NCBI RefSeq assembly: GCF_030734285.1
Contig: NZ_CP132295.1
Coordinates: 744,001 to 808,000 of the forward strand
DNA length: 64,000 nucleotides
From: Natronococcus sp. AD-5
Lineage (GTDB): Archaea; Halobacteriota; Halobacteria; Halobacteriales; Natrialbaceae
Direction of reading: 5' to 3'
Of the stretch, positions 1 through 64,000 are shown one piece after another; the stretch's first letter is position 1; each line of letters begins with the position of its first letter. The notes under the pieces were generated by a model that saw only the letters and a program-made list of their open reading frames with translations, was not told the origin of the DNA and ran no database searches. Made by a program: the position numbers and the translations under genes.

Positions 1-156
1 CCTTGAGGAACTGTGACCGTGGGGTTTCGACGCGACGCCGCTCATCTACTTCGCGAAAGCCGATCAACTCCACTGGTCTCGAGTCCCGATGGCCCGTGTT
101 CTTCCGCACCACTGTGAATCCGGCTCGACTCTTGCGATCGAGAAATTTTGGCGTCG

Positions 157-486
157 TTAATTGCTATCGTTCCGGCCGGACGCCCCGTAATCGACGTGAA
201 CGTCCGGTGTACTTGCCGATTCTGGTGCGGGAATCCCGTTCCAATCGACGAGGTGTACATTCGCCATCTGGCCGGAGAAGCGGAACCGCCGTATCCCGGT
301 CTCGATCGCCCCCTCTACCGAACGCCCTGAGACGATCGTTGCTTTCTCGAGCGGATCGGCGCCGACCATCTCGATGGCGCCGTTGACGCTAATTTCGTAG
401 TTCGCGGGAACTCCCCTGCCGATGATTGTTACGAGATTTGTCAATCGGTTCTCAGTTCGCATGCTATGATGACGCAAGCCCGCCAA
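157..486 (-). CDS. Hypothetical haloarchaeal protein (109 aa)
   Basis: I do not recognise a named family. The protein is about 100 residues with regularly spaced hydrophobic and acidic residues and no signal peptide or membrane span, so it is probably soluble. An internal Met eight codons in (start at 462) may be the true start, because the first residues (AGLRHHS) are less haloarchaea-like than what follows. It lies tail-to-head with the PadR gene on the same strand, separated by about 70 bases. The coding bias and acidity support a real gene; the function is unknown. Confidence 0.6.
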   Translation of the reverse strand: MAGLRHHSMRTENRLTNLVTIIGRGVPANYEISVNGAIEMVGADPLEKATIVSGRSVEGAIETGIRRFRFSGQMANVHLVDWNGIPAPESASTPDVHVDYGASGRNDSN

Positions 487-558
487 TATAAGCCTTCCTG
501 TCGGGTAAATAGTAGGAACTAGTGAACATATCGAAGGGGCGAATGAACGCGATTCCCT

Positions 559-831
559 TCACTCCACGTAATTGCTCTCCCAATCCCGTCGGTCCTCGAT
601 TGCTTGTTCTCCAGTATCGGTGATGGTGTAGTAGTTCGTCCGCCGGTCGAGTTCGCCCTTCTCGACGAGTTCCTTGTTGACGAGGCTGTCGAGGTTGGGG
701 TACAGTCGGCCGTGATTGATCTCGGCGCTGTAGTACTGTTCGATCTCCTCCTTGACGTCTTGGCCGGACGGCTGGTCGGCGCCTGCGATGACGTACAGGA
801 GGTCTCGTTGGAAGCCGGTGAGGTCGTCCAT
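559..831 (-). CDS. PadR-family transcriptional regulator
   Basis: A 90-residue winged-helix DNA-binding protein. It opens with FQRDLLYVIAG, continues with the recognition-helix region around INHGRLYPNLDSLV, and ends in the wing YYTITDTGEQAIEDRR. This is the compact PadR architecture common in haloarchaea, without the C-terminal dimerisation domain of longer PadR proteins. In this family the gene usually represses a neighbouring gene, but no obvious target adjoins it here. The ATG at 831 fits the family start (MDDLTGFQRD). The ligand is unknown. Confidence 0.85.
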   Translation of the reverse strand: MDDLTGFQRDLLYVIAGADQPSGQDVKEEIEQYYSAEINHGRLYPNLDSLVNKELVEKGELDRRTNYYTITDTGEQAIEDRRDWESNYVE

Positions 832-1009
832 CTCACGAGAGAATTCAACGAAGATGTATTTGGTATCTTTCCCGCATCGAACTGTATGTTTGTGTACTAT
901 GAACGTATAGAATAGCAGATTTCTAGAGTAGTATTGTCTCGGGATCCGACCGAAACCGTTCCCAGATTCGGCGTCGGTCGGCCCTGCTCGAGCCGGACGC
1001 CGCCTGCAT

Positions 1010-1059
1010 ACATTTAAATAGGACTATCTTGAGGAATACATATACAGGTGAGTTAATAT
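1010..1059 (+). promoter_or_regulatory. Archaeal promoter for the 1060 gene
   Basis: A TATA-like TTTAAATA sits at about 1013-1020, roughly 40 bases upstream of the ATG at 1060, and GGTGA about ten bases before the start could act as a Shine-Dalgarno sequence. Spacing fits a short-leader haloarchaeal transcript. No operator palindrome is obvious. Confidence 0.45.
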
Positions 1060-1338
1060 ATGGCTCTGGCTGACGATTCGCGTCCTCCGCTTCCCGAGTG
1101 GATTACAGACGCATACACCGTGATTTTGGCTCACATCACGGATTCAGAGACCATTGACACCCACGGCCGGATTCCGGCGATAAGCCGCGAGCAGGCGGTA
1201 GACGTACTATCCACGTCCGACGAACTGGCGCTTGAACCAGCAGACGCCGAACACGCGATCACGCGTCTGATCAAACGCGGATATCTCTACGAAGTCGATG
1301 CTGAGCTTCGCGTGACCGTTCCCTCCGAGGACTGGTAA
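1060..1338 (+). CDS. Small conserved haloarchaeal protein, winged-helix-like
   Basis: A 92-residue acidic protein. The C-terminal half (DAEHAITRLIKRGYLYEV followed by a short strand) has the helix-turn-strand pattern of a winged helix, so it could bind DNA or modulate a regulator. The N-terminal half contains PLPEWITDAYTVILAHI. No catalytic motif, signal peptide or membrane segment is seen. It is monocistronic with a good TATA box upstream. The role is inferred from fold pattern only. Confidence 0.6.
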   Translation: MALADDSRPPLPEWITDAYTVILAHITDSETIDTHGRIPAISREQAVDVLSTSDELALEPADAEHAITRLIKRGYLYEVDAELRVTVPSEDW

Positions 1339-1340
1339 CA

Positions 1341-1754
1341 GTACACCCCTCTATTCGTTGTTGTGACGCGTCTGTACTGCGTCGTCTACCACGAGTAAAC
1401 AGACCATCGGTACCGACTCATCGCGAACGAAACGGATCGCCTCGATTGCCCACTGCTCGATACAATGGATAACAGGCGGCGGTAGCGTAGCGTCCTGTTG
1501 CTGTCACCCATGGACTGACCCAGTTCTGTGAACCGAGAACCGCTATCGTAGACGGACCGGTGCCTCGTGACCACGAGAGAGTTCTGTTCCGACCATTCTC
1601 TCCAGTAAACGAAATCGTCACGGGTCACGCCCTCGAGCGCGGTCGACGACACGGTAGGTGGAAACGTTTCGGCGATCGAGTTCTCTGTATCTCGTTCGAG
1701 GGGAGCGATCGAGTACGGATCCTCTGTACCAATGTAATGAGGCGCGGTGATCAT
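1341..1754 (-). pseudogene. Probable decayed gene, family not recognised
   Basis: The minus strand codes in more than one frame. From 1754 one frame reads as an acidic protein up to about 1480 (including VTRDDFVYWREWSEQ). A different frame gives a plausible acidic C-terminus (WAIEAIRFVRDESVP, LLVVDDAVQT) ending near 1345. A frameshifted gene explains this better than one intact ORF, whose last third is Arg/Ser-rich. Identity unknown. Confidence 0.35.
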
Positions 1755-2078
1755 TCACGTAATACTATAAGAGATTGGTACGCGCCTTAAAAATGCGAAA
1801 GACAAATTCGAAGTCCGTTGCTCGCCTCGAGTTGAGCCCGTAGAGTTTATGGGTGTTCCTTGTCGTACCCCATCCGAAATTGATCGATTGTGGGGATTCA
1901 TTACGCTCTCCTGCATACTTTTCTAACTAACGGGGTTGGCCGTTCGTACTAAGTAGCAGGTGATAGATGGAGGAAGTGTATATTTCGACCACAATTCCGT
2001 TAGTTAACCGGAAAGTGTTAAATCGCGCCTGCGATTGCAAGCGCTCAGGATGGCGTTTTTCAACGGGTAGCTACTTGT
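1755..2078. other. Intergenic stretch upstream of the Na+ symporter
   Basis: About 320 bases without a convincing gene. It should contain the promoter of the symporter gene at 2079. TTAAAAATGCG near 1789 is a possible TATA-like element for an unidentified short transcript. No repeat or RNA gene was seen. Confidence 0.4.
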
Positions 2079-3443
2079 ATGGCAAAGAATGGCGCTGCAT
2101 GGACACGAATACTACGGAGGGGTCGCGTAACCGAACGGGAACAGTGGGCCACGCGAGCCGGGTTCATCATGGCTGCGATCGGAAGCGCCGTCGGCCTCGG
2201 AAACATCTGGCGATTCCCGTACGAGGCCGCGGCCAACGGTGGCGCGGCGTTTCTCCTCGCCGATTTCATCGCGGTACTCATCATCGGATTACCCGCGATG
2301 CTGGCAGAATTCTCGATGGGACGACGAACGCATCGGAACGTGGTCGACGCGTACGCATACGGCGGGAGGGTGTGGAAACTTGCCGGCGTTCTCGCGGCCG
2401 TGACTTCGTTCTGGATTCTTTCGTACTACAGTGTCGTCGGCGGCTGGGTCATACGATATATGTTCGAGAGTCCGAGCGGAGCGTACTTCGACCAGCCGCA
2501 CGCGCACTTTACCGCTACCGCCGCCGGTATGGATGCTGTCGCCTACGGGGCTCTCTTTATGCTCATTACGATCGGTATCGTAGCGTTCGGGATCAAACGC
2601 GGCATCGAACTGGCGACCAAGGTGATGGTTCCCGCGATCGTCGTCTTGATGATCGGCCTCGTCGCCTACGCCGCGACGCTCCCGGGTGCGGGCGCCGGAT
2701 ACCGGTACTTCCTCAATCCCGACTTCCAGTATTTCTTCGCGAACCTCGAGACGCTCATCCCCGCCGCGATCGGGGAAGTGCTATTTACGCTCTCGCTCGG
2801 GTCGGGTATCATGATTACGTACGCATCGTACGTCGAAGACGCGGAGAGTCTCGTCGCAGACGGCTTTACCGTCGTTATCGTAAATACCCTCGTCGGCTAC
2901 CTCGCCGGTCTGCTGGTGTTCCCCCTGTTGTTTTCGCAGAACGTGCGACCCGGCGCCGCCGGGGCGGGCGCGATCTTCGTCGGCATCGCGAACGCCTTCC
3001 GGACGCTCCCGTCCGGAGAAGTACTCGGCCTCGTCTTCTACCTGGTGGTGCTCATCGCAGCGCTGTCATCGGCGATCAGCCTGCTCGAGATTCCGACTTC
3101 GTACTTTACCGATAACTTCAACGTGCCGCGGCCGGTGGTCACCGTCGGACTCGGTCTCGGCGTGTTCTTGCTGGGCATTCCAACCGCGATGAACACGGCC
3201 ACGCTGGAGGTGTACGACTCGTTTGCCAGTGAGGTCTTGCTACCGACGGGGCTATTCCTCGTGACGGTGTTCGTCGGCTGGGTGTACGGTCGAGAGGCGA
3301 TGACGGAACTCGGCAAAGGAATGCACGAGCGGTTCCTAGCGAGATACTGGTTGTGGCACCTTCGTATCGTCGTCCTCGTCGCGGTCATCATAACGCTCGT
3401 CCTCAGCGTCGCCTCGTTTGCCGGCGTCACCGTCCTACAGTGA
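2079..3443 (+). CDS. Sodium:neurotransmitter symporter (NSS/SNF) family transporter
   Basis: A 454-residue polytopic protein with about 11-12 membrane segments. The diagnostic NSS signature is in the first helix region: ATRAGFIMAAIGSAVGLGN followed by IWRFPYEAAANGG. The unwound Gly-rich stretch forms the Na+ and substrate site in this family (LeuT/MhsT type). Members import amino acids or related amines with Na+, which suits a halophile. The ATG at 2079 precedes a basic N-terminus (RGRVTEREQWATR). It stands alone, with an integrase remnant and radA downstream. Substrate specificity cannot be read from sequence. Confidence 0.93.
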   Translation: MAKNGAAWTRILRRGRVTEREQWATRAGFIMAAIGSAVGLGNIWRFPYEAAANGGAAFLLADFIAVLIIGLPAMLAEFSMGRRTHRNVVDAYAYGGRVWKLAGVLAAVTSFWILSYYSVVGGWVIRYMFESPSGAYFDQPHAHFTATAAGMDAVAYGALFMLITIGIVAFGIKRGIELATKVMVPAIVVLMIGLVAYAATLPGAGAGYRYFLNPDFQYFFANLETLIPAAIGEVLFTLSLGSGIMITYASYVEDAESLVADGFTVVIVNTLVGYLAGLLVFPLLFSQNVRPGAAGAGAIFVGIANAFRTLPSGEVLGLVFYLVVLIAALSSAISLLEIPTSYFTDNFNVPRPVVTVGLGLGVFLLGIPTAMNTATLEVYDSFASEVLLPTGLFLVTVFVGWVYGREAMTELGKGMHERFLARYWLWHLRIVVLVAVIITLVLSVASFAGVTVLQ

Positions 3444-3509
3444 GAGGGTCGTCGCCTCCATTTCCGCTGCGATCCGCTCTCGGCGTCCGTTTTACATCCC
3501 GAGATAGTA

Positions 3510-3800
3510 CTCGGAACGGAGAGCCCCCGATCGTCGGCCTCTTCGCGGATTACCTCCGAATCACGTGTTCGGAGACACGGGTGATCGCGCCGTGTCGGAT
3601 ACGCGAGGACGTACACGAATCCGCGATCGCGGAGTACTTCGAGCGCGTCGAAGCCCTTCTCGTCGACGGCCTCGTGAGTTCGCCGATCGACATACCGGAC
3701 CAGCGCCTTCCGATCCGCCGCCGACCAGAACTGTTGATCGGCGCTTCACGCGATCGGGCCCGCCCCGTCAACGGCCGGTCGGGCAACGTTGTGACGACCG
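3510..3800 (-). pseudogene. Tyrosine recombinase (integrase) fragment
   Basis: On the minus strand from about 3760 the translation reads QQFWSAADRKALVRYVDRR, then HEAVDEKGFDALEVLRDRG and FVYVLAY. This matches the start of the catalytic domain of haloarchaeal XerC/D-type integrases (FWSPE.R..LL.YVD; LRDRALVYVLAYTG). The reading frame is lost just after VLAY, where the R-x-G active-site region should follow, and nothing of the HxxR/Tyr part is present. It is a dead fragment abutting the 3' end of the symporter gene. Confidence 0.7.
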
Positions 3801-3895
3801 GAATCGGCGTCTTCGCGCCACGCCGCAACCGGCTTGTTTCACTTTCACCCCCCTGTTAACATACCTTTATGAGCGTCTGCGTGGGGTGATCACAT

Positions 3896-4924
3896 ATGGC
3901 AGCATCACTCAACCAGTTACCGGGTGTTGGCCCCACTACGGCTGACAAACTCCTCGAGGCCGGCTTCGACTCTTACCAAGCGTTGGCCGTTGCGAGTCCC
4001 GGCGAACTCAGCAACACTATTGACATCGGTGAGCGTACTGCCACCGATATCATTCAAGCGGCGCGAGAGGCTGCCGATGTCGGAGACTTCGAATCCGGGA
4101 CCGCATTGCGGAAACAGCGCGACCAGATCGGGAAACTCAGCTTGCTGATCGACGAGATCGACGAGTTACTCGGGGGCGGTATTGAAACCCAGTCGATCAC
4201 CGAGTTCTATGGCAAGTTTGGGTCCGGCAAATCACAGCTCACCCACCACTTGTGTCTCACGGTTCAACTCCCCGAAGACTATGGTGGTTTCCACGGCCGT
4301 GCAGTGTTCCTCGATACTGAAGATACGTTCCGTCCGGAGCGTATTGACAACATGGTCCGCGGGTTGCCGGACGAGGTCATCGAGGCCACAATGACCGACC
4401 GAGGGATTGCAGGCGACGCCGCTGACGAGGCCGCGCTTGACGAGTTGGTTTCCCACGTTCTGGAGCGGATTCACGTCGCGAAAGGATTCAATTCGAGCCA
4501 CCAGATGCTGCTTACCGAAAAAGCTCTGGATCTCACTGGTGAGTATACCGATACTGCATGGCCCGTCCGACTGGTATGTGTGGATTCGTTGATCGCGCAC
4601 TTTCGCGCTGAATACGTCGGCCGCGGAAACCTCGCCGAGCGCCAACAGAAACTCAACAAACACCTCCACGACTTGATGCGGCTTGCGTCCCTCAAGAACG
4701 TGGCAGTCGTCGTCACGAACCAGGTGGCCGCAAACCCGGAGGCGTTTTTCGGCGACCCGACTCACCCGATTGGCGGACATATTCTCGGGCACAGTAGCAC
4801 GGTCCGCATCTATCTCCGGAAGTCGAAAGGCGACAAGAGGATCGTCCGGTTGGTTGATGCACCGAGCCTTCCGGAGGGTGAAGCCGTGATGCGTATCACA
4901 GAATCGGGGCTGAAGCCCGACTAA
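3896..4924 (+). CDS. radA: RadA-family recombinase (probable second copy)
   Basis: A 342-residue RecA-superfamily ATPase that should form filaments on single-stranded DNA and catalyse strand exchange. The N-terminus has helix-hairpin-helix repeats ([17 protein letters not shown], then [11 protein letters not shown]). Walker A is GKFGSGKSQ near residue 105, and Walker B lies within [15 protein letters not shown]. The end ([13 protein letters not shown] to GLKPD) is the standard RadA C-terminus. Walker A and several other positions differ from the usual haloarchaeal GEFGAGKSQ and the tail lacks some acidity, so it looks like a diverged paralogue rather than the housekeeping copy. A GGGGTGATC Shine-Dalgarno-like sequence precedes the ATG. 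Confidence 0.93.
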
Positions 4925-5169
4925 CGCCCGTTTGTAGCACTGTCAGTTACGCGGGGTTCGCCATCTATAACCCGAATAGCAGTCGGACAGGCGCTTCTCT
5001 CTGTTATTTTTCGTCACCCGATTCAGTTCATAACATCGTTCAACATTTATGTTATATACGGGTACGTCCCCGAATGGTCGTCGAGATGAAAGACGAACTC
5101 CGCGACCTCGGCGCGCCCGAGGAGCGGTCTCGAAGCGAGGTCCGACGCCGAGACGGCGTTCGCCGAGGA
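4925..5169. other. Intergenic stretch after radA
   Basis: About 245 bases. A short ORF at 5074-5193 (39 codons, starting MVVEMKDELRDLG and becoming Arg-rich) may be a gene fragment. The AT-rich TTTATGTTATATACGG just upstream resembles a promoter. No function can be assigned. Confidence 0.3.
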
Positions 5170-5800
5170 TCAGTTACGTCGACGAGGATGTGATGTGACC
5201 GGTCCAGTCATCGCGTTCGATGCCGTCGCCCGAAGGACCCTCCGAATTCGAGCGACCGTCTCGTCCCAGGTGTGGTGGCCGTCGTAGGTCTCCCGCGCGG
5301 CGAGGCTCAACTCGCGGGGACGTTCGGGATCCTCGAGTACGGATCGAAGCCGTCTCGCGATGGCCATCGGCTCGTTCGGCGGCACGAGGATCCCGTTCTC
5401 GCCGTCGGAGACGGTCTCGTCGGCACCGCCCGCGGCGGTCGCGAGCGCAGGGGGTCCGAACCCCATCCCTTCGAGGGAGACGATTCCGAACGCCTCGTAC
5501 GTCGACGGAACGGCGAGGACGTGATGGCAGCGGAAGCGGTCTGCCAGTTCCTCGTCGGAGAGCCGACCGGTCACCGCCACCGATCCCTCGATCCCCAGTC
5601 GATCGATCAGCCGACGAATCTCGACGGTGTACCGGCGGTCTACCGAACCGGGCGACTATCCGGGGACGGTCCGCATCGCCGAGGAGTCACTCGACGGTTG
5701 CCTTCGTGGCGCGGCTAGTCGAGACCACGCCGTCGACCGACCGCAGGTAGCGGCTCGTCTCGCGGTCGCGCCGCCGGGCATTCAGGGCCGCGTCGCTGTG
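5170..5800 (-). pseudogene. Glycosyltransferase family 4 pseudogene (GT-B fold)
   Basis: The C-terminal 120 residues are clear GT4: VAVTGRLSDEELADRF, then PSTYEAFGIVSLEGMGFG with the E-x7-E donor-binding motif, then GILVPPNEPMAIARRL. Upstream, another frame carries RDRETSRYLRSVDGVVSTS and ATKATVE, where a TGA interrupts, followed by LLGDADRPRIV; the frame then shifts near 5635 to RRLIDRLGIEGS. So there is one in-frame stop and one frameshift, and the N-terminal acceptor domain is missing. The intact enzyme would have added sugars to a glycan or glycolipid. Confidence 0.75.
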
Positions 5801-6373
5801 TCCGTCAGCCTCACTTCGATTCGATCGCGTCCTCGCCGAGTCGCTCGCCGCAGTTCGGACAGCGGTCATAGCGACTCGAGGCTATCTACGGTGTCGGTGA
5901 GGGGACAGCCGAGGCTGTGCTCGATCGGGTTTGGTGAGCAGCACGTAACCAAGCCCGATCGAGCACAACCGCGCAATGCGAATGCTTCGCTGCCAGCCTA
6001 TCGAAACGACGCGTGGCGGGAAAGGGAAAATGGGTGGGTTAGGTGCTGGTAGAGACCGGGATCACAAACGGTTGCCTTAGTATCCCCGTGCGCTATCTTT
6101 TCACATACACATACACACACAACAGTAGTTACATGGCTTCATAGTAAGCGCCACGCTCGCAACGGTGAGACTGACAAGCCATGACTGACTCAACTTATCC
6201 GTCACTCTCGAGCAGACGCCCCGGGGAGTCCGAAACCAAGACCTATCGAATACCATCTGTGCAGAGATAATAGAAGTTCGTCCGCTAAATTGCCGTAAAA
6301 AGCGAAGCGGAAATGCCGTCCCTTCTATCACACCACTTGGCGTGGTCACGTGGCGGTAGGAACACGCGATTCA
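5801..6373. other. Non-coding stretch with CA-rich tract
   Basis: About 570 bases with no supported gene. It includes a short CA/TA-rich simple repeat at about 6101-6123 (tcacatacacatacacacac) and otherwise unremarkable sequence. It probably marks deletion of the rest of the glycosyltransferase gene. Confidence 0.4.
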
Positions 6374-6778
6374 TCATTCGCTCATTTCTTCCTTGGGTGC
6401 CCAGAGGCTGCACCAGTCTGTTCCACGAATCCCTCCTTCAACTTCGGTACACGCTCCGATCCCATCTCCTGTTTTATCGTCGATAAAAAACGTACAGCTT
6501 CCGCACTGTTGGTTTTCCAGGGGCATACATTGATACGCAACCTCAGTTTTTGACTGTAAATTGCTCTGATCCTTCCGTGGAACCCCGTCAATACTTGAAG
6601 TGTTTTCAGCATCCGGAACAGGACCGCTCAGCTCCTCGACACACCAGTCAGGTGGTCTGTCATAGGGCTCCTCACCATTCCCGTTCCTACCGAGACATCC
6701 AGTAAGCGGAATAATCAATCCACTTTTAGTGATGAGCAGAAATCGGCGCCGTGACGATTGGAGCTTACTGCGATCCAT
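6374..6778 (-). CDS. HiPIP-like Tat lipoprotein (high-potential Fe-S protein)
   Basis: About 134 residues from the Met at 6778. The N-terminus carries a Tat motif (SSRRRFLLI), a hydrophobic core and a lipobox (PLTGC), so it should be exported folded and lipid-anchored. The mature part has four cysteines spaced as in high-potential iron-sulfur proteins: YQCMPLENQQCGSCTFF supplies two, GACTEVEGG the third, and WCSLWAP the last. HiPIPs hold one [4Fe-4S] cluster and shuttle single electrons at high potential outside the membrane. A further upstream Met (6805) would place the RR motif too deep. No partner gene adjoins it; it lies between pseudogenes. Confidence 0.72.
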   Translation of the reverse strand: MDRSKLQSSRRRFLLITKSGLIIPLTGCLGRNGNGEEPYDRPPDWCVEELSGPVPDAENTSSIDGVPRKDQSNLQSKTEVAYQCMPLENQQCGSCTFFIDDKTGDGIGACTEVEGGIRGTDWCSLWAPKEEMSE

Positions 6779-6849
6779 ATATCGTGGTAAGCTACCGCAA
6801 TACAAAAACCCCTATATAAAGAAGAGAGATATCTACTCAAGTAACAGTA

Positions 6850-7302
6850 TACGAACATCATATGCCAGGACAGTGACGTAAAACTCGTCGGACTAATTTG
6901 CGCTGTTCAGGCGACCAGAACTGTCTCTCGCGTCGGTGTGTCTTCGAGAAGGGGCTCCTCGGCGATCTCATTGTCGGCAGGGTTGGTGTCGATCAGTCCG
7001 TCGCGCACGCAAAACGAGAGAAACGCCCGTACATACGCGAAGTGCGCGTTCGCGGTCGACCCGGCGATCTCCTCGCTTCGATAGCGGGCGGCAAGGCGTA
7101 AGCCGAACTCGCGCAGGCTCCTCGACTCGAGTCCGTCGACGCGTTCGATTCCCTCGCGCCTGTAGAACTCCTCGAAAAGCCGGAGCGGCGGTTCCATGCT
7201 CGAGTGGCTACCGCCTGACTCGAGTTTGGATGAGGTGGCGATCGATCGCTTGCTCGGCGGTCTTGCCCCTACAGCTACGGCCTCGAGAGTGGGTTCGTTC
7301 AC
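6850..7302 (-). pseudogene. Tyrosine recombinase N-terminal fragment
   Basis: The minus strand encodes a SAM-like core-binding domain of a phage/XerC-type integrase: LRLFEEFYRREGIERVDGL, then SEEIAGSTANAHFAYVRAF and LSFCVRDGLIDTNPADN. After TPTRE the frame breaks near 6920; the sister frame continues FWSPEQRKLVRRV, the conserved start of the catalytic domain, and then stops near 6860. The catalytic R, HxxR and Tyr are absent. The residue pattern differs from the fragment near 3.6 kb, so this is a separate integrase relic. Confidence 0.7.
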
Positions 7303-7518
7303 CTACCACGGCTCTTTTTCACTCCAGTAGCGCAGGGAAGCACATCCAGCCCGGTCTAACGATCAGAAGTGCGATTCCAAAGACCGCGAGTACCTCTCAA
7401 TAGCAGGCCGATCATCCAATATTCTCGCCGTACTAATCGTTACGATTGGCTCTGTCCGTCGACGCAGCATCAGAGGTAGCAGATGACGAGAATAGCCGAT
7501 CTTTGCGATCCACCATAC

Positions 7519-9117
7519 ATGAGAAGGATACTGAACGACCGATCTTACCGAACGACACGACGAGATCTGCTTGTTGGCCTTGGAAGCGTAAGTATGGGCG
7601 TATTCGCGGGTTGTTCTTCGATTCAGGGAAGCGAATCAAACTCGACGCTCCGAGTCGGAACGCTCCGTCCGCCGGTCACGCTCGATCCGATCACAGCCCA
7701 ATCGATCGGCTCCGAGCAAGTCGTCTCCTGCCTCTTCGACGGACTCTATACCTATGACGAGGACGTCAACGTCGTACCCGCCATCGCGGCCGGCGAGCCG
7801 CGTTTTGAGGACGACCGTCGGAAGGTCGTGGTCGAACTCGACGGCCGGGCACAGTTCCAGAACGCCCGAGACGTACTCGCCGAGGACGTGGTCTACTCGT
7901 TCGAAGCGCCGCTCGAGGAAGACGCGCCGACGGCGTGGCAGGTGGACCCGTTCGAGACGATCGAAGCAGTTGATGAGCGCACCGTCCGCTTTACGCTCGC
8001 CGAGCCGTATCCCGGGATCGATCACGCGCTCACCCGTCCGATTGTCCCGCGACAGGAGCGAGAAGACAATAAGGAGGCATTCGCGACGAAGCCGGTCGGT
8101 GCTGGCCCGTTCGAGATAGGGTCGTTCAGCAAGCAAACCAAGGCCACGCTGCGTCGGTGGGACGACTACAGGGGCGAGCCAGCCCCCGAAATCGAGCGGA
8201 TAACGGTAGCGTACGTCGAGTTCCCGATGACTCAGCTTTCGAGCCTCAGAACGGGCCGTAACGACGCGATCGAACCGGTCTCGCCACGGATCGTCGATCA
8301 CGTAAGCGATGTCGCGAACGCGTCCGTGAAGCGACGTGAGGGATACACGTCGTTCTACTTCGGATTTAATCTGAACGACGGCCCGACGACTGACTCTCGG
8401 GTCCGCGAGGCGATCAGCTACTGTATCGATCTCGACCGAGCAGTCTCGGAGTTCGTCGAGCCGATGGGGCAGCGCCAGTACAGCCCACTGCCGCCGCATG
8501 TCGCCCGCGAGTGGGAGCTGCCGACCGATGAATGGGCCGACCTCGCGAATGCGAAAAATCCAGAGCGGGCCCGGCAACTGTTCCGCGAGGCTGACGAAGC
8601 GAACGGTCAACTTCGGATCTTGACCACGAAGGATCCGAAACATAAGGAGTTCGCCGAGGCGCTAGCGGGTGGTCTCCGAGACGCCAGTCACGGCGCCCTC
8701 GTCATCTCGAAGTCCGAGTCGACGTTTCTCAAGCGGTACGTCTCTGGATCCGAGCGCGATTACTCGGTGTTCATCGGCGAAATATCCGGCACGCCGGATC
8801 CGGATTCTCACCTCTATCCCACGTTCCACGAGAACAGGACGGGGGTCACCAACGGGACGTTCTACCGGAAGGATGCAGTCATGAAACGACTCGAATCGGC
8901 TCGAGAAACGAGGGATCGCGAGCGACGACGTCAGCTCTACGAGGAAGCGATCACCAGATTGCTCGAGGATCGCGTCTGCCTACCGATCTGTTCGTTCGAG
9001 AATAGCTTCGCCGTGACCGAGGGTGTGCGGAACTTCCGGGTTCACCCGATCGCACGGGCCAATCCGCGGTTCGCAGTAGATAACAACGTCGTGACGGGGG
9101 ATCTAGTTCATGAGTGA
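7519..9117 (+). CDS. Family 5 extracytoplasmic solute-binding protein (Tat lipoprotein)
   Basis: About 532 residues from the Met at 7519; an earlier Met at 7483 would push the Tat motif inward. TTRRDLLVGLG and the lipobox VFAGCSS indicate Tat export and lipid anchoring. The body matches SBP_bac_5 (dipeptide/oligopeptide/nickel binding): LDPITAQSIGSEQVVSCLF, LFDGLYTYDED, VREAISYCIDLDRAV and TPDPDSHLYPTF. It normally serves ABC importers, but here its stop overlaps by eight bases the start of an APC-type permease and no ABC permease or ATPase is nearby. The ligand is unknown. Confidence 0.88.
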   Translation: MRRILNDRSYRTTRRDLLVGLGSVSMGVFAGCSSIQGSESNSTLRVGTLRPPVTLDPITAQSIGSEQVVSCLFDGLYTYDEDVNVVPAIAAGEPRFEDDRRKVVVELDGRAQFQNARDVLAEDVVYSFEAPLEEDAPTAWQVDPFETIEAVDERTVRFTLAEPYPGIDHALTRPIVPRQEREDNKEAFATKPVGAGPFEIGSFSKQTKATLRRWDDYRGEPAPEIERITVAYVEFPMTQLSSLRTGRNDAIEPVSPRIVDHVSDVANASVKRREGYTSFYFGFNLNDGPTTDSRVREAISYCIDLDRAVSEFVEPMGQRQYSPLPPHVAREWELPTDEWADLANAKNPERARQLFREADEANGQLRILTTKDPKHKEFAEALAGGLRDASHGALVISKSESTFLKRYVSGSERDYSVFIGEISGTPDPDSHLYPTFHENRTGVTNGTFYRKDAVMKRLESARETRDRERRRQLYEEAITRLLEDRVCLPICSFENSFAVTEGVRNFRVHPIARANPRFAVDNNVVTGDLVHE

Positions 9118-10429
9118 GGGAAGTGGCTTCGGCGTCGGGACGGCCGTCGCGCTGGGCGTCGGTGGCATCGTCGGCGGCGGCATCTACGCAGCGATCGGTA
9201 TCGTCGTGGCCGCCGCGGGGATCCTGACGTGGTTCGCCTACGCCCTCGCGACCGCCGTCGTCTTCTGCTGCGCCTACTCGTATATCAAACTGAACAACGC
9301 GACCGACAGCAGCGGTGGGTCGGTCTCGTATATTGAGGAACTAACGGGCAGGTCAACGGTCGCCGGCGTCGTCGGTTGGACGCTCGTCGTCGGGTATATT
9401 GGAACGATGGCGATGTACGCCTACGCGTTCGGGATGTACGGCCAGATGCTCATCGGCTTCGAGTACGTCGTGGGACTGCCGATCCGACAGTTCCTTTCGA
9501 TTGGCATCGTCGCTGTTTTCGTGGGATTGAACCTCCTCGGTGCGGGTTCGTCAGCGGCGGTTGAACGATACCTCGTGTTCGTTCAGGCAGGGATCATCGC
9601 CGCGTTCGGGCTGATCGGCCTCTGGTTCGGCGCAGCGAACTATCAACTCCAGCTCGGTTTCTCGCAGCTCGGAATCAATCCGATCCTCGCGGCCTCGGTC
9701 GGATTCGTGTCCTTCGAAGGGTGGCAGTTATTGTTCTATGATCAAGACCAGTTTGACGATCCGAACGAGACGCTTGCGAAGGGTGTATTCATCTCGATTC
9801 CGATCGCGGCGGCCATCTACATCCTCGTTGGGTTCGTGATTACGACGCTGTTACCTGAAGAGGTGGTCGCTGCCCAGCCCGAACCGGCACTTCTCTACGG
9901 CGCGTTACTCATATCAGAATGGCTCGCGCTTGCGGTTGGGATCGCCGGCCTCATCTCGACCGCGAGTGCGATCAACTCAACGCTGTTTAGCGAGGCTCTC
10001 TTCGCGAAGAACCTGATCAGCGACGATATCTTACCCCACGAGATGGGTGATCCCGACGCCGATGCCGCCCCGGAGCGGAGCGTAATTGTCATCGGTCTCT
10101 TGACGGCCGCATTCACTGCCCTTGGCAGCCTCGAAGCGGTCGTCGAATTCGCCTCGTTAGCGTTCATCGTCGTCTTCGGAGCCATGAGTGCGCTCGCGCT
10201 GACTGTGCGCAACGAGGAGGGCGTCGACGTCAATCCTGTGCCGCCGTTATTGGGTACCGTCGGCTCGGCCGCATTCTTCGTCATGCTAACGTGGTACCTC
10301 TACTCGCAGCTTCGGGCGGTCTTCTGGCTCGTTGTCGTTATCGCGGCGGCGGTCTTCACGGTCGAGGCGATGTACTTTAAGCGCCAGGAGCTCTCGGAGG
10401 GGCTGGGATCCGTAGAAAAGCGCCTTTGA
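9110..10429 (+). CDS. APC-superfamily amino acid permease
   Basis: A 439-residue integral membrane protein with about 12 hydrophobic segments. The start GTAVALGVGGIVGGGIYAA is the APC TM1 motif (GxGGIIGxGIF), which forms the unwound substrate site. The loop PDADAAPERSVIVIG and the TM8 region fit the family. Members exchange or symport amino acids or polyamines. The coding sequence overlaps the upstream solute-binding lipoprotein by eight bases, implying translational coupling. That pairing is unusual, since APC carriers normally need no binding protein. Confidence 0.9.
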   Translation: MSEGSGFGVGTAVALGVGGIVGGGIYAAIGIVVAAAGILTWFAYALATAVVFCCAYSYIKLNNATDSSGGSVSYIEELTGRSTVAGVVGWTLVVGYIGTMAMYAYAFGMYGQMLIGFEYVVGLPIRQFLSIGIVAVFVGLNLLGAGSSAAVERYLVFVQAGIIAAFGLIGLWFGAANYQLQLGFSQLGINPILAASVGFVSFEGWQLLFYDQDQFDDPNETLAKGVFISIPIAAAIYILVGFVITTLLPEEVVAAQPEPALLYGALLISEWLALAVGIAGLISTASAINSTLFSEALFAKNLISDDILPHEMGDPDADAAPERSVIVIGLLTAAFTALGSLEAVVEFASLAFIVVFGAMSALALTVRNEEGVDVNPVPPLLGTVGSAAFFVMLTWYLYSQLRAVFWLVVVIAAAVFTVEAMYFKRQELSEGLGSVEKRL

Positions 10430-10520
10430 ACCCTCAAAATCATCTTCGATTTACTATTCGAAACTGATCTGGATCCGCACTGGAGTACGTTCGTCTCGCT
10501 CGCGTGGTGACCGGCAGCCA

Positions 10521-11034
10521 CTAATTGGCTGCGGGACGGCGGACACCTCCGAAGACGATATCTTCCAACGAGCGGAATTTGGCGGCCCGAACAGTCGAAC
10601 TGATACGCTCGAGGCGCTCAAAGATAGCCGCCGGTTTGTCGCCCTGCCAAATAGTGAGATAGAACGCTGAACCGCTCGAATTCAACCCGAAATGCTGCCC
10701 GAAAATATATCCGATTGTTTCGGCCGCGAGTTCACGTTTTGAACGTTCGGTCCCGTTATCGATATCGACGTAGAGCAGCGCGTGAGTGCGCTCGTGAATC
10801 AGCGTGGCAGGGAAATCGGCCTGGTTTGTCCGCGCTTTTGCCTCGACGATCGGCTGGAGATCAGCCAGCTCCCGATACTTACAGACGTCTTTCGCGTCGC
10901 CATGTTCCCAGTCGTCTGCATCGACGATACGTACCGTCACACCGAGGTCTGCAGTTGCGTTCGTGAGTGGGGACATCACCAGTTGTCTCCATCGTCAACT
11001 CGGGAAGCTGTTCACCTTCCGTCCGAGATATGCG
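10521..11034 (-). pseudogene. ArdC-like / zincin domain protein, frameshifted
   Basis: The 152-residue ORF holds the C-terminal metallopeptidase-like domain of a haloarchaeal ArdC-type protein: VTVRIVDADDWEHGDAKDV, IVEAKARTNQADFPATLIH, the zinc motif HERTH (HExxH type), and ELAAETIGYIFGQHFGL. Just upstream the adjacent frame carries TEGEQLPELTMETTGDV, which in this family runs straight into the ORF start, so a frameshift lies near 10970. The N-terminal ssDNA-binding part is missing. ArdC-type proteins are typical of plasmids and integrative elements (anti-restriction), consistent with the mobile debris around it. Confidence 0.65.
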
Positions 11035-11108
11035 CGTGTGCGCCGTACCGCTACTCTGCCGGCGCGTTTCGCGTTCGAACTCCGTTATCTCCGGTGAGTC
11101 GAGACGTA

Positions 11109-11978
11109 CTATTCTTTCTGCGACGTAGTAGTCAAAACCGGGACGGGGGACATACGGATGACCCGCTCGGTGAAACTCCCGAGCAAGAATTGATCCAAAC
11201 CGGACATGCCGTGTGTCCCCATCACGACGAGGTCAACGGCGTTTGATTCGGTGTACGACACGATTTCGTGCGGAACTGATCCGGCTTCAACCGCCATGGT
11301 GACACGGTTCTCTTCGAGATCCGTTCGGGCTGCAGTCTTCTCGAGCAACTCTCGTGCGTTTCGTTCGACGTCCTCCGAGAGCGGAGGCGACCGTAGATCG
11401 ATCGTCTCCGAGAGTTCGTCGACGACGAACAGCAGGTGGAGCGTCGCATCGTGTCGGTCAGCGATCGCTGATCCGAGGTCCAGTGCTGCCCGAGCGTGGG
11501 CACTATCGTCGGTTGGGACGAGAACGTTACTGTACGGATAGGACCGAGTCGCATCCTCGCCTGCACGAACCGTCAGCACGGGTACCTCACTCTGGTGTAC
11601 GATATGTTCCGTCGTACTTCCGAAAAAGTACTCTCCCAGCCCGTGCTGACCGTGTGCGCCCATAACGATGAGATCCACGTCGTGGGTATCGGCGTACTCG
11701 AGGATTACCTTCCGAGGGGAGCCCTGAACGACGTGGTCGGTGACCGAGACGTCCCGATCCTCAGCCCGTGAACGTACGTGATCGATGATCTCTTCGCCTT
11801 CTTCCTCGAGGGCATCGATAATTTGGGTACTTATCCGGACAAGGCTCGGCTGGTTCGTGTCTGCAACATAGAGAGCGTGAACGGATGCATCCGTGTCGAC
11901 GGCGATATCGAGTGCGTGTTCTAGCGCTTCCATCGCGGGATCGCTACCGTCGACTGGAACGAGAACGGAATCGGTCAT
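11109..11978 (-). CDS. Tandem universal stress protein (two UspA domains)
   Basis: 289 residues from the ATG at 11978 (MTDSVLVPVDGSDPAMEA). Upstream codons to 12050 are poor and probably leader. Both Usp domains are present: the first ends LIVMGAHGQHGLGEYFFG STTEHIV, the second LVVMGTHGMSGLDQFLLG SFTERVI. Each has the G-x2-G-x9-G(S/T) nucleotide-binding pattern, so ATP binding is likely. Tandem Usp proteins are abundant in haloarchaea and are linked to stress tolerance. The gene is monocistronic. Confidence 0.93.
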   Translation of the reverse strand: MTDSVLVPVDGSDPAMEALEHALDIAVDTDASVHALYVADTNQPSLVRISTQIIDALEEEGEEIIDHVRSRAEDRDVSVTDHVVQGSPRKVILEYADTHDVDLIVMGAHGQHGLGEYFFGSTTEHIVHQSEVPVLTVRAGEDATRSYPYSNVLVPTDDSAHARAALDLGSAIADRHDATLHLLFVVDELSETIDLRSPPLSEDVERNARELLEKTAARTDLEENRVTMAVEAGSVPHEIVSYTESNAVDLVVMGTHGMSGLDQFLLGSFTERVIRMSPVPVLTTTSQKE

Positions 11979-12092
11979 AGTATTCGTTCGACCCGTGTTA
12001 ACTTTACATTTGAGGGGCATACCCAACTTCGAGGACGGGGTGATCGGCAACCCGTGACTGGCAGTGTTTATAGCTGCTAGCCGCTACCCGTT

Positions 12093-12240
12093 ACGATGGG
12101 TCAGCTACGTTACGATTCGATACTCGGTTACGGGCTCCACCTCACCCCCGAGGATACGCCTCGGGTTCTCGCCCTATATAGTAACCGAGTTGCCATTCGC
12201 CGAGCGCGCCACGGGATGTGTCGACACTAACAGTGCATCC
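12093..12240. repeat. Structured intergenic element, copy 1
   Basis: A 10-base perfect inverted repeat (ACTCGGTTAC at 12122-12131, GTAACCGAGT at 12181-12190) encloses an inner hairpin CCCGAGG-ATACG-CCTCGGG (12147-12165). The sequence CACCTCACCC to CTATATA, and the following GAGTTGCCAT..CGC, recur in diverged form near 26.6 kb. It lies in the gap between the UspA gene and a small ORF. It could be a non-coding RNA, a small mobile-element end, or a remnant coding sequence. Confidence 0.5.
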
Positions 12241-12333
12241 GGACTCGAACCGGTGGAAAGAAGATCGGACCACTCACAACGCCAGCCACGCTGAAACCAG
12301 CGGTTCCGCGATCGATTAGTTATGCAACCGGAT

Positions 12334-12573
12334 TCACCGCTCGCTTCCGTCCCAGTCTTCGTCGATGTGATCCTCGATCTCACCTTCAGGAATGTCACAG
12401 TGGTCGGCGAACAGCTCCGCCAGTTCCATCGCGAGTGCGCGACGCGGGCCCAAGAGGGGATTGTCCTCGATGCTGTAATCAAACGGACTTGCATACGTCT
12501 CCAGCGCCTCGATTACGATGAGCCAGTCCTGCTCGTGCATATCCTCGATCGATTCTGGACGTTCAACGGCCAT
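12334..12573 (-). CDS. Small acidic hypothetical protein (79 aa)
   Basis: A very acidic, haloarchaea-like protein starting MAVERPESIEDMHEQDWLIV and ending EDHIDEDWDGSER, predicted mainly alpha-helical. No known domain, signal or membrane span is seen. The strong acidity and good codon pattern argue it is expressed. No operon partner; downstream lies the structured element and upstream an empty region. Function unknown. Confidence 0.6.
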   Translation of the reverse strand: MAVERPESIEDMHEQDWLIVIEALETYASPFDYSIEDNPLLGPRRALAMELAELFADHCDIPEGEIEDHIDEDWDGSER

Positions 12574-12976
12574 AAACAGACGAACGCTCTCGAGACTATT
12601 GATGACGAAGGGCTAAGTTCGGTTTTCAGAGTTATTATTTCCGTAGGGTGAGTTTTACCCATAGAGACTATTCTGCTGAAAACGAACGCCAGACGGGTTC
12701 TAGCTGAGATGCAGGAAAGAGAGGGGTCGGATCGGAACGGTTCACTCGAGCGTATCCCGCTGATACAGCGTATCCTCGACGGTGAGTCCATGCCCGACGC
12801 GAGCTGATCGGCGAGTACTCACGCTCGAGCCGACCGTCCGGGTGGATGTCTTCGCGATCGTGGCTGTGCCCAACCAGCGCCTCGACGGCGAGAAAGACCT
12901 CCTATGGGGACCGACCGTACATCGCCGACGTTGACTGCGGCTTCGGATAACATGGTCAAGACGCGATGATAGTAGC
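12574..12976. other. Region without supported gene
   Basis: About 400 bases. Weak short ORFs occur on both strands (for example around 12703-12806 on plus, reading like a C-terminal scrap) but none has recognisable domains. It is probably decayed coding DNA next to the GntP remnant. Confidence 0.3.
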
Positions 12977-13138
12977 TCACGCGAGCGGGAGAACCGTCGC
13001 GAAAATAAGCGTGGTGATTAGCCCGCCGACACCGCTCAAGATCGTCGCTACGGTCCACGTTTTGAGCGTCTCCGCTTGCGTGAGCCCGCCGATCTCCTTG
13101 ACGATCCAGAAGCCGCTGTCGTTGTACCACGAACACAT
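12977..13138 (-). pseudogene. GntP-type gluconate permease, C-terminal remnant
   Basis: The minus strand encodes 53 residues beginning MCSWYNDSGFWIVKEIGG, then LTQAETLKTWTVATILSG and a final hydrophobic helix ending ATVLPLA. NDSGFW(I/L)VK..G and the TWTV stretch are hallmarks of the last part of GntP-family gluconate:H+ symporters. The rest of the roughly 450-residue carrier is absent. It is too short for the long-ORF list and is surely non-functional. Confidence 0.65.
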
Positions 13139-13153
13139 CCAACGCGCACTAGC

Positions 13154-13381
13154 TCAGTTCGGAGAACGATCCTCCGGCATCGGTACATCGCTGTGCGGCG
13201 TCAGGACATCGGGATTCGTCTCGCTATAGGCGCACACAGTATCCTGGGCACGTCCAGCTATGGATGACGCAACCGGTGGTAAGGCATCGGACTGGATTGC
13301 CCCGTATTGCTCGAGTTCCAACTGTTCGGTGATTTGATCGACAGCGATCGAGATACCCAATCCATAGCCTGGAAGCCCCAC
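13154..13381 (-). pseudogene. Unidentified ORF fragment (75 codons)
   Basis: Reads MGLPGYGLGISIAVDQITE to SDVPMPEDRSPN. The amino acid composition is haloarchaea-like but the piece matches no domain I can name. It directly precedes the GntP remnant in another frame, so it may be part of the same lost locus. No clear ribosome-binding site. Confidence 0.3.
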
Positions 13382-13407
13382 AACCAGTGTCAGACCGCTA
13401 TCACCTG

Positions 13408-14444
13408 TTAATCGTCTGCGATCGAATGCGTGGCCCGCGCGTGTGTGTATGATGTGTATTCGTCCCTTTGATCCGTGCGAGAGTAGTCGTTCCCGTTAAC
13501 CCGTACCGTTCTCGTTTCGGTCGCTGGTGGAGTCTGCTGCGAGCGCTGGACGGTGCGAGCGAGTCTCCAGAGGGAGCGGATCTTACAGAGAGCGAATCCG
13601 ACGACGATGAGCGCGAAGCCAAGTATCATCGTGACCGTAATCGGCTCTCCGAGTAAGGCCGTACCGAACACCGCCGCGACGATCGGAGTGGCGTAGCTAA
13701 TGAGGCTCGAATTGGTCGCTCCGACGCGGTCGAGTAACGTGAAGTAGAGCAGGAAGCCGCCGACAGTGCAGACGATCGCAAGGTAGGTTATCGCCGCGAG
13801 GGCAGACGCAGTCCAGTCTACGTGGGAGATAGATTCCATTGGGTGGAAATGACTAATCGTGTGAAGAGTCGCTGCGCCGGCCAGCATCGACCAGGCTTGG
13901 AGCGAAGCGAGCGGGAGGGTTCTCGGTAACCGTTGCGCGAGCACAGATCCGAGCGCGAACGTGACGGCTGCTCCGAGCAGGAGCACGATACCGACTAATC
14001 GGCCGCTAAACGTTCCCCCGGTGGTGGAGATGGCGATAACGCCAGCTAACCCGACGAGTAAGCCGAGAACATCTGTCGTTCGGATGCGCTCATCTGGAAG
14101 GATTTTGAGAGCGAGTGCAGGGGTGATAATCGGAGCGAAGCTCAGCACGATCGCCGCGACACTGCTGGTCACGTAGCTTTGCCCGAGAAACAGGAGTGCG
14201 AAGTGCATACCGATAAGAAGGGTTCCCGTCGTCAGGATGAGTCCGATGTCGTCGCGCGTCCGCGGGAGCCATTGGGCGCGGCTTGCGATAACCAGTCCAA
14301 AGAAGAGGAGTGCAGCAGTATCAAAGCGGAATGCTGCGAAGAGGAGCGCGGAAGTGATTCTAATCCGATCTCAATCGCAGTGAACCCTGAGCCCCACACG
14401 ACGGCGAGCATACCGAACAATATTATATCTCGTACTTTTGTCAT
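13408..14444 (-). pseudogene. EamA/DMT-family transporter with one frameshift
   Basis: The first exon-like part starts at 14444 with MTKVRDIILFGMLAVVWGS and GFTAIEIGLESLP, the EamA TM1 signature. Near 14350 the frame shifts; the next frame runs ALLFAAFRFDTAALLFFGL, on through TGTLLIG, and joins the 266-codon ORF beginning MHFALLFLGQSYVTSSVAA. The whole has about ten membrane segments and two EamA repeats (second at YLAIVCTVGGFLLYF and ATPIVAAVFGTALLGE). One base deletion would break an otherwise complete drug/metabolite exporter. A sequencing error is an alternative. Confidence 0.8.
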
Positions 14445-14449
14445 AATCT

Positions 14450-15285
14450 CCAAACCTCCGCCTACCGCAGGAAAAGCGACAGATTGGATAGGACGCTCTC
14501 AAATAAACGATTGTCGGGAACTGTGATACCACGAATCACTGAAAGGTATATCGTGGGACCTATGAAGCATTGCTGGGAGGTCTGTCAGATAACGATGACG
14601 TCGAGAGAGCTATGCGAAATACAGGCGCGAATGTAGTACGGATCGTCTCTCGGCAACGATCGGGCCAGATTGCTCGGTACAGAGTCGGTATATACCGCTA
14701 CCGCTGCATCCGGCCGGATCAGCAGTAAGAGATTAGAACAAATCGAGGAGTTCAAGGATAATATCAAGTATTTTATCGAACCAGCCGTGTTCCTCATCGG
14801 CCTCCTCATTCGTGAGTCGGCTTCCAGCCGTATTGTCATCTCCCGATAAACACGTTGAGCCAGTTGTAAAGTATTGGATTAAACGGTTAGTTTTCACGGG
14901 CACTGAGCGGTCGAGTCACCAGAAATAGCTTGTCACAAAGGAACGGGGTATGCTGAATCCAACCTCTGCGTTCGGTACTCGGTTTGTGACAGTATCTCGG
15001 CAGTGCGCTGCGTCTCTACAGGAGACAAAACGCGAGTGTGGCAGTAACTGAAAGTTGATCAACGCAGGGTGGAGGATGCTGGGTAAGGGGAGACACGGTA
15101 CCAGGTGGATCAGCAATCTACCCGAGACTTGTCATGAGCGGCGTGTTAAAGCGTGGTAAATCCAGACGTCGTACCGATCCTGACGACCTGTCAACATTCA
15201 AAATACGAATGTTCTCAGTATTATAGAACAGAGTGCTCAAAGTTGTGGTTACCGATTACATACGTCTACGATCGAGTGGCAACCG
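14450..15285. other. Intergenic region containing a repeat half-site
   Basis: About 830 bases with no supported gene. A half-site of the dispersed palindromic repeat (tgcgaaatacaggcgcgaat) lies at 14613-14634 in the reverse sense. The rest shows no RNA gene or IS end that I can support. Confidence 0.4.
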
Positions 15286-15289
15286 ATCC

Positions 15290-15678
15290 CTCGTCAGTCC
15301 CGCTCTTCCGGCTGTACTCGGAGACGCTCGAGGAAACGACGATTGCAGGGAAAGCAGCGTGAATTGGAGCGTTCACCGGAACGTACGCGACCGTCTGGAT
15401 GCTGACGGGTATCGTGCCGCTCGTTGTCAATACTCTGGTGCCGATTGCCAGCTTCGCGAGCACCCGCGGTGGACTCCTGGTGGGCGGGGCGTTGCTGCCC
15501 CTGTCGGGATATCAGCTCTCTCCGTACAAATACCGGTGTCTGCGGTATTGCCGGTCGCCGCTCGGCGGTGACGCTCTCGCTCGAGCGGACGCTCGCGTGG
15601 GGTGAGCAGCTGGCACGCGCGGTCGGTATCCTCGCTGGCACCGCCGGGTTTGCGATTATTGTAATCTCAATGATTTAG
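15290..15678 (+). pseudogene. DUF2182 membrane protein remnant
   Basis: One frame reads IGAFTGTYATVWMLTGIVP, LVVNTLVPIASFAS and SGYQLSPYKYRCLRYCRSP, with the diagnostic YQLSPYK..CL..CRSP of DUF2182 (predicted metal-binding membrane protein). A stop (TGA) precedes IGAF, and after CRSPLG the frame is lost; another frame carries LERTLAWGEQLARAVGILA to IVISMI. At least one stop and one frameshift, with large internal loss. Non-functional. Confidence 0.7.
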
Positions 15679-15697
15679 ACCAGTATTTCATGTGATA

Positions 15698-15914
15698 GAT
15701 ACGGGCTCGTATTCAGCACGCCTTTACAAACGCCACCGATAGCTGCTAGAATTTTCAGTAGCAGGTACGCATCTCTATCTAACGGTTGATCATCCTCAGG
15801 AGATGAAAACTAACGAAGGCGCACTGGTCGATACATGCACTGTATTCAGCACGCTACTTTTAACAGCGATTCGGTGGTTCGGTCAGAGACTGCCGAATAC
15901 AGGGCGCGAACGCA
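15698..15914. repeat. Dispersed palindromic repeat, copies A and B
   Basis: Copy A (15698-15720) reads gatacgggctcgtattcagc; copy B (15830-15853) reads gatacatgcactgtattcag and is followed 60 bases on by its inverted half tgccgaatacagggcgcgaa (15891-15910). The halves can pair into a long stem. The same unit recurs near 14.6, 19.8, 23.2, 23.6 and 44.7 kb. Confidence 0.6.
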
Positions 15915-16417
15915 GCACGAACTACAGGTCAATTTGTGTGGGTGGCGATACTCAGTGGAGACGATATAGTTATCAAATTGTAGCCTGACGCACGTGTACC
16001 ATAGACGTTCGATGGGTTTCGTTCGTCCGAGATGCTGTCCTCCCCACGGTACTTTTCGCGGGCTTGTACGGTCTTCGAACGCGATTGTTATCACCGGCGT
16101 CTCTGGACTGACACTGCTCGGACCGGCCGGTTAGATCGCTGGATTATCCGCCAGTAATACGGGAAAGCTGAAAAATGACCGCGCTATTCGTGAGGTATAC
16201 ACAGCTTCTCTACCGAATTATCGCACACTTGCTGAAGAACGGTCAGCAGACGGACTCACCGAGGAGTTGCGTCCAATCGTGGACGAGCGTCGCTCGTAGA
16301 AACCGGCCTACGCCGTCGAGTTACGCGAGGAACTTCACCAGAGTACAGGAATAACGGTCTTTCGACCGTCGTCCGACGTGAACGCCTCGAGATCGATACC
16401 GGGACTAGGTCCGGGGA
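15915..16417. other. Decayed coding region
   Basis: About 500 bases. On plus, a frame between about 16060 and 16300 looks like former protein (SNAIVITGVSGLTLLGPAG, stop, NDRAIREVYTASLPNYRTL, LTEELRPIVDERRS), but it is interrupted by stops and I do not recognise the family. Confidence 0.3.
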
Positions 16418-17755
16418 TCAGGGCGGTCGCGACGCCGGCGAGTCCGGATCAGATCGATCGCCATTGATCCGCCGCCAGCCAAAGGCAACCCCCTCCGCAC
16501 AGAGCCACAGTGCTCCGAGGGCGATGCCGACGACGTGCAGTACCTGCGGGAGGTGCATCCACGTCGGGAGGAGATACTGGGCCATAGCCTCCCACTTCCG
16601 AATCGTCGACTCGATGCGGCCGGGTTCGTCGTCGACCTCGGTCAGTTCGTTCCCCGGTGGGACGTCCGACCGTTCGTCGACGCCGATGCGATCGGCTTCG
16701 TACGGCAGCGGAATGACCGTCCCGCCGGGATCGGCGAACTGCCAGACGATTTCGCCGTCGGGATTTACCTCGAGCACGCGGTTGTTTCGGGAGTCGGTGA
16801 TGAGCGTGTTGCCGTTGGGTAGCCGGTCGGCGTCCCGGGGCCACTGGAGGGAGTTACTCGAGGGGCCGGTGTAGCGCCAGACGTGCTCTTCGGACTCGAG
16901 GTCGAGTTCGATGATACGGTCGTTCTCGCTGTCGGCGACGACCATCGTCCCCTCGGCTTCGATGCGGTGAGGATTGTGCTGGTGTTTCAGCATGCCGTAG
17001 TTCCCCGGCTCGCCGACGGTGTCGACGATCTCATCGGTCTCCGGATCGACTTCGATGATCACGTCGAAGTTGCGGATGCTCATCTGAAAGTTACCGTTTT
17101 CCAGGTGGTCGATATCGTTCATGTGCGTCCAATCGTCGTGTTCTCCCTCCTTCTCGGGGCCGCCGTACTCCTCGTAAAACGGCGTGCCAGGCGTCAAGTG
17201 ATCTTCGGCGTGCCACTCCCAGGTGATCTCGCCGTCGCGGTCAACGGTGAACGCCCGGTCGTTCCCCATGTCGGCGATCGCCGTCTCGCCGTTGTCGAGG
17301 CGCTCGACGTCGTGGACCTCGTGGTTGACGATGAACTCGTCGTACCAGTCGTACTCCCAAACGACCTCGTTCGAGTCCTTGTCGATTTCGACCACGCGAT
17401 TGTGGACGCAGTGGTCGTCTTCGTCCTCGTACTCGAGGTACTCCTCGGGGCAGTCGGCGGCGGGGGTCTCGACGGCGACGGCCGCCAGCACCGTCTCCTC
17501 GTCGAGTTGCTCGACGGCGAACACGCGCGAGTCCGGCACCGACCACTCCCAGGCAACCTCGCCGTCGGACGTCAGTTCGACGATTCGCCCATCGTCGTTA
17601 TACGAATGGACGCCGACGAGCGTGTTCCCAGGATACCGCTCATCGGTATTTATCACCTCGTGGTCGCGTCCGACAACGGCGGCCTGGACCCCGAGTGAGA
17701 CGATCAGAAAGACGATGACGGCGATGGTGACGGTGACGCGGGTTCGCTGGTTCAT
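16418..17755 (-). CDS. Arylsulfotransferase-like (ASST) beta-propeller membrane protein
   Basis: 445 residues. An N-terminal hydrophobic helix (TIAVIVFLIVSLGVQAAVV) serves as signal anchor and a second helix lies at about 405-425, so the propeller is probably extracellular. The blades repeat pattern such as GEVAWEWSVPDSRVFAVEQ, NEVVWEYDWYDEF, ITWEWHAEDHL and EEHVWRYTGPSS, typical of ASST proteins. Conserved histidines lie in NHEVHDVERL, THMNDIDHL and KHQHNPHRIE. Bacterial ASST moves sulfate between phenols; in archaea the substrate is unproven. It is isolated, with decayed DNA on both sides. Confidence 0.82.
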   Translation of the reverse strand: MNQRTRVTVTIAVIVFLIVSLGVQAAVVGRDHEVINTDERYPGNTLVGVHSYNDDGRIVELTSDGEVAWEWSVPDSRVFAVEQLDEETVLAAVAVETPAADCPEEYLEYEDEDDHCVHNRVVEIDKDSNEVVWEYDWYDEFIVNHEVHDVERLDNGETAIADMGNDRAFTVDRDGEITWEWHAEDHLTPGTPFYEEYGGPEKEGEHDDWTHMNDIDHLENGNFQMSIRNFDVIIEVDPETDEIVDTVGEPGNYGMLKHQHNPHRIEAEGTMVVADSENDRIIELDLESEEHVWRYTGPSSNSLQWPRDADRLPNGNTLITDSRNNRVLEVNPDGEIVWQFADPGGTVIPLPYEADRIGVDERSDVPPGNELTEVDDEPGRIESTIRKWEAMAQYLLPTWMHLPQVLHVVGIALGALWLCAEGVAFGWRRINGDRSDPDSPASRPP

Positions 17756-18921
17756 ACGTTCTGGTTACGGGAGTAGTCCAAGTGGAACTGTACACTGGAT
17801 AGAACTTAGCACTAATTGGCGTCCCCTCTAGAAGTGCTTGTTTTTGCTACTTCAGGATAGTTAGAAAATCCAAACACAATCCACACGACAGATCGAGATC
17901 CTGGAATCTACGCCGCTAACAAGACGCTCGTGGTGATGACTATTGTTCCGTCATTGTCAAGTTCATCGTTGCGCGCACCGCCTCAGGGTCAAGTGGTTCG
18001 AACGACCTTCGGTCTTCCGTCCGCCTCCGGGGCATCGGCCTGCTCCGCCTGGAGACTCTCCCCCGGTTAGAGAGGGTTCACGGCCGAAGAGACGCGATTC
18101 CCGAGTTGTCACGACCTCGATTACGGAGAGGCGAGAAGAAAGTTCCGTTTTTCGGGACGGGAGGATATCAACTGCGGTGCGTGACGCGTTCCGGAGGATT
18201 GCCAGAAGAGCATCAACGCACCCGTTCACGATCAATGCCCCCTCCACAGAATTACCGAAGATCACTGCGAGATTGAGCCGAGCGCAATTTCCAACGCGTA
18301 TCGAGGCCGCGTCGAAAGCTTCAAATTCGACCGGACAGTGCGGAACCGCCCGACGAAGACGGCCCACTCTCTCATTGTCGCAGACGGGACGAGTCGCGAT
18401 CGAATTACCGGCTACGCAATAACGACCGCCAGATGGTCACAGCACCCTTGTCATAATAGTCGATATATCAGTGTATTTGATGTCCTCAACGGTAAGTACC
18501 GGTGGACGAGGTACCGTTGTGGATCGTAATATATACGGCCCCGTCAAGAACGACATATTGAATACACCTCCCAACTGTATGTAGATGCGAGAATCTGAGG
18601 ACTGTAGAGCCTACAGTACGCGGAGAGTGATGGAAGATCTGGAAATGGACACCATTGTCTCGGCTCGTGATCAAAACTCTCGTCGATGGCGTACATCTGT
18701 CGGATGGGGACGAGCCATAGAACCGATCTCACGGGGTCTAAACGAGGCCTATTCCTCTTCGTATTCATCAGTCACTCCTCAGCCAGAGTGATAGAGTCGG
18801 TCGTCAGCGGTATTCCGAAGGGAGCATCCGGTGACTTAAATAGCTCGATCGAGGGCTTTTCGTTGAAATCTCGACATCGGCGGCCCTGTGGCAGTCTCGC
18901 CGAACGCCATTCGTGACACCG
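17756..18921. other. Long gap with one doubtful ORF
   Basis: About 1.17 kb. Apart from the doubtful minus ORF at 17963-18367 nothing convincing is seen. TATA-like AT-rich tracts occur near 17850 and 18530. The sequence around 18540-18600 (cacctcccaactgtatgtag) shows no match to the repeats elsewhere in the window. Confidence 0.3.
17963..18367 (-). CDS. Doubtful ORF (134 codons)
   Basis: The central part (HCPVEFEAFDAASIRVGNC, LAVIFGNSVEGALIVNGCV) looks protein-like, but the C-terminal third is Gly/Arg-rich and unlike haloarchaeal proteins. It may be a gene frameshifted after about residue 85, or spurious. No domain recognised. Confidence 0.25.
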   Translation of the reverse strand: MGRLRRAVPHCPVEFEAFDAASIRVGNCARLNLAVIFGNSVEGALIVNGCVDALLAILRNASRTAVDILPSRKTELSSRLSVIEVVTTRESRLFGREPSLTGGESPGGAGRCPGGGRKTEGRSNHLTLRRCAQR

Positions 18922-19590
18922 TCAGTAGTCGGTATCGGAGTCAGCTTCGGAATCGTTGGTTGACTCATTGTCATCTGCTGGTTCAGAGCCGTCGTCAGTA
19001 TCCGTCGGGAGCCTTACGTCCGACAGATCGAACGGCTCGAGAAGCCCGGCGATTTCGCCGCTCGGATTTTCTTCTGTATGAATATTCACGTACGCTTCGC
19101 CGGCGTCGATCTTCTCGAGCAATTCCTCAGCGGTCTCCGATTCAGCCTCCGGCACGCGCCCCGCCGCGATGACCTCGTCGGTAATCGTCCCAACATCCAA
19201 GATACCGGTGAATTGCCCCTCTTCGAGCCGTTCAGCCTGCGTTTCGAAGTCGTACAACCAGACGGCGATCGGTCCGAGAACCTCGTCCTCGTGAATGTGC
19301 CCCATGATCGCATCCTCGAGATCTTCGACCCCGACGACGAACTTCAGTCCATCCTGACGCTCCTGAACGAACGCTATCCCATGTGCGTCCGTTTCGACGT
19401 CTTCCTGCGGCTCGAGCTGTGCGATGAAGGGCCCGGAAGAGTCCGACTGCCCATCGTTGCGTTGGTCGTCATTCTGGTCGTCGGTGTTGTGTTCGTCGGC
19501 TGTCGTGACGCCGGCACTGCCGGTCGTACCGACACCGAGAAGAGCGAGTACTTTAAGAGTTGTCCGTCGAGTGGGAGTAAGGTCTTGCAT
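18922..19590 (-). CDS. CHRD-domain secreted protein
   Basis: About 222 residues from Met 19590. The start has a Tat-like signal (PTRRTTLKVLALLGVG) ending near TTADEHN. The CHRD domain runs from about residue 45 to 175: FIAQLEPQEDVETDAHGIA, LEDAIMGHIHEDEVLGPIA, and INHTEENPSGEIAGLL-type ending (YVNIHTEENPSGEIAG). CHRD folds occur in extracellular proteins of bacteria and archaea and in chordin; binding partners in archaea are unknown. The tail is an acidic Asp/Ser/Glu-rich linker without a membrane anchor. Monocistronic. Confidence 0.88.
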   Translation of the reverse strand: MQDLTPTRRTTLKVLALLGVGTTGSAGVTTADEHNTDDQNDDQRNDGQSDSSGPFIAQLEPQEDVETDAHGIAFVQERQDGLKFVVGVEDLEDAIMGHIHEDEVLGPIAVWLYDFETQAERLEEGQFTGILDVGTITDEVIAAGRVPEAESETAEELLEKIDAGEAYVNIHTEENPSGEIAGLLEPFDLSDVRLPTDTDDGSEPADDNESTNDSEADSDTDY

Positions 19591-19833
19591 AACTCTTGGT
19601 ACCTCCCGCCTAGCAAGGTGGGACCCCGTCATAGTTTTATTTCACTTACTCGTGATATCCTAATTTAATGGTAAATTCACACTGCTGAACACCGTAGGTT
19701 TCCCCTGAAACGTTCGTAAGTTGTATCCGCACTGATGACCTACGGTATCCGACACACCTATTTGATAGCTATCAGATAGATACGTATCTGTACTGGAAAC
19801 TGCTTTGCCTGTCTTAGACGACCTTCGGTGCCT

Positions 19834-19922
19834 TATACGCGCCCCGTATTCAGCGGACCCTAATATAAATATAGTATTTCTGTTAGTTACGGGGTGGTGA
19901 ATACAAAAGATGTATGCAGCAC
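19834..19922. repeat. Dispersed palindromic repeat, copy D
   Basis: Forward half ttatacgcgccccgtattca (from 19834) and, 61 bases on, inverted half gtggtgaatacaaaagatgt (from 19894) followed by ATGCAGCACAAC. Same layout as copies B and E. It sits in a 500-base gap between the CHRD and nitrilase genes, which holds no other feature I can support. Confidence 0.55.
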
Positions 19923-20153
19923 AACGACCTCGATTATTTCGCTCGACGATCACTGAACCCGCCGAGAGAGTCCGTGAGCGGACTGTCCAACAGTAGATAG
20001 TAATACAATTTCATTGTTTAGCCTCGTGTCTGAAACGAAGAAGGGTATTTCGATAACTACATGTACAAACCTAACGATCCGTTTCTATTTTCTATCTGTG
20101 AGCAGTGGAAGCTATTCCTAACAACTTAACGGAGAGCGTGTCTATCGACATGT

Positions 20154-20939
20154 ATGGTCTCTAAATTCGACGTCACGATCTCACAAGTGCCAACGGGTGG
20201 GTCAGAGTGTGCTACTGACTGGTCGCGTCTCGTCGCCCATATCGAGCAGGAGGAAAGTGACCTTGTTGTGTTACCGGAGATGCCGTTCTACCGGTGGCTC
20301 CCGGTGACCGATGATGACGATGCCGACCTGTAGGACACCGCGGTTAAGGCTCACGACGACTGGATAGACCGTTTAGACGACCTCGCACCGGCAACTGTAA
20401 TGAGCTCACGACCGGTAATACGGAATGATACACGGTTGAACGAGGGATTCGTTTGGGACGCTGAGTCAGGGTACCGACCCGCCCACCGTAAGGTGCACCT
20501 CCCTAACGAGGAGGACATCTGGGAAGCGTCGTGGTACGAGCCGGGACCAGACGACTTTTCCCCTGTTAACGTGGGCGACATCTCGGTCGGCTTTCTCACC
20601 TGTACCGAATTGTGGGCCATGGACCAGGTTCGCGCGTATGGGCGTGAGGGCGTCCATTTTCTCGTTACCCCACGGGCGACTGGGAGGACAACGAGCGAGA
20701 AATGGCTTGCTGCGGGCCGAACAGCAGCGGTCATCTCCGGCGCGTTCTCGCTTTCGGCAAACCGCGCGAGCACCGACGACGATAACGACCCCGAGTTTGG
20801 CGGGCAAAGTTGGTGTTTCGAGCCTGACGGGGACCGCCTCGCCGTTACCAGTGATGAAGATCCCTTCCTCACGGTTACAGTTAATCCAGCCGATGCGGAG
20901 CGTGCACGAGATACCTATCCCCGATACGCACTCGAATAA
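20154..20939 (+). pseudogene. Nitrilase-superfamily hydrolase with one in-frame amber codon
   Basis: From ATG 20154 the frame is open for 59 codons, meets TAG at 20331-20333, and then continues in the same frame to 20939. All three residues of the carbon-nitrogen hydrolase triad are present: Glu in VVLPEMPFYRW before the stop, Lys in HRKVHLPNEEDIW, and Cys in VGFLTCTELWAMD. The sequence DADL-stop-DTAVKAHDDW suggests TGG (Trp) mutated to TAG. An internal start at ATG 20400 would lack the Glu. The intact 261-residue enzyme would hydrolyse an amide or nitrile. A readthrough or sequencing error cannot be excluded. Confidence 0.8.
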
Positions 20940-21172
20940 CAGACTGGAGAGCCGATACGTTACGCGCCTTTTTCGTGATTGTTTGAATATCGAACTTCCA
21001 AATGAAGCTATCTAGATAAATTCCGATATACAGACAACCTATACTGAACGCGAGTTTCATACTCTACTCTGAATAAGGGAATCGTGCTACCAACTACTGC
21101 TAAGCAAAACAAACATCCGATAGGACGAATCATGAAATGAAAGAAGGTAATCTACTGAGGGAGGGGAATCTC
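20940..21172. other. Short intergenic gap
   Basis: About 230 bases between convergent genes. No terminator hairpin or RNA is clear; T-rich runs near 20970 could end the upstream transcript. Confidence 0.3.
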
Positions 21173-22411
21173 TTAATCAGTTTCGACGTCCAAATTCTCC
21201 GTAAAGACGAGTTCGTCTGTCTTCTCGAGCCAATCGATGCCCCACTTAACAGTCGGTGGGACAAGCGTTGTGGTGAAGATAGCCGTAAAGACGAGGATCG
21301 AGAAGAGTTCTTGGCCGATAACGCCTGCTGACAGTGCAATCGAGACGATGACGATCTCGACTGTTCCGCGTCCGTTCATTCCAAATCCGATGACGAGCCC
21401 TTCCTTCGAAGACAACTTCGTTGGGAGAGCGAACAGCCAGCTGCCAAAGATCTTACTGACGAACGCGAGCGCTATGATGAGTACGAGCAGACCCAAGCTT
21501 TGCGTGAATACGTTAAGCGAGAGTTCGAATGCCACTGTGACGAAGAAGATCGGAGCGAAGAACCCCATAGCCAGATCATACATGACGCTGTACATGTGGT
21601 TGTAGATGTCCGGGTCTAATTGGGCTTGTCGAAGGAACAACCCAGCGATGAATCCTCCGATAATCATGTGAAGATCGACGAGTGCTGCAAAGAACGCGAA
21701 GATAAGTGCAACGACAAGCGCGACCGTGAACGCGGACGTTTTATCGACGAATTTGTGACGTTCCATCCAATCTTCTAACTGCTCCCAGAGGTGTGGGAGA
21801 ACTCGATCACCGAACACGAGTGCCGCGGCAAAAAAGAGTAGCGCCTTCCCAACAACAAACCCGAGACCCAGGACAGTCACTTCGCCGGTTTCGATGAAGC
21901 CCATGATTCCGGCAAACACGACCATCACCCCCACGTCAGACAGCAACGCGCCACCGAGGAGGACGCCCGCAATCCGCGTATCGAGGATATCGAGATCGAC
22001 TAAAATTCGAGATTTTGTCGCCAGTGAGGTGGCGGCCATCGCGATACCGATGAACAGAGACTGCCCAATCGTTGCGCCGATGAGTCCGCCAACCAGATAG
22101 CCGAGACTAAACGGTACTACAAAACCGCCGAACGCGACCATAAGCGCCTGCGGTCCGAGCTTGAATAGGTCATGGATATCGACTTCCATGCCGACGTAGA
22201 TCATCAACAGGAAGACGCCGAGCTCGGCGAAGATATCGAGTACTTCACTCGGGTGTAAGAGACCCAATAGCGCTGGTCCGAAGAGAATTCCTGCGAGGAT
22301 TTCACCCATCAGCGCGGGATAGCCGATTCGTTCGACCAGTATGCCGAATATCCACGCGAGCGTTAGCACCAGCAGTAAATTGAGGAGATCAATACTGGCG
22401 GCTTCAACCAT
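21173..22411 (-). CDS. CPA2-type cation:proton antiporter
   Basis: 412 residues, 12-13 membrane segments, no C-terminal RCK/TrkA domain. Family marks: GILVERIGYPALMGEILAG near the start, AELGVFLLMIYVGMEVDIH, LDTRIAGVLLGGALLSDVG (the ion-binding helix carries Asp), and FGMNGRGTVEIVIVSIAL near the end. Members of the KefB/NapA group exchange Na+ or K+ for H+ across the cytoplasmic membrane. The start ATG at 22411 is followed by MVEAASIDLLN, as in relatives. It stands alone. Confidence 0.92.
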   Translation of the reverse strand: MVEAASIDLLNLLLVLTLAWIFGILVERIGYPALMGEILAGILFGPALLGLLHPSEVLDIFAELGVFLLMIYVGMEVDIHDLFKLGPQALMVAFGGFVVPFSLGYLVGGLIGATIGQSLFIGIAMAATSLATKSRILVDLDILDTRIAGVLLGGALLSDVGVMVVFAGIMGFIETGEVTVLGLGFVVGKALLFFAAALVFGDRVLPHLWEQLEDWMERHKFVDKTSAFTVALVVALIFAFFAALVDLHMIIGGFIAGLFLRQAQLDPDIYNHMYSVMYDLAMGFFAPIFFVTVAFELSLNVFTQSLGLLVLIIALAFVSKIFGSWLFALPTKLSSKEGLVIGFGMNGRGTVEIVIVSIALSAGVIGQELFSILVFTAIFTTTLVPPTVKWGIDWLEKTDELVFTENLDVETD

Positions 22412-22793
22412 AGCTAGCTACATCCAGGCCATCGGTAAGATAGTTGGCAATCCGGAGTGCGGTAAAGTAATTCTCGGTAATGTGGTTCTGTTATATTCAT
22501 TACACGCCTCTACCGAATTCTGAGTAGGTAGCCAGACGCGGCGCTACATCGTTCATCTGTATTAAACAACCACCATTTTACGTTGATCAGCCTTCAGCTC
22601 GTACCACATTCACGCTTTCTACTCGGCACGATCGCCGCGTTCTACTTCACTGCTGTCAGAAGAGCCGTGGTGGATAGAGTGGGCGACTTCAGCGAACGGT
22701 ACCGCGAATTGCCGACGTCATCACCGACGAAAATTGTTTTCTGCTGACCACTGTGTGTAGCAGTGACGGAAAGATTATCACGGGCGATATTGC

Positions 22794-23170
22794 ATGTTAA
22801 CTTACAGCACGGGGTTTGGCTGGCAATCCTTCGATGATCCCGACCCGGGATCGGAAGTTCAGGGTGTCATCGGACATCTACACCTTTCGGGGTATCTGGC
22901 TGTGCCAAGGATTCTCTGGCACACCCGGAAGAGAGAAGCGCTACTCGCAGAGTCGGCTGGGTCGGTCGGCCATGTCCTGCGCGCCAAATCAGTTCAGAAG
23001 AAATGCTGGCGGTTACCGTTTGGGAAAGCGATGAAATGCTCCAAAAATTCGTTGAGAGCAATCCGCACGCGGGGATCAAAGCGGCGCTCGAACGAGAAAT
23101 GGAGGAGAGTTGGTTCAAAAGGTTTGATGTGAGCGGCGAGGAGGTCCCGCTGAACATTCTCTCAGATGGT
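22794..23170 (+). pseudogene. Monooxygenase-fold (DUF3291/ABM-like) protein, one frameshift
   Basis: The first frame reads GVIGHLHLSGYLAVPRILW, HTRKREALLAESAGSVGHV, LRAKSVQKKCW; after a one-base loss near 23005 another frame continues AVTVWESDEMLQKFVESNP and HAGIKAALEREMEESWFKR, FDVSGEEVPLNIL. Joined, this is an antibiotic-biosynthesis-monooxygenase-like ferredoxin fold found in haloarchaea. The stop in either frame leaves a truncated product. Function of the intact family is uncertain. Confidence 0.6.
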
Positions 23171-23197
23171 TGTATCCAGAGAAAGAACATAATGCCG

Positions 23198-23284
23198 AAT
23201 GCGCGCTCTGTATTCAGTAGACCCTGACAGAGATTTCAATCCGCTGTCGAGATCGGCGTGCTGCATACAGAGGGCGAACCCAGC
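23198..23284. repeat. Dispersed palindromic repeat, copy E
   Basis: Forward half gaatgcgcgctctgtattca at 23198 and inverted half gtgctgcatacagagggcga at 23258, the same 60-base spacing as copies B and D. It follows directly the decayed monooxygenase gene. Confidence 0.55.
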
Positions 23285-23432
23285 ACAATAGAGCGATTTG
23301 GTTTCACACGTATTAACTGAGGAAAGTTGGCAGAGAAGCCTGGGAAGACGATGTCTCATACGCTGTGAAACGGGGACGCCTAACCCATTGCAGGCCGTGG
23401 GATTTTCCGTCTCTATACCCTCAGAACTAGCT

Positions 23433-23603
23433 ATGGCTGGATTGATTCATCGAACAGCACAGGCGATCGATGAGATGTGGCGGTCGATATGGCATGAGTC
23501 GAGTCGCACCGAGAAAGTCGTGATCGCTATCGTGCTTCTGGTCACCGGGTTAGCCATCCCGGTGATCCCGATCGTCTGGATCGCCCGGATTATTGCCGAC
23601 TAA
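23433..23603 (+). CDS. Small single-span membrane protein (56 aa)
   Basis: Chosen start ATG 23433 (MAGLIHRTAQAIDEMWRS). An amphipathic N-terminal helix is followed by TEKVVIAIVLLVTGLAIPV and IPIVWIARII, one or two closely spaced membrane segments. Upstream codons to 23298 are poor. Small proteins of this kind are common in haloarchaea; no function is known. Confidence 0.55.
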   Translation: MAGLIHRTAQAIDEMWRSIWHESSRTEKVVIAIVLLVTGLAIPVIPIVWIARIIAD

Positions 23604-23625
23604 TCAATGGAGCGGTGGGGCGAGA

Positions 23626-23649
23626 GACGCGCCTTGTATTCAGCACGAC
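23626..23649. repeat. Dispersed palindromic repeat, copy F
   Basis: agacgcgccttgtattcagc immediately after the stop of the small membrane protein. The inverted half about 60 bases on is degenerate. Confidence 0.5.
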
Positions 23650-24115
23650 TCTGTGAACACATACTACATCTGGTAGAAATCTCGGTGCTCAATAAGCACC
23701 TGTAGAGCCAGGGGTGAGTGCGTGAACGAACTTAGATAACGCTGTGTGTCCGGAAACCTGTGAATAGAGCGTTTTCCGACGCGAAGCATTATCGGCTAGG
23801 ACGATACCTCAATTCAAGCATCGACATCTACGGGAATGTTGTGCTCTTCGGCATCGCTGGGATACTGAGCACGCCGATTCAGAATGTTTGAGATCGTCCC
23901 CTTCGAACCGCTCGAACGCTCACTGGCGTGAGGCTGAAGATGAGTTTAAATTCGAAATTAGTGATCGCACGGGATAGACACATTACGGTGGTTGAGGATG
24001 ATATTCTGGCGTCTCAGGAGGTAGCTAAGATTCCGCCCTGTCCGTGGGATGAAACAGGGTTCGGCACGCAAGACTAATCAACACTCAATCCATCCTATTG
24101 TTACGATCTCCAAGC
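23650..24115. other. Gap with one very short ORF
   Basis: About 465 bases. A 45-codon ORF at 23940-24077 (MSLNSKLVIARDRHITVVE to CPWDETGFGTQD) may be a gene remnant; it matches no family I know. Nothing else supported. Confidence 0.3.
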
Positions 24116-24391
24116 CTACTGAACAGCTGTTTCGATAGCTTTCAGTTCATCTTTCCGGAACGCCGACGGTGCCTTCTCCGGATTATCCTCCTCTAAAACA
24201 CCGATCTTCCACAAAATTCCTGCCCTCATTTCTGCTTTCGGAGGCAGGCGCCCGCTCGTATCAATCTCATATCCCACCGCATCACAAATTGCGGCGAGGT
24301 CCTCTTTCGTGAACGCTGCCGATCCCTCCCGTTCAAATCGCCCGATAGCTACCCTAATTTCATTTCGAAGTTCATTGACGGTTTGCGCCAT
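24116..24391 (-). CDS. Conserved haloarchaeal hypothetical protein
   Basis: 91 residues from Met 24391 (MAQTVNELRNEIRVAIGRF). It seems helical and contains SAAFTKEDLAAICDAVGYE, then PPKAEMRAGILWKIGVLEE and a closing SAFRKDELKAIETAV. The two FxKxxLxAIxxAV-like segments resemble each other, suggesting an internal duplication. No signal, membrane span or catalytic motif. Function unknown. Confidence 0.65.
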   Translation of the reverse strand: MAQTVNELRNEIRVAIGRFEREGSAAFTKEDLAAICDAVGYEIDTSGRLPPKAEMRAGILWKIGVLEEDNPEKAPSAFRKDELKAIETAVQ

Positions 24392-24737
24392 ACCTGCCAC
24401 GACACGCACCTACATTGTCTTTGTTCCGGTCAACTCGGTTACAGACGGTAGTCTCGGAACCAGATAGAACGTTCAGCCGTTGCTAAACAGATAGCGCGAA
24501 GGCGGCACGATATCCGGTTCAACCTGTGAAAGTGGTGATCGCTCAGGCAGGTGAGGGACGCAACAGACCCAGCATCCGCGAGCGAAGCGAGCGGTTCTCC
24601 GTCGAAGCGGACGAAGCCCGTGGAGGCGGCCTTTTTAGCGTAGGTTTTTGCTCCTCGAGGTTCCTCGCTTCACTCGGAAGCCCTCGGCGCTAAAATGTAC
24701 GTATACAGCCGCACATATCGTGAAAAGCCAACAGTAG
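24392..24737. other. GC-rich non-coding segment
   Basis: Around 24579-24690 the sequence has short palindromic blocks (gcgagcgaagcgagcgg) and the phrase ggcggcctttttagcgtagg, of a kind I associate with haloarchaeal intergenic DNA. No gene; possible structured RNA or repeat, unproven. Confidence 0.3.
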
Positions 24738-24961
24738 TTATTTTGTCCGTCTTCGTTCGATAATCGCTTCCATCTTCATCGGCCCAGCCTTTGCTTCTTG
24801 CCGGTTGGCTTCTAATTCAGTGATAATTGAATTAGTGAGATCAAGGTCGGGACCCAGCGGTAGAAGCTGATCGAGTACCGTAATCTCGAACCGCTCGTGC
24901 ATCCCAATTTTCAATACGTCTAAATCTCGTAAATAGGACGGTGCCTCCGTACAGAAAAGGA
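24738..24961 (-). pseudogene. C-terminal fragment of an unidentified soluble protein
   Basis: About 74 codons reading YLRDLDVLKIGMHERFEIT, VLDQLLPLGPDLDLTNSI and ending MKMEAIIERRRTK. The acidic, well-ordered sequence looks like a real C-terminus. Further upstream the frame runs antisense through the PAS fragment and loses protein character near 24960, so the N-terminus has been cut off at that junction. Confidence 0.45.
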
Positions 24962-24984
24962 ACACCAATTGAGGGAAGACACGA

Positions 24985-25400
24985 CTGAATGTAGCAACCG
25001 AGGCCGCATCGATCGGGATTTGGACGTGGAATATCCAAGAAAATGTCGTTACTGCGGACGAATATCTTGCGGAATCGTATGGAATGGATCCAGAGGCGGT
25101 TACGGAAGTGCCCCGATGGAGGCCTTCTACGAACCGATCCACGAAGACGATACGAAGGAAACGTGGGAAGAACTCGAACAGGCCGTGGAGGATACGGGTA
25201 AACTCAAGACTGAGTACCGAATCAAGGGTGCGATCGGTGACATCATCTGGGTAGAAGTTCGAGGAGAGGTCGAATACAATAATAACGATGAACCAAACCG
25301 GATGCATAGTGCAATCGCCGATATCACCGAGCGGAAAACGCGAGAGCAACGAGTAAACGACCTCAGGCGCGGTGGCCCGAGGCTTTTGTTGGTTCGCTCA
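24985..25400 (+). pseudogene. PAS-domain sensor kinase fragment
   Basis: One frame encodes NVATEAASIGIWTWNIQEN, VVTADEYLAESYGMDPEAV, typical PAS entry; after a frameshift near 25105 the next frame gives APMEAFYEPIHEDDTKETW, LKTEYRIKGAIGDIIWVEV and IADITERKTREQRVNDL, the PAS exit and PAC motif. No histidine-kinase domain follows; at about 25365 the sequence turns into repeat-like GC-rich DNA. A truncated, frameshifted remnant. Confidence 0.75.
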
Positions 25401-25477
25401 GCCGTGCTATAGCACTCCCTGCTCAGCGAGCGAGCGGGATGATTTACTCTGCCTTCAAGTGGTAGACAACGAGTAAG

Positions 25478-25912
25478 AATGAAGCTGACATTCTCATCGT
25501 AGAAGACAATTCTGGTGATACCAGGCTCACCTAAGAAGCGCTCAAGGAGGGGAAGATCCGTAACACGCTCTACGTGGCAGAGGACGGCGTTGAGGCGCTC
25601 GACTTCCGTTACCAACGCGGCGATTTCTCTAGTGCGCCATGCACGGATCTCATCCTGTTCGATCTCAACCTGCCACGGAAGAATGGCGAAGAGGTTCTTG
25701 AGATCCTTAAAGCGGACCGGATTTGAGGCATGTCCCGGTTATTATTCTCATAAGCTCGGATAGCCACGAGGATATGGTCAAATCGTACGACCTTCACGTC
25801 AATGCCTATCTGACGAAGCAGGTCGACCCAGTCGAGTTTATCAACACGATCCAGACGCTCGAACAATTCTGTCTCTCCCTCGTCCGGCTACCGGAATGTG
25901 ACAGTCAATGAG
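25478..25912 (+). pseudogene. CheY-like response regulator pseudogene
   Basis: Frame 1 reads NEADILIVEDNSGDTRLT, a TAA stop, then EALKEGKIRNTLYVAEDGV, EALDFRYQRGDFS and LILFDLNLPRKNGEEVLEI with the phospho-acceptor Asp. After KADRI a one-base shift moves to HVPVIILISSDSHEDMVKS, YDLHVNAYLTKQVDPVEFI with the conserved Lys, ending at 25912. It is an Rcp1-type single-domain receiver with one stop and one frameshift. It follows the PAS fragment, so the pair probably decayed together. Confidence 0.8.
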
Positions 25913-26144
25913 AGTAAGTTCCACGCCCCGTACTATTAAATAGCCTCTGCCCTGCTACGAGAGGCACGAACCGTTCGGTTCCACCAAAAGCTTGGGTCGA
26001 GTCCATGAGTAGCTGCGACGCAACAGCTGGACTCGCCGTCCGAGGGTGCGGAATTTTAGTTCGGCCGGGCACGTCGACACCATTACCAGTGTCCATTACG
26101 TTCGGTTCGCAAGTTCCCACCAGGTGGGCTAGTGCAGAGAACAT

Positions 26145-26537
26145 ATGTTATTTCCACCGAAACTACCGATCGTGAGCGAAACCCTCTACGAACGGCTTGG
26201 CGGACAGGATTCAATTGAAGCAGTTGTCGACCGGTTCTACGAGCGCTTGGTCGCTGACGAACGAGTCGCCCACTACTTCGATGACGTTGATATGCAGAAG
26301 CAGCGGGCTCACCAGGCTCAGTTCATCAGCGCTGTCGCGAACGGTCCCGTTGATTACTCCGGCGCCGACATGGAAACGGCCCACGAAGACCTCGGTATTA
26401 CGAAGGCCGACTTCGATGTGATCGTCACCCACCTCGAGGGGACCCTCGAGGAGTTCGATGTTAACGAAACCGATCAAGAGGCGGTCCTTGCGGCGGTTGC
26501 GGAGTACGAAGACGACATCGTCACGATTCCCGCCTGA
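26145..26537 (+). CDS. Group I truncated haemoglobin
   Basis: The true start is probably GTG 26172 (VSETLYERLGGQDSIEAVV), giving about 121 residues; the ATG at 26145 adds MLFPPKLPI. TrHb marks: LYERLGGQ..IEAVVDRFY with the B10 Tyr, the proximal His in QRAHQAQFISAVANGP, and MDVIVTHLEGTL-type H helix (ADFDVIVTHLEGTLEEFDV). The haem protein binds O2 or NO and may protect respiration. Monocistronic. Confidence 0.92.
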   Translation: MLFPPKLPIVSETLYERLGGQDSIEAVVDRFYERLVADERVAHYFDDVDMQKQRAHQAQFISAVANGPVDYSGADMETAHEDLGITKADFDVIVTHLEGTLEEFDVNETDQEAVLAAVAEYEDDIVTIPA

Positions 26538-26561
26538 AGTGAACTATCAGTTGGTTCTTTC

Positions 26562-26690
26562 GTTAGTAACCGAGCTGGAGCGATGCATGCGACGGCATAC
26601 ACCTCACCCTGGGGATGGGCCTCAGATTCTCACTCTATATACCTATTGATTGAGTTGCCATCCGCTGAGTGCGCTAAGGGATACGCCGAG
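26562..26690. repeat. Structured intergenic element, copy 2
   Basis: Diverged copy of the element near 12.15 kb. Shared blocks: CACCTCACCC, the hairpin (here CTGGGG-ATGGG-CCTCAG, 26609-26625), TTCTC.C..CTATATA and GAGTTGCCAT.CGC. In the hairpin one pair is changed on both sides (C-G in copy 1, T-A here) and one becomes G-U. It lies just 3' of the haemoglobin gene. Confidence 0.5.
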
Positions 26691-27384
26691 CAGTAATGTT
26701 TATATATCACAAGTCAAACCTACGACTAAAATCGCAGGCTTATCGAGGTTCTCATGTTACTCCCGTCAATTCGGATGAGTGGGAATCTACGGTGTGTGGA
26801 CTGTCGGCCACTGGCAATGCCACGCTACCGATACTCATCCTCCAGAAGGGTAGCGAGTTACCTGATTGGTTAACGACAGCCGGAGCGGTCGGCTTACGTT
26901 TTGTTGAGGCAAACACCGAGTCAACTGCCAGGTTTCTGCTCACGGGCAATAGAGAGAATGCACAATCAAACTTCCGGCGCGTATCCCACAACTGAAGTCG
27001 TGGCTCACCGAGCCGCCGTAGGCGGCGAGTAGGGCGGGATAGTTTACTCTTCCACTGGAATATCGATGCGTCTACGGAATTGCCGATACAAATATCGAGA
27101 CAACCAGAGAAATGGCAGCGATTCACCAGTGACACAAAGGGTGACAGACTGCCAGAATATCCCTGGTGAGAAGGCGGTGAGTGAACACCGCCTGACTGCC
27201 GGGAATGACGACGATCGTTTAACGATAATGTCTTCGGGTGCGATTGGGGGAGCGACTAAGGTTGCCTCGCCAAAGTTTCGAATCAAGGTGTGCTGATCCG
27301 AATCGGGTCATCGGCAGGGATGTGCTCGATGGGGAGTGAACGGTTTGATCCCCAAACGTAGCGACGTTCCCGACTGATGTCAGT
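26691..27384. other. Gap with decayed coding DNA and a possible IS end
   Basis: About 690 bases. The plus ORF 26696-26995 (VCGLSATGNATLPILILQK, VGLRFVEANTEST) and the minus ORFs overlapping it are unconvincing. The sequence ggcgagtagggcgggatagt (about 27023-27042) followed by TTACTC resembles gcgagcgggatgatttactc at 25431-25450 and may be the end of an IS200/IS605-type element. Confidence 0.35.
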
Positions 27385-28161
27385 TCAACCCTCCGTGCGA
27401 GTGAAGAGGAACGTCCCGATTGCAACGGCGCCGATAGCGAGCAATATGCCTATGATGGCAGAGCTCTCTATGAGTCCATCGACGAAGGTTGCGCTGGATT
27501 GCTCTTTGGTAACGTCGATTGTCGCTGACGCGGTGTCGGACTGCCCAGCCGCGTTGACAGTGGTGACGGACACTTCGTGCGTTCCCGCACTCTCGAAAGT
27601 GTGGGATAATTCGGGCTCGGAGGTCGTCTCATCGGCCGTGCCGTCACCGGTCAGATCCCACTCGTAGGACTCGATACTGTGATCATCAGTCGAATCGCTG
27701 GCGTCGAGCTTGATCTTCGTTTCCGCTTCGGCGGAGTCAGGAGCCGACAGATCGGCTGTCGGCGTCGTCGTCGCGATGACCAGGTTAGTCATCGAACTCT
27801 GTTCGCCGTCGTCGTCGGTGACGATGAGCGTCGCAGTGTGCGATCCGGCCTCCTCGAAAGTGTGCGTTGTCTCGGCATCGTGGCACGTTTCGTTCTCGTC
27901 GAAGCGCCAGCAGACGTCGGCCACTTCGTCACGCTCAGCGATTTCAGTTGCATCGACAGTGAACGATTCACCGGGTTTGACGGCGGTCGGTACCTTTGCG
28001 TCCTTGAGATCATCTTCAACGGCAGCTGATGCTGAGGCCTGTGTTGCCGGCGATGTAGTGTCGCCAAGCGCCATTGCGGGACCCATTCCTACTGTCAGCC
28101 CTACCACGATCAGCAGGACTAACGCGCCGAGACGGACGGACTGTCGGTGTGATGTGGTCAT
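27385..28161 (-). CDS. Secreted, membrane-anchored protein with two PKD domains
   Basis: 258 residues. Signal peptide LGALVLLIVVGLTVGMGPA; two PKD beta-sandwiches at about 60-140 (FDENETCHDAETTHTFEEA, GSHTATLIVTDDDGEQS) and 145-225 (LDASDSTDDHSIESYEWDL, SHTFESAGTHEVSVTTVNA); a C-terminal helix ESSAIIGILLAIGAVAIGT anchors it. The first PKD has a CWRF..ETC pair that could form a disulfide. PKD domains usually mediate protein or glycan contacts. It is 36 bases downstream of the giant multicopper oxidase on the same strand and could be co-transcribed. Confidence 0.9.
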   Translation of the reverse strand: MTTSHRQSVRLGALVLLIVVGLTVGMGPAMALGDTTSPATQASASAAVEDDLKDAKVPTAVKPGESFTVDATEIAERDEVADVCWRFDENETCHDAETTHTFEEAGSHTATLIVTDDDGEQSSMTNLVIATTTPTADLSAPDSAEAETKIKLDASDSTDDHSIESYEWDLTGDGTADETTSEPELSHTFESAGTHEVSVTTVNAAGQSDTASATIDVTKEQSSATFVDGLIESSAIIGILLAIGAVAIGTFLFTRTEG

Positions 28162-28197
28162 TGTTAGTTGTGTGAGTGTGATAATTTGGGTAACTGG

Positions 28198-31100
28198 TTA
28201 CCTGCCGAGGTTAATCTGCTGATGGGCATTCGCAAGCGACATCGTCCCATGTGGGAGGTCATCACTAAACAGAGCGTACCGCGTATCTCTGGTCGTGTCA
28301 ATCGTGATCATTCCTTTCTGGACCGATATATTGGTGCCTGCCCTGTCGCCTTTGTGCTCGCCCAAGAGTGCGGCATCGGCGTTGGCAAGGCTGGTGACGT
28401 CTTCGCTTGCCACCGGACCGTAGAACAGGTACGCCGCACCAGCGTCTGTACCAGCACGATCACTATCTGGCACGCCGATCAGAATGTCGTTGTGTCTCTC
28501 TCCAGTGAAGTCGCCGGTAGCGACGGTCCAGCCGGGACGTTCCTCGAGGGGCACCTTCTTCGCACGACTTGGGAGCGGCTGGGCGCAGTCACACTCGTGG
28601 GTGTGCTTCTTCTTGTCCGCTTTCTTGTCGAGTTTGTGCGGCAGTTCGTCGACGCGTAAGATACCCCACGCGCCGGACTCGAGGCGGCGGCGCTCCTTCA
28701 TCTCCTTGTAGATGAAGTCGCCGGTGTCGCCGGCCGTTCCGCCGGCGCCGCCCTCCGGATCCATGGTGAGGCTCTTGCCGGGGGAGAACCGAGCGTCGGT
28801 AGCGATCATCGGCGAGTCCTCTACACCCTCGAAGCGCTCCCAACGATGGTTCGCGAGGTGGTACGAGATGCCCCGGGAGGCGTCGGCAGTCTGGGTGACG
28901 CGAAACTTCACGGGATCGTCGATATAGGCGCTGAACACCGGCGTCGCGGGATCGCCGTGGATCTCCGAGTCGTAGACGTGCTCTTGACGGGGGTTGTTCG
29001 CCTCGAAGCGGCGACGAAACGGCTCAGATCGGTTGTTGAACGCCATGTATCCCTGATCCTCAGGATCGCCGACCTGATTGCAGGGGTCGTCGGGATCCTG
29101 TTCGTCGTCGTCGGGATTGATCGGGACAACGCAGGTGCCGTCCTCATTGACGATGTACCGCGCGTCGCTCATCGAGAGGGCGAACTCGCGGAACTCCTCA
29201 TCGCCGCCCGTGATGATCGCCTCTCGGCTCGTGACCGTCGGCTCGCCGGTACAGGCGTCGAGCCACTCCGATCCCTCCGGCTCGACGATGAACTGGCCGA
29301 AGGCGCCGTGGTGGCGGGTGCTCCGTACGTCGGCCATGTCCCACAGGGCGGCGGGTTCGGTTTCGTCGGCGAACCAGCGGTAGGTGATCGACTCGCCGGG
29401 GCCGATCGTCTGGTCGTAGTTGAAGCCGATCGTCGCGCCGCCGGAGCCGTTGACGTCGTAGGTCAGGTGGTTGGGGTGAAGCGAGATGCGGTTCGAGCGC
29501 TCCCACTGGATCGGCAGGTCCCGCTCGGGCGTCCGCATCTGTGGGTGGTCGTCGTGATTGTCCGGCTCTTCCGGCAGGGCGTTCGTGAGCGTCACCTCGA
29601 CGCAGTCGTTCACGTTCGCGCGCAACAGCAATGGATCGGGGTGTCGGTCGCCCTTCTTGATGTCGTCGACGTGCTCGTCGAGCGCGAAGACGATGCCGTG
29701 GGGATCGTGATCGCCGTACTCGTTGAAGTCGATCCGCGTCTGCATCGCCATGACGTCGTACTCGAGGGTTCGCGCCGCGTCCGGACACGGATCACCGGGA
29801 CTGGGCGCTTGCGGTGGCGGGTTCCCCTCGACGAACTCGTTCCTCCGCCGGTTCCGGTCCGGCGGGTGCGTCGGATCGGTCGTCGGCTCGTCGAAGATGA
29901 GTTTGGCCTTGTGACCCAGCTTGTGACGTCTGTCGAACGCAGCGGGGTGTCCCATTTCCTTCAGCTGCTTCTGCGTGATCTTGCCCTCCGGCGGCTCCCG
30001 ACCGGGGAGCGGATGCAGGTGGTCGACCTCAGCGTCGAACACCCGGTGGATGCCCCACATGCCGTCCCAGAGGTCGTGGGATATCATCGAGCCATAGAGG
30101 TAGTCCCTGATCGGGAGATCTGCGGCGTTGGCCTGCTGCTCGTAGTCATGGGCATCGGCCTCGCGCACCCGGAAGTTGAACTGCTCGGAGGGAGTTATGA
30201 CCTGGGAGACGTTATCCTGCGGATCGAACCCGAAGTCGTCGAGAATTTGGCCGTGGAGGGCGAAGTTGTGCTGTTCCTCGTAGGGGCCGTGGCTCAGCCG
30301 GATCATCACCTGGTCCTCCGGATACGCCTCGAGCGTCGGGGTTTCGGGATCGCCGTGGACGAACGAGCTATGGAGGTACGCCGGATCGGGGTCGGGCCCG
30401 CGGCGGTAGTACGGCGTGTTCCGATAGTTGATCGCGCCGACGCCCGCGTTGACGCCGTGTTGCAGGTGGGGGTTGACGAACGCCTCATCCTCGGGATCGT
30501 CGGGCTGGGTGTCCAGGTCGAAGTTAGGATCGATCAGCGGCGCGAAGTCGTGGTACTGCAGACAGAACTCCCGGAAGGGTTCGTCGTCCGGCGGGTTGAT
30601 GATCGCCTGTGAGCCGTGTTGTATCGGCTCGCCGGTGTGGGGATCGAGCCACTCTGAGCCTTCGGGCTCGACGATGAGCGCGCCGAACGTGCCGTGCATC
30701 ACCTCGCCGATGCCGCTGATGTGGTCGTGGAAGAAGATCGTCCCCTCGTCGTCGGCGAACCACCGGTAGGTCATCGTCTCTCCTGGATCCGTCGCCTGGT
30801 CGTAATTGTAGCCAACCGTCGCGGAGTCCGAGGCGAGCTGGTCGAAGCCGACGAAGTGGACGTGAGTCGACGTGCCGTCGGGGAGTTCGTTCCGGACGTT
30901 GAGCTCGATGCAGTCGCCGACGTTAGCCCGGATGAACAGCGGTTCGGGCATCATCTCACCGTTCTTGATCGCCTCCTCGTCCTCTTCTAAGACGAACACC
31001 TTGCCGTCTGGATCGTAGTCGCCGTGGTCGTTGTAGACCAGTTTGGTCGGCAGGGCGACGATGTCGTAGACGAGGTCGGGCTCCATCGCCTCGATATCGT

Positions 31101-33273
31101 CCTCCGCCGGATCGGGATCCACCTCTTCGGCGTCTCCCTCGAGACACGGATCGGTGTACGGCGCGCCGGGGGCGAGCGAGGGAAGCGACTCCTGTTCGGT
31201 CGGCGTCGGCTGCCGTGGATTCTCGACCTGTGAGAGCGGCGGCTTCGGCGGCATCTCTCCCTCTTCGGCGGGGATGAAGTCGGGGAAGCCGGCGATCGGC
31301 GAGTCGAGCGGGAGTACCGGTTCGTTGTTCGGCAGCGGCTGGAGGTGCAGCTGTTCCTGGTTGTGAACCCGCATCATGCCGTTCATTCCCTCGCCGTAGT
31401 GTGGGAACATGTGGCAGTGGAACAGCAGGTCGCCGATTGCGCCGTGGTAGCCGCCGGCACCGACTTCGAATGCCTCGTCGGCGGTCACATTCGGGCGGAG
31501 TGATCGTCCCCCGGCGGCGACGGTGAGGAACTGTTCGAAGGCCGTGCCCATCCCTAGGCTCTGAGAGTCGATCGTGTCGCTGTCCTCGTCGAAGGGGATC
31601 TCGGGCCAGCGGTGCTCGTGGAGGTGGTGGGCGTGGTTCTCCTCGGGATTCGCGCCGACGGGGACGAACTTGACCGGGTCGCCCTGATAGGCCTCGAAGA
31701 CGATGTCGCCGCCGCCAGGGTCGCCGTGGACCCACGAACTGTAGAAGGACTCGCCGCCGAAGTCGGTCTGACCGACGCGCTCGGCGGTCCGTTCGGCGCG
31801 ATAGTTGATCCCGTGGAGCGTCTGCTCGATATCCGTCCCCGGAATGTTCAACTCCGGTCTGACCCGGGCGTGGTCGTGGTAGACCGGAACGAACTCGCGG
31901 TGATCCGGCATCTCGGGATGGTGGATGTCCGCTCTGGTCCCGCTACGTAGCGGCGCGCCCGTACAGGGATCGGTCCACGTCGAGCCCGGCGGCTCGACCA
32001 CGATCGCGCCGAAGAGGCCGCGGGCCATCGAGTTGATCTCCTCGTTGTTGCCGTCGCCGGGAATGCTGTCCCAAGCCTGGTAGGCGCCGTCGTGGAAGAA
32101 GTACGCGCCCCGCTGGTCGGCGTGCCAGGTGTACGTGATCGACCCGCCGGGTTCGACGACCGTGTTGTCGTTGAAGCCGACCTTCATGCCGTCGGACTCG
32201 TCGACCTCGTAGGCGACGCCCGTCGGGTGGATCGACGCCGGGCGTTCCTCGAAGTCATCCCTATCGGGGTGTTGACCGAGGCTGTTGACGAATTCGATTT
32301 CGACCGTATCACCCTCGCTGGCTCGCAACACTAGCGGCTCGATCACCGAGGTGTCGACACCCGGCGCTCCCGGCGGTACGCCTTCAGCCTCGCGGACAGC
32401 CTCGAGGTTCTCCTCGAGGACGTACATCGCGCCCATGGGATTGTTCGTGCCGAAGTTGTTGTAGGTGATCTCGACGTCGATCGCGTGAACGGTGAATTTG
32501 CGCTTCTGGCCGTCTTTCTTGTCTTTGTCCGCAGCCTTGGCCTCGAAGCCAAATTCGAAGTGGCCGCGATCCGTCTTCACGCTCTTCGGAACCTCCCACT
32601 CGAGTTCGAAGCCATGAGTCGTTCCTTCATCGAAGGGACCACGTTCGCCGTAGCTGCGGTTGCCGTCGAGAGGAATCCCACGTTTCATCGCCGTCAGCAC
32701 CTCCTTTAACGAGCCTTTAGTAATCGTCGCGTCTACGTCCTTCGGGCACTCGAGATAGCGAAGCGTGGCGTCGGTCTTTTCGATGAAGCTCGGATCGAGG
32801 TCGTCCCAATCGGTGCCCTTCAGCCAAACCTTCAGCGGACGTTCGAGGACGTGGACACCGAATTCGATCGAACCGCTCTTCCCGGGATTGAATTCTGCGA
32901 AATCCAATTTCGGACGACGTTTGCTCCCGTGGAACTGCAGACTGAACGCACGGTCGACCGAGTCACGATTGTTTTTCGAAAGTGCTGAGTAGCCGGTCTC
33001 ATGGTGTTCAGCTGCGATTTCTTCGCGTGTGTGAACGTCCTTACGTGGGTAGGCCGTCTTTGTCTTCTCGTCGTCATGATCATACACGCGGGACCAATCG
33101 AGGTGATAGAGTCGCTCGTCACCGTCGAGAAACGGCCAACTATTGGTACCAGCTAGCAAGCCAGCCGAGGCCGCGCCGGCACCGACACCAAGTCCACCGA
33201 GCAATCGGCGGCGCGTCGTTTCAATCTCGTCGATAAGTGATCCGTCTGTGAAATCTAGTTTATCTTTTGACAT
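28198..33273 (-). CDS. Giant three-unit multicopper oxidase with Tat signal and FG-GAP tail
   Basis: 1691 residues. A Tat signal (ETTRRRLLGGLGVGAGAAS) sends it outside folded. After an N-terminal region of about 230 residues come three repeats of paired cupredoxin domains, at about 235-660, 740-1090 and 1170-1540. Copper motifs: unit 1 has HAHHLHEH (about 548) and HCHMFPHYGEGM (about 619), which match the last two multicopper-oxidase motifs including the type-1 Cys, His and Met. Unit 2 has THVHFVGF (about 804) and FFHDHISG (about 847), matching the first two. Unit 1's own equivalents are degenerate (IHPTG, FFHDGAY) and unit 3 has lost nearly all. An FG-GAP-like blade (VATGDFTGERHNDILIGVP, about 1578-1600) ends it. 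Such enzymes oxidise metals (Mn, Fe, Cu) or phenols with O2; the substrate is not known. Confidence 0.92.
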   Translation of the reverse strand: MSKDKLDFTDGSLIDEIETTRRRLLGGLGVGAGAASAGLLAGTNSWPFLDGDERLYHLDWSRVYDHDDEKTKTAYPRKDVHTREEIAAEHHETGYSALSKNNRDSVDRAFSLQFHGSKRRPKLDFAEFNPGKSGSIEFGVHVLERPLKVWLKGTDWDDLDPSFIEKTDATLRYLECPKDVDATITKGSLKEVLTAMKRGIPLDGNRSYGERGPFDEGTTHGFELEWEVPKSVKTDRGHFEFGFEAKAADKDKKDGQKRKFTVHAIDVEITYNNFGTNNPMGAMYVLEENLEAVREAEGVPPGAPGVDTSVIEPLVLRASEGDTVEIEFVNSLGQHPDRDDFEERPASIHPTGVAYEVDESDGMKVGFNDNTVVEPGGSITYTWHADQRGAYFFHDGAYQAWDSIPGDGNNEEINSMARGLFGAIVVEPPGSTWTDPCTGAPLRSGTRADIHHPEMPDHREFVPVYHDHARVRPELNIPGTDIEQTLHGINYRAERTAERVGQTDFGGESFYSSWVHGDPGGGDIVFEAYQGDPVKFVPVGANPEENHAHHLHEHRWPEIPFDEDSDTIDSQSLGMGTAFEQFLTVAAGGRSLRPNVTADEAFEVGAGGYHGAIGDLLFHCHMFPHYGEGMNGMMRVHNQEQLHLQPLPNNEPVLPLDSPIAGFPDFIPAEEGEMPPKPPLSQVENPRQPTPTEQESLPSLAPGAPYTDPCLEGDAEEVDPDPAEDDIEAMEPDLVYDIVALPTKLVYNDHGDYDPDGKVFVLEEDEEAIKNGEMMPEPLFIRANVGDCIELNVRNELPDGTSTHVHFVGFDQLASDSATVGYNYDQATDPGETMTYRWFADDEGTIFFHDHISGIGEVMHGTFGALIVEPEGSEWLDPHTGEPIQHGSQAIINPPDDEPFREFCLQYHDFAPLIDPNFDLDTQPDDPEDEAFVNPHLQHGVNAGVGAINYRNTPYYRRGPDPDPAYLHSSFVHGDPETPTLEAYPEDQVMIRLSHGPYEEQHNFALHGQILDDFGFDPQDNVSQVITPSEQFNFRVREADAHDYEQQANAADLPIRDYLYGSMISHDLWDGMWGIHRVFDAEVDHLHPLPGREPPEGKITQKQLKEMGHPAAFDRRHKLGHKAKLIFDEPTTDPTHPPDRNRRRNEFVEGNPPPQAPSPGDPCPDAARTLEYDVMAMQTRIDFNEYGDHDPHGIVFALDEHVDDIKKGDRHPDPLLLRANVNDCVEVTLTNALPEEPDNHDDHPQMRTPERDLPIQWERSNRISLHPNHLTYDVNGSGGATIGFNYDQTIGPGESITYRWFADETEPAALWDMADVRSTRHHGAFGQFIVEPEGSEWLDACTGEPTVTSREAIITGGDEEFREFALSMSDARYIVNEDGTCVVPINPDDDEQDPDDPCNQVGDPEDQGYMAFNNRSEPFRRRFEANNPRQEHVYDSEIHGDPATPVFSAYIDDPVKFRVTQTADASRGISYHLANHRWERFEGVEDSPMIATDARFSPGKSLTMDPEGGAGGTAGDTGDFIYKEMKERRRLESGAWGILRVDELPHKLDKKADKKKHTHECDCAQPLPSRAKKVPLEERPGWTVATGDFTGERHNDILIGVPDSDRAGTDAGAAYLFYGPVASEDVTSLANADAALLGEHKGDRAGTNISVQKGMITIDTTRDTRYALFSDDLPHGTMSLANAHQQINLGR

Positions 33274-33562
33274 CGTCGATGAAACAATCGTCGAAGGAAG
33301 GTGAAACCCTTCCCGGTTGTATTCTATAGCCGATTCTGTCTGCCCGTCTCAAACACCGAACTTGACTGACCGAGCCTGCATGACTCGGTAGCGACCACCA
33401 ACGTGACTCCGCTGAGATCAGTGCCGTTTCACCTTCCGGCGACACCGCCCCGTCGACGGGCTCACCACGATCGTCCAGAACGGCATTTCCAGAGGGGGAA
33501 ATACCGCCGCGGATCGCCGTGAGCGTAGCGAGCATGTCTTGATGCGTCGATTGGGATGACAT
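33260..33562 (-). CDS. Possible small upstream ORF overlapping the oxidase start
   Basis: 100 codons, starting MSSQSTHQDMLATLTAIRG and GGISPSGNAVLDDRGEPVD. It overlaps the oxidase start by 14 bases, which could couple translation. The first 50 residues are plausible; the rest is Arg/Ser-rich. It may be a leader gene or spurious. Confidence 0.3.
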   Translation of the reverse strand: MSSQSTHQDMLATLTAIRGGISPSGNAVLDDRGEPVDGAVSPEGETALISAESRWWSLPSHAGSVSQVRCLRRADRIGYRIQPGRVSPSFDDCFIDDVKR

Positions 33563-33619
33563 GGATTGATTGGCGGGAAGTAGTTCGGATTCCCGCTGTC
33601 GGTGTTGATTCGGCCCGTG

Positions 33620-34000
33620 TCCAACCCGTCAGGAAGATTGTTATTAGATATATGCCGACTGTCGACTCGGTAGGAGGTAACCCAAAAAATGTGAATAGGT
33701 CTCTACCAGTCCGTGACAAAATATATTAGATATCTTTTTTAAGCCATCCAACTCTAAATGTTCACCTTATCCAGAATGTTATTTGGATATCCATCTGCCT
33801 TCTATACCCGTATTTTGTGGTCTACAGATTCTTATCGAAATTATGCAGACCGATATCATGTTCATACCTTCATAATATATTATAAATATGATATTTTGGG
33901 TGTGATAGTATTATATGAATCATGGAATAAATATATTAAATAAAAATATTGAAAGATGAGTACAATGACATGAAATACCAAAGCCTGTCCGGCACTGTCT
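33620..34000. other. AT-rich island
   Basis: Upstream of the oxidase locus the base composition turns strongly AT-rich (for example ataatatattataaatatga around 33870 and aatatattaaataaaaatat around 33930). No ORF is credible. Such tracts in haloarchaea often mark insertion sites or acquired DNA. Confidence 0.5.
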
Positions 34001-34139
34001 AATTAAGATCTTCTGCTGTAGAAGGGCGCTTTAGCGGCTGTAGCGCAGCTAGTGGTGAAATTTGTGATAGTCACTCTTCAAGAAGAAGGTGCTTAGATGG
34101 AGATCTCACAATCCACATCGTAACTTCATCGTCTTCACG

Positions 34140-34510
34140 ACCCGCGGTTTTCCTTATCTAGACAGTGCCGCCTGTCCCGACCGCGGTTGCCAACTTTCCC
34201 GAGGTGGTTCGGCGGAGTCCGGTTGATGGCACGGCCCATGTTGGTCCCGCCGAAAGAGTAGGACCGAACGCACCCATTTGGACGGTCACCCCTCTTGCGG
34301 TTCAGGCGACTGAGCGTGTATGGAGCCACAAGGAGGGACTTCGGAAGAGGTACCGTCACCATGGGTCCACCGTCCCGACGTGGTGCTCACGAACCCGGTA
34401 CTCTTTTCGTGAAGGAAGTTGTCTCCGGGTAGTGTCGGGCCGCCCGACGCCCCGCGGGGAAATCTTCGCGCTTCAGCGCGGGAAGGATGTCAACAAGCGG
34501 AAAGACTGAG
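34140..34510 (+). mobile_element. IS200/IS605 (TnpB-type) right-end remnant
   Basis: The stretch gacgccccgcggggaaatct (about 34445) leading into tcgcgcttcagcgcgggaag and GATGTCAAC (to about 34493) matches the 3' end I know from haloarchaeal TnpB-only elements, where it forms the guide (omega) RNA scaffold ending at the right boundary. The preceding 300 bases are open on plus but not recognisable TnpB. So only the end is left. Confidence 0.5.
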
Positions 34511-34584
34511 TATCTCGGAGTTCAGTCGGTTTTACCCCTCAAACACATAAGAACACTATTATTCAATGAAGTTGTCTCCGGATT

Positions 34585-35268
34585 TACTTGGAGAAGGCCT
34601 ACCGCGAAGCGCTCGACCTCTTGAGCGAAATGTCACAAATATTAGCAGATATCGGCCTCCTCAAGACCGATCTCCCTGATCACTCGACGCTAGTAAAGGC
34701 ATTTGATAGGATTAAGATGGCAGTCTGACAAGTGGTGCTGCGCCGTCAGGCGCAGCTCTACGAGCCATCTGATCATGCAGCGATGAACGCGACGTTTTTC
34801 GACCGCGAAAACGCGAGCAAACACTACTGCCGTCGCACGAATTATTGCGTGCAGACGCTCAAAACAACCGCGCTCGTCGATACAGCGTCACAGGCTATCC
34901 CCGACGTTCATTGCACGACCGAGAAACGTCACGACACGCAGATCGGCTGGCAACTCGCCCGCCGTAACGCGGGCGAGTTGCACAGCCTCGCTGCCGACAA
35001 AGGCTACGGCTGGCAACGATTACGCGATAAACTTCGGGAAGAGGACGTAAGACCACTGATAAAGCATCGTGAGTTCCGTCCCATCGATCCGCGCGTTGTG
35101 CGCGTGATCGATGGGACTCTCTATGGTCAAAGAGCGCTGTCTGAGACCGTCTTCTCGGTTATCAAGCGCACGCTCGGTGACGCCGTGCGTGCGCGAAGCT
35201 GGTATCGAGAGTTCCGTGAAATCGTTCTGATGTGTGCCGTCTACAACATCAAACGTGCTGTGAGCTAG
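34585..35268 (+). pseudogene. IS5-like transposase, truncated and with in-frame TGA
   Basis: From about 34585: YLEKAYREALDLLSEMSQI, LLKTDLPDHSTLVKAFDRI, then TGA at 34727-34729, then LRRQAQLYEPSDHAAMNAT, FFDRENASKHYCRRTNYCV, and the end PIDPRVVRVIDGTLYGQRA to YREFREIVLMCAVYNIKRA. The DDE residues in DATFFDRE-type (here NATFFD), ALVDTASQA and the C-terminal E region suggest the first Asp has become Asn. The N-terminus is missing. The right end TATGGCGATTCACCA (35284-35298) is shared with the copy near 49.55 kb. Confidence 0.8.
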
Positions 35269-35429
35269 ACAAGTCCAACGCCATATGGCGATTCACCACA
35301 GTTGAAGGTTATTATATTTGTTGGATACACCTTTCTATGATTGGTGTTCACTATGCGTAATATAGTAAGTTGGTTCATTTGTAAATGAATTTGAATAATA
35401 ACATTCTATGGCGTCAGTCACTAGCCGAT

Positions 35430-36590
35430 ATGCGAATCGGCCTCTACCACGACAATGCTGGCACGAAACATGCCGGCGGTATCGCTATCTACGCTCGATG
35501 GATGGCGATCGAGCTCGCAGCGTCGAATGAAGTATACATGTATACACAGGGAGGCAACATTACTTCCAAATTAATCGAGTCTGATGTAAAAGTAGTCGAG
35601 ACACCGATGTTCAATGGCAAGACGCTCGCTATGACTGCCAAGGGACTTCCAGTCGGCCGACAGACGCTTTCCAAGTTCGCGATGACAACCTGGTCGGCCT
35701 GCAACGGCGTCATCGATCACATTAACAATCACGTTGACATCCTCGTCACGTTCCAGATGCTCGACGATCTCTTGTTGTCGAACCTCGTCGACGTCCCAAC
35801 GGTACGCGGTTTTCTCAGCGATCGAACCCCGGGTGTCGGCGCGGCGGTTCGCGAGCGGTTCACTGCGACCGAGGCGACCTTCGCGAACACGTCGTACCTC
35901 GCCGAGCGGATCGTCGACCGGTTCGGGTACGAAGTCGACGCGGTGATCCCGACGGGCGTCGACACGGCGCGGTTCCGTCCAGAGGCCGAACCCGCGTTCG
36001 AACAGGATGAACCGACGATCCTCTTCGTCGGTCGCCTTGTCGAGTCGAAGGGAATCTTCGACCTCCTCGAGTCGATCGCGCAGCTCGACGAGCAGGTCCA
36101 TCTTCGGATCGTCGGTGTGGGAACCGAAGAGACGGCAGTGCGCCGCCGGGCCGAAGAACTCGGGATCGAAGCACAGATTCGACTCGAAGGTGAGGTTCCC
36201 CACGATGAGCTGCCCGGCTACTATGTTGCAGCCGACGTGTTCTGTTTGCCGACGCACGTCGATAGCTTCGCGACGGTCAACCTCGAGGCGATGGCCTGTG
36301 GTACACCGGTCGTCACGACGGACCTAGAAGGAATTCAGACGTACTTGCGCCCGGAAGTGGATGGACTCACGGTATCTCCACGTGATCGAAAGAGGCTCAC
36401 AACGGAACTCGATGAATTAATAGCCGCTTGCGGCTATCGTCAGGAGATGGGTGCGCGAGCGCGAAACCGAGCCGTTGAATTCGATTGGAGTCGACAGGCA
36501 GAGCTATTAGAGCAATTTTGCGCAAATATCCTATCGGTAGATGGAAGTAAAACGAACGAGAGTGACCGGCCGATGCATGTAGTTAACTAG
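35430..36590 (+). CDS. GT4-family glycosyltransferase
   Basis: About 386 residues from ATG 35430 (MRIGLYHDNAGTKHAGGIA); an upstream Met at 35385 is less likely because MRIG..GG.. is the usual family start. GT-B fold: acceptor domain to about 185, then TILFVGRLVESKGIFDLLE, LRIVGVGTEETAVRRRAEE, and PTHVDSFATVNLEAMACGT with a D-x7-E version of the donor motif. It transfers a nucleotide-sugar residue to a glycan or lipid, at the cytoplasmic face. Flanked by IS remnants, and with AT-rich borders, it is probably acquired cargo. Confidence 0.88.
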   Translation: MRIGLYHDNAGTKHAGGIAIYARWMAIELAASNEVYMYTQGGNITSKLIESDVKVVETPMFNGKTLAMTAKGLPVGRQTLSKFAMTTWSACNGVIDHINNHVDILVTFQMLDDLLLSNLVDVPTVRGFLSDRTPGVGAAVRERFTATEATFANTSYLAERIVDRFGYEVDAVIPTGVDTARFRPEAEPAFEQDEPTILFVGRLVESKGIFDLLESIAQLDEQVHLRIVGVGTEETAVRRRAEELGIEAQIRLEGEVPHDELPGYYVAADVFCLPTHVDSFATVNLEAMACGTPVVTTDLEGIQTYLRPEVDGLTVSPRDRKRLTTELDELIAACGYRQEMGARARNRAVEFDWSRQAELLEQFCANILSVDGSKTNESDRPMHVVN

Positions 36591-36951
36591 AATAATATTA
36601 AAGTAACTAATTTAAATATATAAAATTAAGATAATTTATATAGAATTTATGGTGGCTATTCCTCTAACTTATACCATGAACTCGAGAAATAGACCTATTA
36701 ATATATGAGATATGGTGATGTCGGCTGTATCAACAGTAAATATTATAGGGACATAAACAAGAGTTCGAAGGATAGTCGCTTCCCCCCTTTCTACTTGAAC
36801 TCGCCAACATAATGGTCGTTTTTCTTGCGGCCACGGAGCGTCGAGAGATTGTCGTACAACTGCTGTACAACCTTCTGGAGCACTTCCGAATGCTCCGTTG
36901 AACGGCCCTTCCTTCTGCGGATTTTATCGCTGATTTCAGGGGATTTGGACG
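36591..36951. other. AT-rich gap between glycosyltransferase and IS fragment
   Basis: About 360 bases; the first 200 are strongly AT-rich (ttaaatatataaaattaaga), the rest GC-normal and likely IS-derived. No gene is supported. Confidence 0.4.
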
Positions 36952-37250
36952 TTGTCTGGCGATATGGGACGTCTCAGAAACCTCGCACGGACGTTTCAGG
37001 AGTTCGCCACGACCAATGTAGAGGAGCCAGACGTACCCGCTATCGCCGACGGCGACGACGGGTACGACAAGTCAACTAAGATCGCGCTTCTCCTACTCAA
37101 AGAAGAGATTGACAAACCGCTCCGAAAATTCGAAGAATATCTTAACGAGATGCCCGGTATCATTGATGTACTGGGTATCGAGAAATCATCGGACTACACG
37201 TCGTTTAGCGAGTGGGACAGTGAATTTCCGATGCAGGAGTTGCGCCGCCT
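36952..37250 (+). pseudogene. Halophile transposase N-terminal fragment (IS5-like)
   Basis: Starts MGRLRNLARTFQEFATTNV (at 36964), then YDKSTKIALLLLKEEIDKP, LRKFEEYLNEMPGIIDVLG and FSEWDSEFPMQELRRLL, the N-terminal domain of a halophile IS5-type transposase. After LRRLL the sequence changes into another element (antisense, next entry) and the DDE domain is absent. Confidence 0.65.
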
Positions 37251-37870
37251 GCTCCCCCTTCTCTGGACGTATCTGGGAGAGGCATCGCCGTCGTCACCGG
37301 AACAATGGAGCAAGATACCATAGTTTTGACCCTTCGATGAACACCGCTAGCGACAGCTATTGCATCTTCTGACTCCAAGAACCGGTCTCTGACGCCGTAA
37401 AACCGTGAGTGATCGTCCCCACCCCGACGCCGTCTTGCGTTCAACAAGGTAAGATCAGTCGAGAAGCGATCGCACCACGTTCGCCAGAGTGTCGATTGAT
37501 TTGGAACCGTCTCGAACCCGAGTTGTTGGCGAACGGCTGATCGGCGTTCAAGATGCTTGATTAGTGCTGTTTCATGAATCCAGCCATGGACTTCTTTGAG
37601 GAGAAATGCACGTACCAATGGTTCCATCTCATACGTTGCTGGGCCGCTGTAGCGATCATGAGCCCTGAAATCAACGTACTTGAGCGGAAGGCTACGAATA
37701 AACTCGTCAACGGTATTATGCGCAGAATGAGCGAACCAAGCTGATGCGACCGTTCGGATATCCTCTTCGAGCGCACTGAGCGAACTGCGATCGTACAGTG
37801 GTGTTGAATCGTACGCTGGCCAGTCGTAGTATGAGGTCGTCGCGATTGCCCGGAAAATGTCACGTCGCGA
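37251..37870 (-). pseudogene. Transposase N-terminal fragment (second IS, opposite strand)
   Basis: Minus-strand frame open from about 37865: AIATTSYYDWPAYDSTPLY, LEEDIRTVASAWFAHSAHN, TVDEFIRSLPLKYVDFRAH, EMEPLVRAFLLKEVHGWIH, ETALIKHLERR and VPNQSTLWRTWCDRF. This is the N-terminal region of a halophile transposase; the catalytic half is lost where it meets the IS5-like fragment near 37250. The IS family is not assigned with certainty. Confidence 0.65.
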
Positions 37871-38031
37871 AGCCGGCGTCGGACCTATTAGCCGAGTGCT
37901 GCTGGTCTGATCCCAAGAGCCTGTCTATACTGAGTAGTACAGACCACATAGTGGCTAGAGCGAATTTTCCCAAACTCTTTGCTAACGTCCCTCATGAAGG
38001 ATACAAGTTTCTGTATCTATTTAATCAGGCC

Positions 38032-38376
38032 ATGGCAAACGAGAAGCTATCTACTTGTTGCGAATGTACACCTGTGGGAGAGACGCGATTCGGAGAAAAG
38101 TACGGACGGCAGCCACCTCTGGCAATCATCGAAGCTGTAGCAGCCGTCGAAGGTGTCGCTCCGACAGAGTTGGACCCAATTTATGATACAATCGACCTAG
38201 AATCGATAGACCAACTATTCACAGACCAAGACGATACGTCGACGCCGCCGACTTTTCTGCGACTCTCCATTGCTGGTTGGAACGTCTTCGTACGCGGTGA
38301 CGGTGCCATCCGGGTATGCGACCCTGACCAGCCAACCGACCCAGCTCCAGCGTTCCAAAAATCACTTAGCGATTAA
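38032..38376 (+). CDS. HalOD1 output-domain protein
   Basis: About 114 residues from ATG 38032 (MANEKLSTCCECTPVGETR). The domain follows: PPLAIIEAVAAVEGVAPTE, LDPIYDTIDLESIDQLFTD, then LRLSIAGWNVFVRGDGAIR V. HalOD1 is a halobacterial output domain thought to act in signal transduction, often as a small stand-alone protein. Upstream codons to 37798 overlap IS debris. It sits among transposase remnants and no sensor is adjacent. The target is unknown. Confidence 0.82.
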   Translation: MANEKLSTCCECTPVGETRFGEKYGRQPPLAIIEAVAAVEGVAPTELDPIYDTIDLESIDQLFTDQDDTSTPPTFLRLSIAGWNVFVRGDGAIRVCDPDQPTDPAPAFQKSLSD

Positions 38377-38395
38377 TACATATCTCTATGTAACG

Positions 38396-38600
38396 ACTGT
38401 TTCAGCGAGATTTTGTTGAAATCGAATGGCATCATGATCTCTCCGATACAGTGTTTCTCGTCGATAGCTGCAGTTATCTGACTACCCTCTCTCAATTAGA
38501 ATTGACAGGTAAGCTCGACTACGTCGGCCGAAACCGCATCGAAAAGTGGTTTCACACGCTCAAAATGCGCGTTGACCGCGTATGCGTCTTGAAACCTTAG
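38396..38600 (+). pseudogene. IS6-like DDE transposase fragment
   Basis: Encodes EWHHDLSDTVFLVDSCSYL, TTLSQLELTGKLDYVGRNR and IEKWFHTLKMRVDR, the region around the second Asp and the final Glu of halophile IS6-type transposases (LVD.. and RN.IEKWF.TLKMR.DR). About two thirds of the enzyme is missing. Confidence 0.65.
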
Positions 38601-38672
38601 GGCCGAATCAGACGGCCTGAAATTCCATAGTAGGATTCCCGCGACTTTATGCGCGGGAGGAGGTCAACTTCA
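38601..38672. mobile_element. TnpB-type element right end (second solo end)
   Basis: The run gacggcctgaaattccatag (38611) leading to cccgcgactttatgcgcggg and AGGAGGTCAAC resembles the right end near 34.47 kb: a GC hairpin followed by G-GGA-G-TCAAC. It abuts the IS6-like fragment and no tnpB ORF is present. Confidence 0.45.
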
Positions 38673-39189
38673 TACTGTGAGCGCTCGTCTCGATGAGTCC
38701 GATGGCGGTATTGCTCCTGAAGAATGGGATGGAACCGCTTTTGATACACCGCATCCAAGCGAGGATTCGTATTGACCTCCTCCATGCCCTGAAAGACGTG
38801 GAATCCGATCATCGGATTTTCGCTGAGTGTGGCGTTCGAGGTCCCAACCCGCACTCAGAGGGAACCAGTAACACACTGAGGAAGGTCTCCCTTTCTCCCT
38901 CGTCTTCCTCGAGGACATAACCGTCGACGTGCCACTGGTCGACAAATGAACTATTCCACCCTCCTGCGCTCGAGCTTGCCCAGTCATCGCTTGGTGAGGG
39001 CGGAATTCCCTGGTTCTGTGTTGAAACGTGCAGAAACAGGCCCCACAGCGTCCACGAGAGCTTCGCTCTCGTGCGGCCCGGCAGAACTACGGTTCTGCGG
39101 ACGGTTCCAGACTCCGCAGGCGAGTTCCCGTTACAGGCGGTTCAGAGTGCCCCAAATCACGAGCGACCCACATTTACTCACTCTGAGTA
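38673..39189 (-). pseudogene. Decayed coding DNA of unknown origin
   Basis: Minus strand: one frame gives VDQWHVDGYVLEEDEGE, another IGFHVFQGMEEVNTNPRLD, AVYQKRFHPILQEQYRHRT, HRDERSQYEVD. They look like parts of one frameshifted protein I cannot name. Near 39050-39075 a perfect hairpin (cacgagagc-ttc-gctctcgtg) occurs, of the sort found in the 3' part of halophile TnpB elements. Confidence 0.4.
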
Positions 39190-40974
39190 CTAGTAAGAGC
39201 CTTCATGAGATCCCTCATGGAGCTCTATATCCAATGGCTGCGGGGCTAAATCGTACACGACTAGGTTTTCAATCCGCGCGGCACCGTTCTCCGCGAAGAG
39301 CGAAACGTCAGTGCTATCCCAGTCGGGAAACACGAGGTTCGTCATCGTCCGGTTCCCGTCGTTAGCGAAGATTTCGACGACCGACCGATCGACGAGAATC
39401 TGAAGTTCGATCGTTCCGCCCTCGCGCGGCTCGAGCGGCATACTCGTCGCGTCTTCCTGGCCTTCGTCAAAGAAATCGTCCGCCGGGCCATCAACTGACG
39501 AATCCGTCCGTTGGAATACCAATTGGGGGACTTCAGAGGGAGAAGCATCGCTCACTGGGCTATCGTCTGGGTCCGTATAATAGGTAATGCGACTCTCGTC
39601 ATTCGCACCCTCTCGAACGCGGAATCCAACCTCATCAGCGGTGTGGGGATCAATAGTCGCGCGGATCTCGAGTGAGCGACCTTCAGCGTCCGTCCCGTCT
39701 AGCGGATCCCTGCCCGGCGTGATCATCTCCGAACTGAGTTCGGCCAGCGTTTCTTGTCGCAGGTCCTCCAGCTCCGCTACGGGGTGTTGTCGCAGTTCGA
39801 CATAATCGTTTCCTTCCTCAAGGGTAACCTCACGTGGAACCGACATGCTTCCGCGCCATCCGGTTTCAGGGATGATCCCCATGTACGGCCAGTGCCCTGC
39901 CCAGCCGATCTGGATTCGACGGTCGTCGGGCTCATTATCCCAAGAGATAGCGGCATAGTAATCGTAGCCGTAGTCTGCGATCATGCGGTCTTCCATCGTG
40001 AACTCATGCCCATCGAAGTCGCCAATAAGGTGATCTTCACGAGGGTTATCGTGGCCATCCTGAGTATTCCCGACGGAGACCGTCAGTACCCACTTCGTTT
40101 CGTCGGTGCCTTCAATTGGCAACTCGAAGAGGTCTGGGCACTCCCAGATATCCACACCATCATCGTACACGCCGTCATCAGTCTCAATTCCGGCGACAGT
40201 TTCCTTGTACTCCGCAATCGTGAATGTACTCTCGTACGTCCAGTTGATGTGGTCCTTGGAGCTATAGATCTCGATACCAGCGGGCCGCTCTTCCCCATCG
40301 TCGTCGCCATCGTAAACGCGAGAAACGACCATAATCCACCGCTGGTCCGGCTCGTACCAGAAGACATTCGGATCACGGAATTCGGGATCGTTGGTATCGA
40401 CGACCGGATTTCCGTCGTACGGCGTGACCGTCTTCCCGTTATCGGTGCTATACGCAATACGTTGATCTTGGATTGGATCGTCAAAGTGAGCGCCAGTATA
40501 CGACAGAATTAGTGCCTCTTCACCGAACCCAGCTGTGTTTTCTTTGTCAACCGTCGCAGCCCCGGAGAATTTCGCGATATTGTTCTCGTCATCAAACGGG
40601 AGTTTGATACCGTGGTACGTCCAGTTGAAGAGATCTCTACTGGTCGCATGCCCCCACTGAATATCCTCCCACCACGGGTCGTGGGGATGATACTGGAAGA
40701 ACAGATGGTAGATACCATCGTGATAGACCAATCCGTTCGGATCGTTTATCCACCCTTGCGGTGGCGCAAAGTGGAAACCCGGTCTCCACGGATCCTCTTC
40801 CGATCCTTCGATTTGTTCTGCGGCATCCGTAGCCGAGACGTTCAGACTTGTGCTACCGAGTGCAGTCGTCGCGAGCAGACCACTTCCTGTCGTGCGCATC
40901 AAATTTCGGCGATTGAGCGTCGATGACTCCTTCAGCGATTCTCCTTCGGACTGTGAGTGGTTATTTTGCACCAC
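39190..40974 (-). CDS. GH32 fructan hydrolase (levanase/invertase-like), Tat-exported
   Basis: About 594 residues. GTG 40974 or 40971 is the likely start, since earlier codons to 41124 cross the AT-rich promoter (TATATAGT near 41034). A Tat signal (LNRRNLMRTTGSGLLATTA) indicates secretion. The five-bladed catalytic domain has the nucleophile in WINDPNG, the transition-state residue in EFRDPNVFW, and the acid/base Glu in IWECPDLFEL; a C-terminal beta-sandwich includes LQILVDRSVVEIFANDG. It cleaves beta-fructosides such as levan, inulin or sucrose outside the cell. No transporter or regulator is next to it, and IS debris flanks it. Confidence 0.92.
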   Translation of the reverse strand: MVQNNHSQSEGESLKESSTLNRRNLMRTTGSGLLATTALGSTSLNVSATDAAEQIEGSEEDPWRPGFHFAPPQGWINDPNGLVYHDGIYHLFFQYHPHDPWWEDIQWGHATSRDLFNWTYHGIKLPFDDENNIAKFSGAATVDKENTAGFGEEALILSYTGAHFDDPIQDQRIAYSTDNGKTVTPYDGNPVVDTNDPEFRDPNVFWYEPDQRWIMVVSRVYDGDDDGEERPAGIEIYSSKDHINWTYESTFTIAEYKETVAGIETDDGVYDDGVDIWECPDLFELPIEGTDETKWVLTVSVGNTQDGHDNPREDHLIGDFDGHEFTMEDRMIADYGYDYYAAISWDNEPDDRRIQIGWAGHWPYMGIIPETGWRGSMSVPREVTLEEGNDYVELRQHPVAELEDLRQETLAELSSEMITPGRDPLDGTDAEGRSLEIRATIDPHTADEVGFRVREGANDESRITYYTDPDDSPVSDASPSEVPQLVFQRTDSSVDGPADDFFDEGQEDATSMPLEPREGGTIELQILVDRSVVEIFANDGNRTMTNLVFPDWDSTDVSLFAENGAARIENLVVYDLAPQPLDIELHEGSHEGSY

Positions 40975-41116
40975 ACCGGTTCCGATCACGGTTGGTTGGT
41001 AAAATTTAACGATAATGTTTATTTCTGTATGGTATATAGTGTTGAATATTAATTTCGAAGACCAAGAACGGTAACGAACGAGGGGCGCAAGAACTGTATT
41101 AGATCGCTGAGATACT

Positions 41117-41673
41117 GTGTCCACGAACCAGGGAACTCCTTGAAGTCTATCGCGCGGTCGCGAATCAGGTCACGACCGAAAGTACTCGTACGCAAATTCT
41201 CGACGCACTCGAGACACGCGAACGCGGGCTCACGGGCGAATCTGTTGAACCCGTTGCGACCGAGCCGACACCAGCCACGGCGATCGCCACCGACGGCGGC
41301 ACCGCTGCCGAATCCGAAACCAATCAGGAACCAGAATCCACGCTGGAACCCGACGACCTCCGTCCCGACGTGTGCGGACTCGAGGCTGGCGAGGTCCTAG
41401 TCTTCGATCGCGACGGCAGTACGGAGTGCCCTTCCCGATACTTCTGAAAGCGGTGAGCCGTATCTCTGCCGCGCGCTCGACGACGAAGACAACGAGCGCA
41501 CCGACGAACCGATCCCGCTCGCGACCGCTAAGATCCACTTCCGGTTCGACTTCGAGACCGAGGCGGTTGCGATAGACGGCGACGTGAACGCGCCGGCACA
41601 CGCGGCAACAAAAAACGAGCGGACGATCATGACTGCTGGTGGTGTCGATACCGAGAGAAACGAGGTCGATTAA
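41117..41673 (+). pseudogene. Frameshifted haloarchaeal hypothetical gene
   Basis: Frame one: LLEVYRAVANQVTTESTRT, QILDALETRERGLTGESVE, then an acidic linker, LRPDVCGLEAGEVLVFDRD and ends ECPSRYF-stop at about 41446. A second frame continues LCRALDDEDNERTDEPIPL, KIHFRFDFETEAVAIDGDV and ends at 41673. The two parts are consistent with one protein broken by a frameshift near 41440. Family not recognised; plasmid- or virus-associated character is a guess. Confidence 0.5.
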
Positions 41674-41828
41674 CCAAATGGACTAAATTCGCCACATCCA
41701 CACGGACACGTCCCTGCAGTACCGATCGGGATGAGCGTTCCATCCGGTTTCTCTCGTGCAGCAAACACTGTTCCACAACGATCGCAAGTTGCGATGGCTC
41801 GCGGAAAGTCTTGTATTCGGGGTGTCAT
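41670..41828 (-). CDS. Small zinc-ribbon protein (52 aa)
   Basis: From ATG 41828: MTPRIQDFPRAIATCDRCG, then TVFAAREKPDGTLIPIG and TCPCGCGEFSPFG. Two cysteine knuckles (CDRCG and CPCGC) make a one-zinc ribbon, a class of very small proteins frequent in haloarchaea with roles in regulation. It converges with the frameshifted gene on plus and overlaps its end by a few bases. Too short for a default ORF cut-off. Confidence 0.65.
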   Translation of the reverse strand: MTPRIQDFPRAIATCDRCGTVFAAREKPDGTLIPIGTAGTCPCGCGEFSPFG

Positions 41829-41957
41829 AATTGCGCATAATATATTGTCTGAATATTATTTTAAGGCTTCTAGAATCTCTCAATTGTACTATAGAGAACT
41901 ACCAATAATTGAAGATGTTCGGCTTGCTCGATCACGAGTGCGTAACGGAGGTGCACA

Positions 41958-42416
41958 ATGACGACCTTCGTGGAAGGCGTCCACGTCCGTTTCACGCCGC
42001 CGGGCTTCCGTCGCGACGAGCGTACGGGCAAGATCTTCGAGGTTGTCACGACCGAGCTGTACGGAACGGACGTCCACGTTCGCGACGACGGACACAATCA
42101 ATTTAGACAGGGCGACGGATGTAGTCCTCTGGCTCGCTTTCGTCGCGCTCGGTGTCGCCGTCGCTGTCGACCGCGCGACCGCTCGATGGTCAGTCGCAGA
42201 AGACCACCGCAGTCACGAGACGACCGGGACAAACCGTCACCCCTTGCTCGTCGTCCTCGTCATGGGCTACTCATCTTCTCGGGAACGGACTGGTACCTTA
42301 ATTCGCTGCAACTGAAGTCAACGCTTCAGACGCTGGAAGTGGAGGCTGGCGTTGACCAGGATCTCCCGATTTCGCCGGAGGACGGGGACGTTCCGTCGAT
42401 GCAGACGATCTACTGA
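41958..42416 (+). pseudogene. Decayed ORF with frameshifts
   Basis: Starts credibly (MTTFVEGVHVRFTPPGFRR, KIFEVVTTELYGTDVHVRD) but after about 55 codons becomes Arg-rich; another frame then shows a membrane helix DVVLWLAFVALGVAVAVDR, and the original frame returns near the end (VEAGVDQDLPISPEDGDVP). At least two frameshifts are needed. Family unknown. Confidence 0.4.
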
Positions 42417-42597
42417 GAACAGATGGAATCGGAGGTCTGCCATTATCGGTTGAGTTGGAAAGAAATACGGTGGATCGCGCTCACCGACGGTCACTTAGAC
42501 AGATAAGAGTGCGGTTCGTGGCTAATCCGACTCGATCGGGGTTAACGATTTAAGTTTATGTCTAAGTCGAAACCGAATGATTGGCCCGCGCACTCGC

Positions 42598-42972
42598 TCA
42601 GATAATCGACTCCTCAGGACTCAGGGCCTCCATCAAATACTCACGTCCCCAGGCATGAAGCTCAGTGATCGCGCCTTCTAACTTCTGACCGTAGTGAGTA
42701 AGCGAATACTTGACCTCGATCGGTTTATCATTGGTCACGGACCGTTCGACGAGGCCTTTCTCCTCGAGATCAGTTAACGACTCCGAGAGCACTTTTCCGG
42801 AAACTTCCGGAATCAGATTCTTGAGTTCACCAAATCGTAGTGTGCCGTGCTCAAGCAAGCGCTGGATGATCACTGGGTGCCACTTCCGTCCGAGAATTAT
42901 TGAGGTAGCGACCATCGGACACCACTCGTCTTCACCGCACCAAGTCGGAAGCTGGTCGCCCGTGTACGTCAT
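42598..42972 (-). CDS. HxlR-family transcriptional regulator
   Basis: 124 residues, the usual HxlR length. LGRKWHPVIIQRLLEHGTL, RFGELKNLIPEVSGKVLSE and SLTDLEEKGLVERSVTNDK make the winged helix, followed by a dimerisation helix. An N-terminal Cys pair (WCGEDEWC) may respond to redox or metal. It is divergent from the small membrane protein at 43103, with 130 bases between them, so it may control that gene. Effector unknown. Confidence 0.9.
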   Translation of the reverse strand: MTYTGDQLPTWCGEDEWCPMVATSIILGRKWHPVIIQRLLEHGTLRFGELKNLIPEVSGKVLSESLTDLEEKGLVERSVTNDKPIEVKYSLTHYGQKLEGAITELHAWGREYLMEALSPEESII

Positions 42973-43102
42973 ATGTTCCTAGTCGGCATGGTACGTGATA
43001 AGAATTACTTTAAGTAAACTAGTGATGATTAGTTACTCCATGGTAAGTTACCTACATGATCGTTAATGCGTATTTATCGTTGTTCGGAGCCACAATACAA
43101 GT

Positions 43103-43474
43103 ATGGCAGAAACAGTAGCTCAGAGGCGGGAAAGAGTCACGCGGTACGGCGTCGTTGGCCCCGTCGGCGTAGCTATCACGGCCGGTGTGGTGTACTTCGT
43201 AGTGCACGAACTGTTCCACGCACTGCTCGGTGTCGGCATCACTACCGACATCATCGGATCGATCGCCCTAGGGGCGGTCGCGGCCGTCGGGGTCTACGCG
43301 CTGGACAGGAACCTGCGGGCAGTCACCGCCGCGTTCATCACTTTGTTCGCGACACATCAGCTAGTGATGGGTCACGGTGGCGTACTATTATTCGAGAATT
43401 TCAACTGGAGTATGCCCGTAGCTGTAGTAGCAGCGATAGTGTTCTTCCTCGCCGCCGGCGGACTGGGGAATTAG
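43103..43474 (+). CDS. Four-span membrane protein of unknown function
   Basis: 123 residues. Four hydrophobic segments: VGVAITAGVVYFVVHELFH, IIGSIALGAVAAVGVYALD, AVTAAFITLFATHQLVMGH and VAVVAAIVFFLAAGG. Histidines sit near membrane faces (HELFHALL, THQLVMGHGG), which might bind metal or haem but this is speculative. Divergent from the HxlR gene, which likely regulates it. Confidence 0.7.
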   Translation: MAETVAQRRERVTRYGVVGPVGVAITAGVVYFVVHELFHALLGVGITTDIIGSIALGAVAAVGVYALDRNLRAVTAAFITLFATHQLVMGHGGVLLFENFNWSMPVAVVAAIVFFLAAGGLGN

Positions 43475-43958
43475 CAATCTGAATTCCCCTTCCCGAGGAG
43501 AAAGGAGATTTGAGAACTGACGGATCACGACGCACACACTCATCGCGCTGACTACATGCTCTGTATCCAGAAGCAATCCCTATTTGTTCTCCTTGTGCTC
43601 GCGTATGTATTGTACCAGTGCTTGGATAACGAGCATGTAGTCTCGCATTGCCGCCGTTGGCCGCGGCTTCGGATAAAAATCGTTAGACTATTCCTCGTCA
43701 TCCTCGAGCCACACATATAGCTCGCCGAGCGTGTCGCCCGGAATTACGAATTTTTCTGCGGTGAGAGCGGCCTCAACGGCCGTGTCGAGACGCGGATCGA
43801 CGCGACGGGTGGACGATAACCGACCTCGAGTATGCGAACTGTCACGAGTTGATCGACCCGGCCGTCTATACGCACGTAGTCTTCAGTATTTTCGGATTCC
43901 AAGATATAGATCTTTCAAGGACGCGGCAGGCGACGGGACACTGTTTTTAGTTTGCGAC
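43475..43958. other. Gap with a minus-strand gene scrap
   Basis: About 480 bases. On minus, 43688 to about 43810 encodes RRVDPRLDTAVEAALTAEK, FVIPGDTLGELYVWLEDDE and a stop: a plausible C-terminus whose upstream part is lost. Otherwise empty. Confidence 0.35.
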
Positions 43959-44522
43959 CTATTCCTTCTCGTCTGTTCCTGCTGGTCGGTAGGTGAGGGA
44001 GACAACGCCTGTACTAAATGTCCTGGAATCTACCAGATCAAGGTCCAGATGATCACTTCTGTCCCCGAAGAGGTGCTTACCACTCCCGAGGAGCAAGGGA
44101 TGAACTAAAACCATTAGTTCGTCAAGGACCCCATCATGCAACAACGACCGGACGAGAGCACCACTACCGATGATTGTTAAATCTAGATCTGATTCTTGCT
44201 TTAACTCAGTGATTTCTTTCGTAATATTCTCGTCAATGAGGGTTGAGTTATTCCACTCAAGCGGTTCTTCCAGGATTGTTGAAACGACGAACTTTGAGAT
44301 GTTATTAATATAGTTCGCCATTGGATCGCTTTCTAGTTGATTGGGCCAGTGGGAGGAGAGTTCCTCGTACGTTATTCGTCCCAGTAATAACGCACCTGAG
44401 TCAGTCATCTCCGATGCGCTTGCCTCCGCGATTTCATCGTTGTGAAAGACGTACGCCCATTCTTCGGGCTTTTCCATGACGCCGTCCAGCGATATCAACT
44501 CCCAGGCAGTAACTTTTCCCAT
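43959..44522 (-). CDS. Dihydrofolate-reductase-fold (RibD C-terminal) family protein
   Basis: 187 residues. Begins MGKVTAWELISLDGVMEKP, contains ALLLGRITYEELSSHWP and DLTIIGSGALVRSLLHDGV, and ends MVLVHPLLLGSGKHLF plus an acidic stretch. These are marks of the YwjB/YyaP RibD_C group, NADPH-dependent reductases related to DHFR whose substrates are mostly unknown. It is unlikely to be the housekeeping DHFR. Its base composition is lower in GC than its neighbours, suggesting transfer. Confidence 0.87.
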   Translation of the reverse strand: MGKVTAWELISLDGVMEKPEEWAYVFHNDEIAEASASEMTDSGALLLGRITYEELSSHWPNQLESDPMANYINNISKFVVSTILEEPLEWNNSTLIDENITKEITELKQESDLDLTIIGSGALVRSLLHDGVLDELMVLVHPLLLGSGKHLFGDRSDHLDLDLVDSRTFSTGVVSLTYRPAGTDEKE

Positions 44523-44699
44523 GGTCCTACGAGGAGGCGAGATATCTTTACAATTCTTTTGGGATATTGATCGTACCCTGTTTTCTACGACACAATACGT
44601 TCTTCAAATCTCATTTTTTATAACCCGATGGACGTACATCACCACCCAGTTCTCTAAAGATGTATAGTTATTGGCTGATTCGAGACTGAAGGAGTGCAA

Positions 44700-44724
44700 G
44701 ATACGCGCCTTGTATTCAGCAGAG
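44700..44724. repeat. Dispersed palindromic repeat, copy G
   Basis: gatacgcgccttgtattcag followed by CAGAGGCTGC, the same unit as near 19.8 and 23.6 kb. It lies in the gap between the DHFR-like and UspA genes; the second half about 60 bases downstream is degenerate. Confidence 0.5.
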
Positions 44725-44952
44725 GCTGCAAGAGTAATAAGTAGCCTGTTAGTTATCGATGATGCGCTTGCCGGAGTGCATCTGCAGTCGCAGTTCCGGA
44801 AAGCCGGATGTGATCGAACTATAGCCGAACATCGGTCCCAGTAGAACACTCCTCCGATGAGGTCCAGCACAAATCTTCGGGGTAACAGCAACCAATTTAT
44901 GAATAGGATCGCCCCCTAACACCTATATGGAGTGCGAGAGTTCCCTAAGGTA

Positions 44953-45465
44953 ATGTATGACAATATTCTAATTCCAACTGATGGGAGCCCAGGGATCGGG
45001 AGTGCTGTCGAGCAATGCATGATGCAAGCAAAGCAAAACGATGCAACGGTTCACGTACTGTACATCATCGACAGCCGTACACATATTATGTTGCCAGATG
45101 TTACACAAAAAAGGGTGGTCGAACTACTGAGGGAAGAAGGCCACCGAGCAGTCGAGCACATCCGTACCATCGCCAAAGAACACGATATCGAGTGTGTCAC
45201 AGCACTCAAGCAAGGCGTACCTCATGAAGCGATTCTTACTTATGCTCAAGACCAGGGAATTGACCTCATCGTAATGGGAACCCATGGTCGAAGCGGTGAG
45301 AAAAAGCGTGTTCTGGGAAGTGTTACAGAGGAAGTGGTGCGGAATGCTTCAATTCCTGTAATGACAGTGCGGCTGACTAAGAAGGGGGTTCAATTTCTAC
45401 AACTCGAAAATGACGAGTCGGAAGATGATCAGCTACCGGAAGAACAACAACGATACATCGGATAA
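44953..45465 (+). CDS. Single-domain universal stress protein
   Basis: 170 residues from ATG 44953 (MYDNILIPTDGSPGIGSAV). The nucleotide-binding signature is LIVMGTHGRSGEKKRVLGS VTEEVV, so an ATP-binding Usp is likely. A Glu/Asp/Gln-rich tail (about 20 residues) follows the domain, which is longer than usual. It is lower in GC than the tandem Usp at 11 kb. Monocistronic. Confidence 0.92.
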   Translation: MYDNILIPTDGSPGIGSAVEQCMMQAKQNDATVHVLYIIDSRTHIMLPDVTQKRVVELLREEGHRAVEHIRTIAKEHDIECVTALKQGVPHEAILTYAQDQGIDLIVMGTHGRSGEKKRVLGSVTEEVVRNASIPVMTVRLTKKGVQFLQLENDESEDDQLPEEQQRYIG

Positions 45466-45511
45466 ACAAATGCACAAACGCGAATAATCATCACTACTCA
45501 TTCAATTACTT

Positions 45512-45533
45512 GGCTCTGTTGAAATCCTGAGAT
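45512..45533. repeat. Solo IS6-type terminal repeat
   Basis: GGCTCTGTTGAAATCCTG, nearly the same as the MITE ends 200 bases downstream. Probably a left end from a second insertion or deletion derivative. Confidence 0.5.
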
Positions 45534-45714
45534 ATTCACACGTTCATCCGGTCGTTTGATTGAATGCAGGCCCTCCCAAGGTCCCGGTTACTCCGGTTCG
45601 TCGAACGAGCAGTTCACTTGGCTCGTCGAGCTATCGCTCGCTACTCCTCGAGATTCTCGAAACGTCGGTACACACTCCACCAGCACATCGTCCTGCTCTG
45701 CCTTAAAGTACGAA

Positions 45715-45890
45715 GGCTCTGTTGAAACCCTACACGAACTGCGTATCTATTATTCATTGAGTTTGGCTGGCTTTGTTGGAATACCATTAGTTAGGCACTA
45801 TCCAAGGTGAAACAGCCGTTACATGGGCACGCCTACCTAACGAATGTTTCAGTAGATAAAATGTCGAATCAATAGGGTTTCAACAGAGCC
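45715..45890. mobile_element. MITE with IS6-type terminal inverted repeats
   Basis: A 176-base unit with perfect 18-base inverted ends (GGCTCTGTTGAAACCCTA ... TAGGGTTTCAACAGAGCC). The interior codes for nothing. The ends resemble those of halophile IS6-family elements, which could mobilise it in trans. The flanking 8-mers (agtacgaa, aaatcgac) do not match, so no target duplication remains. Confidence 0.7.
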
Positions 45891-45927
45891 AAATCGACGT
45901 AAAACGGTCCGATCGGCAATTCGAATA

Positions 45928-46422
45928 TCACCGATTGGAGACAGATGCTCGATCGCGGATCGTTTCGGGGGTGATGCCGTTGACCGCTGCAAACACCGCA
46001 CCAAGAACGAGGCCATACGCAAGATGACCAATCGCGAACAGAAGCGCTGCGAACAGCGCACCTGCCAGCCCAGGTAGTGGAAGTAACGGTACGGGTAACA
46101 TCGCCACGCCCGCGCGAGTCATCGCAACTGGGAAGATGAGGCCGCCGCCGACGATCCCAAGCACCGTCGCGAAAGCGATCCCAGCAATAACGTACTCGGT
46201 GAACGTATTCACGTACTCTTGGACTGCCTGTCTTGTTACCAGAAACGCGAACGTCAATCCAAACAAGACACTGAGTATGAGATGAATGGTCCATCCTGCT
46301 CCGACGTTTGGCCCCGGAATAGGCGCGAGCCCGCCGAGCAGCTCGATCTGATTCCCTCCGAAATGAAGGATCAATCCCATTGCGATACCGCCTGTCAGTC
46401 CGCCCGTAAACCGCCACCCCAC
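45928..46422 (-). CDS. Haloarchaeal multi-span membrane protein
   Basis: 164 residues with four or five hydrophobic segments (GLTGGIAMGLILHFGG, HLILSVLFGLTFAFLV, VIAGIAFATVLGIVGGGLI, LAGALFAALLFAIGHLAYG). GTG at 46422 is the first start after an in-frame stop. Similar proteins appear in haloarchaea as uncharacterised membrane proteins. Function unknown. Confidence 0.65.
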   Translation of the reverse strand: MGWRFTGGLTGGIAMGLILHFGGNQIELLGGLAPIPGPNVGAGWTIHLILSVLFGLTFAFLVTRQAVQEYVNTFTEYVIAGIAFATVLGIVGGGLIFPVAMTRAGVAMLPVPLLPLPGLAGALFAALLFAIGHLAYGLVLGAVFAAVNGITPETIRDRASVSNR

Positions 46423-46591
46423 TGACCGGAACCATCAATTGATTGTGTGTCAATGCCAATCATGGTGGGAGGTTGGAGCCCTGGCAAAAAATACTAGCTT
46501 GCATCACCGCGCTGGCTGACTCAGCTACCAGTTCAGAGATACCGAACTGGAGCGGACAGTCGTGGTCGGAAAATCCGATAGCTGTATCTAC

Positions 46592-46804
46592 TTATGTTTG
46601 ACACTCTGGATTGTTCGTATCGTCTCCAGCCCGAGCGTCTCCCTGATCCTCTTGCTCTTTGTTTCCGGAGCCATCGGTGTGGCATGCATTACCCGCATTT
46701 TCGTTATCGGACTCACCGGGCGAATGACCGGCCACAACTCCGGTACCAAGCGCTGTCAAACCGGCGATACCGCCAACCGTTCGCGCGAATGCTCTACGTT
46801 TCAT
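46592..46804 (-). CDS. Small Tat-signal protein (70 aa)
   Basis: Starts MKRRAFARTVGGIAGLTAL, a Tat-like signal with cleavage near VAGHSPGE; the mature 45 residues are Asp/Asn/Gly-rich with two Cys (NACHTDGSG, PECQT). It should be a tiny exported acidic protein. Function unknown. Confidence 0.55.
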   Translation of the reverse strand: MKRRAFARTVGGIAGLTALGTGVVAGHSPGESDNENAGNACHTDGSGNKEQEDQGDARAGDDTNNPECQT

Positions 46805-47001
46805 GTAAGATGAACCTCATCCGTAAGGTCATATATGATACTTTGTGCCACGATAATAAACGTATTTATCAATCGTAGATAGATTTCTGCACAGAAAATC
46901 CTGGTTGAACGACACTGTCTCTTAGCCAGAATGCCAATCATGCCGCTCTCAGTCCTCTATTCCAAAAGACAAAGTAGCGTCAACGCCAACGTCAACGTAG
47001 A

Positions 47002-47274
47002 ATGGGAGTCGCGGACGAGCAGATCCGTGTCAGTGAGCGAGTAAAACGCGAGATCGAACGGCGGAGGCGTGAGGGTGAGAGTTACAACGATGTCCTCGAG
47101 CGCGTCCTCGACGAGGAGGGCGCCGGTGACTTCTACGATGGCTTCGGTCGCTGGTCAGACGAGCAGGCCAACCGCGTCCGTGAGGCACGTCGGAAGTCGA
47201 AGGAAAAACGGAAACGACGGATGCACGAGCGTGTTGAGGACGATGCATTAAGGTCCTCGACGCGACGTTCCTGA
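47002..47274 (+). CDS. vapB: VapB-type antitoxin, extended by loss of its stop
   Basis: Starts MGVADEQIRVSERVKREIE; the N-terminal strand-helix-helix (RERRREGESYNDVLERVLD) binds DNA and the C-terminal helix binds toxin in this family. The natural end is probably ...EDDA at codon 82; in this sequence the next codon is TTA where TGA would be expected, so translation runs eight residues on (LRSSTRRS). The antitoxin should neutralise VapC and autorepress. It overlaps the toxin frame. Confidence 0.8.
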   Translation: MGVADEQIRVSERVKREIERRRREGESYNDVLERVLDEEGAGDFYDGFGRWSDEQANRVREARRKSKEKRKRRMHERVEDDALRSSTRRS

Positions 47275-47642
47275 TCGACTACCTGGACGGCCGTGAGGCG
47301 ACCCGCGAGTTCTACGAGGAGCACGGTGCTAAGGAGACTCGATGGGTTGCTCCGGTTCCGGCACTCGCGGAAGCCCTTGTCGGTGAGGGGAATCTCCCAA
47401 ACGGCGATATCGACGCTGCCCGCGCTGACCTGGCATGGGTCGACGCTCATCCCATTGACGAGCGGACGGCCGTCACGGCAGGGGTGATCACGAACGAGAT
47501 CGCGCCGGGTGGTCCCTATCTGGACGGGCCGGACGCGCTGATCGCAGTGGTTGGTCGTGAACTCAATGCGCCGGTGGTCAGCGGCGATGGCGACCTCGCT
47601 CACGAGGAAACCATGGCAGTCGTCGACGTCAAGGAATACTGA
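47247..47642 (+). pseudogene. vapC: VapC-type PIN-domain toxin lacking a standard start
   Basis: An open frame of 131 codons: IKVLDATFLIDYLDGREAT, LAEALVGEGNLPNGDIDAA, GPYLDGPDALIAVVGREL and VVSGDGDLAHEETMAVVDV. The four PIN acidic residues (Asp in LDATF, Glu in LAEAL, Asp in LDGPDA, Asp in SGDGD) are all there, so the RNase core is intact. The frame has no ATG/GTG/TTG ahead of the first catalytic Asp; its first codon is ATT at 47247, exactly where the usual ATGA overlap with vapB would be. Toxin expression is probably lost or much reduced. Confidence 0.75.
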
Positions 47643-48514
47643 CGTGATACATCTGCATCGCGGAGATGCTTGATACCCTTCGGGAACAGCTCGTGAATGG
47701 CGTCGGAGAAAGTATGACCGAGTGATGGTAGCTTTTTGAATTAGTCTCGATCTGTGTCAATCGCCCTCGCGTCACTCACCTCTTTCACTCTCGAGGTGAT
47801 CGACGTCTCACCAGTCGCACGAATTGTGCGAAACTCCGAAGACGGGGGAGGCTTTGGAGGGAATGTTCAAGGCACTGTACACATGGCTACGGAGGCAGAC
47901 ACCCTGTCACCGTCTGCCACCCACTAACTTCTACAAGATGAACTATTTTAACTGTACCTCCACTTCTCAGTGAAAGAATCAGAACCAAGAAATCGTAGGC
48001 ATAGCGTGTTGGAACTCCGTTAATGTCAGAAATATATCTTTAAACAATCCAGAACTATCTGTGAATCCCGTCGAATAGTGTTTAATTCAAAGACACAATC
48101 GCTACGTTCAATACACCTCCATCTCTTGGATTCGAGTGCCCGAAAGGGCTCAGACGTATACGGAATCGATTAGGAAAGGGGTTCCATCTCGAACCTTGCA
48201 TCACTCTGCACCCTCACCCCCCTTCCTTTTCGCCCAAGCCGATCAACGTCCTACACAATCCGTACGAATTGTATACTACTCGAGAATATCTTATCAAAGA
48301 ACTATTATCTTGTAACTCACAATCTATAAAAACGTTCACAACTACTCAAGGCTAATCCACTTTTGTTGGGAGAGTGTTCTGTGACACTCCGCTGGTCTTC
48401 CCGGCGCTCCATTACAGTCTTTCGAAAGTCACCAATCAACTCCAATAGCCAAGCAAACACGCTAACTCACTCATACCGCCTTTTATTCAGGGGCGAAACC
48501 ACCACATTCAATAT
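47643..48514. other. Long non-coding stretch
   Basis: About 870 bases, AT-rich from about 47920. No convincing ORF, IS end or RNA was found. Poly-pyrimidine and AT-rich tracts near 48200-48350 are typical of intergenic islands. Confidence 0.4.
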
Positions 48515-48847
48515 TTGGTGCACTACATTGCTATGGGATTAGCCCTTATCTCTGTCATCAATGGAATTTTCGCGCTCTGGGTGCGTGACTATCATAGCCC
48601 TGGTCTCGACATAGAAGACTATCTGCAGTACATCGATAATCCTCCAGAACCGATTCGACGGGAACTGGTCAAATCCTACCTGACGGTTATCACAGGCAAC
48701 GAAGAAACTGACGATCCAGAGATGTTCTTTGAGGGTAATCGAACTAAGAACGATAAGAAAATCGACAAATTAGATCAATATCTAAAGTTAACTTTTGGTT
48801 CACTCATTTCGATCCTATTACAGTCATTAATATATCTACTTTGGTAG
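48515..48847 (+). CDS. Small two-span membrane protein
   Basis: 110 codons; TTG 48515, GTG 48518 or ATG 48533 are possible starts. An N-terminal helix (IAMGLALISVINGIFALWV) and a C-terminal helix (FGSLISILLQSLIYLLW) flank an acidic, charged loop of about 60 residues (DYLQYIDNPPEPIRRELVK). Base composition is AT-shifted. No family recognised; may be an N-truncated gene. Confidence 0.5.
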   Translation: MVHYIAMGLALISVINGIFALWVRDYHSPGLDIEDYLQYIDNPPEPIRRELVKSYLTVITGNEETDDPEMFFEGNRTKNDKKIDKLDQYLKLTFGSLISILLQSLIYLLW

Positions 48848-48985
48848 TTATCGTAAGGGTAGTCCGAATTAATCGCTCGTTTTCGAAGATCTCAGCAGTC
48901 TCCTCGGCCAGTTCACTGGCTTCGATATGCGCGTACATCTGTGAAGTAGTCCGCGGGTCGGTGTGCCGGACTTGGGAGAACGATT
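48835..48985 (-). pseudogene. Tyrosine recombinase C-terminal fragment
   Basis: Encodes QVRHTDPRTTSQMYAHIEA and SELAEETAEIFENE: the end of a XerC/D-type integrase, with the HTDPRTT motif and the nucleophile Tyr in QMYAHI. The N-terminal and remaining catalytic parts are gone; the piece is fused at about 48980 to the transposase fragment that cut it. Confidence 0.65.
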
Positions 48986-49420
48986 TTGCTCGTCGACAAC
49001 CTCACTTTTCGGCCGGACAGCAGGAGCTGAGAACTCCCGGTCGTGGACCTCTTTGACGACGAAGTGGGAAGCACTCCGAACGAACTCTCGGACACCGTCG
49101 TCAAAGCGATTGCGCCATGTTCGAGACAGCACGGATTCATCAGGGATGTGATCCAGCCCGAATGGTTCGGCAAGTTCTTGATACCGAGCCAGCGCTCGAT
49201 AGCTCTCACCCGTGATTTTCCGGTAGATGAGGAGTCGAACCATCCCGAGAAACGAGTCCGGAGCAGGGTGCCACTCTGGATAACTATCATCGATATATTC
49301 GGTTCGAATCGTACTCCCAGCGATGCTCGATGGCAGCGAGTTGCCTGCTTGAAGCTGTTCAGTAATTTCGATTCCCGTGTAGGTATCAGTCATTCGGCAG
49401 GCACGGTCCGAGAGCGGATC
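48986..49420 (-). pseudogene. Transposase N-terminal fragment
   Basis: YIDDSYPEWHPAPDSFLGM, VRLLIYRKITGESYRALAR, YQELAEPFGLDHIPDESVL and SRTWRNRFDDGVREFVRSA are the N-terminal domain of a halophile transposase; it breaks off after SEVVDEQNRS where the integrase relic begins. The catalytic domain is missing. The IS family is not assigned. Confidence 0.65.
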
Positions 49421-49554
49421 CAGCGAGTCAGCCATCGATTCACGATTGTATCGTGGTGGTAGAAGTGATTAAGGATCCCACCCGTCGTGTCCCGTTCCTC
49501 ATGAATTTGAAGACTCAAGACGTATTCTGGAAATGGAACGACGGACTCTGGTGA

Positions 49555-50060
49555 ATCGCCATACAGTGCTTGATTTCACTGTGTCACCGCTCGCTTGATG
49601 TTGTGAACGACACATTTCACGACGAGTTCTCGAAATTCTCGATACCAGGTTTGCACACGCACATCGACGCCGTGCGTGCGCTTGATCGCCGAGAAGGCGG
49701 CCTCACACATCGATCGCTGACGGTAGCGAGGCCCATCGATCCGCGCGTTATGCGCGTGGTCGATGGGCCGGAAGATCCAATGCTTAATCAGTGGTCTTAC
49801 GCCCTCTTCTCTGGGTTTTCGCGTAATCACATCCAGTCGTAGCCTTTATCGAGGCTGTGCAGATCACCTGCGTCGCGGCAGGCGACCCGCCACCCGAACT
49901 GTGTATCGTGCGGTTTCCCGGTCGTACAGTGAACGTTGAGGACAGCTTGCATCGCCGTGTCAACGAGAGCGGTCGCTTTCAGTGTTTGAACGCGATAGTT
50001 TGTCCGGCGGCAGTAGTGCTTGCTGGCGTTCTCGTGGTGGAAAAACATGGCGTCGGTGCC
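49555..50060 (-). pseudogene. IS5-like transposase copy 2, frameshifted C-terminal part
   Basis: From about 50050: FFHHENASKHYCRRTNYRV, QTLKATALVDTAMQAVLNV, GDLHSLDKGYDWM, then after a frameshift KPREEGVRPLIKHWIFRPI, AAFSAIKRTHGVDVRVQTW and YREFRELVVKCVVHNIKRA. It is about 75 per cent alike by eye to the copy at 34.6 kb and shares the same right end (TATGGCGATTCACCA, reversed at 49550-49564). The N-terminus is lost. Confidence 0.75.
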
Positions 50061-50135
50061 CAGTCTCCAAATATATAAATTTATTTAATATTTCCCAATC
50101 CGACAATAGTGCTTATAGAACAATTCTACAGTCAT

Positions 50136-51179
50136 TCAGTCATATGTGTGGAAGTCGACTTCTTGCTCGAGAAGTTCGTCGGGAATCCCAGGAATTTCAT
50201 CGGAACGGACTGGACCCTGTTCCTCGATGACGTCGAGATCGCGGGGAAATTCACGTAACGCGAAATGCAACGAAATACCAGCCTTCGCTCCTTCGCCCAA
50301 TGCAATTGGAAGTTGATTGTGTCCAGGCGTCAGGTCTCCCACTGCATAGACGCGGTCGACTGTTGTCTGCCCGTGATCATCGACGACGACCGTTCCATCA
50401 TCATTGATATCACAGCCGAGGTTGCGGGCTAGACCGTTGTTGTACTCGGCACCGTACATGGCGAAGCCACCCTTGTACTCGCGAACCATGCCGTCTTCGA
50501 ACTCGAGGGCTGCTAACCAGCCGTCTTTGTTGTTTTGAACGCTAGTGATGTCCTCGTGAATGATATCGATTGGATGGTTCGAGAGCATTGTTGCCGTCTC
50601 GTCGCTCCATTCAGGGCTATCATCGCGGGTGAGTAGATCAACATCGTCGGTGAAGTTCAGCATGATCGCGGCTACGTGTGCAGCGCTCTCCCCGTACCCC
50701 ATGACGTAGACGGGTTCGTCGACGAACATGTAGGCATCACAGTGCAAGCAGTAGTGGAGTCCACGACCGGTCCGCGGTAGTGGCGGTTCCGGGCGGACAT
50801 CGTTGAATCCCGTCGCAAGAACAATGTACTTTGTGCGATAGTCAGCATTATTCCCACAGAGACGGATCGAACCATCCTCATTACTGTCGCAGGAGACGAG
50901 TAGATCATTGTGGATATCGCATCCGTACTCTCGAAGTTGGTCTCTACCGACCGAGAGAAATTCGTTTCCAGATGTCTCCTCCGTGATACCCAGTAAATTG
51001 TGGACGTCTTGCATCATCGCTGCACGTCCACCGCCTCGGTCAACGACGGCAGTCCGATGGCCAAGTCGCGTCGTATACAGCGCCGCGGTCATTCCAGCCG
51101 GACCGCCTCCGACGACGAGAACTTCGTAATCGTGAACAGTCGAATCAGTAGCCATCGTCTCTTCATTCGATATCGACAC
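50136..51179 (-). CDS. Thioredoxin-reductase-like FAD/NAD(P) oxidoreductase
   Basis: 347 residues (Met 51155 is an alternative start). N-terminal FAD motif YEVLVVGGGPAGMTAALYT; a redox Cys pair in LHYCLHCDAYMFVDEP at the TrxR position; a second Rossmann entry VYVMGYGESAAHVAAIM; and the C-terminal FAD motif VDRVYAVGDLTPGHNQLPI. The CLHC pair and the DRGGGRAAMMQD segment differ from true TrxB (CATC), as in the group of haloarchaeal TrxR homologues whose partner is unproven. It follows trxB by 136 bases on the same strand. Confidence 0.88.
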   Translation of the reverse strand: MSISNEETMATDSTVHDYEVLVVGGGPAGMTAALYTTRLGHRTAVVDRGGGRAAMMQDVHNLLGITEETSGNEFLSVGRDQLREYGCDIHNDLLVSCDSNEDGSIRLCGNNADYRTKYIVLATGFNDVRPEPPLPRTGRGLHYCLHCDAYMFVDEPVYVMGYGESAAHVAAIMLNFTDDVDLLTRDDSPEWSDETATMLSNHPIDIIHEDITSVQNNKDGWLAALEFEDGMVREYKGGFAMYGAEYNNGLARNLGCDINDDGTVVVDDHGQTTVDRVYAVGDLTPGHNQLPIALGEGAKAGISLHFALREFPRDLDVIEEQGPVRSDEIPGIPDELLEQEVDFHTYD

Positions 51180-51315
51180 ATAAAATGGTGGTTCGAAATC
51201 GGCGTGATATTGTGAATATAGTGACGAAGCCAGCGAGTGAGATCTAGTTCTTGATTACTATAGACTTACTGGGCAGCTGTCCCCAATCTCATCATTCATG
51301 GCACTTATATTTCAG

Positions 51316-52359
51316 CTACAGAGGCATCTCAAGTGCGGTTTCTTCCGTCCGATCGAGCGTCTCGAGGTACGCTTCGGCGTCAAGCGCTGCCATGCTGCCA
51401 GTACCAGCGGCGGTGATCGCCTGTTGATAGTGCGGATCAGCGACGTCGCCGGCGGCGAAGACGCCCTCGACCGTGGTCTTGGTCGTCGTGCGGCCGTCGT
51501 TGTCGGTTCGAGTGTAGAGGTAGCCGCTCTCGCCGCGGTCGACGGCGGCCCCCTCGAGGAACTCGGTATTCGGCGTGTGCCCAATTGCGTAGAATACACC
51601 GCCGATGTCGACCGTCTCGAGCGTCACGTCGGCGCCGTTTGCAGCTTTTTCGAGGGGATAGCCGTCGGGGTGAGAGACAAGCGTTGCGCCGGTGACTCCC
51701 TCTTCTTGTGAGCTCTGAAGCGCCTCGAGTTCCGTATTCCAGCGGAACTCGATAGTTTCGTGGTCGCGGGCGCGGTCGGCCATGATCTCGGACGCGCGCA
51801 GTTCCTCACGGCGGTGGACGACCGTCACGCTGTCGGCGAACTTCGCGAGGAAGAGCGCTTCTTCCATCACCGAATCGCCGCCGCCGATCACGAGGACGTC
51901 GTCGCCGCGGTGGAACGCGCCGTCGCAGGTTGCACACGTCGAGAGCCCGTAGCCCATCAGTTCGTCTTCGTTCTCGGCGCCGACCCAACGAGCGCTCGCG
52001 CCGCTCGCAACGATCAGCGCACGCGTTCGCAGACGATCGCCGTTCGAGAGGTCGAGCTCGAACGGCTGCTCCTCGAGCGTCGCGTTTTCGACAGTGCCGT
52101 GAGTGAACTCAGCGCCGAAGCGCTCGACCTGGTCCTTGCCATTCTGGATCAGCTCCATCCCGCCGACGCCCTCGAGGAAGCCGAGGTAATTCTCGACGTC
52201 GGTCGTCAGCGTCAGTTGGCCGCCCGGTTCGGGCCCCTCGAGTATCAGCGGCTCGAGGTCGGCCCGCGCGGCGTAGACGGCTGCGGAAAGGCCGGCGATA
52301 CCGGAACCGACGATCACGACGTCGCGAACGTCTGCGGTCGTGGCAGCGTCCTCGTTCAT
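51316..52359 (-). CDS. trxB: Thioredoxin reductase
   Basis: 347 residues. FAD motif VVIVGSGIAGLSAAVYAAR, GPEPGGQLTLTTDVENYLG, the redox Cys pair in STCATCDGAFHRGDDVLVI, the NADPH motif GGGDSVMEEALFLAK, and the closing FAD motif GVFAAGDVADPHYQQAITA. It moves electrons from NADPH (or NADH) to thioredoxin. Its start overlaps the trxA stop by four bases, so the two are co-translated and functionally paired. Confidence 0.94.
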   Translation of the reverse strand: MNEDAATTADVRDVVIVGSGIAGLSAAVYAARADLEPLILEGPEPGGQLTLTTDVENYLGFLEGVGGMELIQNGKDQVERFGAEFTHGTVENATLEEQPFELDLSNGDRLRTRALIVASGASARWVGAENEDELMGYGLSTCATCDGAFHRGDDVLVIGGGDSVMEEALFLAKFADSVTVVHRREELRASEIMADRARDHETIEFRWNTELEALQSSQEEGVTGATLVSHPDGYPLEKAANGADVTLETVDIGGVFYAIGHTPNTEFLEGAAVDRGESGYLYTRTDNDGRTTTKTTVEGVFAAGDVADPHYQQAITAAGTGSMAALDAEAYLETLDRTEETALEMPL

Positions 52360-52715
52360 TCGGTGTATCCCTCGATCAAGTCGCGGAGTCGGTCTTCCGG
52401 CAGCGCGCCGGACTGCTGTTCGACCTGTTCGCCGTCCGCGAAGAGGACGAGCGTCGGCACGCCGCGAACGCCGAACGAACCCGCGAGCTGCTGGTGTTCG
52501 TCGACGTCGACCTTGGCGATCACGGCCTCAGTCGTGTCCGCTAACCGCTCGAGGACGGGATTGAGCATCTGACAGGGGCCACACCAGTCGGCGTAGAAGT
52601 TCACAAGGACGACGTCGTGCGCCGTCGTGACGTCCTCGAGGTGGCTTCTCCCGTCGATGTAGATCGGTTCGTCGAGCGATTGCGCCGAAACGTCGTCGCG
52701 TGCATCTGTTGCCAT
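52356..52715 (-). CDS. trxA: Thioredoxin
   Basis: 119 residues from ATG 52715 (MATDARDDVSAQSLDEPIY); a longer ORF upstream to 52904 is not used because a promoter lies inside it. Active site VNFYADWCGPCQMLNPVLE (WCGPC) and the cis-Pro in RGVPTLVLFADGEQV. It reduces protein disulfides with electrons from the adjacent TrxB. The start is about 26 bases from a TTTAAA box, so a leaderless transcript is likely. Confidence 0.94.
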   Translation of the reverse strand: MATDARDDVSAQSLDEPIYIDGRSHLEDVTTAHDVVLVNFYADWCGPCQMLNPVLERLADTTEAVIAKVDVDEHQQLAGSFGVRGVPTLVLFADGEQVEQQSGALPEDRLRDLIEGYTE

Positions 52716-52740
52716 CACCACTACGTTTGAACCGACGCCG

Positions 52741-52770
52741 TTTAAAGACTTTGTGCATATTGCACAATAC
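52741..52770 (-). promoter_or_regulatory. trxA promoter with upstream palindrome
   Basis: TTTAAA at 52741-52746 (minus-strand TATA) precedes the trxA ATG by about 26 bases. Directly upstream of it is a perfect interrupted palindrome TTGTGC-ATATT-GCACAA (52751-52767), a likely operator for an activator or redox regulator of trxA-trxB. Confidence 0.5.
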
Positions 52771-52933
52771 AGTAATACACAATTCCCAGGCAGATTCTGG
52801 GGGTCGGCATATTCCGAAAACGAATGTGTTCGAAATAGGCGGCTACACTGGCTTGAAGATGTGGGGGGAGCAGAAGCGGACTCTCCTCCGATCGAATTAG
52901 CCACTCAGTTTTGCACTAATTCCTAACAGCCAG

Positions 52934-53596
52934 TCATTCGATAGAGTCGTCCGACCGTTCCGAGACACCCGCGTCGAAGCGGGCGAAATACCCGACTCGC
53001 GTTCCGACGCGCGCGTCGAACGCCAGTCCCCGCCGTTCGATACGGCGTCGCAACCCTTCGAATCCGACGAAGTGCGGGTCGGGGAGCGATTCGCCGACGA
53101 CGAGTCGACCGTCGGGTTTCAGCACCCGCTCGAGTTCGTCGAGTGCTCGCTTCTGGTCGGGAATCTCGCCGAGGACTAAGACCAGATACGCGGCGTCGAA
53201 CGTGTCGTCCGGGTACGGAAGCGACCGTGCGTCACCGCGGATCGGTTCGACGTTCTGGGTTCCCTCCTGTCGCATTCGCGTTCGGATGTGTTCGACCATC
53301 TCCGATTGGACGTCTACGGCGTGCAGCGTCCCTGACGGTTCGATCGCCCGTGCGACCATCCCGGTGTAGTAGCCGGTTCCCGGTCCGACCTCGAGAATAC
53401 GTTCTCCGGGCCAGAGCTCGAGTACGTCGCGCAGCCGGGAGCGAGTGATGACCGGACGCGGGAGGTCGATCGCGTAGCGCTGGGCGTACGGGCACGGTGA
53501 TGGGTTCGATCGCCACCGAAGAGCGTATCCGAGTCCGGCGAACAGCGCGAGTCCGAGCAGGGCGGCGATCGCTCGTACGGTACGACGAGAAACCAT
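52934..53596 (-). CDS. Membrane-anchored class I SAM methyltransferase
   Basis: 220 residues. N-terminal hydrophobic helix (AIAALLGLALFAGLGYALR) anchors it. Methyltransferase core: RILEVGPGTGYYTGMVARA (SAM motif I), LHAVDVQSEMVEHIRTRM, PIRGDARSLPYPDDTFDAA and YLVLVLGEIPDQKRALDEL, then LKPDGRLVVGE. The class (UbiE/COQ5-like) methylates small molecules or quinones; here the substrate is unknown. Single gene. Confidence 0.88.
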   Translation of the reverse strand: MVSRRTVRAIAALLGLALFAGLGYALRWRSNPSPCPYAQRYAIDLPRPVITRSRLRDVLELWPGERILEVGPGTGYYTGMVARAIEPSGTLHAVDVQSEMVEHIRTRMRQEGTQNVEPIRGDARSLPYPDDTFDAAYLVLVLGEIPDQKRALDELERVLKPDGRLVVGESLPDPHFVGFEGLRRRIERRGLAFDARVGTRVGYFARFDAGVSERSDDSIE

Positions 53597-53706
53597 AGTG
53601 ATACCTTCACCGCGGACGGACTACAGTCTTCCCCGAACTGACGCACGCGCTGCGGGCTTGCCGTTGCTACCCCAACTACGACCGTTCTCGAAATCGGTCG
53701 TACAGT

Positions 53707-54090
53707 ATGGCCTATACGCTCCGTTCCCTAGTCGACGGCGAGTTTGACGACGTTGTCGAGAAAACGATCGACGCCCTCGAGGACGAGGGGTTCGGCGTGC
53801 TCTGCGATATCGACGTCCAAGAAACGCTGCAAAAGAAACTCGACGAGGACTTCCGGCAGTATAGAATCCTGGGTGCGTGCAATCCGCAGTTGGCCCATCA
53901 GGGACTCGAGCATGATCTCGAACTCGGGACGTTGCTTCCGTGCAACGTCGTCGTCTACGACGATGACGACGGCGTGGTCGTCACTGCGGTCGACCCGCAG
54001 CGCCTGATCGGCATTACCGACGACGATGAGCTCGACCCGATCGGCGACGACGCGTACGAGCGCTTCGAACGGGTTCTCGAGTCTCTGTAG
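53707..54090 (+). CDS. DUF302 family protein
   Basis: 127 residues. MAYTLRSLVDGEFDDVVEK, TIDALEDEGFGVLCDIDVQ, QETLQKKLDEDFRQYRILG ACNP, GTLLPCNVVVYDDDDGVVV and the closing helix match DUF302, a small fold found near sulfur and stress genes. Two conserved Cys (GACNP, LLPCNV) could bind metal or thiols. Function unsettled. It lies beside the methyltransferase and Usp genes. Confidence 0.9.
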   Translation: MAYTLRSLVDGEFDDVVEKTIDALEDEGFGVLCDIDVQETLQKKLDEDFRQYRILGACNPQLAHQGLEHDLELGTLLPCNVVVYDDDDGVVVTAVDPQRLIGITDDDELDPIGDDAYERFERVLESL

Positions 54091-54195
54091 CCCGATTGCC
54101 TGGTTTTATATATCGGAAGAAGAGAAGATACGGTCGATGTCATTGTGTGCGCTTATGCTACTCACACTCTTCAGCGCGTTTCGACGATTTGCCGT

Positions 54196-54621
54196 CTACC
54201 GGACCACGAGGACGGGAACGGGCGATCGCCGAACGACCTTTTCCGCGACGCTCCCGAGCAGGACGCGTGAGATTCCCTCCTGTCCGTGGCTTCCGACGAC
54301 GATCAGGTCGACCGCTTCTTCCTCTGCCGTCGCGACGATTCGGTGATCCGGTTCTCCCGTGGCGACGGTCGTTTCGAGACTTCGGCCGTGCTCCGACACG
54401 GTCTCCCTCGCAGACTCGAGGACGTTGTCCGCGTATTCCTCCACTCGCTCGGTGATGGGAATTTGCAGTTCGGGACCCACGAGTTGCGCCCACCGACTGG
54501 CCGGGACCTCGATGACGTACAGCGCGATGACGGTCGCATCCGGAAATTCTTCGAAGACTAATTCGAGGGCTTCTATCGCCAGTGGTGATCTGTCGTACGG
54601 AACGAGAATTCGCTCAGCCAT
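54196..54621 (-). CDS. Universal stress protein
   Basis: 141 residues. MAERILVPYDRSPLAIEAL, then LYVIEVPASRWAQLVG and the signature LIVVGSHGQEGISRVLLGS VAEKVV typical of UspA with nucleotide-binding glycines. The ATG at 54621 follows a possible TATA-like ATACCGG region. Role in stress response inferred from family. Confidence 0.92.
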   Translation of the reverse strand: MAERILVPYDRSPLAIEALELVFEEFPDATVIALYVIEVPASRWAQLVGPELQIPITERVEEYADNVLESARETVSEHGRSLETTVATGEPDHRIVATAEEEAVDLIVVGSHGQEGISRVLLGSVAEKVVRRSPVPVLVVR

Positions 54622-54788
54622 GGTGAACGGATTCGACCATCCGGTATAAACGTATCACCGGATCGGACGAGGGACCGATTCTCGCGTGAAAAACGTGCTC
54701 CTACGCCACGTGACGAACGTGCTTCGACGAGGGGTAATCGGTGAGCGTTACCGTACAGACGCTCTCGATCGTCGCTGTCGTCCAGGCG

Positions 54789-55040
54789 TTACGACTCGCT
54801 ATCGGACTGCGTCCAATCGAGAAGAGGTGGGTCGGGGCTCCCACGGCCGGGAACACCACAGACACCCGCGTCCGCTCCGGCGCGTTCGACACCGGCGGCG
54901 ACGCGATTGATCTGCCAGTCGACGCCGTGGTCCGTCGCCGACTCGTGATCGCTGAGTGCGGTACGTGCGATACCCAGGTTCGCGAACGACTCGCGGAACT
55001 CGCAGTCACAACACGCGATTACGACGTTTCCCTCGCCCAT
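54789..55040 (-). CDS. Small zinc-finger-like haloarchaeal protein
   Basis: 83 residues from Met 55040 (MGEGNVVIACCDCEFRESF). Zinc ligands: the CCDC knuckle and the His pair HESATDHGVDW, as in a treble-clef or C2H2-like finger. The C-terminal AAGVERAGADAGVCGVPG matches a haloarchaeal family (DUF7542-like in my memory). The opposing plus-strand ORF is longer but lacks halophilic character. It is upstream of the UspA gene on the same strand and could be co-transcribed. Nucleic-acid binding is plausible. Confidence 0.65.
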   Translation of the reverse strand: MGEGNVVIACCDCEFRESFANLGIARTALSDHESATDHGVDWQINRVAAGVERAGADAGVCGVPGRGSPDPPLLDWTQSDSES

Positions 55041-55177
55041 ACGGGGTATCCGACCCAGAGCGACGAAAGCGCTCTGGTCGACTCTCGCATCCCTAGGGAC
55101 AGCGGCCAACGATTCGTCCGACTGCCGATGACCCGACGGGCGAAAACGGGGTTCGAAGCACGACGAGCGGGGGCGGG

Positions 55178-56326
55178 CTACGCTGCACAGTTGTTCGGTC
55201 CCAGTTCGAGTTCCGTCGCTTCGGACTCGTCTTCGGGCGGCTCCGAACCCGTGTTGATCTCGATCACGCGCTCGTAGTTCGGCGGCTTGTCGGGCGCATT
55301 GTCGACCAATCGGTCCACGAACTCGTCCTCGTTCAATCCCAGCAGATCGAGGTCGTCGCGGAGGTCGTCCAGTCGAGCACCGATCAGTTCGCCGGGCGAG
55401 CCGACCTCGTATTGGTTGTCCTCCGTGACCGACACGTGGCCCGGAAGGATCCGCGTCTCCTCCGGTAACTCGAGGATGGTCTCGTGGAGCGACTCGTAGA
55501 GCAGTTCGGCGCCGCGGGACGCGTCTTCGTCGCCGAACTGGAGTTCAGTCCGGCCGACGGACTCGACGAACAGCGTATCGCCGGTCACCAACGCCTCGTC
55601 GTCGACGAGGTAGTTGACCATCTCGGTCGTGTGCCCTGGCGTATGCAGCGTTTCGAGTTCGATTTCGCCGAGTTCGATCGTCTCGCCGTCGGCGAGGGGT
55701 TCGTAGTCGTACTCGACGCCCCGCTCGCTCGCGTTCTCCCCGAGATGGTAGGGGACGTCCAGCTCCGTCGCCAGTTTCGATCCACCCGAGATGTGGTCGG
55801 CGTGGACGTGAGTGTCGAGGACGCGTTCAATCGTCAGCCCAGCCTCCTCGGCGACGATCTTGAACTGGTCCGTCTGTCGCGTCGGATCGACGACGACGGC
55901 CACCTCGGCGTCTCTCGAGCCGACGACGTAGCCGAGACAGCCCTTCGCCCGTCGCTGCAGTTGAAGAATGACGAGATCGTCGTTTTCGGTCTCGACAGGA
56001 ACGACCTCGTAGACCTTGCTCCAATCCTCCATGCCGCCTTTTACGACGGACACGTCGTCGTAACCGTGTTGCTCGAGTTCGAAGCTGAACGGCGTCGACG
56101 TGAGTCCCTTCCCGCAGATCGCGACGATCGAGTCGCCATCGCGGGCGTTCTCGAGTTGCTCGAGTTGCTCGTCGCTCAGTTCTTCGCCTGGGCCGAACGG
56201 GACGTTCTCAGCGCCGTGGATCCGCCAGCCCTCGTAACTGTCTTCGGGGCGCGTATCGACGAGCGTAAACGACTCGTTCGAATCGATCATCTCTGCGAGT
56301 TGCTCGGGTGAAATCTGGTTCACCAT
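55178..56326 (-). CDS. Rhodanese-metallo-beta-lactamase fusion (persulfide dioxygenase-like)
   Basis: 382 residues. The rhodanese domain (about 1-110) has SFTLVDTRPEDSYEGWRIH, the Cys loop VAICGKGLTS and VVKGGMEDWSKVY. The MBL domain (about 130-345) has the metal motif DTHVHADHISGGSKLATEL, LHTPGHTTEMVNYLV, TGDTLFVESVGRTEL and LPGHVSVTEDNQ. Such fusions oxidise glutathione or CoA persulfide (ETHE1/BlcB type) or relay sulfane sulfur; in haloarchaea the thiol is probably gamma-glutamylcysteine. Rhodanese comes first, as in CstB-like proteins. Same strand as the MFS gene upstream, about 190 bases away. Confidence 0.9.
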   Translation of the reverse strand: MVNQISPEQLAEMIDSNESFTLVDTRPEDSYEGWRIHGAENVPFGPGEELSDEQLEQLENARDGDSIVAICGKGLTSTPFSFELEQHGYDDVSVVKGGMEDWSKVYEVVPVETENDDLVILQLQRRAKGCLGYVVGSRDAEVAVVVDPTRQTDQFKIVAEEAGLTIERVLDTHVHADHISGGSKLATELDVPYHLGENASERGVEYDYEPLADGETIELGEIELETLHTPGHTTEMVNYLVDDEALVTGDTLFVESVGRTELQFGDEDASRGAELLYESLHETILELPEETRILPGHVSVTEDNQYEVGSPGELIGARLDDLRDDLDLLGLNEDEFVDRLVDNAPDKPPNYERVIEINTGSEPPEDESEATELELGPNNCAA

Positions 56327-56512
56327 TGGAATTTCCTCACAATATTATTTGGAACGAGCCACCGATAGTTCCTATCCCTGCATGGACATCCTCGACCAGT
56401 GATACTGGCGTCGATTGACGTAACGGAGACCGAAGCTGCAACGCAGAGAGACTCGTTCGATCGAGGTCGTCGAACAGCAGTCTTCGAGCGTCCGTCTGCA
56501 GAAATGGCCGGC

Positions 56513-57808
56513 TCAGTCTTCGGATGTCGTGCCGTGGACCGTCTCCCAGGCCGGAGCCGGCGCCGGTGGTTCGTGGGTACCGAACTCGGGATGGGTCTCC
56601 TCCATCCAGAGATAGACAACGGTACCCGAGAGGAACATCAAGACGGCGGTCATGTAGAACGCGCCTTCGGCGCTCACGAACTCCATCGAGAGGCCGATCA
56701 GGATCGCACCGACGCCGTAGCCGGCGTCGCGCCACATCCGGTAGACGCCCATACCGGCCGACCGCCAGGTCGGATGGGCCGCGTCGCTGGGAACGGTCAT
56801 CAGGTTCGGGTAGAGCAAGGCCATTCCAAGCCCGGAGAGGCCAGATAGGATCGCCCAGGGGAGGTAGCCCTTGACGAACACCATGCCGAGGACGCCCGCG
56901 CCAGCGAGGAACATCCCTGCAACGACCGGAGGTCGGCGCCCGATGCGGTCCGCAAGACCACCGGTACCGATCTGGAGGAAGTACATCGCGCTGTGGACGC
57001 CGACGACGACGCCGACGGCCTCGATCGCGAGCCCCTGACTCGTCAAATACAGGGGCACGGCGATCCAGAACAGCGTGTCGACGAAGTTTTCGATGTGGCC
57101 AGCCTGGGCCGCCGCGAACAGCGTCCTGTCACCGTAAGTCGCTCGCTTCAGCACTGCGTTGAACGGGAGGTTCGCGTCGTGGTGGTCGTCGTCGCCCTCG
57201 AGTTGTGTGAACTGGACGGTCTCCTTGATGAGAAAGACTGAGATGAGGAACGCCAGCACCACCACGGCGGCCAGGAAGACGAACGGCTCTGGCCGGAGGC
57301 TCCACTGGCCGGCGATAACACCCGTGATCCACGCGCCCGCGGCGACGCCGGTGTAGCCGAACGCCTCGTCGATACCGACGGCGAGCCCGCGCTGCTCAGG
57401 ACCGGCGAGGTCGATCTTGGCGTTGATTGCCATGCTCCAGGTCAGCGCCTGATTAATCCCCAGTAAGATGTTCCCGACGGTGATCCAACTCCAACTGGGC
57501 GCGAAGATCAGGATCAACGGAATCGGCAGTGCGGTAATCCAGCCGAGAACGAGCACCGGCTTGCGCCCGTACTCTTCGCCCCACTTGCCGGCGTAGAGGT
57601 TGAGCAACGCCTTGACGAAGCCGAAGGAGACGACGAACGAGCCGATGACGAGGAACGATTCGACGCCGAGGACGTCCTCGCCCAGAACGGGGACGACGGT
57701 CCGCTCCGAACCGATCGTCAGGCCGGTCGCGAACACCAGCAGGACGTGCAGCGAGAACTGTCCGAGGTGTTCACGGATCCCTTGTTTCAGTTCCGTTCGC
57801 TCACTCAT
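56513..57808 (-). CDS. MFS transporter
   Basis: 431 residues with 12 membrane segments. LLNLYAGKWGEEYGRKPVL is the MFS motif (G-x3-D/E-R/K-x-G-[RK]-[RK]) after TM2; the mirror is LADRIGRRPPVVAGMFLAG in the second half. A central acidic loop (LEGDDDHHDANLPFN) has a His pair. Transported substrate cannot be told; linkage to the rhodanese-MBL fusion and to the divergent Bat regulator suggests a sulfur anion or organosulfur compound. Confidence 0.92.
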   Translation of the reverse strand: MSERTELKQGIREHLGQFSLHVLLVFATGLTIGSERTVVPVLGEDVLGVESFLVIGSFVVSFGFVKALLNLYAGKWGEEYGRKPVLVLGWITALPIPLILIFAPSWSWITVGNILLGINQALTWSMAINAKIDLAGPEQRGLAVGIDEAFGYTGVAAGAWITGVIAGQWSLRPEPFVFLAAVVVLAFLISVFLIKETVQFTQLEGDDDHHDANLPFNAVLKRATYGDRTLFAAAQAGHIENFVDTLFWIAVPLYLTSQGLAIEAVGVVVGVHSAMYFLQIGTGGLADRIGRRPPVVAGMFLAGAGVLGMVFVKGYLPWAILSGLSGLGMALLYPNLMTVPSDAAHPTWRSAGMGVYRMWRDAGYGVGAILIGLSMEFVSAEGAFYMTAVLMFLSGTVVYLWMEETHPEFGTHEPPAPAPAWETVHGTTSED

Positions 57809-57894
57809 CGGTCACTCGTACGATCAGTATCCGAATAGGGATGATGCGGGACATGACCGGCACCGTTAATTTTTCCGAGGATGAACACACCCAT

Positions 57895-58629
57895 ATGAGT
57901 CTGTACGAGGCCTCTTTTCGACTGAAACACGAGTGTCCCTACCGAAAGATCTCGGAGCGATACCCGGACCTGACGATCCGCGAGTGGTACCTGAGTGACT
58001 GCCAGGTCCTTGAGATCAGCTCGGCGGCGGCGCCGACCGACGAGTTGCTGGAGGAGATTAAACGGATCGGAACGGTCCTCCACGAGTCGATCGACGACTC
58101 CGGTCTCCACGTCGTGACTCAGTCCTGTCTCTGCTCGCTCGAGGGGTCGATCCTGGAACGGTTCGAAGCGCACAACTGCCTCTACCAGCCGCCGACGATT
58201 CACCGTCAGGGGTGGGAACACTACACGGTGGTCGCGTTCGACGAAGCCGACGTGAAGGCACTGCTTCGGGATCTCGAGACGGACCGAGACATCGAACTGC
58301 TCTCGAAGACCGCCATCACGGAGCAAGGGATCCCGCACAGCATGTTGGCACCGGTCGACCGGCTGTTCGAGGACCTCACAGACCGCCAGCTGGCGGCGCT
58401 CCAGCTGGCGCTGGAACGCGGCTACTACGAGCAGCCCCGAGGGACGTCGCTCCGAGAGCTGGCTTCGGAGACGTCGGTGGCTCGCTCGACCTACGAGGAA
58501 CACCTCCGGAAGGCGGAGAACAAGCTCATGGCGAACGCCGGGACGTACCTGCGGTTAGTGACGACGGGAACTGACAGGGACCCGCTGGGAACCGACCGGA
58601 CGGATCGGCCCGAACAGCGCGCGGACTGA
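57895..58629 (+). CDS. Bat-type HTH transcriptional activator
   Basis: 244 residues from ATG 57895 (MSLYEASFRLKHECPYRKI); ATG 57841 is possible but adds a poor leader. An N-terminal sensor-like domain contains several Cys (HECPYRK, SDCQVLE, QSCLCSLEG, AHNCLYQP) that could detect thiols or metal. The C-terminal HTH_10 domain reads LTDRQLAALQLALERGYYE, QPRGTSLRELASETSVARS and TYEEHLRKAENKLM. It is divergent from the MFS gene with 86 bases between, so it is the likely regulator of the MFS and rhodanese-MBL genes. Confidence 0.9.
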   Translation: MSLYEASFRLKHECPYRKISERYPDLTIREWYLSDCQVLEISSAAAPTDELLEEIKRIGTVLHESIDDSGLHVVTQSCLCSLEGSILERFEAHNCLYQPPTIHRQGWEHYTVVAFDEADVKALLRDLETDRDIELLSKTAITEQGIPHSMLAPVDRLFEDLTDRQLAALQLALERGYYEQPRGTSLRELASETSVARSTYEEHLRKAENKLMANAGTYLRLVTTGTDRDPLGTDRTDRPEQRAD

Positions 58630-58814
58630 TCGCTCTCCGAACCCATCCCGTTCGACGGCTCGCTTTACAGTCGACGGCGAGGCCCGGCACGGCGGACGAG
58701 TCGTTCCCGTCAGCGTACGGAAAAGCGCGCGTGAGGACGGGTGCGATGAGTGCAGCGAACCGAGCCCATCGGTTTACGTCCGCCGTCGTGGCAGTGAGGT
58801 GGTGACGGAGGGAC
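58630..58814. other. Short intergenic gap
   Basis: About 185 GC-rich bases with no TATA of note and no ORF. It must hold the promoter of the SRPBCC gene at 58815 or 58866. Confidence 0.3.
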
Positions 58815-60182
58815 ATGATACGAAACGCCTTCGCGACAGATCCGCCGACCGGAACCGGCTCGTCGATGCTGATCGACCGACACTTGCCGGAGTACGACGT
58901 CACGACGATTCGGCACGCGGTCGTCGAGGCCGACCCCGAGACGACGTACGAGGCGATTCTCACCGCCGACCTGCTGGACACCGGGCCGATCGTCCGCGCC
59001 CTCGGAGCGCTGCGAAACGCACCGACGGTGATCGCGCGCCGGATTCGAGGGAATTCCGGGGCGCCACCGCCCGATCGGATGCGGTTCATCGACGTTCCTG
59101 AGACCGACGAGTGGATGCTGCTCGACGAAACGTATGGCGAGGAGTTCGTCTTCGGCGCGATCGGAAAATTTTGGCGACCGGCGATCGAGTGGCGACAGGT
59201 GGCGTCCGACGAGTTCTCGGCGTTCGATGAGCCTGGGTACGCGAAACTCGCGATCGGCCTGTCCGTCCGGCCGTACGGCGAGGATTGGACGCTGTTATCC
59301 TACGAGGCGCGCACTGCGACGACCGACGACCGCGCCCGCCGGAACTTCCGCCGGTACTGGCGCGTCATCGGTCCGTTTGCGGGCTACCTGATGTCGCGCA
59401 CGCTCGAGCGCATCGCGGCCGACGCGGAAGCCCATAGGAGTCGGAAATCGCCGGAGGCGGATACTGCCGCCGGAGACGAAAACCAAGCTGGCTCGAGCCG
59501 ACTCGTCCGAGGCACCGTCGCGACCGCCGCGCTCCTCGCCGCGAGCGCGTACCACGTCGCGATACGCCCCTGGCACCGTCGCTGGGGCACGACTGAAGGC
59601 GAAGCGCGAGGTCCTCTTCCGGGTGACGATCTCCTCCCGACTGCGACGGATCAGGTCACTCACGCGATCGAGATCGACGCGCCAGCCGAGTCGGTCTGGC
59701 CGTGGCTCGTCCAGATCGGGCAGGGTCGCGGCGGCTTCTACAGCTATGACTGGCTCGAGCGGGCCGTCGGCGCGGACATTCACAACGTCGACCGGATCGT
59801 CCCGGAGTACCAGGACCTCGAGGAGAGGGACATTGTTCGGTTAGCGCCCGAGGACGACGCCGTCTCTTCGCCCGAGTCTGCACCGGAGGTCGCACGATTC
59901 GATCCCGAACGAGCGCTCGTCCTCAGACCGCCCGGCGAGTCGCCGGCGTGGACGTGGGCGTTCGTGCTCGAGCCGAGCGACGAGGGGCGGACGCGACTGT
60001 TCGCCCGCGCGCGATCGAACCCGGAGCGGTCGTCGATCGGACCGCAGACGACGCCACTCCGCACGGCGATCGACTACTGCGTCTGGGAGCCGGCCCATTT
60101 CGTCATGGAGCGGAAGATGCTTCGCGGGATCAAACGCCGTGCCGAACGGGTCGGACGGACGACGGCGGATGCGAGCGTGTGA
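58815..60182 (+). CDS. Two-domain SRPBCC protein (START-like repeat)
   Basis: 455 codons; Met 58866 (MLIDRHLPEYDVTTIRHAV) is the likely start. Domain 1 (to about 200): VVEADPETTYEAILTADLL, DVPETDEWMLLDETYGEEF, WRPAIEWRQVASDEFSAFD, ending in a helix YLMSRTLERIAADAE. A short hydrophobic linker (VATAALLAASAYHVAI) follows. Domain 2: HAIEIDAPAESVWPWLVQI GQGRGGFYSYDWLERAVG, then ALVLRPPGESPAWTWAFVL, ending REMKMLRGIKRR-like (ERKMLRGIKRRAERVG). SRPBCC folds bind lipids or hydrophobic ligands in a deep cavity. Fusion of two different clades is unusual. Function unknown. Confidence 0.85.
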   Translation: MIRNAFATDPPTGTGSSMLIDRHLPEYDVTTIRHAVVEADPETTYEAILTADLLDTGPIVRALGALRNAPTVIARRIRGNSGAPPPDRMRFIDVPETDEWMLLDETYGEEFVFGAIGKFWRPAIEWRQVASDEFSAFDEPGYAKLAIGLSVRPYGEDWTLLSYEARTATTDDRARRNFRRYWRVIGPFAGYLMSRTLERIAADAEAHRSRKSPEADTAAGDENQAGSSRLVRGTVATAALLAASAYHVAIRPWHRRWGTTEGEARGPLPGDDLLPTATDQVTHAIEIDAPAESVWPWLVQIGQGRGGFYSYDWLERAVGADIHNVDRIVPEYQDLEERDIVRLAPEDDAVSSPESAPEVARFDPERALVLRPPGESPAWTWAFVLEPSDEGRTRLFARARSNPERSSIGPQTTPLRTAIDYCVWEPAHFVMERKMLRGIKRRAERVGRTTADASV

Positions 60183-60229
60183 CGCCACCGGGCGTAACTA
60201 TCGCACCTTCGCCGCGTTACTCCACCGGC

Positions 60230-60472
60230 CGGCCAGGACTCGACAACAGCGAGTCGAACACCTTTCGCTGCGCCTTCCGGAGGTGCTGGTTGAACGACGT
60301 CGACCGGAAGCCCCGCCAGGTACTCCTCGAGCAGCGAGACGATCTCGCGCGTGTCGCCAGGCGGATTCGTCGTGTCGACAGCCAGCAGATCGAACGCGAG
60401 GTCGATCAGGTCTGCGCGGTAATCGGCGACGTAGGTCTCGAGGTCGTCGGAGTCGTCGGCCATCGTCGTCAT
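60230..60472 (-). pseudogene. M20-family peptidase N-terminal fragment
   Basis: MADDSDDLETYVADYRADL, IDLAFDLLAVDTTNPPGDT, REIVSLLEEYLAGLPVDVV is the N-terminus of an ArgE/DapE/ACY1-type deacylase (the TNPPG motif). After about 80 codons the identity is lost where the sequence joins the 3' end of the SRPBCC gene, so zinc ligands and the catalytic core are missing. The remaining ORF to 60074 is antisense noise. Confidence 0.7.
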
Positions 60473-60479
60473 CGGCTCG

Positions 60480-61826
60480 TCACTCGAGTTTCCCGTTGAG
60501 AACCTTCGCCGCCGTGAGGATCGGATCCCAGACGGGGCTGAAGGGCGGCGCGTACGCCAGATCCGCGTTCTGCAGTTCGGAGACGGTCATTCCGCTCGTC
60601 AGCGCCGTCGCGACCGTGTCGATACGCTTCGCACCCTCGCGGCCGACGACGGTGCCGCCGAGCAGCCTGCCGCTCTCGCGATCGGCGACCAGCGTGACCG
60701 TGAGCTCCGCGCCGTCGGGATAGTAGTGAGCGCGGGTCGACGCCGAAATCGTCACGGAAACGGGATCGAATCCAGCCTCGCGCGCTCGGTCCTCGTCGAT
60801 GATACCGGTCCGAGCGGCCCCGAGGTCGAACGCCTTCACGATCGCGGTGCCCGCGATTTCGCCGACCAGCGTCGGGTCGCCGATGACGGTCTGACCGATC
60901 GCTCGTCCCGCGCGGTTGGCGGTCAGCGCCAGCGGGACGTGGTCCGGTTCGCCGGTCACGACGTGGGTCGCTTCGGCGTTGTCGCCCGCCGCGTAGACGT
61001 TCTCGTAGTTCGTGCGCCCGTATTCGTCGGTCGCGACGGCCCCGGTCGGACCGAGTTCGATCCCGGCCGCCTCGGCGAGGTCGACGTTGGGCGCCACGCC
61101 GACGCCGACGATCGCGACGTCGGCGGGAACGGTCTCGTCCTCGAGTCGAACGCCGTCGATTCGCTCGTCGCCGACGAAGCCCGAGACGGCCGTCTCGAGG
61201 TGGAGTTCGACGCCCTGCTCGCGCAGGTGCTCCTCGACGACCTCGGCGACGGCCTCGCCGAACGGCTGGAGCACGTGGGGGAGCATCTCGTAGAGGTGGA
61301 CGTCGACGCCGCGAGCCGACAGCGCCTCTGCCATCTCGATCCCGACGTAGCCACCGCCGACGATCGCTGCCGTCTCGGTGTCCCGTTCGGAGACGTAGTT
61401 CACGATGGCGTCGGCCTCGTCCATGTCGTGGATGGTGAACACGCCCTCGAGTCCCAGCTCCTCGAACGGCGGTTCGATCGCGCTCGCGCCGGTCGCGACG
61501 AGGAGGTCGTCGTAGGACTGCTCGTACGTCTCGTCGGCCGTTTCAACCGTCACCGTCTCGCGTTCGGGGTCGATATCGACCACTTCCGCGCCCGTACGCA
61601 GATCGACGTCGCGTTCCTCGCGGAACTCCTCGGGCGTCACGGTGACGAGGTCGTCCAGCTCCTCGACTTCCCCCTTCACGTAGTAGGGCATCCCGCAAGC
61701 GGCGTAGGAGACCCACTCGCCCTTCTCGAAGACGATCACCTCTCGCTCCGGATCCTCGCGTTTCGCCTTACTCGCGGCGCTCATTCCCGCGGCATCACCG
61801 CCGATTACGACGAACGTGTCGTTCAT
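60480..61826 (-). CDS. CoA-disulfide-reductase-like FAD oxidoreductase
   Basis: 448 residues. FAD motif TFVVIGGDAAGMSAASKAK; the redox Cys in YAACGMPYYVKGEVEELDD (CoADR/Nox-type single Cys near 43); NAD(P) motif AAIVGGGYVGIEMAEALSA; closing FAD motif NVYAAGDNAEATHVVTGE; C-terminal dimerisation region LAYAPPFSPVWDPILTAAK. The family reduces CoA disulfides or persulfides, S0, or acts as NADH oxidase; in haloarchaea such proteins may act on low-molecular-weight thiols. It suits the sulfur/redox setting. Short gap to the M20 remnant. Confidence 0.9.
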   Translation of the reverse strand: MNDTFVVIGGDAAGMSAASKAKREDPEREVIVFEKGEWVSYAACGMPYYVKGEVEELDDLVTVTPEEFREERDVDLRTGAEVVDIDPERETVTVETADETYEQSYDDLLVATGASAIEPPFEELGLEGVFTIHDMDEADAIVNYVSERDTETAAIVGGGYVGIEMAEALSARGVDVHLYEMLPHVLQPFGEAVAEVVEEHLREQGVELHLETAVSGFVGDERIDGVRLEDETVPADVAIVGVGVAPNVDLAEAAGIELGPTGAVATDEYGRTNYENVYAAGDNAEATHVVTGEPDHVPLALTANRAGRAIGQTVIGDPTLVGEIAGTAIVKAFDLGAARTGIIDEDRAREAGFDPVSVTISASTRAHYYPDGAELTVTLVADRESGRLLGGTVVGREGAKRIDTVATALTSGMTVSELQNADLAYAPPFSPVWDPILTAAKVLNGKLE

Positions 61827-61971
61827 GCGTAGTGAGATGACTGACAGCGTCTAAAGTATTTATGTGAATTCCCAATATCATACAATACAATTGAGTCACA
61901 ATTCGTGTGGCAGTCGCCACTGCTCATCGCCCGGTGATCACGCGACGGCCCACGACGCCGCGATCGGCCGT

Positions 61972-62238
61972 TCACTCGAGGTCCGCGGTTCGCTCCGCGT
62001 CCGATACCTGCGTCTCCCGATCCGCATTGCGGGTCGAACAGGCACAGCCCGACCGAAGCCGGAACAGGAGTCCGACGGCGCCGAGGACCGCGAAAATCAC
62101 CACGCCCTGTGCGATCCCGGCCGCCAGTCCGACGGTCGTTCCGCCGGTCACGGCGGCGGTCCCGGGTCCGATACAACAGAGGCTCGCGAGCCCCGCGAGC
62201 CCGAGCAGCGACCGCCGAGAGGAGGTGTCCGAATCCAT
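61972..62238 (-). CDS. MerT-like small cysteine membrane protein
   Basis: About 88 residues from the Met at 62238 (MDSDTSSRRSLLGLAGLAS). A Cys pair (LCCIGPG) lies in the first helix, a second helix follows (AQGVVIFAVLGAVGLLFR), then a cytoplasmic Cys pair (GCACSTR). This layout is that of MerT/MerF metal-transport proteins, which take Hg2+ or other soft metals through the membrane; the assignment is by pattern only. It neighbours the Lrp-TRASH regulator and CopA, supporting a role with soft metals. Confidence 0.55.
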   Translation of the reverse strand: MDSDTSSRRSLLGLAGLASLCCIGPGTAAVTGGTTVGLAAGIAQGVVIFAVLGAVGLLFRLRSGCACSTRNADRETQVSDAERTADLE

Positions 62239-62517
62239 AACTGACCTTCCGGAAGCGAGACAAATACGCATTCGGACGATTTTCCGAGCCAGCGAATGCG
62301 AGCTCGAGGCACCCCGAGCGTCCGTCCCTCGCGACCGGCACGCCAGAACTCGACACGACGAAGCGGGACTGTGAGCCGCCTCGAGCGATCGTCGCCGTCC
62401 GATCGCCGACGGTTCGCGGTCGTCCGACGAACCTTGCATTCGTAGCTATTCTCCGATCGCACTTTCGATTCCAAACCGAAACCGGAGATATATCCCGAAT
62501 CGGGACGTACGGTACCC

Positions 62518-63117
62518 ATGCGAGACCTCGACGAAACCGATATGGAGATTCTGCGTCTGCTCGGTGAGGACGCCAGACGACCGTTCAGCGACATCGCCGA
62601 GCAGGTCGGACTCTCCGGCCCGGCCGTCTCGGATCGCGTCCAGCGACTACAAGAGGCGGGCGTCATCAATCGCTTTACCGTCGACGTCGATCACTCGCAA
62701 CTCCGGGCCGGCGTCCCGGTATTCGTTCGGTTATCGGGCGCAATCGGCTCCGTCGACGACCTCAGAGATCGGATCGACGGCGCCGACGCGGTCGAACACG
62801 TGTTCGTCACCGCGGACGGTGAACTCTGGTTTTACGCCCGTGTACAGGTCGGAAACGTTCGCCAGTGGCTCGACGGGCTGGTCGGCGATGGCGATGACGG
62901 CGACGATATCGACTACGCGGTAACGTTGATCGACGAGGTCGAGTGGCACCCCTCGCTCGACGGAACCGAGTTCGCGCTCACCTGCGCCGAGTGCGGCAAC
63001 ACCGTCGACAACGAAGGCGAGTCGACGAGCATCGACGGGCAACTGTATCACTTCTGCTGCCCGTCGTGTTTGAGTCGGTTCGAGGATCGCTACGCCCGTC
63101 TCGAGGAGAACGCGTAA
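62518..63117 (+). CDS. Lrp/AsnC-type regulator with TRASH metal-binding domain
   Basis: 199 residues. Lrp-type HTH at the N-terminus (LDETDMEILRLLGEDARRP, SDIAEQVGLSGPAVSDRVQ, RLQEAGVINRFTVDVD). A RAM-like middle domain follows. The C-terminal TRASH domain has LTCAECGNTVDNEG and YHFCCPSCLSRFEDRY, Cys ligands for copper or another soft metal. In archaea, Lrp-TRASH proteins (CopR/CopT type) control copper efflux. It lies 87 bases upstream of copA on the same strand, the expected place. Confidence 0.9.
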   Translation: MRDLDETDMEILRLLGEDARRPFSDIAEQVGLSGPAVSDRVQRLQEAGVINRFTVDVDHSQLRAGVPVFVRLSGAIGSVDDLRDRIDGADAVEHVFVTADGELWFYARVQVGNVRQWLDGLVGDGDDGDDIDYAVTLIDEVEWHPSLDGTEFALTCAECGNTVDNEGESTSIDGQLYHFCCPSCLSRFEDRYARLEENA

Positions 63118-63149
63118 TTAGTTCGGATTCGAAAGAACGGTTCGCCGCC

Positions 63150-63180
63150 TCCTTTGAATTTCTATCAGAAATAGAGGTAA
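63150..63180 (+). promoter_or_regulatory. Candidate operator upstream of the P-type ATPase gene
   Basis: A perfect interrupted palindrome ATTTCT-ATC-AGAAAT (63158-63172) lies about 33-47 bases upstream of the GTG start of copA, and GAGGTAAG follows. A regulator such as the adjacent Lrp-TRASH protein could bind here. A second palindrome TTCGGATTCGAAAG... (63122-) is weaker. Confidence 0.35.
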
Positions 63181-63204
63181 GTGGAGGCCCCTTACGAGAC
63201 GATA

Positions 63205-64000
63205 GTGACTCAACGAACCACTCGCCTCGAGATCCAGGGGATGAGCTGCGCGAACTGTTCGCAGTCGATCACCGACGCCCTCGAGGGCATTGACGGGGTC
63301 TCGGAGGCGAGCATCAACTTCGCCACGGACGAGGGCTCCGTCGAGTACGATCCGGGGGAAGTATCGCTCGGGGAGATCTACGACGCGATTGACGACGCCG
63401 GCTACCACGCCGAGTCCGCCACTGCCTCGATCGGGATCGCCGACATGACGTGTGCGAACTGCGCCGACACCAACGAGGAGGCGCTTGAGCTGGTGCCCGG
63501 CGTCATCGAGGCGGAAGCGAACTACGCGACCGACGAGGCCCAGGTCGAGTTCAACCCCGCAGACGTCTCGCGGTCGGAGCTCTACGACACGGTCGAGGAG
63601 GCGGGCTACACGCCGATCCGCGACGACGACGGCGCCGAGGAGTCGGACCAGGAACGGCGCGACGCAGCCCGTCAGGAGGAGATTGACAAACAGCTCCGCC
63701 TGACGCTCTTCGGGGCGGCGCTATCGGCGCCGTTCCTGCTCTTCCTGACCGATCGGTTCCTGCTCGGCGGGAGCGTCTTCCCCGAGACCGTCTTCGGCCT
63801 CGAGTTCGAGTGGATCGGATTCCTGCTCGCGACGCCCGTCCAGCTCGTCCTCGGCAAACCGTTCTACGAGAACTCCTACAAGGCGATCGTGAAGAACGGC
63901 CGGGCGAACATGGACGTGCTCATCGCGCTTGGCTCGTCGACGGCGTACGTCTACAGCGTCGCCGTCCTACTCGGGCTGGTCGCGGGAGAGACGTACTTTG
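63205..64000 (+). CDS. copA: Copper-translocating P-type ATPase, N-terminal part
   Basis: Starts GTG 63205 (VTQRTTRLEIQGMSCANCS) and is open to the window edge, so only the first 265 residues are seen. Two heavy-metal-associated domains: GMSCANC near residue 12 and DMTCANC near residue 82, each binding one Cu+. After a short acidic linker (EESDQERRDAARQEE) come the first membrane helices (LTLFGAALSAPFLLFLTDR, GFLLATPVQLVLGKPFYEN) and NGRANMDVLIALGSSTAYV, which is the P1B start of the core. The phosphorylation and CPC sites lie outside. P1B-1 ATPases export Cu+ from the cytoplasm. Probably regulated by the upstream Lrp-TRASH protein. Confidence 0.92.
   Translation, partial: MTQRTTRLEIQGMSCANCSQSITDALEGIDGVSEASINFATDEGSVEYDPGEVSLGEIYDAIDDAGYHAESATASIGIADMTCANCADTNEEALELVPGVIEAEANYATDEAQVEFNPADVSRSELYDTVEEAGYTPIRDDDGAEESDQERRDAARQEEIDKQLRLTLFGAALSAPFLLFLTDRFLLGGSVFPETVFGLEFEWIGFLLATPVQLVLGKPFYENSYKAIVKNGRANMDVLIALGSSTAYVYSVAVLLGLVAGETYF

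Follow-up and report, generated by a model that had tools for sequence, protein, structure and literature searches.

An MnxG-like six-domain multicopper oxidase with a predicted domain 2/3 copper site and a fused TasA-like domain in a Natronococcus-like haloarchaeon

We analyzed a large oxidase gene in a 64,000-nucleotide stretch of haloarchaeal DNA (the window, to which coordinates refer unless another locus is named). The open reading frame (ORF) at 28198-33273 on the minus strand encodes 1691 residues and is intact, without internal stops. A gene for a PKD-domain protein lies 36 bases downstream on the same strand. The gene, its parts and this neighbor are as follows:

28198..33273, minus strand: MnxG-like six-domain multicopper oxidase, ORF of 1691 aa
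33148..33273, minus strand: probable Tat signal region, residues 1-42 (TRRRLLGG), near the TIGR01409 cut-off, with a recurrent RR motif
32518..33126, minus strand: TasA/camelysin-like N-terminal domain, residues ~50-252, from alignment, Pfam matches of orthologues and a model
31354..32511, minus strand: unit 1, cupredoxin domains 1-2, residues 255-640, from alignment and model
31618..31635, minus strand: motif C, HAHHLH, residues 547-552 (T1 H547; T2/T3 H550 and H552)
31384..31419, minus strand: motif D, HCHMFPHYGEGM, residues 619-630 (T3 H619 and H621; T1 C620, H625 and M630)
30019..31071, minus strand: unit 2, cupredoxin domains 3-4, residues 735-1085, from Pfam Cu-oxidase_3 at 767-871 and model
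30856..30864, minus strand: motif A, HVH, residues 804-806 (T2/T3)
30721..30729, minus strand: motif B, HDH, residues 849-851 (T3)
28651..29772, minus strand: unit 3, cupredoxin domains 5-6, residues ~1168-1541, without a complete copper motif, from the co-linear MnxG segment 1151-1542
28423..28533, minus strand: FG-GAP repeat, residues 1581-1617
27385..28161, minus strand: PKD-domain protein, 258 aa (PKD_4, E 1.6e-25)

A preliminary description of this locus had proposed a Tat signal, an FG-GAP tail and an enzyme of the manganese-oxidase kind, and our results support all three. The N-terminus carries the motif T-R-R-R-L-L and scores 16.3 bits against TIGR01409, just below the cut-off of 16.7; an RR-x-[FLIVM] motif is also found in most haloarchaeal members of the family, and the product is probably Tat-exported. 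The tail matches Pfam PF01839 (E 5.6e-5). By both sequence and fold, MnxG is the closest solved relative. In the PDB, the top sequence hit is the Bacillus sp. PL-12 MnxG (9bxa; phmmer E 5.7e-198), aligned in two co-linear segments (residues 258-1099 and 1151-1542) with every ligand in register. A profile of 27 haloarchaeal relatives matches 9bxa at E 4e-298 and the next protein at 3e-17. An AlphaFold model of residues 252-1102 (pLDDT 86.2, pTM 0.88) also has 9bxa as its best structural match (TMq 0.81; Z 33.0 over 751 residues at 2.8 Å), followed by factor Va (Z 24.0), ceruloplasmin (Z 23.5) and two-domain laccases (Z about 23). A literature search found no paper on the 9bxa structure.

The protein shows the features of the MnxG-like family: six-domain co-linear homology, a T1 site in domain 2, and eight histidines across domains 2 and 3. 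It scores 192 bits against NCBIfam NF041487, the copper_ox_MnxG equivalog, with a cut-off of 3100; a canonical, mnxEFG-linked MnxG (L085) itself scores just 321 bits, which indicates that this model of 1894 positions describes another, longer branch. The haloarchaeal clade is separate from canonical MnxG in our tree, at ~34% identity. By identity, the haloarchaeal enzymes are closer to a Neobacillus-type group (38-39%) than to canonical MnxG (34%); the tree, by contrast, joins the two Bacillus groups, a placement that carries a long-branch warning.

We assessed the copper ligands in an alignment of 45 proteins, comprising 36 haloarchaeal sequences (the window protein included), 8 from Bacilli, and 1 from a Nitrososphaeraceae archaeon. 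The standard multicopper-oxidase assignment gives T1 ligands H547, C620, H625, and M630; T2 ligands H550 and H804; and T3 ligands H552, H619, H621, H806, H849, and H851. All 12 implied ligands are identical in 45/45 proteins. Their MnxG counterparts are H281, H284, and H286 in motif C; H334, C335, H336, H340, and M345 in motif D; H529 and H531 in motif A; and H575 and H577 in motif B. Position 340 of 9bxa reads Ala, as its title ('Mnx H340A complex') leads one to expect, and this identifies the aligned H625 as the T1 histidine.

The preliminary description had placed motifs C and D in unit 1 and motifs A and B in unit 2, and had suggested a search for other proteins with this order. The positions are confirmed, and the same order is present in haloarchaea, Bacilli, and the Nitrososphaeraceae archaeon, without exception among the 45. 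Hence the order is ancient and maintained rather than an accident of this gene or its assembly; origin by chance or mis-assembly is ruled out by this agreement. Two observations could still be read as signs of a mis-assembled or decaying gene, namely an orthologue in pieces in N. jeotgali and transposase-like ORFs nearby, but with an intact window ORF and the same order and ligands in every homologue we give that reading practically no credence.

The other copper sites are degraded as first described. Unit 1 has IHPTG (348-352) and HDG (394-396) in place of motifs A and B, and unit 2 has lost motifs C and D (H1002 followed by LHGQ at 1006-1009, and HDL replacing HCH at 1066-1068), with D1067 at the unit-2 Cys position in all 45 proteins. 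The sequences of domains 4 and 6 hold no complete copper motif. A site of the ceruloplasmin/hephaestin type, which draws on domains 1 and 6, is thus lacking here, as the A/B motifs of domain 1 and the C/D motifs of domain 6 are both incomplete. We note that H349, H1002, D1067, D1312, and E1532, inside the lost sites of units 1-3, are invariant in 45/45 proteins. This invariance suggests that the remnants are under selection, either structural or perhaps for metal binding.

Superposition of the model on MnxG, together with ligand conservation, indicates that the four motifs meet. A trinuclear T2/T3 site would be formed by H550, H552, H619, and H621 of unit 1 and H804, H806, H849, and H851 of unit 2. 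A single trinuclear cluster at the domain 2/3 interface, as the preliminary description had proposed between units 1 and 2, is well supported by ligand conservation and the predicted structure, and MnxG is nearest by sequence and fold. Two-domain laccases carry motifs A and B in the first domain and C and D in the second, and in their trimer the C/D domain of one subunit abuts the A/B domain of the next. A tandem triplicate of such a laccase-like unit contains three equivalent inter-unit interfaces (2/3, 4/5, and 6/1); the lineage of the window protein retained a full copper site at 2/3 only, and ceruloplasmin retained 6/1. The claim that the motifs are permuted therefore holds for their order but not for a permutation: the protein is co-linear with MnxG, and one of three interfaces was kept. 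A true circular permutation is excluded by the same co-linearity, as nothing has moved. The tempting reading of 'permuted' motifs thus gives way to a standard MnxG-like layout, set by which equivalent interface survived.

Nor is the domain 2/3 site new, as had been supposed; it was published in 2013 for MnxG-like proteins (PMC3600357). In that paper, Vasin et al. place a domain 2/3 trinuclear site in all bacterial six-domain oxidases analyzed, in algal ferroxidases including Fox1, and in haloarchaeal Hlac_1576 and Htur_3146, with T1 confined to domain 2 in the prokaryotic proteins (PMC3600357). The design of mnxG PCR primers likewise relies on a D-then-A/B motif order (PMC3039467). The central motif-order finding is correct but already known. 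New here are the haloarchaeal frequency of about 6%, the two copies in one genome, the lack of detectable MnxE/F, and the TasA/camelysin-like N-terminus.

Long matches (E < 1e-100) occur in 24 of 392 sampled haloarchaeal genomes of the order (~6%), spread over many genera and often with two or more paralogous lineages per genome. The genome under study has a second oxidase copy on the same 1.02 Mb contig, and the congeners N. amylolyticus (L060) and N. jeotgali (L076) have homologues. In N. jeotgali the orthologue (L034:7304-12051; also L076) consists of two ORFs that overlap at ATGA, has an in-frame TAG further upstream, and appears from its sequence to be a decaying or fissioned copy. Some relatives (L074 and L075) are plasmid-borne, which suggests gene transfer. 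A Nitrososphaeraceae archaeon MAG encodes two MnxG-like oxidases (L088:7836-13154, and L087), the former with all copper ligands intact.

The less expected part of the finding, missed by the preliminary description, is the TasA-like domain ahead of the oxidase. Among the full-length set, residues 1-250 are common only to the Natronococcus relatives and two further sequences (L035 and L036). The window N-terminus aligns with stand-alone haloarchaeal proteins of the camelysin/SipW-cognate family. Orthologous N-termini exceed the PF12389 cut-off of 22.5 (25.6 bits for L035 and 24.0 for L036); for the window's own N-terminus no Pfam family passed, PF12389 included, and Pfam and NCBIfam searches of it alone detected nothing but the Tat signal. 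When residues 1-252 were modeled, with moderate confidence (pLDDT 68), both aligners ranked the B. subtilis TasA fibre 8aur first (Foldseek E 4.3e-4; Z 8.7), and two further TasA entries followed by Z at 7.8. Together, the alignment, the PF12389 matches of the orthologues, and the TasA-like model suggest that the oxidase of the window branch carries a fused domain of matrix-fibre type. Both TasA and the archaeal bundling pili related to it form donor-strand-exchanged matrix fibres (PMC9674648), and the fusion suggests that metal oxidation is coupled to the biofilm matrix.

Judged from its sequence, the downstream PKD protein starts with what looks like a signal peptide and ends in a hydrophobic segment or anchor, and it may be a surface partner of the oxidase. 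The same PKD gene lies beside the oxidase at the second locus of this genome and in N. jeotgali as well. In the window this gene (27385-28161) is intact, while a frameshift divides its counterpart beside the second oxidase copy (L032:7069-7854) into two ORFs. Across haloarchaeal loci we found no conserved neighbor besides this PKD gene in Natronococcus. Neobacillus loci such as L078:6072-14371 show the gene row CopC, CopD, MnxG-like oxidase, and PKD protein (620-750 aa), so a PKD protein adjoins the oxidase in two distant lineages. Upstream of the oxidase, the window holds ORFs at 34732-35268 and 37205-37627 that look transposase-like by sequence; with the plasmid-borne relatives, these suggest a mobile neighborhood. 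A GH32 family glycoside hydrolase of the levanase/inulinase kind lies at 39190-41124 (Pfam Glyco_hydro_32N, E 2.9e-78).

Activity and successful expression of the Bacillus MnxG depend on MnxE and MnxF (PMC5622069). Sequence searches found neither in the genome under study or in two congeners, although a diverged replacement is conceivable; as controls, the MnxE and MnxF queries gave E values of 1.4e-41 and 2.8e-30 in Paenisporosarcina and 2.4e-19 and 2.6e-16 in N. niacini F8. An mnxE-mnxF-mnxG arrangement is present in Domibacillus tundrae, Paenisporosarcina indica, and one Neobacillus niacini F8 locus. In the Neobacillus-type group (L078-L083, L090, and L092), the oxidase follows CopC/CopD-like genes and precedes a PKD-domain protein of 620-750 aa, and clear MnxE/F are also absent from at least one genome of this type, that of Bacillus sp. 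EB01. The Mnx complex is encoded with MnxE and MnxF beside MnxG, and no such pair was detected in the genome under study; for this reason, and because the haloarchaeal enzymes are closer in identity to the Neobacillus-type group, we name the product MnxG-like rather than assign it to the Mnx complex. With no MnxE/F detectable, an enzyme of this type may prove more tractable for expression and study than the Bacillus complex.

Taken together, it is highly probable that the gene encodes an exported MnxG-like six-domain multicopper oxidase of a Natronococcus-like haloarchaeon, with its copper site between domains 2 and 3 and most likely a metal ion as its substrate. The ligand set strongly implies that T1 and the trinuclear site carry out multicopper oxidase chemistry. 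In the copper-loaded enzyme, the domain 2 T1 copper would take up electrons from the substrate and relay them over the H-C-H bridge to the trinuclear site, for the reduction of O2 to water. The most likely substrate is an extracellular metal ion in reduced form, with Mn(II) ahead of Fe(II) or Cu(I), and anchorage in the cell-surface matrix is probably provided by the TasA-like domain together with the downstream PKD protein. A metal ion is favored by three lines of evidence: kinship to MnxG, probable Tat export, and E545, which lies two residues before T1 H547 and is invariant in 45/45 proteins; the acidic pair E544/E545 is invariant in the haloarchaeal set. Alternatively, the enzyme could behave like a laccase and oxidize phenols or other organic compounds. 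It does share the multicopper oxidase core of two-domain laccases (Z about 23), but fold and sequence are far nearer MnxG, and the invariant pair beside H547 would be better suited to a metal ion than to a phenol pocket; we regard a laccase-like role as improbable.

Among metal ions, Mn(II) is a plausible prediction to which we give about even chances. The same architecture could instead serve a ferroxidase or cuprous oxidase, with Fe(II) or Cu(I) as physiological substrate and a role in tolerating or acquiring metals, not in forming Mn minerals. This would fit the lack of detectable MnxE/F, the CopC/CopD-like copper genes that adjoin related Neobacillus-type genes, and the domain 2/3 site that Vasin et al. 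report for the algal ferroxidase Fox1 (PMC3600357). However, the nearest relative of solved structure oxidizes Mn, and none of the genes seen beside the window oxidase is one for copper or iron uptake, so we hold Fe(II) or Cu(I) to be possible but clearly less probable than Mn(II). A literature search found no paper on Mn oxidation by haloarchaea. If the window enzyme oxidizes Mn(II), haloarchaea of soda and salt lakes would join the manganese cycle. A bolder and rather unlikely extension is that some haloarchaea have an MnxEF-independent, Tat-exported Mn(II) oxidase that is built by its TasA-like domain into a surface matrix fibre and templates mineral there. Such a fibre-borne Mn(II) oxidase would amount to an archaeal manganese-biomineralizing filament.

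Among known systems, MnxG (9bxa) is the closest: its six cupredoxin-like domains are co-linear with those of the window protein, its T1 site is likewise in domain 2, and domains 2 and 3 supply the same eight histidines. It consists of the six domains alone (~1220 aa), with MnxE and MnxF encoded beside it, whereas the window protein has a probable Tat signal, a TasA-like N-terminal domain, and an FG-GAP tail, and no MnxE/F were found for it. Haloarchaeal Hlac_1576 (1525 aa) and Htur_3146 (1476 aa) belong to the same family with the same published domain 2/3 site; they are shorter than the window protein, and the sections of Vasin et al. cited here mention no TasA-like domain for them (PMC3600357). 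Chlamydomonas Fox1 shares a trinuclear site between domains 2 and 3 (PMC3600357). Yet Fox1 is a eukaryotic ferroxidase that retains an additional T1 site, located in domain 4. Ceruloplasmin and hephaestin share the six-domain fold (Z 23.5) but have their trinuclear site between domains 1 and 6 and three T1 sites. The TasA/camelysin fibre proteins (8aur, 5of1, and 5of2) resemble residues ~50-252 in predicted fold, but the window domain is fused to an oxidase and has diverged in sequence (12-14% identity). The protein is thus an ordinary member of the known MnxG-like family with an unusual fused TasA-like domain.
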